From: Actinomycetaceae bacterium | Lineage (GTDB): Bacteria; Actinomycetota; Actinomycetes; Actinomycetales; Actinomycetaceae | DNA length: 36,620 bases | Assembly: GCA_017934115.1 (NCBI GenBank) | Contig: JAGBKC010000087.1 | Location: 1 to 36,620, forward strand | Direction: 5' to 3' | In this document: positions 1 through 36,620 of the stretch, piece after piece | Numbering within the stretch: the stretch's first letter is position 1 | How the letters are laid out: each line of letters begins with the position of its first letter | Translations under genes and position numbers: made by a program | The notes under the pieces: model-generated | What the model was told of the DNA's origin: nothing | The model's database searches: none | Seen by the model: the letters and a program-made list of their open reading frames with translations, nothing else

Positions 1-366
1 AATCAATACAGCTCAACTCTCTTACAATGCTCACAAAAAACACTTATTAGCGGCCACTCTGCCTTTAGTTACTGGAATACATACTCTTTACACGCCATAG
101 GCATCACGAACGACCCGGAAGAAGAACCAACATTGACACGTATCAATGCCATTAGTGAAAAAATCAAAAGTGATAAACTAACGACGATCTATCAAGAAAG
201 TGGCGAAGAATCAGCAGCCATTTCCACTCTTGCTCAAGATAACAACATCACTATTCAAACACTTCACACTTTAGAAAATGAACCTGAAAACGGCGACTAT
301 ATTAGTACAATGAAATCAAATCTTGAAACTCTTCAACAACATCAGCAATGCACTACAACTAAGTAA
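1..366 (+). CDS. znuA: Metal ABC transporter substrate-binding protein, ZnuA/AdcA type (3' end only)
   Basis: The reading frame is open from the first base of the window to TAA at 364-366, so this is the last 121 residues of a gene that begins upstream. The segment HSAFSYWNTYSLHAIGI near the start matches the ZnuA/TroA family motif in which the His is a metal ligand and an aromatic-rich stretch precedes an (I/V)GI strand; it is followed by a short acidic stretch and an EPT-like segment as in the family. The family binds Zn2+ or Mn2+ outside the cell and delivers it to the ABC permease. The ATPase and permease genes follow directly, which supports the call. Signal peptide and N-terminal ligands are outside the window, so the metal cannot be decided from this piece. 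Confidence 0.82.
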   Translation, partial: NQYSSTLLQCSQKTLISGHSAFSYWNTYSLHAIGITNDPEEEPTLTRINAISEKIKSDKLTTIYQESGEESAAISTLAQDNNITIQTLHTLENEPENGDYISTMKSNLETLQQHQQCTTTK

Positions 367-376
367 CGAGGTTATG

Positions 377-1144
377 ATGTCTCACGCCATTACAGTCACT
401 AACCTATGTGTCTATTACAACTCAACTCCCACCATCAACGACCTCTCTTTCTCCATTCCCACAGGGCACACCTATGCCTTAACTGGACATAATGGCTCTG
501 GAAAAACAACACTCCTTAAAGCATTACTCGGCATTAATTCCAATATAAAAGGAGATATCACACTTCTCGATCACCCAATTACCTCATTGCCTTATAAACA
601 CATTGGATACATTCCACAGCATGTAAGTGCACGTGGCGCTATTCCAGCAACAGCTCTCGAAGTTGTAAAATCTGGCACTCTCACACGAACATCACTTTTC
701 CACTATCATCGCCGCTCCACTTCAGCCAAAGCTCGCGAACTTCTCAAAAAAGTGGAACTCGAGGATAAAATGAATGAGCATGTTCAAACTTTTTCAGGTG
801 GGCAAATGCAACGCGTTTCCATTGCTCGCGCCCTCATGAAAGACATTGATCTTCTCATTCTAGATGAACCCCTCAATGGCATTGATGTACATTCGCGCAC
901 GATACTCTACAACATCCTTGAAAATCTCAAAAAACAAGGATGTACGATTGTATGCGTTCTCCACGACATGACACCACTAGCCAACCTTATTGACAACGTC
1001 ATAGAGCTTGATCATGGAAGTATTTCCTTTCATGGACCATACTCATCATACACAGGAACAACCACAACCAATCACCATGAACCATATGAAACCACGCAAA
1101 TGATTCGCCACCATGCTCCCACACTTACAGGAGTTCACCGATGA
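377..1144 (+). CDS. znuC: Zinc/manganese ABC transporter ATP-binding protein
   Basis: ATPase subunit of a metal importer, 255 residues, cytoplasmic and membrane-associated through its permease partner. Walker A is GHNGSGKTT (about residues 37-45), the ABC signature is FSGGQMQRVSIARAL (from about 139), Walker B is LLILDEP (about 159-165), and the H-loop His lies in CVLHDMT. The C-terminal tail holds scattered His (NHHEPYE, then IRHH), common in Zn transport ATPases. The start at 377 is chosen because GAGG at 368-371 sits 5 bases upstream; ATG 374 is the immediate alternative. A longer frame from 323 would overlap the preceding gene and adds no family sequence. The end overlaps the permease start (ATGA, 1141-1144), so the two are translationally coupled. 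Confidence 0.92.
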   Translation: MSHAITVTNLCVYYNSTPTINDLSFSIPTGHTYALTGHNGSGKTTLLKALLGINSNIKGDITLLDHPITSLPYKHIGYIPQHVSARGAIPATALEVVKSGTLTRTSLFHYHRRSTSAKARELLKKVELEDKMNEHVQTFSGGQMQRVSIARALMKDIDLLILDEPLNGIDVHSRTILYNILENLKKQGCTIVCVLHDMTPLANLIDNVIELDHGSISFHGPYSSYTGTTTTNHHEPYETTQMIRHHAPTLTGVHR

Positions 1145-2001
1145 CAGATATCCTCAATGAGCCACTCACCCAAAGAGCACTCATTATTGCTTTTTTAGTT
1201 GGCCTTAGTGCACCCGCCATCGGTATTTACTTAGTACAAAAAGGAATGTCACTTATGGGAGACGGCATTGGGCACATCTCCCTCACAGGCGTTGCCCTTG
1301 GATGGTTAGCAGGAACAGCATGGAATCTTGAACCTCACGATACACTTGCTATTCCAGGAGCCATACTCTTATCAATTCTTGGCGCATGGACAATTGAAAT
1401 CATACGATCCAAAGGAAAAACACAAGGTGATGTTGCACTGGCAATTCTATTTTATGGAGGAATCGCAGGTGGTATCATTCTTATTTCTCTTGCAGGCGGA
1501 ACGACAACGAACCTTATGAGTTACCTTTTTGGCTCTCTGTCTACCGTATCTGTTTCAGATTTATGGTATACGCTTATTCTCACCATCGTTATCATAAGTA
1601 TCACTCACATACTATCGGGACCCTTCTTCTCTGTCTCTCACGATGAAGAATTTGCCATATCTAGCGGATTACCCATCACTTTTCTCAATATCACTCTCGC
1701 TACACTCACCGCACTTACCGTCTCAATATCCATGCACGTTGTCGGTGCTCTCCTTGTATCAGCCATCATGATCGTCCCTATTGCAACCGCCCAGCTTCTG
1801 GGCAACTCTTTTGCTAAAGTGCGTATCTTATCTACTACTATCAGCATTGTAAGTTGCCTCTTAGGTGTTATTATCACCAGCTATTACCCCCTCTCCCCTG
1901 GAGCAACAATCGTTGTTCTTCTTATTGGTATCTATGCATTAACAGCAATAGTCAAAAGCACTATCACTTTTCTTCGCAAAACTTTCGCCACAGATTCATA
2001 A
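1141..2001 (+). CDS. znuB: Zinc/manganese ABC transporter permease
   Basis: Integral membrane permease of the ABC-3 family, 286 residues, with about eight or nine hydrophobic segments. Near the N terminus, GIYLVQKGMSLMGDGIGHISLTGVALGW is replaced family-wide by similar text (L.R.MSLMGDAISHAVLPGVALG), and the motif HVVGALLVSAIMIVPIATA is the conserved C-terminal loop and helix of ZnuB/AdcB/TroC proteins. It moves Zn2+ or Mn2+ across the membrane using the ATPase encoded just upstream, with which it shares an ATGA overlap. The repressor gene follows 11 bases after its stop. The metal is inferred from the neighbouring Zur-like gene. Confidence 0.92.
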   Translation: MTDILNEPLTQRALIIAFLVGLSAPAIGIYLVQKGMSLMGDGIGHISLTGVALGWLAGTAWNLEPHDTLAIPGAILLSILGAWTIEIIRSKGKTQGDVALAILFYGGIAGGIILISLAGGTTTNLMSYLFGSLSTVSVSDLWYTLILTIVIISITHILSGPFFSVSHDEEFAISSGLPITFLNITLATLTALTVSISMHVVGALLVSAIMIVPIATAQLLGNSFAKVRILSTTISIVSCLLGVIITSYYPLSPGATIVVLLIGIYALTAIVKSTITFLRKTFATDS

Positions 2002-2012
2002 AAGGAAACAAC

Positions 2013-2393
2013 ATGGTTCGCACATCACATAACACACGCACAATGATCATGGAATATATGAAAACGATCGACACCTTCATATCAGCCCAAGATGTCTATA
2101 CAGCCTTACAAACATCTGGCAAAAGTATCGGCTTAACAACTGTCTACCGCAACATACAAGGCCTAGCCAACGATGGAGAACTCGATACCCTGCAAAAAGA
2201 TAGTGAGATTCTTTATCGCAAATGCACCACAACCACCCACCATCATCACCTTGTATGCGTATCGTGTGGATCAACACAAGAAATACATGATGATCTTTTT
2301 GAGCAATGGAATACCAGCATCGAAAAGGCAACAGGATACACAAATATTCACCACCAACTTGAACTAAGTGGTTTATGCGAAGAATGTGCCTAA
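2013..2393 (+). CDS. zur: Fur-family metal-dependent repressor, probably Zur
   Basis: 126-residue Fur-family transcription factor. A winged helix occupies roughly residues 5-65 (ISAQDVYTAL then GLTTVYRNIQGLANDGEL, the typical Fur recognition region), followed by the HHHH run at 76-79, the pair CVSCG (C82, C85) and a terminal CEEC (C122, C125); the four Cys form the structural zinc site of the family. The start at 2013 is preceded by AAAGGA (2001-2006); an upstream in-frame start at 1854 would overlap the permease gene by about 150 bases and is rejected. Its place at the end of the transporter operon suggests a Zn-sensing repressor controlling that operon. The operator would lie before the first gene, outside the window. 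A Mur or PerR role cannot be fully excluded from sequence. Confidence 0.88.
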   Translation: MVRTSHNTRTMIMEYMKTIDTFISAQDVYTALQTSGKSIGLTTVYRNIQGLANDGELDTLQKDSEILYRKCTTTTHHHHLVCVSCGSTQEIHDDLFEQWNTSIEKATGYTNIHHQLELSGLCEECA

Positions 2394-2416
2394 ATAATAA
2401 AAATTTCCCTTAAAAT

Positions 2417-2965
2417 ATGCGTATGCCTATCCTTACTTTTATCTTTGGTGTCGATATACACAACATCATTGAATCCATTACAACAACAGTAAAATCACTG
2501 CCCACCTACGTTATTTTTATTTTCTTCATTTTTGGTGCGGGTATGCGTTCACAATCTTTTTATTGGATGGGAAAACTTGCATATTACATCATCAACCGCC
2601 CTAGCTCTCCTGTACAATACACAGCTGCCGCTAAGTTGCATAATAAACTTCAAAAAAAAGCCCATGATAAAGAAACACAAAAGACCATCGAACAACTTCA
2701 AACAAAAGGACTCATTCTTATACCTCTATCTTTCATTACCATCGGTCTTCAATCACTTGTGCAATTAAGCGCAGGAATAATCAACCTTGCATGGTGGAAA
2801 TACACACTTATCGCTATACCAGGATGGATACTTTGGGCATCAATTTACACCTTCGCCAGCCTCGCTATCATCAAAATGCCTGCAACCACACTTGCTCTTG
2901 CCATCATTATCGGTCTGGGTGTATATATTTTTCGAACTCATCATAAAAGAAAGGAACACGAATGA
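2417..2965 (+). CDS. Unrecognised membrane protein
   Basis: 182 residues, family not recognised. Hydrophobic segments are visible near residues 27-45, 97-118, 125-147 and 151-171, with a hydrophilic, Lys/Gln-rich stretch at about 65-95 (KLHNKLQKKAHDKETQK) that probably forms a cytoplasmic loop or short coiled coil, and a basic tail (RTHHKRKEHE). No catalytic motif is evident. No good ribosome site precedes ATG 2417 or the in-frame ATG 2423, so the start is uncertain. Its stop overlaps the start of the S4 gene (ATGA, 2962-2965), so the two are probably co-translated. It lies 23 bases after the Fur-family gene and may be read through from that operon. Confidence 0.7.
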   Translation: MRMPILTFIFGVDIHNIIESITTTVKSLPTYVIFIFFIFGAGMRSQSFYWMGKLAYYIINRPSSPVQYTAAAKLHNKLQKKAHDKETQKTIEQLQTKGLILIPLSFITIGLQSLVQLSAGIINLAWWKYTLIAIPGWILWASIYTFASLAIIKMPATTLALAIIIGLGVYIFRTHHKRKEHE

Positions 2966-3189
2966 ACAGCATAGAAGTAACAACACCTATCAAAATGGCA
3001 CAGTTTCTCAAACTTGCCAATATTGCCGAAAGTGGCGCTCATGCACGTAAGCTCCTTGAAGATGGCTTCATCTACCTCAATGGAGAACAGGAAATACGAC
3101 GTGGAAAGCAACTTCACCACAATGATATTGTTACATATAATGACAACGAAGCGAGATATGAGTTCCTTGTAGTAAGCATGAACAACTAA
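2962..3189 (+). CDS. Small S4-domain RNA-binding protein (YbcJ/YaaA-like)
   Basis: 75-residue protein made of a single S4 fold: IKMAQFLKLANIAESGAHARKLLEDG, then FIYLNGEQEIRRGKQLHHNDIV, which is the alpha-L RNA-binding motif with conserved GxxAR...(D/E)G..xxNG.....RGxxL. Proteins of this size and pattern (YbcJ, YaaA/RlbA) bind structured RNA and are linked to ribosome assembly in other bacteria; no enzyme domain is attached. The start overlaps the membrane-protein stop by ATGA. The stop TAA (3187-3189) interlocks with the stop TAG of dnaE on the other strand (3186-3188), leaving no room for a terminator between the convergent genes. Confidence 0.85.
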   Translation: MNSIEVTTPIKMAQFLKLANIAESGAHARKLLEDGFIYLNGEQEIRRGKQLHHNDIVTYNDNEARYEFLVVSMNN

Positions 3190-6100
3190 CCTTTAATGCA
3201 GTCCTTACCAAAAATAATGCGAAGTTCTGCCATTAAATCTCCATCTTGATGAACAAAATATTCGTTACCCACCTCAACAATCGATACAGAGTTTTGACGC
3301 TCCACATGCAAACGCACTGGCGTAGAACCACTGTAGCGCGCAAGAATTTCAGCAAGTTTTTTCATATTTTGCTCCGTACATTGGCGTTCCATAATCGCCA
3401 CATCCAATACACCTGAATTCATGTGGTCAGTTTCAGGAAAAATAACATCTTGAGCGCTAAAACTAAAACCATCATCACGTCGCTGTACTCGTGCTTTTAT
3501 CTGTACAATAGAATCAACTGTTAGGTTTTGACCTACTCTTCTATACACAGACGAAAAAACACCAACATCGACAGATCCCCCCAAATCTTCCACAATGAGG
3601 CGACTATATGGATTACCTTTTTTCGATACTCGATGTTCAGCAGAAGTAATCATGCCGGCAATCGTCACACTCATACCATCAGCTAAATTTTCATCATTAA
3701 CCAAACTCATAATGTTTCTATCACTAAGTTTGGCAAGAACAGTTTCGTAATCGGAAAGCGGATGATCAGAGACATAAAGACCAAGCATGTCTCGTTCATA
3801 GTTGAGCTTTTCTCTCTTTTCCCACTCAGGTATATCGGGAATATCAACTTCCACCTTCATCTGAGAAGGTCCACCTTCACCTAAAACAGAAAACAAATCA
3901 TATTGTCCTACTGCTTCATTCTTTTTGATGTTTGCAGCGTTTTCTGTTGCTTGTTCAGAACACGCCAACAGTGCCGAACGGCTTACTCCAAAAGAATCAA
4001 ATGCACCCGACATAATCAATGCTTCAATCGTCTTTTTATTCAAAGTCGCTAATGGAACTTTCGACAAGAAATCTTGAAAAGACGTAAAGGCACCTTGTTC
4101 TTCACGTGCCTGGATAATACCTTCCACTACCGCTGTTCCCACATTGTGAATTGCAGACAAACCGAAACGAATGGAATCACCAACAGGAGCAAAAACAGGC
4201 GAAGATTCATTAACATCAGGAACAAGAACAGTAATATTCATACGCCGCGCTTCTGCCAAATAGATAGCTAATTTATCACGTTTATCCTTATTTGAGGTCA
4301 ACAAGGCAGACATGTATTCCAAAGGATAATGAGCTTTTAAGTAGGCAGTCCAAAAAGAGACAACTCCATAACACGCCGAATGGGATTTATTAAAAGCATA
4401 TTGAGCAAAAGGAACAAGAACTTCCCAAAGAGCATCAATGCACTCACGAGAATATCCATTCTTGAGCATACCGTCAGAAAAAGATTGGAATTGCTGCTCA
4501 AGAACATCCATCTTCTTCTTTCCCATAGCCTTACGCAAAGTATCTGCCTGCCCCATAGTAAAGCCAGCACAAATACGAGCAATTTGCATCACCTGCTCTT
4601 GGTAGACAATCAAACCATATGTAGGACCAAGAACTTCTTTCAAAGGTTCTTCCAACTCAGGATGAATTGGAGTTATATCCTGCAAACCATTTTTACGCAA
4701 GGCATAATTCGTGTGCGAATCCATTCCCATAGGACCAGGACGATACAGAGCTGAAACAGCTGAAATATCTTCGAATTCCGTAGGTTTCATTTGTTTTAAG
4801 AGCGTTCGCATACCAGAACCATCAAGCTGGAAAACCCCTAAAGTTTCAGCACTTTGGAGCAATTGGAAAGTTTTCTCATCCGTTAAAGGAATATCTTCCA
4901 TTACTGGACGTTCTTTACCATTAGCTTCAATCACATCTAAAGTATCTTCAATTGTTGTCAAATTCGACAAACCAAGGAAATCCATTTTCAAAATGCCGAG
5001 CTCTTCACATAAAGGATAGGCAAATTGCGTAATGATAGCACCATCTTTTGCGCGTTTCATCAAGGGAATAACATCTGTTAAAGGCACTGATGACATCAAA
5101 ACAGCACAAGCATGAACGCCCCACTGACGTGTCAATCCCTCTAAACCCTTTGCTAAATCATAGACACTCTTTGCATCTTGATCATTATTAAGAATTTCTC
5201 TAAATTCTGATGCTTCTGCATAGCGATCGTCATTTTCGTTAAAAACATTTTTCAAGGAAATATCTTTACCTTGCACAGAAGGCGGAAGAGCCTTTGTGAG
5301 ACGATCGCCCATTTCATAAGGAAAACCAAGAACACGAGCAGCATCCTTCAAAGCGTTCTTCGTTTTAATGGTTCCAAAAGTCACCACTTGTGCCACATGG
5401 TCTTTACCATATTTTTCTTCCACATAGGAAATAACTTCATCTCGCCTGCGATCGTCAAAATCAACGTCAATATCAGGCATAGACACACGCTCTGGATTAA
5501 GGAAACGTTCAAAAAGGAGACCATGTTCAAGAGGATCTAACTCAGTAATTTGCAAAGCATAGGCAACCATCGAACCAGCACCAGATCCGCGCCCTGGGCC
5601 AACTCGAATTCCGTTACGCTTTGCCCACAAAATATAATCTGAAACCACAAGGAAGTAACCAGGGAAACCCATCTGGCGAATAACGCCAACTTCATAATCA
5701 GCACGTTCACGGACTTCACGCGGCACATTTCCTTTATAACGAAAATCTAGACCTTTATTGACCTCTTTCACAAACCATGAATCAATTGTTTCTCCCTCAG
5801 GTACTGGAAAAACAGGCATATAATTATCTGACTCAAAACTTACATCACATCGCTCGGCAATAAGCAAAGTATTTTCACATGCTCCTGGAACATCACCAAA
5901 CAGATCATACATTTCTTCAGCACTGCGCAAGTAATAACCTTCTCCATCGAAGGTGAAGCGATCAGGATCTTGTAAGGTAGATCCTGAATTAATGCACAAC
6001 ATAGCATCTTGCACGCTCGCATCTTCTTTAGTGGTGTAATGAGAATCATTTGTTGCGATGATGGGCGCATTGATTTTTTTTGCCAATTCCAAAAGTTCAT

Positions 6101-6710
6101 TACGTGTTCGGCGCTCAATAGCATTATTGTGATCCATGAGTTCAACAAAATAATTTTCTTTACCGAAAATTTCTTGCATTTCTCCTGCGGCGCGCAACGC
6201 TTCGTCCCATTGACCTAGACGCAAACGAGTTTGCACTTCACCAGATGGACACCCCGCAGTACCGATTAATCCTTCATGATACCGTTCCAACAATTCTCTA
6301 TCCATACGCGGCCATTTACCCATTTGACCCTCAATAGACGCTAAAGAATCCATACGAAAAAGATTGTGCAGACCTGTATTGTTATAGGCCAGTAAAGTCA
6401 TGTGCGTATAAGCACCACGAGCAGAAACATCATCAGAACGCTGTTCTTCAGTCCCCCATAAGACCCTATCACTACCAAACCGTGATGTTCCAGGTGTCAT
6501 ATATGCTTCAACACCTATGATTGGCTTTACACCGCGAGCTTTTGCAGTTTTATAAAACTCGTAAGCTCCAAAACAATATCCATGATCGGTCACCGCTACA
6601 GCACTTTGGCCAATACGTTTTGCTTCATCTACCAGTTCATCTAATTTCGATGCACCATCAAGCATGGAGTATTCACTATGGACATGCAAATGAACAAAAT
6701 CTTTAGCCAT
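3186..6710 (-). CDS. dnaE: DNA polymerase III alpha subunit
   Basis: Replicative polymerase of 1174 residues, normal length for DnaE1. It opens with a PHP domain (HLHVHSEYSMLDGA, residues 7-20; further PHP text to about 280). The C-family polymerase core holds GRGSGAGSMVAYAL, the catalytic aspartates in PDIDVDFDDRRR (about residue 411) and the third aspartate in ILKMDFLGLSN (about 575). A tandem helix-hairpin-helix region (around TLNKKTIEALIMSGAFDSF) and a C-terminal OB fold (MSVTIAGMITSAEHRVSKKG) follow. The start ATG at 6710 has AGGGG two bases upstream. It is last in the divIVA-lspA-rluA-dnaE run, 75 bases after the pseudouridine synthase, and probably has its own weak promoter. Its 3' end overlaps the convergent S4 gene by 4 bases. 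Confidence 0.98.
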   Translation of the reverse strand: MAKDFVHLHVHSEYSMLDGASKLDELVDEAKRIGQSAVAVTDHGYCFGAYEFYKTAKARGVKPIIGVEAYMTPGTSRFGSDRVLWGTEEQRSDDVSARGAYTHMTLLAYNNTGLHNLFRMDSLASIEGQMGKWPRMDRELLERYHEGLIGTAGCPSGEVQTRLRLGQWDEALRAAGEMQEIFGKENYFVELMDHNNAIERRTRNELLELAKKINAPIIATNDSHYTTKEDASVQDAMLCINSGSTLQDPDRFTFDGEGYYLRSAEEMYDLFGDVPGACENTLLIAERCDVSFESDNYMPVFPVPEGETIDSWFVKEVNKGLDFRYKGNVPREVRERADYEVGVIRQMGFPGYFLVVSDYILWAKRNGIRVGPGRGSGAGSMVAYALQITELDPLEHGLLFERFLNPERVSMPDIDVDFDDRRRDEVISYVEEKYGKDHVAQVVTFGTIKTKNALKDAARVLGFPYEMGDRLTKALPPSVQGKDISLKNVFNENDDRYAEASEFREILNNDQDAKSVYDLAKGLEGLTRQWGVHACAVLMSSVPLTDVIPLMKRAKDGAIITQFAYPLCEELGILKMDFLGLSNLTTIEDTLDVIEANGKERPVMEDIPLTDEKTFQLLQSAETLGVFQLDGSGMRTLLKQMKPTEFEDISAVSALYRPGPMGMDSHTNYALRKNGLQDITPIHPELEEPLKEVLGPTYGLIVYQEQVMQIARICAGFTMGQADTLRKAMGKKKMDVLEQQFQSFSDGMLKNGYSRECIDALWEVLVPFAQYAFNKSHSACYGVVSFWTAYLKAHYPLEYMSALLTSNKDKRDKLAIYLAEARRMNITVLVPDVNESSPVFAPVGDSIRFGLSAIHNVGTAVVEGIIQAREEQGAFTSFQDFLSKVPLATLNKKTIEALIMSGAFDSFGVSRSALLACSEQATENAANIKKNEAVGQYDLFSVLGEGGPSQMKVEVDIPDIPEWEKREKLNYERDMLGLYVSDHPLSDYETVLAKLSDRNIMSLVNDENLADGMSVTIAGMITSAEHRVSKKGNPYSRLIVEDLGGSVDVGVFSSVYRRVGQNLTVDSIVQIKARVQRRDDGFSFSAQDVIFPETDHMNSGVLDVAIMERQCTEQNMKKLAEILARYSGSTPVRLHVERQNSVSIVEVGNEYFVHQDGDLMAELRIIFGKDCIKG

Positions 6711-6785
6711 ACCCCTATCCTATAAGACAACTATGTCATTTCAAGAATAGACAATATGTTATGAAGATATCGATATAAACACTTG

Positions 6786-7718
6786 CTAGGAGCTATAAAT
6801 ACCTTCTCGCATTATATTCAAGGATTCATCAAGATCTTTCGGATAAGGAGCTTCGAATGTCATCCATTCTTCCGAGAGCGGATGAGTAAATGATAGACGT
6901 CGCGCATGCAACCATTGTCGCTCTAAATGCAAGCGCCGAGATATGCTTGGATCAGCGCCGTACACTCCATCACCTACACACGGATGTCCAATTGCGCTCA
7001 TATGAACACGAATTTGATGAGTTCTACCTGTTTCCAGGTTTACTTCTAAAAGAGCAGCGCCAGGCATAACTTCAAGAGTTACATAATGCGTGATAGAGGG
7101 ACGTCCACCCTCAACGATAGCCATTTTCCACTGCTTTGATCCCGAATGACCAATTGGCGCGTCGACCGTTCCCTTAAATGGATCTGGATGCCCCTGCACA
7201 AGAGCGTGATACACTTTTTTCACCTTACGATAACGAAAAGCATCTTTGAGAACAGAATAAGCAGTATTTGATTTTGCAAGTACCAAACATCCGCTTGTTC
7301 CTACATCAAGACGATGAACGATTCCATGGCGCTCTTGAGGACCATATTCGCAAAGCATCACACCCATATCTCTTAAGGTTCCTAATACATCTGGACCTTC
7401 AAAATTAAGGGAAGGATGCGAGGCTAATCCATGCGGCTTATCAATGACGACAATATCATCATCTTCATATAACAAAGGAATTTCGGCGTCTGAACTGCGA
7501 AAAACAACTTCTTTCTTCATTGGCAATTCAACATCTAAAATAGATCCGGCAACTACTTTTTCGGATTTTTTAAGTGGTTTCCCATGAAAAAAAATTTTGT
7601 TCTCATCACACATTTTCGCTACTGTTGAGCGACTTAACCCTGTCATGACACTCACAGCAGCATCTGTGCGCATACCGCCCAAACCATCAGGAACCATATA
7701 CATATGACTATCACTCAC
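6786..7718 (-). CDS. RluA-family 23S rRNA pseudouridine synthase (RluD-like)
   Basis: 310 residues. An N-terminal S4 domain (MTGLSRSTVAKMCDENKIFF, then GKPLKKSEKVVAGSILDVEL) leads to the RluA catalytic domain with the active-site motif GIVHRLDVGTSG (catalytic Asp at about residue 136) and the RTHQIRVHMSAIGHP signature near 235-250. The family converts specific uridines in 23S rRNA to pseudouridine; the S4 plus catalytic layout fits RluD, but the target base cannot be read from sequence. Its start overlaps the end of lspA by 8 bases, the usual actinobacterial lspA-rluA coupling. The next gene, dnaE, is 75 bases downstream. Confidence 0.95.
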   Translation of the reverse strand: MSDSHMYMVPDGLGGMRTDAAVSVMTGLSRSTVAKMCDENKIFFHGKPLKKSEKVVAGSILDVELPMKKEVVFRSSDAEIPLLYEDDDIVVIDKPHGLASHPSLNFEGPDVLGTLRDMGVMLCEYGPQERHGIVHRLDVGTSGCLVLAKSNTAYSVLKDAFRYRKVKKVYHALVQGHPDPFKGTVDAPIGHSGSKQWKMAIVEGGRPSITHYVTLEVMPGAALLEVNLETGRTHQIRVHMSAIGHPCVGDGVYGADPSISRRLHLERQWLHARRLSFTHPLSEEWMTFEAPYPKDLDESLNIMREGIYSS

Positions 7719-8316
7719 GAAGATCCTCCTCGTTAGTTTCAGCAGATGAAATGCTCATCACTCGAACATTATCAGAAGAATCTTGATGAATAAAAAGAAC
7801 ATAAATAGCAACGACAATAACGCCAATATTGATGGCAATATCCGCAACATTGCCCGTAACAGTATTGCCATATGTAATAAAATCAACTACTTCCCCACGC
7901 GCAAAGCCTGGAGCACGTGTAATGCGGTCAATAAAATTACCTATCACACCACCAAAGACGATACTTAAACCTGTGCGCAATAAAGGATGAGAATACTTCC
8001 ATGCCACTACAGGGATAATCAGGAGAACAATAAAACTAAGCAAGGTAAAAACATAGGTATAACCAGTAGCGAACGAGAAGGAAGCTCCAGCATTAAACCG
8101 CAAATTAAAGGACAAAAAAGGAAGAAGTTCTATTCCTCGAATATCAGATAATGCACGAATAGCCCATATTTTTGTGAACTGATCTGCTAATACAATTAGA
8201 AATGCAAGAACCATGTAAATAACAACAGAAAGAATTTTCTTCTCTTTCTTGTCAACACCACCATAAATGACACATAAAAAAGTGGTGACACATAATGTAC
8301 CACCACTTTTTATCAA
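7711..8316 (-). CDS. lspA: Lipoprotein signal peptidase II (start uncertain)
   Basis: Membrane aspartyl protease that removes signal peptides from prolipoproteins after lipidation. Visible motifs: DQFTK after the first membrane helix, FNAGASFSF, GGVIGNFIDRI, then the catalytic Asp pair in EVVDFITYG and NVADIAINIGV. Four membrane helices fit the family. The C terminus overlaps the pseudouridine synthase gene by 8 bases. The start is a problem: the given start is TTG at 8316, without a ribosome site and upstream of the divIVA terminator hairpin; the next in-frame ATG (8217) would cut into the first helix. The expected start near the KKEKK stretch (about 8255) has only GTT or ATT codons. The protein from about residue 20 on is certain; the true start is not. 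Confidence 0.9.
   Translation of the reverse strand: MIKSGGTLCVTTFLCVIYGGVDKKEKKILSVVIYMVLAFLIVLADQFTKIWAIRALSDIRGIELLPFLSFNLRFNAGASFSFATGYTYVFTLLSFIVLLIIPVVAWKYSHPLLRTGLSIVFGGVIGNFIDRITRAPGFARGEVVDFITYGNTVTGNVADIAINIGVIVVAIYVLFIHQDSSDNVRVMSISSAETNEEDLRE
8276..8313 (-). terminator. Rho-independent terminator after divIVA, inside the presumed lspA leader
   Basis: An 11-bp perfect stem: AAAAAGTGGTG (on plus, ending at 8287) pairs with CACCACTTTTT (8301-8311), loop of about 13 bases. Read on the minus strand it is followed by six T. The divIVA stop codon is 10 bases upstream, as expected for its terminator. It lies between the TTG start and the first membrane helix of lspA, so read-through or a promoter past it is needed for lspA expression. 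Confidence 0.75.
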
Positions 8317-8322
8317 TACGAA

Positions 8323-8886
8323 TTAGTTGCTCTGAGAGTTCGACTCAACACTTGTCAAAAGCTGTTCGAGGTAACTCTTCAAACGTGTACGATAATCGTT
8401 CTCGAAAGCATCCAAACGCGCGATTTCCTTTTCAAGATGAGATTTCTCTTGTTCAAGTTTTGCAAGAGTTTGAGTACGCTTTGTTTCGGCTTCGTTGATA
8501 ATTTCCTTACTCTTCACTTGAGCAGCAGCAATAAGACGTGAAGATTCTTCTTCACCCTTTGTGACCTGCTCGTCATAAACCTGCTGAGCAAAAACAAGAA
8601 CGCCAGCAGCCTCAGAAGCAGCAGAACCTTGCTGCGAACCAGCTGCAGGAACCGTAGGCATTGATGCAGTTGACGCACCAGCATTCTCAGATGCACGAGC
8701 TTCTGCAATCTTCAATTTATTGGTTAAAGCTTCATTTTCCTCAGTTAACTGCTTAATAGTTTCGGCAACGCGATCAAGGAAATCATCTACTTCATCTTGA
8801 TCATAACCAGTTTGAACTGATACAGGATCCTTAAAACGCATATTAATAACGTCATGGTCTGTCAATAACTGCATATCAAGTGGCAT
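8323..8886 (-). CDS. divIVA: DivIVA/Wag31 polar growth protein
   Basis: 187-residue coiled-coil protein that marks poles and septum and directs wall growth in actinobacteria. The N-terminal membrane-binding DivIVA domain is clear (LLTDHDVINMRFKDP then GYDQDEVDDFLDRVAETIKQLTEENEAL, residues about 5-55). A linker rich in Ala, Ser and Gly (about 70-110) precedes a long second coiled coil (AAAQVKSKEIINEAETKRTQ to about residue 175). Start 8886 is chosen because GGAG lies 5 bases before it; an upstream in-frame ATG at 8898 lies on the 5' side of this GGAG, and a longer frame from 8928 runs into the promoter. It has its own promoter (8899-8928) and is followed by a terminator. Confidence 0.95.
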   Translation of the reverse strand: MPLDMQLLTDHDVINMRFKDPVSVQTGYDQDEVDDFLDRVAETIKQLTEENEALTNKLKIAEARASENAGASTASMPTVPAAGSQQGSAASEAAGVLVFAQQVYDEQVTKGEEESSRLIAAAQVKSKEIINEAETKRTQTLAKLEQEKSHLEKEIARLDAFENDYRTRLKSYLEQLLTSVESNSQSN

Positions 8887-8898
8887 GGAAACTCCCAT

Positions 8899-8928
8899 AT
8901 TATCGTTTTTTCTTTCACGGGCATTCAA
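8899..8928 (-). promoter_or_regulatory. Candidate divIVA promoter
   Basis: On the minus strand TTGAAT (8928-8923) and GATAAT (8904-8899) are separated by 18 bases, a good primary-sigma match. Transcription would start about 7 bases on, giving a very short leader that holds just the GGAG ribosome site before ATG 8886. Confidence 0.6.
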
Positions 8929-9030
8929 GCCACGTTTACATACTAGACTACAACAAAATTAACAAAATGCACACTAATTACATACATTGCTCTCTCATCA
9001 GGTACAACACACCCTACTTATATATACTCA

Positions 9031-9318
9031 TTAATAAAAACGAATGATGAAACTATCAAGAAAGCTGACAGCCATAAAAAGAACAATAAAACCCAAATCA
9101 AAAGCAACTGGCCCCATACGCAATGGAGGAATTATTCTTCCAAGAAAACGTAAGGGAGGATCCGTTATGCCATAAACAAAATTTGCCATAACAAGCAAAA
9201 AACCAGTTGGTTGCCATTCAGGCATAAGAACACGTATCAAATCGAGTACAGCTCGACCAGCTAAAACAAAAAGATACAGACGTAACACAACGTCACATAT
9301 CAAAATAATATATGCCAT
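9031..9318 (-). CDS. yggT: YggT-family membrane protein
   Basis: 95 residues with two hydrophobic regions (about 4-30 and 68-92) around the family motif ITDPPLRFLGRIIPPLRMGP VAFDLGFIVLF. YggT/Ylmg proteins are short integral membrane proteins found next to sepF in actinobacteria, firmicutes and cyanobacteria; a role in division or in membrane or osmotic homeostasis has been proposed, with no known biochemical activity. The start has AGAGGTG about 8 bases upstream. It lies 12 bases after sepF and is most likely co-transcribed with it. Confidence 0.92.
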   Translation of the reverse strand: MAYIILICDVVLRLYLFVLAGRAVLDLIRVLMPEWQPTGFLLVMANFVYGITDPPLRFLGRIIPPLRMGPVAFDLGFIVLFMAVSFLDSFIIRFY

Positions 9319-9330
9319 ACAAAGACACCT

Positions 9331-9723
9331 CTACGTATTACTTGCTGTCTCCATTTTCAAACTGTGAGGAGTTAACAAAAAGACATTATCAGAAATACGA
9401 TTAAGATGCCCTTCTAATCCGAAACATAAGCCAGAAGAGAAATCGACAATTCGACGCTGATCTTCAGCTGGAACATCCTCTAAATTCAAAATAACAGGAG
9501 TTCCATTACGATAAGGAACAGCAAATTCACGTACAGACTCAAAAGACGTTGGACGGGCAGTAAAAATACGTGTCAAATCATCAGAAGCACTATCTAATGC
9601 ATAGACATCAGCATTTTCATAATCTTCATACTCGTCGTCATATTCCTCATCAAGAATATCATCAACAAGATAATCATCGTTCATAGCAGTTTTACCAACA
9701 AAACGCTGTATCATGTTTGACAT
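9331..9723 (-). CDS. sepF: Cell division protein SepF
   Basis: 130 residues. SepF binds the FtsZ C-terminal peptide and anchors the Z ring to the membrane; there is no ftsA here, as usual in actinobacteria, so SepF is the likely main anchor. The N terminus (MSNMIQRFVG) can form a membrane-binding amphipathic helix; a very acidic linker follows (DDEYEDYENAD, about residues 28-40); the folded domain holds FAVPYRNGTPVILNLEDVPAEDQRRIVDFSSGLCFGLEG (about 67-105) with the conserved dimer Gly. GGAGGGGG lies 7 bases before ATG 9723. The pgeF and ylmE genes that often sit between ftsZ and sepF in actinobacteria are absent here. Confidence 0.96.
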   Translation of the reverse strand: MSNMIQRFVGKTAMNDDYLVDDILDEEYDDEYEDYENADVYALDSASDDLTRIFTARPTSFESVREFAVPYRNGTPVILNLEDVPAEDQRRIVDFSSGLCFGLEGHLNRISDNVFLLTPHSLKMETASNT

Positions 9724-9750
9724 TACTAACCCCCTCCGCTAAGGCTGTAT

Positions 9751-9778
9751 ATTATCCATCGTAATCATCAGATCTCAA
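9751..9778 (-). promoter_or_regulatory. Candidate sepF promoter
   Basis: On the minus strand TTGAGA (9778-9773) and GATAAT (9756-9751) are 16 bases apart in the 94-base gap between ftsZ and sepF. Both hexamers differ from consensus at one base. This would allow sepF-yggT transcription separate from ftsZ. No terminator is visible after ftsZ, so read-through is also likely. Confidence 0.55.
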
Positions 9779-9817
9779 AAGATATAGATAAAGTTACGAG
9801 TGTCTCAAAATGAATGC

Positions 9818-11056
9818 TTATTCATCATCAAACAAAAAAGCAGGAATATCTAAATTAGTGTCGTGAGGTGCCTGTTTCTTCACTGGGCTCACATATGAAG
9901 ATTGTGATGCATGAGGATGGGAAGGCGTAGCATATTGTGTTTCATTAACACGCGGTTGCTGAGCAGGCTTAACGTCAAGTGGAGAAAAAGCAACTTCTGG
10001 AGAATCTTCGACATATTCAGGAACTTCTTGCGCTGTCACCGCATGACGTGGCGCAGATGATGCCTGACGTTGCGAAGTGACACCTGCAGTAGAAAGAGAC
10101 GATGGAGCATCCTCATTATCGTCAAAACCAGCGGCAATGATAGTAACTCGGAATTGATCTCCCATTTCTTCTTGCATGATCTGTCCGATAATAATATTAG
10201 CGTTAGAATCAACAGATTCTTGAACAAGACTTGAAGCCTCATTCAATTCTGCCAAAGTAAACGAAGGTCCAACTTGATAGGAAACCAGCACACCCTTCGC
10301 CCCATCGATAGATGCTTCCAAAAGCGGCGAGGACATTGCTGCTTCAGTAGCGCGCAAAGCACGATCTTCACCGTCTGCCTCACCAATACCCATCAATGCC
10401 GTACCAGCATCCTTCATAATTGCTTTCACATCAGCAAAATCGAGATTCACAATTCCTGGTATAGTAATGAGATCTGAAATTCCTTTGACACCACTACGAA
10501 GAACTTCATCAGCAAGGCTATACGCTTCTAAAACAGTAAGATCTGGGCTTGAGACATCGATAAGTCGATCATTTGGAATGACAATCAAGGTATCGACACA
10601 CTTTCGAAGTTCTTCAAGACCACTAGTAGCGTTACGAGCACGCTGCTGACCTTCAAACGAAAAAGGACGAGTAACGATACCAATAGTGAGAGCACCTAAA
10701 TCGCGAGCAATACCAGCAACAATCGGAGCAGCACCTGTACCAGTACCGCCACCTTCACCAGCAGTAACAAAAACCATATCCGCACCTTCAAGTGCCTGAC
10801 GAATAAGATCAACGTTTTCCTCAGCTGCTCGACGACCCACTGAAGGGTCAGCTCCCGCACCTAAACCACGCGAAACGTCGCGCCCGATATCAAGTTTTGT
10901 TTCGGCCTCAGATTTCACCAAAGACTGACCATCTGTATTGACTGCAACGAACTCTACACCTGCAAGACCATCTTGAATCATACGATCAACAGCATTGACA
11001 CCGCCGCCACCAACACCGACGACTTTAATATTTGCTGCGTTATTCAGCCCTTGCAT
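9818..11056 (-). CDS. ftsZ: Cell division GTPase FtsZ
   Basis: 412 residues. FtsZ is the tubulin homologue that forms the Z ring. Visible motifs: [11 protein letters not shown] (about 16-26) for nucleotide binding, the tubulin signature [10 protein letters not shown] (about 105), and the T7 loop [11 protein letters not shown] (about 204) that completes GTP hydrolysis across the subunit interface. A disordered linker from about 315 to 398 (rich in Ser, Pro, Gln) ends in the conserved C-terminal peptide [11 protein letters not shown], the SepF/FtsW docking site; the extra FDDE acidic end is slightly longer than the usual actinobacterial DVPxFL(K). GGAAGGAG lies 8 bases before ATG 11056, straight after a leader hairpin. 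It is separated from ftsQ by 170 bases with its own promoter region. Confidence 0.99.
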
Positions 11057-11071
11057 GTGTGCGCTCCTTCC

Positions 11072-11093
11072 AGTTTCATACCCTCATGAAACT
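11072..11093 (-). promoter_or_regulatory. Hairpin in the ftsZ 5' leader
   Basis: Perfect 8-bp inverted repeat AGTTTCAT/ATGAAACT with a 6-base loop, directly next to the GGAAGGAG ribosome site of ftsZ. If transcription starts near 11099 as predicted, this stem forms the very 5' end of the mRNA. A second copy of the pairing half, GAAACT at 11094-11099, could compete for the middle strand. Confidence 0.55.
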
Positions 11094-11105
11094 AGTTTCT
11101 CTTCC

Positions 11106-11134
11106 TATATAATGTAAAAGTAACTTTTACCTAA
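11106..11134 (-). promoter_or_regulatory. Candidate ftsZ promoter with internal palindrome
   Basis: On the minus strand TATATA (11111-11106) is a likely -10 box, with TTAGGT (11134-11129) 17 bases upstream as a weak -35. The spacer is filled by a perfect 17-base palindrome (11114-11130, 8-base arms GTAAAAGT/ACTTTTAC around one central base). A poor -35 combined with a perfect dyad suggests a regulator-controlled promoter; the regulator is unknown. Confidence 0.5.
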
Positions 11135-11226
11135 TTTTCCTCTTATGAGACATCCTTATTCTACGGTACAGATATCAGTTTTTGATAATTTACGTCGCCG
11201 TGTACAGTTTTATTTTTCTCTTTTAG

Positions 11227-12123
11227 TTACTTTGATGACACCGATGGGCCAACAACTGGTTTTTTCGGATATGACACATCTATCAACGGACCTTTCTCAT
11301 CTTTTAAAAGATTCAAAATCTGTATTTTTTCAGTCTTTTTCGTAAAATCTCCCCAATAAATAGAACGCGAATCAGAAAGAAGAAAAATCAAACGCCCCGA
11401 TTGCGTCATCTGAATTTCTTTCACAGTGTCATGAATTTCTTGAGGTAAGTCACTATAGATATCAAAAATATTGTGCAGTCCCTGAGAATTCAGAAAATCA
11501 ACAGATCCCTCAATTCGAATCTTGCCATACGTTTCTTCTGCATCAACCGTAAAAGACACACCCTCACTATCAACACCTTTATATTCACTATTTTGCTCAT
11601 AAAAAGCAATGACAGTTCTTTCCCGCGCCTTCACAATGAGGCCATGAGGAAAATCTCTTTCCACTGTAACATCGACCAAACGAGGAACAGATTTTTGAAT
11701 ATTTTCAGTCAATTCATCTTTATTGATTCGCATAAGTGGAGTTTCATGAACAGCTGACAGAGAAGACATAACATCTTCACTATGAATTGTTTTTTCGCCC
11801 TGAATTTCCACTGTTGCATTTTGAATAGAAAACTGAAAAACAGAAGAAAAATACAGTACCCAAAATCCTAAAAGAACTAAAAAGACAAAAGCAATAGCTC
11901 CCAGAAATATAAACAGACGTTTTTTCTTTTGTGCCCGGCGAAAATTTTCCCGTTTTTTTTCGACGTCTTCACGTGAAAAAGTAGCTCTTTTACTCTGAAA
12001 AATTTCTGTGTCTAATGTATCAGCTTCTTCACGGATATGTTCATTGGAATTGTTTTCTTCTGCACCTTGATATTCCCGTGGTATGCGATAGGCAGATGCG
12101 CGTGGAGTACGTGGGGCTTTCAC
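11227..12123 (-). CDS. ftsQ: Cell division protein FtsQ
   Basis: 298 residues, bitopic membrane protein. A long charged cytoplasmic N terminus (about 1-88, ending in KKRENFRRAQKKKR) leads to one membrane helix (LFIFLGAIAFVFLVLLGFWV, about 89-108), then the POTRA domain (from VEIQGEKTIHSEDVMSSLSAV through TPLMRINKDELTENI and VERDFPHGLIVKARER, about 125-195) and a beta domain. FtsQ links FtsL/FtsB to the divisome outside the membrane. Start 12123 overlaps the murC stop by ATGA. It is the last gene before the ftsZ promoter region. Confidence 0.94.
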   Translation of the reverse strand: MKAPRTPRASAYRIPREYQGAEENNSNEHIREEADTLDTEIFQSKRATFSREDVEKKRENFRRAQKKKRLFIFLGAIAFVFLVLLGFWVLYFSSVFQFSIQNATVEIQGEKTIHSEDVMSSLSAVHETPLMRINKDELTENIQKSVPRLVDVTVERDFPHGLIVKARERTVIAFYEQNSEYKGVDSEGVSFTVDAEETYGKIRIEGSVDFLNSQGLHNIFDIYSDLPQEIHDTVKEIQMTQSGRLIFLLSDSRSIYWGDFTKKTEKIQILNLLKDEKGPLIDVSYPKKPVVGPSVSSK

Positions 12124-13502
12124 TGATTTTTCACCTGCTCAAGAATAACACTACCAAGCTCAGTAACATCACCAGCCCCCATAGTAATGATGACATCACC
12201 TTCAGATGCACGTTGAGCTATCACAGTAGCAGCTTCCCATCTATCACAAACAAACTCACCTTTTCCATTCATATTCTCAGTAATCATATTGCCTTCAACA
12301 CCTGGAATTGGATCTTCACGAGCAGGATAAATAGAAGTAACTATAACGTCATCAGCTAATGATAAAGCGCGCGCAAATTCTTTATAAAAATCACGTGTAC
12401 GTGAATATAAGTGAGGCTGAAAAACAACATGTATCTTTTGATACTTTTGGCGTGCAGCACCTAAGGTAGCCTCTACTTCTGTAGGGTGATGAGCATAATC
12501 ATCGATGACAGTGACACCTTGTGCCACACCTTTTAATTCAAAGCGTCGTTGAGCACCTGTAAAACTCTCAAAAGATTCAACAGCACTCTGAATATCTATC
12601 CCCAAAAAGAGACATGCAGATACCACAGCACCAGCATTCAGAACATTATGTATCCCCACTGTAGGAAGATGCATTTCTAATTTGCCTTGAGGGGTGTCAT
12701 AGGTAGCAACATAATTTTCATTATCGGCAAATCGAGCTGATATATGAAGGTAATACTCCCCTAGTGCGTGCTGAGGATATAAACCATATGACCAAACACG
12801 TTTTCCTGCTAATACAGCGCGCTGACCTACCGCACGCGCTCGTTTGTCATCACTGCATATAATCAATACACCTGTATCACGAATTTTTTGAGTGAAATCA
12901 AAGAAGGTATCATCAACCGTTGTACCACCGTGATAATGGTCCAAATGATCATCTTCAACATTCGTAATAACAGCTATATAAGGAGAATAATTTAAAAAAG
13001 AACCATCAGATTCATCAGCCTCAGCAATAAACACTCGCCCATTACCAGCATTACTACCTGTTTTTCCTCCGACAAAAGAACCTCCCACAGCCCATGAAGG
13101 ATCTTCACCAACGCCATGAAGTACGTGCGCTAATAGTGCGGATGTCGTTGTTTTACCATGAGAACCTGCCACCGCCACAAAATCATTTTCTTGAGATACA
13201 AAAGCAAGAGCTTCAGAGCGATGCATAATAGGAGCATTTGTTTCTCGTGCACGTATAAGTTCAGGATTTTTTTCGCGTATAGCACTAGAAACAACAACAG
13301 TGGCACCTGGAGGAACATTATCTCCATCATGCCCAATAAAAACACGTATTCCTTGAGATTCAAGCATAGAAGTCACATCACTAGTGCGCATATCACTACC
13401 AGTTACATGCGCCCCTTGACGATGCATGAGCTCAGCAATCACTGACATGCCCGCACCACCGATTCCAATGAAATGAAAAGAAAGATCCTTGTACTTATTC
13501 AT
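12120..13502 (-). CDS. murC: UDP-N-acetylmuramate--L-alanine ligase
   Basis: 460 residues, the cytoplasmic enzyme that adds L-Ala to UDP-MurNAc with ATP. N-terminal Rossmann domain (HFIGIGGAGMSVIAELMHRQG), ATP-binding P loop GSHGKTTTSALLAH (about 113-126), central-domain HLDHY motif (EDDHLDHYH) and C-terminal DDYAHHPTEV and PHLYSRT motifs are all present. ATG 13502 is chosen because AGGTG precedes it by 6 bases; GTG 13511 is possible. It overlaps the murG end by 8 bases and ftsQ by 4, so translation is coupled through murG-murC-ftsQ. Confidence 0.98.
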   Translation of the reverse strand: MNKYKDLSFHFIGIGGAGMSVIAELMHRQGAHVTGSDMRTSDVTSMLESQGIRVFIGHDGDNVPPGATVVVSSAIREKNPELIRARETNAPIMHRSEALAFVSQENDFVAVAGSHGKTTTSALLAHVLHGVGEDPSWAVGGSFVGGKTGSNAGNGRVFIAEADESDGSFLNYSPYIAVITNVEDDHLDHYHGGTTVDDTFFDFTQKIRDTGVLIICSDDKRARAVGQRAVLAGKRVWSYGLYPQHALGEYYLHISARFADNENYVATYDTPQGKLEMHLPTVGIHNVLNAGAVVSACLFLGIDIQSAVESFESFTGAQRRFELKGVAQGVTVIDDYAHHPTEVEATLGAARQKYQKIHVVFQPHLYSRTRDFYKEFARALSLADDVIVTSIYPAREDPIPGVEGNMITENMNGKGEFVCDRWEAATVIAQRASEGDVIITMGAGDVTELGSVILEQVKNQ

Positions 13503-14631
13503 GACGCTCACCTACACCTAATTTCATGACAATATGCGTCAGTTCATCTGCCGCACTATTCATTTGTAAAGATCGAGAAGATACAGCCATCTTCTGCAAT
13601 TCCTCTTCGTTATGAAGAAGAGGCAAAACGCGATTAATAAATACATTTTCATCAAAATCTTTATCTTTAATAAGAAACGCCCCTCCACGGGTAACTACAT
13701 CATGCGCATTGAGTTCTTGTTCACCATTTCCAATGGCCAAAGGAACAAAGAATGCCGGCACCCCTAAACTCACCAATTCGGCGACTGTACCAGCACCACT
13801 GCGGCATAAAACAAGATCAGCACATGCGTATACATCTTCCATATGCTCAATGTATTCACGCACATAATAATGTGGATACCCACCACGATCTTCTAACTTT
13901 TTCTTTACGTCATCAGATTTACCGCGTCCTGTTATGTGCAAAACCTGAATACGCTCATCGACAATGCTCTGTAATGAATGAGCAACAACTTCATTGATAT
14001 GATGAGCTCCCAATGAACCACCTGTTATGACAAGAGTAGGCATCGAAGCGTCAATTCCTAAACTGTGTGCAACCTCTTCTTTGTATGCGGCGCGCTCATG
14101 AATATCCATCTTTGCAACACGGGCAAAACCTGTACGCAATGGCAAACCAACTACCTTTGTTTGGCCTTTCTTTGCCTGTAAAGGTGTAGATTCGAAAGTC
14201 AATGCAAGAACATCGGCATGACGTGCTCCCATTTTATTCGCCATCCCCGGTTTTGCATTCTGCTCATGGATCACATAAGAAATACCTAAAGAGCGCGCTG
14301 CCATATACATTGGCGTTGATACGTATCCACCAAAGCCCACCAAAACATCAGCTTGATGACGTAATAAAATTTCTTTAGCTTGCTTAACTGCCTTACGTAA
14401 AAGAAAAGGGAAAGTAAACATATATCCGTTTACAGCGCGAGGAAAAGGCACACGCTCAATAAATTCCAAAGTAAAACCCGCTTGAGGAACAAGAGAAGTC
14501 TCTAAACCTTCACGTGTCCCTACAATGCTTACCTCAACACCATTATCACGCAAAGAATGAGCTAGAGAAAGCAAAGGATTAACATGCCCAGCAGTTCCTC
14601 CACCAGCCAAAACAACACGTAATTCCGGCAT
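13495..14631 (-). CDS. murG: UDP-GlcNAc lipid I N-acetylglucosaminyltransferase
   Basis: 378 residues, the peripheral membrane glycosyltransferase that turns lipid I into lipid II. N-terminal G loop GGGTAGHVNP (about 10-19), second loop GGSLGAHHINE (about 205), and the C-terminal UDP-GlcNAc site (DLVLCRSGAGTVAEL, then ELNAHDV). Start 14631 is chosen from AAGGTGGA just upstream and from the family N terminus (MPELRVVLAGGGTAGH). The frame stays open 75 codons further upstream, but that part lies inside ftsW in another frame and has no family similarity. It is 17 bases from ftsW. Confidence 0.98.
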   Translation of the reverse strand: MPELRVVLAGGGTAGHVNPLLSLAHSLRDNGVEVSIVGTREGLETSLVPQAGFTLEFIERVPFPRAVNGYMFTFPFLLRKAVKQAKEILLRHQADVLVGFGGYVSTPMYMAARSLGISYVIHEQNAKPGMANKMGARHADVLALTFESTPLQAKKGQTKVVGLPLRTGFARVAKMDIHERAAYKEEVAHSLGIDASMPTLVITGGSLGAHHINEVVAHSLQSIVDERIQVLHITGRGKSDDVKKKLEDRGGYPHYYVREYIEHMEDVYACADLVLCRSGAGTVAELVSLGVPAFFVPLAIGNGEQELNAHDVVTRGGAFLIKDKDFDENVFINRVLPLLHNEEELQKMAVSSRSLQMNSAADELTHIVMKLGVGERHE

Positions 14632-14648
14632 TATTCCACCTTTCTCTT

Positions 14649-15848
14649 CTATTTTTTCAACAAACCCGGTATGTGTGCCACAAGAGATTCTTTCACACCA
14701 CGTGGAGATAGTGCACACGCCATCACTACCCCAACAGCCATTGCATTTGCCAATAGCGAAGAACCACCTTGAGAAATAAAAGGCAAAGTCACTCCAAATA
14801 CTGGTAAAAGTCCAGTTACAACAAGCATATTGAAGACTGCCTGAACAACAATCCACAAACCGATTCCAGAAACAAGATATCGAGCAAAATTATCAGGATG
14901 GTAACGCACAATATGCATACAAGACCACCCGAAAGTCACAAACGCTAATACAACGATAAGTGATCCAAATAATCCTAATTCTTCGCCTATAACAGCAAAA
15001 ATGAAATCTGTCTGAGCTTCAGCCATACTGCCGGGCCATTTCTCAACACCACTGCCTAAGCCCGTTCCACCAATTCCACCAGAACCAAAAGCCCATAAAG
15101 AATAATCCACTTGTGTTGGCTGCATCGTACGCGGCGTACTAAAAAAGTTTTCTTTCCATAACTTGATACGTTCTATACGGGAATTTCCTATAAGCAGCAA
15201 AAGAACGACACCAATCCCTGCCAAACCAAAACCTGGAATCATATATTTTCGCGGTATTGACACTCCTCCAAGAACAAACATACCTACAAGAAAAGCAAAG
15301 AAAACAAGAGCGGTGCCCATATCCCCTGTGCCTACTAACAAGACACCTAAAGCAACTATTGTTGCAGCCCCAGCGTAACCAAAACGTTTCTTTTTATTCT
15401 TTTCTAGTGGATGACGAAAAAAAATATAGGAAATGGCCATAATGAGACCAAGTTTCAAAAATTCTGAAGGTTGCAAAGAAAAGAATTTCAAGTTCACCCA
15501 ATTAGTATTACCACCCACACTTACCGATAATGCAGGGATAAAAACAAGTGCCTGTAAAAAAAGAGCGAGAATAAAAAATCCAAGTGCCATTATTTTTGTT
15601 CTATACCATCTAAAAGGAACAAGAGCAAAGGCAACCACCACACACACAGCAAGAAGACCGTAAATTAACTGCGTATGAGCTTTTTCAAATGAACCATAAC
15701 GTATAGCTGATGGTGAAACAGCAGAATAGACCATCACCACGCCAATGATAAGAAGCAAGCATGTTATGGACACAAGAACAAGAATCGCCAATTGCATAGC
15801 ATTGCGAATCTCATCATCACTGTGTTTCACAACATGAAGATCATTCAT
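14649..15848 (-). CDS. ftsW: SEDS peptidoglycan polymerase FtsW
   Basis: 399 residues, about ten membrane helices, septal glycosyltransferase working with FtsI. SEDS motifs: LQPSEFLKLGLIMA, then the extracytoplasmic loop with PTQVDYSLWAFGSGGIGGTGLGSG and AEAQTDFIFAVIGEELG, and PFISQGGSSLLANA near the end. The catalytic Asp of the family lies in the large loop. Start 15848 is chosen from GAGG 6 bases upstream; it overlaps the murD end by 8 bases. A frame open to 15920 would overlap murD further. FtsW is preferred to RodA because of its dcw position. Confidence 0.96.
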   Translation of the reverse strand: MNDLHVVKHSDDEIRNAMQLAILVLVSITCLLLIIGVVMVYSAVSPSAIRYGSFEKAHTQLIYGLLAVCVVVAFALVPFRWYRTKIMALGFFILALFLQALVFIPALSVSVGGNTNWVNLKFFSLQPSEFLKLGLIMAISYIFFRHPLEKNKKKRFGYAGAATIVALGVLLVGTGDMGTALVFFAFLVGMFVLGGVSIPRKYMIPGFGLAGIGVVLLLLIGNSRIERIKLWKENFFSTPRTMQPTQVDYSLWAFGSGGIGGTGLGSGVEKWPGSMAEAQTDFIFAVIGEELGLFGSLIVVLAFVTFGWSCMHIVRYHPDNFARYLVSGIGLWIVVQAVFNMLVVTGLLPVFGVTLPFISQGGSSLLANAMAVGVVMACALSPRGVKESLVAHIPGLLKK

Positions 15849-17310
15849 GTAAACCTCGCACAGCCTGAGCAAACTTATCTCCGCGGTCAGCATAAGAAAC
15901 AAACTGATCCATTGAAGCACATGCAGGAGCTAATAGAACAACGTCACCACTATCGGCACTGTTGTAAGCACACGAAACAGCTTCATCCATGACATTATCG
16001 TGCTGGCTACTAATATAAGTAACAGGCACATCATGTCCTTTGAAAGCATCTTTCCACACATCTTGTTCAGTTCCGATAACCACAACAGATTTCAATTTAT
16101 ATACACATTCGTGAACAAGTTTTTCAAAACGTGCTCCTTTAGCCAAACCTCCGACTATCCATACAACTGATCTATCACGGAAAGAACGTACAGATGCTAA
16201 AGCAGCATGCGCATTCGTTGCTTTGGAATCATCCACAAAATGAATTTCATTAACTGTGTCAATATGTTCAATACGATGATGACCTAAAGAAAACTTCGAA
16301 ATAGCACGGCGAATAATGCTTGGATCAATTTGAAGTGAACGAGCAAGTGAACAAGCTACAAGTACGTTATACAGAACATGATAAGGAATCTCATCTCCTG
16401 CATATAAATGACTCAAATCTGATAGCTGACAGATTTCTACCGCTTCACGGAAACGATTTTCACCAAAAGCGCGGTCAATAATGAGATCTTCAATAACTCC
16501 GATTTCCCCCACTGAAGGCACACCAACAGTCACTCCAACAGCACGAGCACCTTCAACAACATCGGCACAATCAACCATCTCTTGAACAACAGAATTGCCA
16601 GTAGGATAGATACACGCATGCTGCACATGCTCGTATACCTTTGCTTTTGCATTCCAGTATTGCTGCTGATTTCCGTGCCATTCAAGATGATCATCATCAA
16701 AATTCAAACATACGCTTGCCCAAGGAGAAACAGAACGCGTGCTTGCCAGTTGGAAAGACGAGAGTTCCAAAACAAAAGCTTGTGCAGCTTTATCGTCAGT
16801 ACGCGTAATTTCAGTAATTGCTGGAGTACCGATATTCCCAATAGGTTCATTCGTTAATCCAGCTTCCTTTAATATAAGTGCCGTTAAGGATGTAACAGTT
16901 GTTTTACCATTTGTGCCAGTTATGCATATCCAAGGCGCACACTTATCTTTACTATCACATGCGCGTAAACGCCAGGCTAATTCAATTTCAGATATGATTT
17001 CCACCCCTTTTCCACGAGCTAGCGCATATAAAGGAGCATGTTCAGAAATTCCTGGAGCAGCAACAATGATATCAGGATCAAATTCCATAACTTGCTGAGC
17101 CAATAATGTGTCACCCTCAGCACTTTCTTTTACAACCACACATGAAGCACATACGGATTCTAAAGCTTCTTCATGAGCATCAAAAGCGCCAACAATAGCC
17201 TGAGTGTGTTTAGCTAAAGTTTCAATAACTGCCAAACCTGATTTACCAAGTCCCACAACAGCCACTCTTTTATCTTTGAATAACTGCGCTTGTATGATTT
17301 TTTTACTCAT
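15841..17310 (-). CDS. murD: UDP-MurNAc-L-alanine--D-glutamate ligase
   Basis: 489 residues, adds D-Glu to UDP-MurNAc-L-Ala. N-terminal VAVVGLGKSGLAV loop, P loop GTNGKTTVTSLTAL (about 131-144), NFDDDHLEWHG with the central-domain His, and C-terminal DDSKATNAHAALAS plus WIVGGLAKGA. Somewhat longer than the E. coli enzyme (about 440), normal for actinobacteria. ATG 17310 follows the mraY stop with no gap. The ribosome site is weak (GGCGAG), so coupling to mraY is likely. Confidence 0.97.
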   Translation of the reverse strand: MSKKIIQAQLFKDKRVAVVGLGKSGLAVIETLAKHTQAIVGAFDAHEEALESVCASCVVVKESAEGDTLLAQQVMEFDPDIIVAAPGISEHAPLYALARGKGVEIISEIELAWRLRACDSKDKCAPWICITGTNGKTTVTSLTALILKEAGLTNEPIGNIGTPAITEITRTDDKAAQAFVLELSSFQLASTRSVSPWASVCLNFDDDHLEWHGNQQQYWNAKAKVYEHVQHACIYPTGNSVVQEMVDCADVVEGARAVGVTVGVPSVGEIGVIEDLIIDRAFGENRFREAVEICQLSDLSHLYAGDEIPYHVLYNVLVACSLARSLQIDPSIIRRAISKFSLGHHRIEHIDTVNEIHFVDDSKATNAHAALASVRSFRDRSVVWIVGGLAKGARFEKLVHECVYKLKSVVVIGTEQDVWKDAFKGHDVPVTYISSQHDNVMDEAVSCAYNSADSGDVVLLAPACASMDQFVSYADRGDKFAQAVRGLHE

Positions 17311-18393
17311 TTACTGACTCGCCAACCATTCTGCATAGAAAATACCGACTCCTAGTGATGCACACATAGCTTGTATCACCCAAAAACGAATCACGACAGT
17401 AACCTCTTGCCATCCTAACAATTCAAAATGATGATGTAAGGGCGCCATACGGAATACGCGTCTATGTGTGGCTTTATATACTCCAACTTGAATGACATCT
17501 GAAATCACCTCAAGCAAATAGACACCACCAATAATAAGAGCCAAAAATTCGGTATGAGTAAAAATACTTAAACCAGCAAAAGCACCACCAAGCGCTAAAG
17601 AGCCAGTATCGCCCATGAATATCTGCGCAGGAGAAGCATTCCACCACAAAAATGCAATACATGCACCCGTAATAGCAGCAGCAATAAGAGCGAGGTCACG
17701 CGAATCTCTTACTTCATAACAGCCAGGGGCCTGAGAACCAGGAACACACACATGATTAGACTGCCATACACTGATAACAGTATAGGCACCAAAAACAATC
17801 ATGGATGTCCCTGTAGCAAGTCCATCCAAACCATCAGTCAAATTAACAGCATTTGACCATGCTGTAATCAAAAAATTACCCCATAAAATAAATAAAACAA
17901 GGCCAATTCCCGCAACACCAAAACTAATATCTAGCCATGAGGGGCGAACAAAAGAAAGTGATGTACTTGCAGGAGTTAAACCAGCAGAATTTCGAAATTG
18001 AAGAGCTAAAACCGTAAAAAGAATTCCAATAATGCCCTGACCAATAATTTTTGCCCATGGCGTTAAGCCTTCCGACTGCTTATGGCGTATCTTTGAAAAA
18101 TCATCTAAAAACCCTATAAACCCCAAGCCAGCAAACAAAAAAATAAGTAAAAAACCCGATACACCAGGAACACGACCGGAAACAATATTCGTCACGACAT
18201 ATCCACAGATAGTTCCTGCAACAATCATGACACCACCCATTGTAGGAGTGCCACGTTTCGTTAAATGCGATGTTGGTCCATCTTGACGAATAAACTGACC
18301 GTACTGTTTCGCAACTAAAAATTTAATAAAAAACGGTGTCCCTATAAAAACAAACAAAAAAGAAACAGTTGCTGCAATGAGAATGGACAGCAT
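17311..18393 (-). CDS. mraY: Phospho-MurNAc-pentapeptide translocase
   Basis: 360 residues, about ten membrane helices, transfers phospho-MurNAc-pentapeptide to undecaprenyl phosphate to make lipid I. Family motifs in order: GPTSHLTKRGTPTMGGVM, the Asp pair GFLDDFSKI, NAVNLTDGLDGLA, the catalytic-site FMGDTGSLALGG, and the HHHFELLGW loop near the end. It lies two bases after murF and abuts murD. Function and place in the cluster agree fully. Confidence 0.98.
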   Translation of the reverse strand: MLSILIAATVSFLFVFIGTPFFIKFLVAKQYGQFIRQDGPTSHLTKRGTPTMGGVMIVAGTICGYVVTNIVSGRVPGVSGFLLIFLFAGLGFIGFLDDFSKIRHKQSEGLTPWAKIIGQGIIGILFTVLALQFRNSAGLTPASTSLSFVRPSWLDISFGVAGIGLVLFILWGNFLITAWSNAVNLTDGLDGLATGTSMIVFGAYTVISVWQSNHVCVPGSQAPGCYEVRDSRDLALIAAAITGACIAFLWWNASPAQIFMGDTGSLALGGAFAGLSIFTHTEFLALIIGGVYLLEVISDVIQVGVYKATHRRVFRMAPLHHHFELLGWQEVTVVIRFWVIQAMCASLGVGIFYAEWLASQ

Positions 18394-18395
18394 AT

Positions 18396-19823
18396 TTACC
18401 CTTTCGATTGCAACGCTTCAGCAATTTTCCACACGTTCGAACCATGTGAACCTTTCAAAAGTATAGTGTCTTTCGCTTCTCTTTCGCTATTTAATTTTTT
18501 AAGACCTTCTTCATAATCAGAACACCACGTGTTGCGCACACCATGCTTATCAAGTTCCTCGCACAAAAAGCGCATATCATCACCAATACCAATAACAAGA
18601 TCAACAGAAATATGAAGAAGCAAAGCACATAAGTTTTTATGCTCCAAAGCAGAATCATCGCCTAGTTCCAACATGCTTCCAAGCACAGCAATTTTTTTAC
18701 CTTCTTTATTACTGCCTATACGCCCCAGTTCTTTAATAGCGGCACGCATCGAATCAGGATTAGCATTGTATGAATCATCAATAATACATGTTAAACCATT
18801 CATATGCACATTCATACGATGCGGGCTCATCTGCATTGACTCACTCAGAATCTCAGCTACATTATCAAAAGGAATGCCCAAAGAAAGGGCAATTGAAGCT
18901 GCAGCTAGAGCATTAGAAACATGATGTTCACCCGATATTTTCAATGTAACATCGGCAGATACATTATCAGCATGAAGCACAAAAGATGCGCGACTATATT
19001 CATCACAAACAATATCAGAGGCACATATATCTACATGAGAAAGCGAAGCTGCATATGTACACACATCTACATCTTTCTGCCTTTTCATAAAAAACATTGG
19101 TTCGATAAGAGGATCACCTACATTCAAAACAAGAGTTCCTCCTTGACGAACACCAGCGCACATTTCTGCTTTTGTCTTTTGAATATTTTCAATTCCACCA
19201 AATTCACCTACATGTGCTCGTGCAATCGCAATAACAGCACCAACATCTGGATTAACGATATCAGTCAAGTACGTGATATCACCAGGATGATCAGCACCCA
19301 TTTCTAATATGAGTGTTGATGTATTCTCATCAGCTCGCATAACCGTTAAAGGAAGACCAATTTCATTATTAAGAGACCCTTCAGTAGCAACAACATCACC
19401 TCTATAGCGACAAATGTGAGCCAAGAGATCTTTCGTCGTTGTTTTTCCTACAGAACCCGTAATAGCAACGACTTTCAAATCTTTTTGCGTAACCTTTCTT
19501 AAAAGCTGGAGATAATAGGTGGCGATTTTTCCCAATGCTTTTATTACATCATCAACAATAAGAAGCTGCTCAATCGATGCACCGGATTTACAAGCTCGTT
19601 CTTTATCGTCAGTTAACACAACAGAGGCACCAGAGCGTAAAGCTTGTTTTGCCAAATCTGCCCCATGAACACGTTCACCTTTAATAGCAACAAACATATC
19701 TCCTTGCGATAAAGTACGCGTATCACGAGTTACTCCAGAAAAAACAAGCAAAGGATCCCCTGAAAAAGATCCACCAATCGCACTAGCTAAATCATATACA
19801 GATATCGACAACACAATTTTCAC
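18396..19823 (-). CDS. murF: UDP-MurNAc-tripeptide--D-Ala-D-Ala ligase
   Basis: 475 residues, adds D-Ala-D-Ala to the UDP-MurNAc tripeptide. N-terminal substrate domain (SGVTRDTRTLSQGDMFVAIKGERVHGAD), P loop GSVGKTTTKDLLAHI (about 125), NNEIGLPLTVM and the C-terminal DDSYNANPDSMRAAI motif are present. The start is GTG 19823, whose last two bases form part of the murE stop (GTGTGA). A second GTG at 19814 is about 10 bases from AAGGGG and could be the real start, shortening the protein by three residues. Confidence 0.97.
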   Translation of the reverse strand: MKIVLSISVYDLASAIGGSFSGDPLLVFSGVTRDTRTLSQGDMFVAIKGERVHGADLAKQALRSGASVVLTDDKERACKSGASIEQLLIVDDVIKALGKIATYYLQLLRKVTQKDLKVVAITGSVGKTTTKDLLAHICRYRGDVVATEGSLNNEIGLPLTVMRADENTSTLILEMGADHPGDITYLTDIVNPDVGAVIAIARAHVGEFGGIENIQKTKAEMCAGVRQGGTLVLNVGDPLIEPMFFMKRQKDVDVCTYAASLSHVDICASDIVCDEYSRASFVLHADNVSADVTLKISGEHHVSNALAAASIALSLGIPFDNVAEILSESMQMSPHRMNVHMNGLTCIIDDSYNANPDSMRAAIKELGRIGSNKEGKKIAVLGSMLELGDDSALEHKNLCALLLHISVDLVIGIGDDMRFLCEELDKHGVRNTWCSDYEEGLKKLNSEREAKDTILLKGSHGSNVWKIAEALQSKG

Positions 19824-21337
19824 ACCCCTTCATGATACAAAGCTATAGCCTTACGTGCTTCCTCACGATCATCAAGTTCTACCAATCCATCAGCTACGTA
19901 CTGATATTTTTCATGACCTCGTCCTGCTAAAAGCACGGTATCACTTGCCTCAGCAATACGAATAGCATACTCGATCGCTTTACAGCGATCAGGAATTTCT
20001 TTGACCTCACCTTGCGCATCTGTCATACCATCGAGAATATCGCGGCGAATACGCGCAGGATCTTCTCTATGAGGATCATCATCAGTAATCACAGCAACAT
20101 CAGCATATTTGGCAACAATATATCCCATATCAGCACGTTTACCTTGATCTCTTTCGCCAGCAGACCCAGTAAGAACAATCAATCTTCCTTGAGTTGTTTC
20201 TATAAGAGTACGCATTGCTTTTTCTAAGGCATCCGCATTATGAGCAAAATCAACAATCACCCTCGGACGCTTCGCTACTACTTCCATGCGACCAGGAACA
20301 TGAGGAGAAATATCCATCTGATCAAGATCATCAAATGAAACTCCTGACTTATAGACCATTAAAGCAGCTAAAGCAGCATTAAAAATGTTAAATTCTCCCG
20401 GAAGAGTTGTAGATAAACGAAGGCAACGCTGTTTACGCGAATAAAGGGAAAAATACGTTTGACCATTTCGGATCTCGATATCACTAATAATGAAATCGGC
20501 CTTATTATCAGCAGAAGACGCTGAGAGACTGCATACATTTTCTTTCCCCATATGCACACAAGCATCATCATAGAGTTTTTTCCCCCATTCATCATCAATC
20601 ATGATGACAGCACGAGAAGAATTCATGGGATTAAATAGCAAAGCTTTAGCTGAATAATAATCATCAAAAGACTCATGAAAATCAAGGTGATCTTGGGTTA
20701 AATTTGTAAAACCTGCTACAGAAAACAAAATAGGCTGCGTGCGCTTCAAAGCCAAGGCGTGCGAGGAAACTTCCATAACAAAATCTGATGCACCCTCATG
20801 GTGAAACCATGCTAATGTGTTTTGCAAATCAACAGGTTGAGGTGTTGTCATCATTGAATCAATAACATCATCACCCATTTTGGTGGCAACTGTACCAATA
20901 AGGCCAGATTTTCGCCCCAAAGACGTCAATATATGATTAATCATAAAAGTCGTTGTTGTTTTTCCATTGGTACCTGTAACAGCAAAAGAATTCATCCGTG
21001 CAGATGGCTTACCATACACAAAATCGCAAAGACCACCAAGTTTATCGCGTAAGTGCTCCACAATAATGACTGGGACATTTATATTATGTAAAAATTTTTC
21101 ACCTGCTGTATCACTCATAACAGCTATTGCACCTCGACGACATGCATCAACAGCAAATTTTGCACCATGAACCGTTTGCCCAGAAAGAGCAATAAAAATA
21201 TTTTCTTCACTCACTTCTCGATTGTCACTTGCCAAACCAGAGACAGAGAAATTTTCTATCCCTTCTTTTTCAACACCAAGAAAATCAAGAATATCGTGCA
21301 CGTTAACATGTACACACATACGTGGAATTGATGTCAT
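19820..21337 (-). CDS. murE: UDP-MurNAc-dipeptide ligase MurE, probably L-Lys or L-Orn adding
   Basis: 505 residues, adds the third amino acid to UDP-MurNAc-L-Ala-D-Glu. N-terminal ASDNREVSEENIFIALSGQTVHG, P loop GTNGKTTTTFMI (about 125), carbamate and substrate region TTPQPVDLQ and EVSSHALALKR, and C-terminal GSAGERDQGKR. The specificity loop at about residue 421 reads DDPH (in TDDDPHREDP); enzymes adding meso-DAP have DNPR here, where the Arg holds the DAP side-chain carboxylate. Asn to Asp and Arg to His argue for a different diamine acid. Start 21337 overlaps the ftsI stop by ATGA; a frame open to 21370 is rejected on that basis. Confidence 0.96.
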   Translation of the reverse strand: MTSIPRMCVHVNVHDILDFLGVEKEGIENFSVSGLASDNREVSEENIFIALSGQTVHGAKFAVDACRRGAIAVMSDTAGEKFLHNINVPVIIVEHLRDKLGGLCDFVYGKPSARMNSFAVTGTNGKTTTTFMINHILTSLGRKSGLIGTVATKMGDDVIDSMMTTPQPVDLQNTLAWFHHEGASDFVMEVSSHALALKRTQPILFSVAGFTNLTQDHLDFHESFDDYYSAKALLFNPMNSSRAVIMIDDEWGKKLYDDACVHMGKENVCSLSASSADNKADFIISDIEIRNGQTYFSLYSRKQRCLRLSTTLPGEFNIFNAALAALMVYKSGVSFDDLDQMDISPHVPGRMEVVAKRPRVIVDFAHNADALEKAMRTLIETTQGRLIVLTGSAGERDQGKRADMGYIVAKYADVAVITDDDPHREDPARIRRDILDGMTDAQGEVKEIPDRCKAIEYAIRIAEASDTVLLAGRGHEKYQYVADGLVELDDREEARKAIALYHEGV

Positions 21338-23241
21338 TCTTCCGTCCCATTCATTTCTGATTTCGTCCATGGATATTTATATAACTCTTGAGTTGAAGGT
21401 GCAATACCTAATTGCTGAACAACAAATGTTCCAACATCCTTAAACACAGGAGCAGCAACATCACCACCATAAGCAGTTCCAGAAGCACCATAAACCACAA
21501 CAGCAATTGCCACTTGCGGTTTTTCAGCAGGTAGAACACCAACAAAAGTAGAAACACGTTTTGTTAATTGGCCGTTCTCATCAGGAACTTGTGCAGTTCC
21601 AGTTTTACCAGCTATATTATATCCTTCAATCTTTGCACGTTCACCAGTTGAACCTTTTTGAGTAACACCTTGCATCATTTGAAGCATTGTTTGCGAGGTT
21701 TGTGAAGAAATAATGCGCTGCGATTCACCAACGACTTTCATTTCTTCATTCCCTTCGCTATCCACCACAGAATCAACAAGATGAATAGGAACTTTTACAC
21801 CATTATTGGCAATGATAGAAATATATTGCCCCAACTGCACAGTTGTAGCAGCCCAACCTTGGCCAAACATAGTCGTATAACGAGAACGTCCGTCCCATTG
21901 AGTATAGTTATACAAAATCCCATCTTCTTCAGCAGGAAGTTCTATGCCTGTTTTTGTGCCTATACCAAAAGAGGTAATATAAGAATAGCGCTCTTCATCA
22001 GTAAGTTTATCGCCAATTTGCACTAAACCCGTATTATAGGACTTAGCCATAATTCCAGCTGCAGTCATTTCTTCTGTTGCATGAGATGAAGAATCATGAA
22101 ATACCTGACCATTAGACATTTTTATTGTATCAGGAACAGTAAACAAGGATGTTGGTGTAATAAGGTTCTTTTCTAATGCAGCCGAAAAAGTAATCAATTT
22201 ACCAACAGAGCCTGGCTCAACAGGAGCCTGAACTGCACGAGAACCCCAATTTTCTGACGATGTATCTTCAAGGTGCGCAGGATCTGGACTAGAGGAATCC
22301 ACCAACGCTAAAACACGCCCTGTACCAACTTCTACAACAACAGCAGATCCCCACTGAGCATTATGCTTTTCAACAGCATCATCAACTGCGTCCATAAGTG
22401 AATTTTCTAAATCACGATCAATGGTAAGCTTTACACTCGAACCGCGTTCACCTTCTTCAATAGATGTCGTACTTCCAGGCAAAATAGCTCCATTACCAAG
22501 AACTTCTGTAGTGATACGCCCATCTTTTCCCGATAACACATCATTATAGGAAGCCTCAACACCCGACTGCCCTTTCAAAAGAGGATTCTCCCCTTTTTCA
22601 CTGACATCACGGGTATAGCCCACAATATTTCCTGCAACACTGCCATTCGGGTACACACGTTTCATATATTGTTCTGGTTCAATTCCAGGAATACCAAGAG
22701 CAGAAATTTTTCTCCATAAATCTGGAGAAATATCTTTCTTTACATACACAAAAGAAGATTTTTTCTCTCCACCAAACAGCAAACCAGCAAGCTCAGATTC
22801 ATCTACACATTTATTTTTATCTTCTTCTGCTTCACACAAAAGAGGAGCTAATTTGACAGCAGCAGCCGCAGCACCAACACCATTTATTTTCTTTTTCTTA
22901 GTACCATTTTCTTCCACAACTTCTTCATCAACATAGGATTGAATTTTCACTTGATTAACGCCTACATTATAACGCTCTAATGTAGTAGCCAAGACAGCAC
23001 CCGAAGAATCTAAAATATCACCGCGCACACCATGAATCACATAACTCTGTGTGCGAAAATCACTTGCTGCGCTTGAAAGGGCCTGTGAACGTACAATTTG
23101 TAGATCACCAAGACGCAAAATGAGCCCAAGAAAAGCAATACATATCAAGAAAATAATAATGACACCACGACGTTCAAAAAAAGGCAACGCAGATACTCTG
23201 TGTCGAACCCGCCTAAGCAGACCACTATCCTCTTTCTTCAT
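21334..23241 (-). CDS. ftsI: Septal class B penicillin-binding protein FtsI
   Basis: 635 residues, transpeptidase cross-linking septal peptidoglycan with FtsW. One membrane helix near residues 21-40 (GVIIIFLICIAFLGLILRLGDL), a dimerisation domain (RGDILDSSGAVLATT; YPNGSVAGNIVGYT), then the transpeptidase: active-site Ser in EPGSVGKLITF (SxxK, about 347), SYN (about 402) and KTGTAQ (about 545). No PASTA domain is seen at the end. ATG 23241 is chosen because AAAGGA lies 5 bases before it; ATG 23247 is the alternative. The end overlaps murE by 4 bases. Confidence 0.98.
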   Translation of the reverse strand: MKKEDSGLLRRVRHRVSALPFFERRGVIIIFLICIAFLGLILRLGDLQIVRSQALSSAASDFRTQSYVIHGVRGDILDSSGAVLATTLERYNVGVNQVKIQSYVDEEVVEENGTKKKKINGVGAAAAAVKLAPLLCEAEEDKNKCVDESELAGLLFGGEKKSSFVYVKKDISPDLWRKISALGIPGIEPEQYMKRVYPNGSVAGNIVGYTRDVSEKGENPLLKGQSGVEASYNDVLSGKDGRITTEVLGNGAILPGSTTSIEEGERGSSVKLTIDRDLENSLMDAVDDAVEKHNAQWGSAVVVEVGTGRVLALVDSSSPDPAHLEDTSSENWGSRAVQAPVEPGSVGKLITFSAALEKNLITPTSLFTVPDTIKMSNGQVFHDSSSHATEEMTAAGIMAKSYNTGLVQIGDKLTDEERYSYITSFGIGTKTGIELPAEEDGILYNYTQWDGRSRYTTMFGQGWAATTVQLGQYISIIANNGVKVPIHLVDSVVDSEGNEEMKVVGESQRIISSQTSQTMLQMMQGVTQKGSTGERAKIEGYNIAGKTGTAQVPDENGQLTKRVSTFVGVLPAEKPQVAIAVVVYGASGTAYGGDVAAPVFKDVGTFVVQQLGIAPSTQELYKYPWTKSEMNGTEE

Positions 23242-23264
23242 GAACATCCTTTATAGAGAAACCC

Positions 23265-23618
23265 TTAGCGAAGAGAAATATAACGTACATCCTTCGCTGG
23301 TTCTAAGTTTAATTTCTCTGCACGTTCCGTCAAACCTTTTGGACTAGAAAGTTGAAGTATTTCATCTTCCATTGTTTGAGATGCCGCATGAACTTCATTG
23401 ATTTCCTTATTAACCTGATTAATTTCATACGATGTTTGAACCATCATATTATTCATCACAAAAGTACCAAAAATCGATGCCACAATGATCACCATGCTTA
23501 CAACAAACGCCTTTAAGATACCTGTTTTAGCTGATGGAGCCGGAACAACACGAAGGTCGGAATTTTCTGTTGCATAAATGACTGCTTGCTGAGCCCTCTG
23601 TGTAGCCACTCTAGACAT
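23265..23618 (-). CDS. ftsL: FtsL-like division protein
   Basis: 117 residues, bitopic. A basic cytoplasmic N terminus (about 1-35) precedes one membrane helix (ILKAFVVSMVIIVASIFGTFVM, about 34-55) and an outer coiled coil (QTSYEINQVNKEINEVHAASQTMEDEIL, about 61-90) ending in LTERAEKLNLEPA, the FtsL/DivIC family pattern. FtsL joins FtsB and FtsQ to activate FtsWI. Called from position and shape, since FtsL sequences diverge widely. ATG 23618 has a perfect AGGAGG 6 bases upstream; it overlaps the rsmH end by 8 bases. 23 bases separate it from ftsI. Confidence 0.85.
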   Translation of the reverse strand: MSRVATQRAQQAVIYATENSDLRVVPAPSAKTGILKAFVVSMVIIVASIFGTFVMNNMMVQTSYEINQVNKEINEVHAASQTMEDEILQLSSPKGLTERAEKLNLEPAKDVRYISLR

Positions 23619-24597
23619 ACTCAACCTCCTGATCTTTCAATTTTTCGATAACTCTTAAACGAACTGATGCGCTACGATTATTATGTACTTTTTCCTCATC
23701 ATGAGCTTTCATAGCTCCTCGCGTCACCAGACGAAAACCGGGGCTATATTCTTCTAACTCGACCGGAAGCCCTAAAGGAGTATGAGACGAAGATGCTTGC
23801 GTGAAATATTTTTTTACGATTTTATCTTCTAAAGATTGATACGATTCCACAGCAAGACGCCCACCCACACGAAGAGCATTCATAGCTTCAGGAACTGCTT
23901 TCCTCAATACTGACAATTCTTGATTGACAGCTATTCTCAAAGCCTGAAAAGTTCGCTTCGCAGGATTACCTCCCGATCGACGAGCTGGCGCTGGAATACA
24001 ATCTTTGACCAATTGAGCAAGCTGACCCGTTGTTTCAATAGGCTCATTTTTTCGTCTTTCAACAATTCCATGAGCTATCCGACGAGCAAAACGCTCTCCA
24101 CTATTATCACGCAATATCGCTGCCAAAGAATCTTCTGATTCTTCGGCTAATAGCTGTGCGGCAGTAACACCGGTTGATGTATCCATACGCATATCAAGTG
24201 GACCGTCATGCACATACGAAAAACCGCGTTCCGGTTCGTCGATCTGCATTGATGAGACGCCTAAATCCATAAGAATAACATCTGCTTGGCCACCGCAATA
24301 TTCACGGGCAATATCACCAACATAATCGTATGTTGCATGCACCGCACGAAAACGACCACCAAAAGACGCTAAACGCTCACGCGCCTTCATAATTGCCTGT
24401 TCATCACGATCGATACCCACCACATTGAGATGCGGAAAAGTATCTAAAAATGCTTCTGTATGACCACCAAGGCCAAGAGTGCAGTCAATCATGACAGGTG
24501 ATTGACCTTGAAGAGAAGGAGATAAAGCAGTAATGCATTCATTAACAAGTACTGGCATATGCAAAGCATTACCGGCAGCTTTTATATCTGTATGCAT
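23611..24597 (-). CDS. rsmH: 16S rRNA m4C1402 methyltransferase
   Basis: 328 residues, SAM-dependent N4-methylation of C1402 in 16S rRNA. Family motifs: HMPVLVNECITALSP, DCTLGLGGHTEAFL (SAM loop), VGIDRDEQA, ADVILMDLGVSSMQIDEPERGFSY with DGPLDMRMD, and RRSGGNPAKRTFQALRIAVNQEL. ATG 24597 is chosen for its distance to GGGAGG; ATG 24600 is the immediate alternative. A frame open to 24660 would overlap mraZ and lacks similarity. Second gene of the cluster, 59 bases after mraZ. Confidence 0.98.
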   Translation of the reverse strand: MHTDIKAAGNALHMPVLVNECITALSPSLQGQSPVMIDCTLGLGGHTEAFLDTFPHLNVVGIDRDEQAIMKARERLASFGGRFRAVHATYDYVGDIAREYCGGQADVILMDLGVSSMQIDEPERGFSYVHDGPLDMRMDTSTGVTAAQLLAEESEDSLAAILRDNSGERFARRIAHGIVERRKNEPIETTGQLAQLVKDCIPAPARRSGGNPAKRTFQALRIAVNQELSVLRKAVPEAMNALRVGGRLAVESYQSLEDKIVKKYFTQASSSHTPLGLPVELEEYSPGFRLVTRGAMKAHDEEKVHNNRSASVRLRVIEKLKDQEVEYV

Positions 24598-24656
24598 CAT
24601 ACCTCCCTTCTTCACATAAGAGATTCGCTGAAACTGGGGAATTGCCTCAGCAGATC

Positions 24657-25088
24657 TCAAAATACCCCTGGAATCACTTCGTCTTCACGATCCGCAAAAG
24701 CAGATTCTTGTTCATCTAAGAAAGTATTCCATGATGCTCGATCCCAAATTTCCAATCGAGACCCCGCACCAATAACAGCTAAATCACGATCTAAACCCGC
24801 ATAGTCGCGTAAATTACCAGGAATGGTAATACGCCCCTGTTTGTCTGGTGTATCATCTACCGCCCCCGAAAGGAATACGCGCGTAAAGGCCCGAGCTTCT
24901 TTCGATGTCAGTGGAGCTTGACGCAAACGCTCATGCATTTTTTCAAACTCATCCATGGTAAAAACATACAAACAATGTTCTTGACCACGAGTGATCACCA
25001 AGCCATCTTCTAATTTAGAACGAAACTTAGCAGGAAGAATGAGACGTCCTTTTTCATCGAGCTTTGGCTCATAACTACCAAGGAACAC
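24657..25088 (-). CDS. mraZ: Transcriptional regulator MraZ
   Basis: 143 residues with two AbrB-like halves: [22 protein letters not shown] (residues 2-23) and [23 protein letters not shown] (about 76-98), each with the DxxGRxxxP signature. MraZ forms a ring-shaped oligomer that binds tandem GTGG boxes and controls its own operon. GTG 25088 is the start, with GGAGGGG 6 bases upstream. The three GTGG boxes at 25112-25135 lie 24 bases before the start, between promoter and gene, as expected for autoregulation. Confidence 0.97.
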
Positions 25089-25111
25089 TTCTCACCCCTC
25101 CTTTCAAGCAT

Positions 25112-25135
25112 CCACTTTACTCCACTTTGCACCAC
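25112..25135 (-). promoter_or_regulatory. MraZ-binding repeats, three GTGG boxes at 10-bp period
   Basis: On the minus strand GTGG occurs at 25135-25132, 25125-25122 and 25115-25112, exactly 10 bases apart, the last two as AAAGTGG. Spaced TGGG/GTGG repeats at about one helical turn are the known MraZ operator layout in other bacteria. They start just after the -10 box, so bound MraZ would block the promoter. Confidence 0.82.
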
Positions 25136-25136
25136 C

Positions 25137-25165
25137 CTCATAAGGCCTTAGGGCTTAAGTGTAAA
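25137..25165 (-). promoter_or_regulatory. Candidate mra (dcw cluster) promoter
   Basis: On the minus strand TTTACA (25165-25160) and TATGAG (25142-25137) are 17 bases apart, 5/6 and 4/6 matches to primary-sigma boxes. The MraZ boxes begin two bases downstream. A 10-base palindrome TAAGGCCTTA (25141-25150) overlaps the -10 edge and may be another site or chance. Confidence 0.65.
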
Positions 25166-25315
25166 ACATTCAGCACTATTTTCGTGGGAAAACAAAATTT
25201 TTATCTCTATATTTGCCTCACAACACACCTAAGATTCTCCTTGCTTTTAGCTTCAAAATAGGTCTTTTCATCTTTCACTACCAGCTTTTTCGCACACGGT
25301 GGAGATAAGTGGAGC

Positions 25316-25356
25316 AAAAAAAGACCTCGAACTTATCAAAAGTTCGAGGTCTTTTC
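25316..25356 (-). terminator. Strong terminator after lysA
   Basis: A perfect 16-bp stem: AAAAGACCTCGAACTT (25319-25334) pairs with AAGTTCGAGGTCTTTT (25340-25355), 5-base loop ATCAA. On the minus strand it is followed by a T run of seven, 12 bases past the lysA stop. It separates argS-lysA from the dcw promoter. The reverse side also has four T, so it may work weakly both ways. Confidence 0.93.
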
Positions 25357-25367
25357 AAATAATGATT

Positions 25368-26759
25368 TTACGCATCCACATCCAAATTCAATAAATCATT
25401 AACATTTTCGCAACGCACAAGCCAGCGCACCTGACCATCTTTAGCGGCAATGACACCAGGTCGCGGCAACATATTATAATTCGAAGCCATCGATCGACCA
25501 TAGGCACCTGTTGCAGGAACAGCCAAAATGTCACCAGCTTGCACATCTTTATCCAGAGCAAGGTCATGAACAACAATATCTCCGCTTTCACAATGCTTAC
25601 CAACAATACGCGTTACTTCTTTTTCTTCAGAAGATGCACGATTGCAGCGTAAAGCAGTATAATTTGAGCCATATAAAGCCGGACGTATATTGTCACTCAT
25701 TCCACCATCAATAGAGACATATCGACGATGCTTTTCATCAGCAATAGCAACATCTTTGATCGTACCAACTGAATACAAAGTAACACATGAAGGACCAGCT
25801 ATCGAGCGACCAGGTTCAATCGAAACATGTGGTGCCGACGCACCGGTTTGGCAAATACTCTCACGAACAATTTTTGCTAACTCATGCGCATATTCTTCAG
25901 GCGTTGGCGGCACTTCATCAATATCTGTATAACGGATAGCGTAACCACCCCCAAAATCAATTTCTCGAATATCATAATTGAGATCATGTAACACCTGCGA
26001 GCGCAAGCCCATTACTACATCTGCCGCTTCCTTAAACGCATTGATATTAAGTATTTGTGAACCAATATGTGAGTGTAAACCCACCAATCGCAATGATGAA
26101 GCATCAAGAACACGCTCAATAGCTAGGCGAGCCACTCCTGTTGTGACAGATAAACCAAACTTTTGATCCTCGTGCGCAGTTGAAATATATTCGTGCCCAC
26201 CTGCATGAACTCCTGTTGTAACGCGCAACATGACATTTGCGATCATGTTGTTTTCTTGAGCGATACGGGCAACAAGATCTAATTCAGCTAAGGAATCGAT
26301 AACAAAGTGTTTGACACCAAGTTCAAGGGCATAGGTAATTTCTTCAATGCTTTTATTGTTACCATGAAGGCCAAGCATTTCTCCTGTGTATCCAGCTTTT
26401 GTTGCTGTCACAAGTTCAGCTAAAGAACATGTATCAATTCCAAGTCCTTCTTCGCGCATCCACTTAGCTACACCAACAGATAAAAATGCTTTTCCTGCAT
26501 AGAAGACGTCAGCACCTGCCAAAGAAGAAAAGGCATCATCCATGGCATTCTTCCATCTGCGAGCACGCATACGCATATCTTCTTCGTCAATGACGTAAAC
26601 AGGCGTACCATATGTACGAACTATGTCTGTCGTTAAGACGCCTCCAATAGAAATAACACCATTTTCCCTTTTCACATTTGTTGGCCATAAACCTTCATAA
26701 CTTTGCTGTGGCTCTGATGCCGATATATTAACGAGCGGTGATTCTTTTGATTGTTCCAT
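25368..26759 (-). CDS. lysA: Diaminopimelate decarboxylase
   Basis: 463 residues, PLP enzyme that turns meso-DAP into L-lysine. The PLP Lys lies in DVFYAGKAFLS (about residue 88). Other family motifs: DTCSLAEL, HGNNKS, GLHSHIGSQI, the phosphate-binding DFGGGYAI, EPGRSI, the active-site Cys in KHCESGDIV, and the terminal GAYGRSMASNYN. AAAGG lies 6 bases before ATG 26759. It follows argS by 9 bases, the common actinobacterial argS-lysA pair; the homoserine dehydrogenase gene that often comes next is replaced by a terminator and the dcw cluster. Confidence 0.97.
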   Translation of the reverse strand: MEQSKESPLVNISASEPQQSYEGLWPTNVKRENGVISIGGVLTTDIVRTYGTPVYVIDEEDMRMRARRWKNAMDDAFSSLAGADVFYAGKAFLSVGVAKWMREEGLGIDTCSLAELVTATKAGYTGEMLGLHGNNKSIEEITYALELGVKHFVIDSLAELDLVARIAQENNMIANVMLRVTTGVHAGGHEYISTAHEDQKFGLSVTTGVARLAIERVLDASSLRLVGLHSHIGSQILNINAFKEAADVVMGLRSQVLHDLNYDIREIDFGGGYAIRYTDIDEVPPTPEEYAHELAKIVRESICQTGASAPHVSIEPGRSIAGPSCVTLYSVGTIKDVAIADEKHRRYVSIDGGMSDNIRPALYGSNYTALRCNRASSEEKEVTRIVGKHCESGDIVVHDLALDKDVQAGDILAVPATGAYGRSMASNYNMLPRPGVIAAKDGQVRWLVRCENVNDLLNLDVDA

Positions 26760-26768
26760 CGTTTACCT

Positions 26769-28445
26769 TTACATACGTTCTGGTGCTTGGACACCTAAAA
26801 GTTCTAATCCATTCCTAAGTACTTGGCCAGCTGCATCATTGACCCACAGGCGTGTTCTGTGCAGGTCTGTAACCTCTTCATCAGCACGTGGCGTGACGCG
26901 AGCTTTTCCATACCATGCATGATATGCACCAGCAACTTCTTCCAAGAAACGTGCAATTCTATGTGGTTCGCGCAATCGTGCAGCTGATGAAACAATTTCT
27001 GGGAATTTAGCGAGCACTCCAAGTAGATGTACATCTGCTTCTTCTAATAATTCTGGAGTAAAGGCATCAGTGCGACAAACATTGTATTGTTGCGCATTTC
27101 TGTCAACAGAACATGTACGCGCATGTGCATACTGCACATAATAAACTGGGTTATCATTCGTACGAGAAGAAATAAGATCAAGGTCTAAATCAACTGATGA
27201 ATTAACCGAAGAACGTACAAGTGAATATCGTGCTGCATCTACTCCGACGAGTTCAACTAAATCTTCCATGGTCACAACGGTTCCAGCGCGTTTTGACATA
27301 CGCACCGGCTTACCATCGCGCACAAGGTTAACAAGTTGACCGATAAGAATTTCCATATTCTCACCCGTGCCAGCTGTATCACCAAAAGCGCGCGCCATAG
27401 CATACATACGTCCAACATAGCCATGATGATCGGCACCTAACATATAGACACACTGGTCTGCTTTTCTGCCTCTTTTATCCAAATAATAAGCGATATCACC
27501 AGCAAAATATGCTGCTTGACCATCGGATTTGATAATTACACGGTCTTTATCGTCTCCATAACGCGTTGACATTAACCATAGGGCTCCATCTTTTTCTTCA
27601 ATCACACCTCGTGCACGCAAGATATCGATTGCTTTTGCCACAGCACCTGATTCGTGAAGTGATTGTTCGTGGAAATATACGTCAAATTCACTTCTGAATT
27701 CATGAAGTGATTGCTTAATTTCATCAAACATAAGCTGAACGCCGCGAAAACGAAAAATTTCTTGAGCTTGAGCATCGTCGATTGTTCTCGGATCTACATC
27801 ATCTTCTTTTATAGAATCCTCAACGACTTGTTGCGCTATATCATCAATATAGGTACCGCCATATCCATCTTCCGGCACAGGCCTGTTTTTCGCCTTTGCA
27901 AGTAGTGACGCCGAGAAACGATCAATCTGCCCACCATGATCATTAAAATAGTACTCACGCACAACTGTTGCACCCACAGCACTCAAAATGCGGGCCAGAC
28001 TATCTCCTACTGCCGCCCAACGTGCGCCACCAATATGAATGGGTCCTGTCGGATTAGCAGAAACATATTCAAGGTTGACACACACATCTTTATAGATCTG
28101 GCTTGTACCATATGCATCGCCTTCGTCAATAATGGTTTTTGCCAGTTCGCCCGTTGCACCTACAGCAAGGCGAATATTCAAAAATCCTGGACCTGCTATA
28201 TCCACAGAATCAATAGCTGAATTTTTACGCAATTCTTGAGCTATAAGTTCTGCTAAATCATGAGGTTTCATGGAAGCACGCTTCGCTAACTGCATGGCAA
28301 TATTGCTTGCCCAATCTCCATGTTCGCGTTGGCGCGGTCGTTCTACTTTTATCGTTGGCAGATCTCCATCAAAAACAAGAGTTTGTTGTTTTCTAAGCTC
28401 TTCGAGTATGTTAGATATGAGAGCATTTACATCTTCAGGTTTCAC
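26769..28445 (-). CDS. argS: Arginyl-tRNA synthetase
   Basis: 558 residues, class I synthetase charging tRNA-Arg. An N-terminal Add1 domain (about 1-110) is followed by the HIGH-type motif [23 protein letters not shown] (HIGG at about 137), the KMSKS-type motif RMSKRAGTV (about 387) and the DALR anticodon-binding C terminus ending LGVQAPERM. The only possible start is GTG 28445: an in-frame TAG lies six codons upstream or closer. No ribosome site is present, and a -10 box ends 8 bases upstream, so the mRNA is probably leaderless. tRNA-Arg(CCG) lies 228 bases away on the other strand. Confidence 0.97.
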
Positions 28446-28447
28446 AA

Positions 28448-28465
28448 AAAAAGTCTATACTTTTT
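28448..28465 (-). promoter_or_regulatory. argS -10 region in an inverted repeat; leaderless start
   Basis: On the minus strand TATAGA (28459-28454) is followed 8 bases later by the GTG start codon, placing the predicted transcription start at or next to the start codon. Seven-base arms AAAAAGT/ACTTTTT flank the central four bases (28448-28465). No clear -35 is seen. Confidence 0.5.
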
Positions 28466-28672
28466 CCGTGCCTCGATGTTCTTCTTTGTGTTATTGCATA
28501 TTTTGACGCAAACTACCTCCAAGCCATGCCATATGTCTCGTTGTATTTACCACATAACTACAGTCACATAAGCCTTTACCCACAAATAGGAACAGATCTT
28601 CAAAAAATCTCGATAGGAGTCACAGCATGAGATAAAGACAATAACAGCGCATCTTGCTAAAGTTGAGGTGTT

Positions 28673-28745
28673 GCCCTAGTAGCTCAAAGGATAGAGCGTT
28701 TGCCTCCGGAGCAGAAGGTTGCAGGTTCGAGTCCTGTCTGGGGCA
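28673..28745 (+). tRNA. tRNA-Arg (anticodon CCG)
   Basis: 73 bases fold as a full cloverleaf: acceptor GCCCTAG/CTGGGGC with one U-G pair, D stem GCTC/GAGC, anticodon stem TTTGC/GCAGA around loop CTCCGGA giving anticodon CCG, and T arm GCAGG-TTCGAGT-CCTGT. CCA is not encoded; the discriminator is A followed by CTTTT. The 227 bases between it and argS (28446-28672) hold no gene that I can see. It converges on the M23 peptidase gene. Confidence 0.96.
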
Positions 28746-28780
28746 CTTTTATTTTCTACAGTATTACACCTGATGAAAAT

Positions 28781-29875
28781 CTACGAACACGATGATGGCA
28801 AAAATTCTGCCCCATGATTCTTCATCCATGTCATCGGGTTCAGGGCGTTCATTGCCGCATCTCTTATTTCAAAATGCAAGTGTGGACCTGTGGATTTACC
28901 GTATGAACCTATAGCTCCAATGCGCTGGCCCGCCTTTATTTTCTGACCTTCTTTAACCACAACGTCACGTGCATACATATGTACGTACACACTATAAAAA
29001 ACTTCGCCATTTCGCTCATGCTTAATATAAAGTGCGTTATTAACGCCTCCAGTTTTTTCAACTACACCATCAGCAACAGAATATACAGGAGTACCTAATG
29101 AACCAGCAAAATCTTGACCTTCATGCATTCGATAAGTCTTATAAACCGGATCTGTACGCCCACCATATGAAGAAGTAAGCCGATATGTACTTTCACCAAG
29201 AGGCCAAACAAGCGTAGACGTTGACTGCCCATATGTAACAAGACCAGTACGCGGAGAACATGTCACACTAGGCGTAAGCTTACGATCAGCATACGCCAAA
29301 TCCTCTTCTTGCCCACTATCTGACTGCATTAACTGCATAGCTGAGTTTTGCACTTCACCCATACCATCACTCAAAGAGGCAACACTCTGAGAAGAATCAG
29401 AAGACACATAGCTTTTACTCATTTCAAAGCCGTAAATCCCTACACCGGAAGCCAAACAAATCGATGCAATAGCAGATGTCATTTGACGGGGAGTAAAACT
29501 TTGAGATGGGATAACAGGACGCGAAGAAGGAAGCATAGAAACTTCTGTTAATTCAGTTTTTTCCTGAACCGGAACAGAATCAACTTCTTCCTTCTTGACA
29601 TTTTCACGAGCCCATTCAAGTGAAGACGTTATTCTTCTATATTCGTATGCATCCATTCTTCTGCGCTGAGGTTTTGCATGTGAGGCAGAAAGAAAATCAG
29701 AAGACGAAGAAGAAACAGAAGAACGAGAACGTGAAATAACAGGAAGAGTAGGAAGATTTTCTTGCGCACGCATTTTTGCCATACGGCGCGGACTTATTCG
29801 AGTTCCATCACTAGAAAGATACATAGGTGGCACAGGAGGAGGAGTCATCCCAGCAGGTAATGCATGTTTACCCAT
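28781..29875 (-). CDS. Membrane-anchored M23 (LytM) peptidase
   Basis: 364 residues. A long cytoplasmic or disordered N-terminal part rich in Pro, Arg and Ser (about 1-130) leads to one hydrophobic segment (SAIASICLASGVGIYGF, about 134-150), a linker, and an M23 domain at about 230-355: zinc ligands in RMHEGQDFAGS (H and D) and HLHFEI, with the GTPVYSVADGVV, VVVKEGQKIKAGQRIG and STGPHLHF pattern. Such enzymes cut peptide cross-bridges in peptidoglycan; ligands look complete, so it is probably active and not an EnvC/NlpD-type activator. ATG 29875 is chosen because GGGAGG lies just upstream. It is divergent from the SGNH-fold gene. Confidence 0.93.
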   Translation of the reverse strand: MGKHALPAGMTPPPVPPMYLSSDGTRISPRRMAKMRAQENLPTLPVISRSRSSVSSSSSDFLSASHAKPQRRRMDAYEYRRITSSLEWARENVKKEEVDSVPVQEKTELTEVSMLPSSRPVIPSQSFTPRQMTSAIASICLASGVGIYGFEMSKSYVSSDSSQSVASLSDGMGEVQNSAMQLMQSDSGQEEDLAYADRKLTPSVTCSPRTGLVTYGQSTSTLVWPLGESTYRLTSSYGGRTDPVYKTYRMHEGQDFAGSLGTPVYSVADGVVEKTGGVNNALYIKHERNGEVFYSVYVHMYARDVVVKEGQKIKAGQRIGAIGSYGKSTGPHLHFEIRDAAMNALNPMTWMKNHGAEFLPSSCS

Positions 29876-29985
29876 GAAACCTCCCATATCATAATCTCGC
29901 CATCGATGATATTTTCGCTAAGGAAAACTTTAGCACTATCTAGCAAATATCGCCACAAAGAAAAATACATTATAAACTAGGATAC

Positions 29986-30579
29986 GTGAGTGATAATTTA
30001 CGGATCTTTTTTATTGGTGATGAATTAGTAGCAGGCTACGGAGATGCACGTGCATTAGGATGGACAGGACGCGTGCTTGCACGCACAAATCAAGAAGATA
30101 CCCCCATCATGAGCATTCCTCTTCCTTTTCCTGGCGAAGATACAGCGCACCTCATGATCCGCTGGCAAGAAGAAGTCAACAAGCGAATCGATCCTCAAGC
30201 TGATAACCGACTTGTTATTGGACTTGGCACACATGATATAGATAACGGACATTCTATGGCACGTTGCCGTCTTCATCTTGCCAATATTATCGACATTGCC
30301 GAACAGCGCAGCCATCTTTCCACTTTTGTTGTAGGCCCACCACCAAGGCGCGATGTTCCTGAAAACGTACAACGTCAACTTGTTAAAGTATATAAATACG
30401 TATGCGAACGTCGCAAAATTCCTTTTGTTGATACTTATACTCCTCTTGTTTCTCATAAACAATGGAATACTGATATGGCAATTTCTGGATCTTATACCCC
30501 ACGCCAAGCTGGTTACGGCCTTATTGCATGGCTCGTTCTGCATTCTGGATGGAATGAATGGTTAGGAATAGAAAACTAA
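29986..30579 (+). CDS. SGNH/GDSL-fold protein lacking catalytic residues
   Basis: 197 residues with the SGNH hydrolase outline: block I IFFIGDELVAGYGDARALGW (about 7-26), a strand and loop LVIGLGTHDIDNG (about 76-88) in place of block III GxND, and a last block DTYTPLVSHKQW to GSYTPRQAGYGLIAWLVL (about 149-184). The nucleophile Ser of GDSL is Glu13, the block III Asn is His83, and the block V DxxH is replaced by GSYTP. So either it is a non-catalytic relative or its active site differs. I recall close relatives with the same GDELVAG start in other actinobacteria, so this is likely a conserved subfamily and not a local decay. GTG start; TATAAA lies 10 bases upstream, so it may be leaderless. 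Function unknown. Confidence 0.85.
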   Translation: MSDNLRIFFIGDELVAGYGDARALGWTGRVLARTNQEDTPIMSIPLPFPGEDTAHLMIRWQEEVNKRIDPQADNRLVIGLGTHDIDNGHSMARCRLHLANIIDIAEQRSHLSTFVVGPPPRRDVPENVQRQLVKVYKYVCERRKIPFVDTYTPLVSHKQWNTDMAISGSYTPRQAGYGLIAWLVLHSGWNEWLGIEN

Positions 30580-30591
30580 AGAATAAAAAAG

Positions 30592-30665
30592 TGGACCCAG
30601 AGGGATTCGAACCCCCGACACCTACGGTGTAAACGTAGTGCTCTAACCAACTGAGCTATGAGTCC
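30592..30665 (-). tRNA. tRNA-Val (anticodon UAC)
   Basis: 74 bases fold as a cloverleaf on the minus strand: acceptor GGACTCA/TGGGTCC, D arm GCTC-AGTTGGTTA-GAGC, anticodon stem CTACG/CGTAG around TTTACAC giving anticodon UAC, T arm GGGGG-TTCGAAT-CCCTC. CCA is not encoded. It lies 29 bases after the DUF3052 gene on the same strand and could be processed from that transcript. Confidence 0.97.
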
Positions 30666-30694
30666 GGTAAAGAGTTTAGCACATGTCAAACAAA

Positions 30695-31090
30695 TTATCG
30701 GCGAACGGACTGTGGTATAAGTCTAACTCCTGACCACTCTCCCGCAGCCGCTGCGGATGTCACTTGCAAGCCTGCTGTTACTGCAGCCTCTTCAATAATA
30801 TGAGCAGAAACATGACCTTCTTGGCGACTACCGGGAACAAAAAGCCAGCATACTGCGTCTTCAGAAGAAAAATTTACCTTCATGTCAAGAAAGAGATCTG
30901 CTAAATCATCACCATTTCCATCTTCATCGCGCCACCACGCTATAGCACCATCGACAACGTAAGAATAATCTTCGTCTACGAGTTCTTCACCTGTTTCTTG
31001 TTCAATGATGGTGCGTACATCTTCATTTACATCGTCATCATATCCAAATTCTTGGACAATGTTTTCCTTGGAAAAACCAAAAGACTTCAT
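30695..31090 (-). CDS. DUF3052 family protein
   Basis: 131 residues, small acidic cytoplasmic protein of a family restricted to actinobacteria. Matching features: FGYDDDVNEDVRTIIEQETGEELVDEDY (about 12-40), DGAIAWWRDEDGNGDDLADLFLD, a strand CWLFVPGSRQEGHVSAHIIEEAA and the terminal TAGLQVTSAAAAGEWSGVRLI. Biochemical function is unknown. ATG 31090 is preferred because the family N terminus starts there; the frame runs on to 31126 with no ribosome site. GAAG is the only weak match to a ribosome site. Confidence 0.9.
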   Translation of the reverse strand: MKSFGFSKENIVQEFGYDDDVNEDVRTIIEQETGEELVDEDYSYVVDGAIAWWRDEDGNGDDLADLFLDMKVNFSSEDAVCWLFVPGSRQEGHVSAHIIEEAAVTAGLQVTSAAAAGEWSGVRLIPQSVRR

Positions 31091-31191
31091 AGATATAACT
31101 TCACACGATAATGAAAAAAAAATCAAGCAAAAACACCAGTCACTACCGCGTTACACTCTTTATTTTCACCACAGTTATAGTGTTACGTAAT

Positions 31192-31824
31192 TTATATCGC
31201 ACATATGAGGGTTCGCAACTCCTCTACAGAGGAAACGCAATAGTCTGCTTTTTCCCATTCGTCCGACGTACCAGCACCCCATGTCACAGCAATAGCATGC
31301 AAACCATGCTCATGAGCACCTTCAATATCATACATACGATCTCCCACCATAAAAGGCAGTTCATCTATACCATGATTTTTCAATACATCAAGCGCTCTGG
31401 CAATAATGACAGATTTATGAGAGTATTTTCCTTGCGGATCTGCACCACAAATATCAAGAAAATACTCATCGACACCATAGTGACGTAGCAGCATAGACGC
31501 CATAGACTGAAGTTTTGATGTAGCAATAACCATCGGCACACCATAACGATACATATCTTCTAGTAACTCCATTACTCCTTCATACATAGGAGTATCAAAA
31601 AAGCGCTCCTTATAAATATCGCGATATGCTTTCACACCCTCCTCAGGGTACTCCCATCCAAGAATACGAAAAGATTCTTCTAGCGGAGGGCCACAACACC
31701 ACAAATAATCGCGAGGATCTGCAACGACGCCACAATGATCCATTTGAACAGTTGCAAAAATATCTGTCACTATTGCGCGCGAATCCGCTAATGTTCCATC
31801 TAAATCAAAAAGCACAGGTTTCAT
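31192..31824 (-). CDS. HAD-superfamily phosphatase (Gph-like)
   Basis: 210 residues. HAD motif I DLDGTLADS (residues 7-15), helical cap domain (about 16-90), motif II ATSK (about 102), a Lys for motif III (HKSVIIARAL) and motif IV GDRMYDIEGA (about 160-169). The order fits the phosphoglycolate phosphatase-like subfamily, which removes phosphate from small metabolites; the substrate cannot be told. It lies 14 bases after yciO with no ribosome site of its own, so translation may depend on read-through or on a weak leaderless start. Confidence 0.9.
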   Translation of the reverse strand: MKPVLFDLDGTLADSRAIVTDIFATVQMDHCGVVADPRDYLWCCGPPLEESFRILGWEYPEEGVKAYRDIYKERFFDTPMYEGVMELLEDMYRYGVPMVIATSKLQSMASMLLRHYGVDEYFLDICGADPQGKYSHKSVIIARALDVLKNHGIDELPFMVGDRMYDIEGAHEHGLHAIAVTWGAGTSDEWEKADYCVSSVEELRTLICAI

Positions 31825-31838
31825 AGGTACATATATTT

Positions 31839-32456
31839 TTAGTCACCAAAAATTCCATCAACATTACCAACACCATGACGTGAAATATGGCCTTTAACAA
31901 AATTAATAACTGATGTTGGACCACGCATTGATGGGCCTTCGACAATAACATCAACCTGTTTGTCAAGATGTTCTCGAACAATCCACCCGTCTTCAAGAGG
32001 TTCTTCTTCATCAGGCAAAATAAGAGTTGAAGACAAAATAGGCTCACCTAAACGGTCCAGCAAAGCCTGAACAATTGTGTGATCTGGTATACGAACACCC
32101 ACTGTTTGTTTCTTTGGATGCAACATCATTCGCGGCACATCTTTCGTTGCCTTCAAAATAAACGTATAAGGTCCAGGCGTCAAAGATCGAATGAGACGAA
32201 ATTCTGAATTATCAACAATAACAAGCTGGCCAAGTTGCGCAAAATCATGGCACAACAACGTGAAATGGTGCTTTTGAGAAACGCGTCTAATCATACGAAT
32301 GGTATCTAAACCGCGCTTATTGTTCATCATGCATGTAAGCGCATATCCCGAATCCGTTGGCAAAGCCACAGTTGCACCATCGCGCAAACGATCAATTACT
32401 TTATCAAGAAGACGTTCTTGAGGGTTTTCTGGGTGAATCTCAATATACGCAGCCAT
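31839..32456 (-). CDS. yciO: YciO-type YrdC-domain protein
   Basis: 205 residues, single YrdC-like domain. It follows E. coli YciO closely from memory: IHPENPQERLLDKVID at the start, VALPTDSGYAL, HHFTLLCHDFAQL, RLIRSLTPGPYTFILKATKDVP, VGVRIPDH, LGEPILSSTL and KQVDVIVEG. The same fold in TsaC/Sua5 makes threonylcarbamoyl-adenylate for tRNA t6A37, but YciO proteins are a separate branch; whether this one serves t6A synthesis is not settled. AAAGGAGG lies 6 bases before ATG 32456. It is 11 bases after the DUF3145 gene. Confidence 0.93.
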   Translation of the reverse strand: MAAYIEIHPENPQERLLDKVIDRLRDGATVALPTDSGYALTCMMNNKRGLDTIRMIRRVSQKHHFTLLCHDFAQLGQLVIVDNSEFRLIRSLTPGPYTFILKATKDVPRMMLHPKKQTVGVRIPDHTIVQALLDRLGEPILSSTLILPDEEEPLEDGWIVREHLDKQVDVIVEGPSMRGPTSVINFVKGHISRHGVGNVDGIFGD

Positions 32457-32467
32457 AATGCCTCCTT

Positions 32468-32974
32468 TTATGATGCGACCTTATGTAACCAACGAACAGG
32501 AGCTCCCGAACCAGCATAACGAAATGGCTCCAACTCATCATCCCAAGCTTGACCTAAAGCAACATCTAGATGTTTGCGTAAAGCAGATGAATCAGTTCCA
32601 GCTTTTTCAATAGCAGCACGTATACGATTTTCAGGAACAACAACATTCCCCATTAAATCTGTTGTGGCATAAAAAATACCAAGATCAGGAGTATACGAAT
32701 ATCGCCCACTTTCAGAAACTGGTGTTGCATCTTCAGTTATTTCAAAACGCAAGTGTTCCCACCCATTAAGAGCAGAAGCTAAAACAGCAGCCGTTCCGAC
32801 TGGACCAGACCAACTTGCTTCTCCCCTATTCATCTTCGGTAAAGCAGGTTGTTGGGTCCAAGAGAATCGTATGCCATATCCAAGTACACTAACTACCGCC
32901 CATTCAACGTGTGGTTGAACAGCCGGTGGAACCGTGTGTATAAATATGACACCCCTTGTGACGTGCCTATTCAT
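32468..32974 (-). CDS. DUF3145 family protein
   Basis: 168 residues, family found only in actinobacteria, function unknown. Features: TRGVIFIHTVPPAVQPHVEWAVVSVLG at the start, SWTQQPALP, GTAAVLASALNGWEHLRFEITED, YSYTPDLGIFYATTDLMGN, and a C-terminal LGQAWDDELEPFRYAGSGAPVRWLHKV. Start ATG 32974 has a perfect AGGAGG 5 bases upstream. A frame open to 33121 adds a hydrophobic stretch but would place the ribosome site inside the gene and is rejected. The leader holds a hairpin 16 bases before the ribosome site. Confidence 0.93.
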   Translation of the reverse strand: MNRHVTRGVIFIHTVPPAVQPHVEWAVVSVLGYGIRFSWTQQPALPKMNRGEASWSGPVGTAAVLASALNGWEHLRFEITEDATPVSESGRYSYTPDLGIFYATTDLMGNVVVPENRIRAAIEKAGTDSSALRKHLDVALGQAWDDELEPFRYAGSGAPVRWLHKVAS

Positions 32975-32989
32975 GATAACCTCCTGCAG

Positions 32990-33018
32990 TTTTGGTGGTT
33001 TTCCCCGTACTACCAAAA
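32990..33018 (-). promoter_or_regulatory. Hairpin in the DUF3145 leader
   Basis: Ten-base arms TTTTGGTGGT (32990-32999) and ACTACCAAAA (33009-33018) pair with one mismatch around a 9-base loop. It lies a few bases before the AGGAGG ribosome site. No T run follows on the minus strand, so it is not a terminator. TTGCAT and AATACT with a 17-base spacer lie just upstream and could be the promoter. Confidence 0.4.
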
Positions 33019-33087
33019 GCAGGAATAAATGAAAGTATTGCACGAAAAAACCATATATGCAAGCAATTACACACCCAGTTACCCAAA

Positions 33088-33116
33088 ATGGAGCGTAAGA
33101 AAAACTCACGCTCCAT
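33088..33116 (-). terminator. Terminator after the GHL10 gene
   Basis: Perfect 9-bp stem ATGGAGCGT/ACGCTCCAT with an 11-base loop, 15 bases past the stop of the GHL10 gene on the minus strand, followed by TTTT. It isolates that gene from DUF3145. Confidence 0.75.
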
Positions 33117-33131
33117 GACAATTTTATCTGT

Positions 33132-34892
33132 TTAGGAAACTGTAAATCCTTTATTCAGAATCATTTTCGCTTTTCCATCACTGGTGTGAACCCATATGCG
33201 ATAGTAATACGACCCCTTAGCTAATTTACCGAATTTAATATAGTTATCTGCTTGCGCAATAGAAAAACTATAGGTGTTCAACTTAGCATTATCGTATTTC
33301 ACTCCACTAACCCAATTGGCAGTATTTTTACTAACAACACCAATTTCAACTCGTTTGATTGGCAAAGATGATGTAATCGTTCCTTTCAAAACAAAACCCT
33401 TCCCCTTTGCCAATGTCGTTGGCGCAGTGTAATTTTTGATATTAATAACTGCCGATGATTGAGTAACAGTAAACGGAGCGTCAATAACAGCTTTTGCTCC
33501 ATCAAAGGTATGGACCCATATGCGATAACGATACGAACCTACAGGAAGATCAGAGAAAGTCACACTCTTTACCTGCGAAATATTGAAACTCTTTGCATTT
33601 ACAGATGTGTTATTGTAATACTTCTTTGACACATACGCGGTGCCAGCATTATTAGCAATTCCAACCTCAATGCGTTTTATTATTGCTGAAGATGTAACCG
33701 TTCCAGTTAGAGCAAAAGATGACCCTTTTACCAGTGACGTTGGTTTTGTTACACCTTGAGTCACTATTGTTGGCTTAACAATTTTTTGAACATTGGAAAA
33801 CTCTGTAGCTGCACGTGCTCTCAACAAGTCAGATGCTGAAAAGAAAGCAAAACCATTCAAGCCAGCATTACGAACAAGACTAATTTGCGTAGCCAAATTG
33901 TCACTACGCCACCCCCAACCTCTATCGTCACTTTGAGCATAACCAGTACGATAAGCAGCTAAACCAACATACATGGGAATCTTCGCAGTATTTTTACTCT
34001 TAAAGAGTTGAAGTCGTTGCGAGAACATAGCCGTTGCGCCATTACTACCCCACTGATTTGACCAATAAATCTGTGGTACAAGATAATCAACATATCCTTG
34101 AGTGGACAGCCACGTTGCAACATCAGAACCACCATTCATACAGTTTTCCCAATTACCTTGAGGACTAATACCAAAGCTAGCACGAGTCGTATGAACTAAA
34201 TTGTAAACAGAACGCACCATAACATTAACATTCGCGCGTTTTGTTGCAGCAGATAAAGGAGCTGAATACACCTTTTTCGACGTGTCTCCCACTCGATAAT
34301 ACCCTTTTGCAGCGTGATAGAAATAATCATCAAAATGAACACCATCCACATTGTAGGCAAGTACCTCTTTTACAGCTGTTAAAATACGGGCATTTGTCTT
34401 CGCATCTGATGGATCCCAAAAATAATTGCTAGATACACGATAAGGATTCATGTACGCATGTAATTCCATTCCATACGAATGCGCAAGTCGAAGGGTAATA
34501 GCGAGAGGATCATACGTATACGTTTGAGCAGCTGTTTTTGAAGATGATGCTTTAGACGTCAATGCTGAAGATGCAGGGAAGGTTGAGCTCTTCCATGCAG
34601 CATCATCAAAAGAACGAACATGAAAATAAATAGTATTCACACCATATGTACGTGCTTTATTTAGTGCATTTTTCATATTTGTTTCAAACTGCGTTTGTGT
34701 TTTATCTTTCAAACCTAAATTTGCAAAATCAGTATAAGCAATCCATAAACCTCGACGTTCACTTTTACTGAATTCCGGATTCACATTCCCCTGAGCATGA
34801 GCTGGAATCCCCCCGATAAACGATGCACCCAGAAGCCCAAAAACAAGAAAAATGGTGGCCATTACTTTGTATAACGAGTTCCTTTTAAGCAT
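33132..34892 (-). CDS. Secreted GHL10 (DUF187) family protein with two C-terminal repeats
   Basis: 586 residues. Signal peptide at 1-33 (basic start, hydrophobic core, cut after AHA). GHL10 domain at about 45-370: RRGLWIAYTDFANLG, NTIYFHVRSFDDAAW, LHAYMNPYRVSS, the motif VDGVHFDDYFYH, FGISPQGNW, VDYLVPQIYWSNQW and GLNGFAFFSASDLL. The family resembles TIM-barrel glycosidases; a role in cleaving wall or other glycans is presumed. Two copies of a beta-rich module of about 95 residues follow, each ending in YRIWVHT(F/S)DG. The gene sits alone between terminators. No ribosome site precedes ATG 34892; AATAAT 11 bases upstream suggests a near-leaderless mRNA. The layout looks Firmicute- or Coriobacteria-like, so transfer is possible. 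Confidence 0.9.
   Translation of the reverse strand: MLKRNSLYKVMATIFLVFGLLGASFIGGIPAHAQGNVNPEFSKSERRGLWIAYTDFANLGLKDKTQTQFETNMKNALNKARTYGVNTIYFHVRSFDDAAWKSSTFPASSALTSKASSSKTAAQTYTYDPLAITLRLAHSYGMELHAYMNPYRVSSNYFWDPSDAKTNARILTAVKEVLAYNVDGVHFDDYFYHAAKGYYRVGDTSKKVYSAPLSAATKRANVNVMVRSVYNLVHTTRASFGISPQGNWENCMNGGSDVATWLSTQGYVDYLVPQIYWSNQWGSNGATAMFSQRLQLFKSKNTAKIPMYVGLAAYRTGYAQSDDRGWGWRSDNLATQISLVRNAGLNGFAFFSASDLLRARAATEFSNVQKIVKPTIVTQGVTKPTSLVKGSSFALTGTVTSSAIIKRIEVGIANNAGTAYVSKKYYNNTSVNAKSFNISQVKSVTFSDLPVGSYRYRIWVHTFDGAKAVIDAPFTVTQSSAVINIKNYTAPTTLAKGKGFVLKGTITSSLPIKRVEIGVVSKNTANWVSGVKYDNAKLNTYSFSIAQADNYIKFGKLAKGSYYYRIWVHTSDGKAKMILNKGFTVS
33135..33755 (-). repeat. Tandem Ig-like protein repeats in the GHL10 protein
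   Basis: Two copies, about 33460-33755 and 33135-33445. Shared positions: P(T)xLxKGxxFxLxGTxTSSxxIKR(I/V)E(I/V)G at the start and GSYxYRIWVHTxDG..K at the end. The copies differ through much of the middle, so the duplication is old. Likely a wall-binding or spacer module. Confidence 0.75.
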
Positions 34893-34916
34893 GGTATAAG
34901 CTTATTATTCTTATTT

Positions 34917-34936
34917 TTAAGTCCTCTAAGACTTAA
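34917..34936. promoter_or_regulatory. Inverted repeat upstream of the GHL10 gene
   Basis: Perfect 7-base arms TTAAGTC/GACTTAA around CTCTAA, 24 bases before the start codon, about where the -35 region of the predicted promoter would lie. Could be a regulator site; a weak hairpin is the alternative. Confidence 0.35.
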
Positions 34937-35002
34937 TGACCACACATACGCAACAATAAATCTTTTTCCTGTACAAATACTTTTATCTTGATAAAAAGAG
35001 AG

Positions 35003-35033
35003 AAAAAATAGGGGTGTTTTGCCCCTATTCCTA
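35003..35033 (-). terminator. Terminator after sigA
   Basis: Perfect 8-bp stem AATAGGGG/CCCCTATT (35007-35029) with a 7-base loop, followed on the minus strand by six T. It starts 10 bases past the sigA stop. Confidence 0.88.
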
Positions 35034-35043
35034 TCATAAAATT

Positions 35044-36620
35044 TTATTCATCTAAGTAATCGCGCAAAATTTGCGAACGGCTTGGATGGCGCAACTTCGA
35101 CATTGTCTTTGACTCTATCTGGCGAATACGTTCACGCGTTACACCATAAACACGGCCAATTTCATCCAGTGTTTTTGGTTGACCATCTGTTAAACCAAAA
35201 CGCATCGACACAACGCCAGATTCACGTTCGGATAACGTTTCAAGCACTTGATTCAACTGTTCTTGTAGAAGAGTGAAACCAACAGCATCAACAGGAACAA
35301 CCGCCTCTGAATCTTCAATCAAATCACCAAATTCACTATCGCCATCTTCGCCAAGAGGAGTATGCAATGAAATTGGTTCGCGTCCATATTTTTGAACTTC
35401 AATGACTTTTTCTTCTGTCATGTCAAGTTCTTTAGCTAACTGTGCCGTTGTAGGTTCATGACCAAGATCTTGAAGAAGTTGACGCTGAACACGAGCCAAC
35501 TTATTAATAACTTCAACCATATGAACAGGAATGCGGATCGTACGTGCCTGATCAGCCATAGCACGCGTAATAGCCTGGCGAATCCACCATGTCGCATATG
35601 TTGAGAATTTATAGCCTTTGGTGTAATCAAATTTTTCTACAGCTCGAACCAAACCCAAATTACCTTCTTGAATGAGATCCAAAAACAGCATTCCTCGACC
35701 GGTATATCGTTTCGCCAGAGAAACAACAAGTCGCAAATTAGCTTCAAGAAGATGATTCTTCGCGTCTTTCCCATCACGTGCGATGCGACGTAAATGACGT
35801 ATATATGTGCGTTCTTCCGTTGTAGAAGATGGTAAATCACCATGCTCTAAAAGATGTTGAGCATACAAGCCCGCTTCAATGCGCTTTGCCAACTCCACTT
35901 CTTGTTCCGCATTTAAAAGAGCAACTTTACCAATCTGCTTCAAATAATCTTTGACAGGATCAGCAGTTGCGCCAGCCACATGAACACGAATATCAGGTTC
36001 ACCCGATTCATCCGAATCAGCCATCATAAAGGCACCCTTTGAAGAAGATGAAACAGTTTCTTCTTTATTCTTCGGCGCATCATCAGAATCTTCATCAGAA
36101 TCTTCTTCGTCAGAATCATCCATTTGCGCTTCAGCAATCATCTTCGAAATATCTTCATCATCAGATGAATCCTCTTCTTGAAGTTCATCGTCAGCTACGT
36201 CAAGATCGTCAAAATCTTTTTCTACTTCTTCTGGTTCTTCCTCAGATCCTTCAATGCTCCCAGTGTTATTGACTTCGGTTTCTTTTGCAATATTGTCATG
36301 TACTTCTTCTAATGTTTCTTCGTTTTCGATTTCAGATACTACTTCTTCTTCCTTCTTTGTTTTCTTAGCTGAAGAAGTGGTCGTGGCCTTCTTTGTTTTA
36401 CGTGCAGTCGATTTACTAGATGTACTTTTACGCGTCGCTGTTTTCGTGGCAGAACCTTTAGCTTCTTTTACTGCACTGTCTTCACTTTTAGCGGCACCCT
36501 TTGTTGTTTTTTTAACTGCTGACTTCGAAGTAGCAGCCTTTGCCTTCGTTTTAGCTGCAGATTTAGCGGTAGATTTCGTAGCTACTTTTGCTTCATCTGA
36601 TTCACTAGTTTTTGACGATG
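35044..36620 (-). CDS. sigA: Primary sigma factor SigA/RpoD (5' end beyond the window)
   Basis: At least 524 residues; the frame is open to the window edge, so the N terminus is missing. The first 120 or so visible residues are rich in Lys, Ala, Ser and Thr (repeats such as [15 protein letters not shown]), like histone H1 tails; the next 80 are very acidic. Then come region 1.2 ([21 protein letters not shown]), region 2 ([53 protein letters not shown]), region 3 ([13 protein letters not shown]) and region 4 ([38 protein letters not shown], ending RDYLDE). Such a Lys-rich plus acidic extension is typical of actinobacterial primary sigma factors. An internal ATG at 36141 is not the true start, because conserved coding text continues upstream. 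Confidence 0.97.

Follow-up and report, generated by a model that had tools for sequence, protein, structure and literature searches.

A conserved, kgd-linked branch of SGNH-fold proteins with a degenerate active site and a probable binding role in an actinobacterial order

Results

Organization of the locus

The window, meaning the whole stretch of 36,620 nucleotides that we analysed, contains a reading frame that runs unbroken from a GTG at 29986 to a stop at 30579 and encodes a protein of 197 amino acids. The gene lies in a conserved locus with the following features:

26769 to 28445, reverse strand: argS, at the flank of the conserved argS - tRNA-Arg - M23 - (kgd) - SGNH locus
28673 to 28746, forward strand: tRNA-Arg(CCG), part of the same conserved argS - M23 - SGNH locus
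28781 to 29887, reverse strand: M23 peptidase gene, the divergent neighbour; kgd-positive relatives have kgd between M23 and the SGNH gene
29888 to 29985, no strand: gap of 98 bp, the kgd deletion site; relatives carry kgd/odhA (about 3.7 kb) here
29986 to 30579, forward strand: pseudo-SGNH gene, 197 aa, GTG start, with blocks I, III and V degenerate

No kgd stands upstream of this SGNH gene, and none was found in the window genome. The argS, tRNA-Arg(CCG) and M23 genes are arranged as in kgd-positive relatives (for example, loci L182 and L183), which indicates that kgd was removed from between the M23 and SGNH genes. Because these flanks are retained, orthology by position holds. The earlier note on this DNA had remarked that the gene stands opposite a peptidoglycan peptidase gene; this M23 neighbour is uninformative, as the adjacency is a remnant left by deletion of kgd from a conserved locus. 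A partnership with the M23 peptidase was accordingly rejected, since the two genes are adjacent in few relatives and the kgd deletion explains it.

The SGNH fold is retained and the active site is degenerate

Residues 9-178 match nearly the whole Pfam model Lipase_GDSL_2 (PF13472) with 69 bits (E=9e-19; cut-off 32.9 bits), and the closest solved sequence in a phmmer search is Alr1529 (PDB 1VJG, E=1.4e-16). An AlphaFold2 model, for which 80 aligned orthologues served as input, reached a mean pLDDT of 95.6 and a pTM of 0.92. Its best fold matches are Alr1529 (1VJG/1Z8H, TM 0.83-0.85, with 0.85 for 1VJG), followed by other SGNH esterases and TesA. By its three-layer alpha/beta/alpha fold and its profile match, the protein belongs to the SGNH/GDSL superfamily, which bears out the earlier view that the fold had been kept. 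No signal peptide was seen, and the protein is presumably cytosolic.

Alignment with Alr1529 located the catalytic positions as follows:

30022 to 30024, forward strand: codon 13 (gaa, Glu), at the catalytic Ser position
30232 to 30234, forward strand: codon 83 (cat, His), at the block III Asn position
30487 to 30498, forward strand: codons 168-171 (GSYT), replacing the block V DGxH

In the phmmer alignment with 1VJG, GDE lies opposite GDS, GTHD opposite GLND, and GSYTP opposite DGVHP. Block I therefore reads GDELVAG with Glu13 instead of the catalytic Ser, block III has His83 in GTHD instead of Asn, and block V has Gly168 for Asp and Thr171 for His. Block II retains its Gly, Gly50 in PFPGED, which pairs with the SGDT of TesA-like enzymes; Alr1529 has Arg there. 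We placed this Gly at position 50 by a gapless match of NLGIRRDTS to NASISGDTS of the TesA segment. The claim that every classical catalytic residue had been replaced thus holds for Ser, Asn, Asp and His but not for the block II Gly. Glu13 without a classical block V occurs all through the window's clade, so the pattern is neither peculiar to this genome nor an error of sequencing.

As in Alr1529, many canonical Alr1529-like relatives have Arg for Gly at the block II oxyanion position (SRNDH). The carriers belong to families f22, f33, part of f34, and f36 (loci L102-L117 and L162-L168), and other members of the same families have Gly.

Graded erosion of the active site across the order

Residue states at positions 13/50/83/168/171 were scored in 116 sequences of the order. 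Outgroups (f22, f33, f34, f87) and 1VJG show S-(G/R/M)-N-D-H, and f36, a family of the same class, shows S-G-(A/G)-D-H or S-R-N-D-H. Within the order, f4 and most of f17 retain Ser, several of them with a complete S-G-N-D-H. Families f2, f12, f13, f14 and f20 mostly have Glu for Ser and retain His and usually Asp, and f7, f10, f15 and f16 have Asp or Ala for Ser together with the block V Asp and His. Further losses mark the window's clade and parts of f5, f6, f8, f9 and f18, the window protein itself being E-G-H-G-T. Overall, block I carries a residue other than Ser in 104 of the 116 sequences; Ser, Asn and His are all missing in 56 and all present in 7. Glu13 is found in 86, with S, D, G, A, Q, R or P elsewhere, and the block II Gly is retained in 81. 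Positions 83, 168 and 171 vary freely.

The earlier note had named GDS and DxxH in close relatives as the observation that would speak against it. This was borne out only in part: such relatives were found in two other families of the order and in outgroups, whereas the same-family orthologues aligned at block I all lack Ser. We considered whether Ser was lost just once in the order. A quick tree requires at least four changes of the Ser state (and at least 12 of the His state), but a tree grouping all non-Ser rows outside f17 is not rejected (p-AU 0.50), and we therefore claim no count of independent Ser losses.

Two smaller departures from these patterns were observed. Locus L093 belongs to f17, whose other members mostly retain Ser, but has a lone Ser-to-Glu change and has lost block V (EGQPL); this looks like a parallel loss. 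In the f36 loci L102-L113, Ser, Asp and His are present, and 10 of 13 have Ala or Gly for the block III Asn.

An order-specific residue set accompanies the loss of catalytic residues

Comparison between groups revealed two conserved segments outside the catalytic blocks:

30262 to 30294, forward strand: signature helix, codons 93-103 (RCRLHLANIID), with R93, R95, L96, A99, N100 and D103
30409 to 30414, forward strand: codons 142-143, Arg-Arg, in 116 of 116 sequences of the order

R95, L96, A99, D103, R142 and R143 are identical in all 116 members of the order. Nearly invariant are Q174 and Y177 (115 each), R93 and D84 (114 each), W182 and H157 (113 each), D163 (110), D12 (109), N100 (107) and H186 (106), and across the order there are 16 invariant and many nearly invariant columns. 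The signature R95-L96-A99-D103, RR142-143 and Q174 is complete in the window protein. R95, L96, A99 and N100 are missing from f36 and the outgroups, and RR142-143 and Q174 are common to the order and f36. Members of f4 and f17 carry both the new set and the catalytic Ser; the new constraint was thus in force while the active site was still intact, and it persisted after the site had gone. Some residues of the set may play a structural part, as in salt bridges.

These observations lead us to regard the protein as probably a conserved pseudo-esterase with a binding role, in which the ester-hydrolysing site is gone and the fold is kept. An earlier suggestion that it may be a binding protein is supported as the best reading, and we infer binding as its present mode of action. 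Judging by its conserved arginines, the protein may bind an anionic ligand, a nucleic acid or an acidic protein partner.

Alternatively, the protein might have remained an enzyme whose pocket now uses a different chemistry, such as acid/base or metal-dependent catalysis involving D12, E13, D84 and a conserved His. The near-invariance of D12, D84, H157 and Y177 is consistent with this, as is the fact that Glu13 is the commonest substitute for Ser; its retention in so many members exceeds the expectation from pure drift and counts against the pseudo-esterase reading. However, many intact orthologues have D, G, A, Q, R or P at position 13, and since Glu13 is not invariant, new chemistry at this residue is unlikely. 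The free variation at positions 83, 168 and 171 likewise speaks against this alternative, and H157 is not a migrated replacement, because it already stands alongside the classical His in f4 and f17. Furthermore, no Ser, Cys or Lys is invariant among the 116 members, the nearest being S/T90, S/T53 and T/S34, which argues against a replacement nucleophile. Glu13, His83 and Thr171 as a new catalytic set were rejected, as not one of the three is conserved, and a different chemistry at GDEL, GTHD and GSYTP, as once proposed, finds none of its replacement residues invariant. We therefore consider an altered enzyme unlikely.

Selection and distribution

Among close pairs with measurable dS, dN/dS (Nei-Gojobori) ranged from 0.02 to 0.13. 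These pairs included some without the catalytic Ser, Asn and His (L009/L011, 0.03; L012/L014, 0.12; L010/L019, 0.08). In comparisons with the window protein itself, synonymous sites were saturated (pS 0.75-0.86, pN 0.20). The protein is maintained by purifying selection, and the earlier remark that this is not a decaying gene was correct.

Orthologues were found in 83 of 99 genomes of relatives and, by profile search, in 243 of 297 genomes of the order. Family f19 and almost the whole of f3 lack the gene, as do several f20 genomes and nine genomes from six genera of f1. Several genera have thus lost it, and it is dispensable there; among the SGNH-less genomes, no replacement gene common to all was seen downstream of kgd. 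A search at class and phylum level returned weaker, canonical relatives in f22, f33, f34, f36 and f87. Since the gene is kept by most families of one order, its function must matter.

In the single-contig genome G058, the orthologue (L191, about 7308-7887) is broken across three reading frames, and the adjacent lysA and argS are intact. This split is either true decay or a local sequence error.

Loss of the catalytic residues, absence from several genera and the apparent frameshift in G058 would fit a relict gene under weak constraint that is heading for loss. This explanation is very improbable given the low dN/dS, also in pairs devoid of catalytic Ser, Asn and His, the many invariant or nearly invariant columns, and the retention of the gene in a 1.46-Mb genome despite loss of its operon partner.

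Linkage to kgd and its limits

In 105 of 128 orthologue loci from the order and f36, spanning many families, kgd/odhA lies directly upstream on the same strand, and in 21 loci the two genes overlap by 4 bp (ATGA-type). The kgd product, a 2-oxoglutarate dehydrogenase E1/E2 fusion, was identified by its Pfam domains and by NF008907 (1891 bits). In none of the 10 outgroup loci with canonical residues does kgd lie next to the SGNH gene. The linkage would suit a protein that is encoded together with Kgd and regulates the hybrid 2-oxoglutarate/pyruvate dehydrogenase complex or helps to assemble it.

Presence of the SGNH gene was set against that of kgd in 99 genomes (INDEPENDENCE from kgd): 72 have both, 11 the SGNH gene only, 13 kgd only, and 3 neither. 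There is no clear correlation between the two, so that a common function need not lie behind the operon. Every one of the 11 genomes outside f3 in this set that lack kgd carries the SGNH gene, in one of them (G058) frameshifted. Kgd, E2 acyltransferase and full-length AceE had no match in the window genome (G000), its two congeners (G001, G002) or G026; the window genome is 94.6% complete, so that a single absence is less sure than one shared with congeners. Lipoyl 2-oxoacid dehydrogenases thus appear to be missing altogether from these four genomes, in keeping with a metabolism that is purely fermentative. The present role of the protein there cannot lie on the 2-oxoacid dehydrogenase complex.

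This pattern of presence and absence rules out strict dependence on Kgd or the PDH/ODH complex, and the binding partner cannot be Kgd alone. A factor of the dehydrogenase complex is hard to reconcile with an intact gene in the window genus and G026, where kgd, E2 and full-length aceE are lacking, and with its absence from 13 kgd-positive genomes. We judge this explanation improbable; such a role survives at most as one of two.

Discussion

We identified a degenerate branch of SGNH-fold proteins that extends across one order and has a specific gene neighbourhood. The fold and the kind of system are not new; the order-wide branch in this neighbourhood is. NCBIfam has no family naming this group, and we found no description of a kgd-GDSL operon or an actinobacterial SGNH pseudoenzyme in the open-access literature, although an earlier one may exist elsewhere.

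The closest known relative, Alr1529 of Nostoc sp. PCC 7120 (1VJG, 1Z8H), shares with the window protein the motifs GDxxxxGxGDxxxLGWxGRV and RWxxE and a C-terminal W..W motif. Alr1529 has Ser, Asn, Asp and His, whereas the window protein lacks all four and carries the order-specific R93..D103, RR142-143, H157 and Q174. Alr1529 is reportedly a biochemically characterised hydrolase (Bakshy et al. 2009, cited in PMC10779480). The orthologues in f4, f17 and f36 are linked to the window protein by sequence, tree and kgd linkage, but most of them retain Ser and the block V His; the new residue set is present in f4 and f17 and partial in f36.

Canonical SGNH/GDSL hydrolases, including TesA, AlinE4, EstA and others, have the same alpha/beta/alpha fold and the block II Gly, and differ in possessing the Ser, Asn and His that the window protein lacks. 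In a Streptomyces SGNH lipase, replacing Ser10, Asn82 or His216 by Ala inactivated the enzyme, whereas variants with Ala at the block II Gly or at Asn213 of block V were still active (PMC10779480). The OSK domain of Oskar, described as similar to a catalytically inactive SGNH hydrolase and reported to co-elute with mRNA in vitro (PMC12247748), provides a precedent for binding by a dead SGNH fold. The OSK domain is eukaryotic and is fused in Oskar to a LOTUS domain, which the window protein lacks, and the match of the window protein to PF17182 is not significant (E=0.05, 13.3 bits against a cut-off of 27). The two probably lost their catalytic residues separately.

Under the pseudo-esterase reading, an Alr1529-like SGNH hydrolase would have come to sit downstream of kgd in the order and one related family, often translationally coupled to it. 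In the order, it may then have gained a second, non-hydrolytic role carried by R93, R95, L96, A99, N100, D103, R142-R143, H157, D163, Q174, W182 and H186. Active-site residues would subsequently have disappeared one by one in many lineages, with the new set remaining unchanged, and in the window's clade this loss would be complete except for the block II Gly. Binding would be done by an Arg-rich conserved surface or network that also carries Asn, Asp, His and Gln.

A more specific version of this scenario is tentative, and we regard it as possible but doubtful: a so far unrecognised protein that uses a dead SGNH fold for binding or sensing throughout the order would have arisen in the kgd operon and acquired its new function before catalysis was lost. 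It would tune central carbon metabolism where kgd is present and act on a Kgd-independent partner in fermenters. If this holds, living species still display the intermediate steps.

In the literature we searched, few dead SGNH hydrolases are described as having a conserved new role, and the OSK domain of Oskar is the one clear case found. In the order studied here, living species show the whole path, from an intact site accompanied by the new residue set, through loss of Ser, to loss of Asp and His. The annotation of these genes as "GDSL esterase/lipase" is misleading, and the linkage to kgd provides a direct entry point for finding their function.
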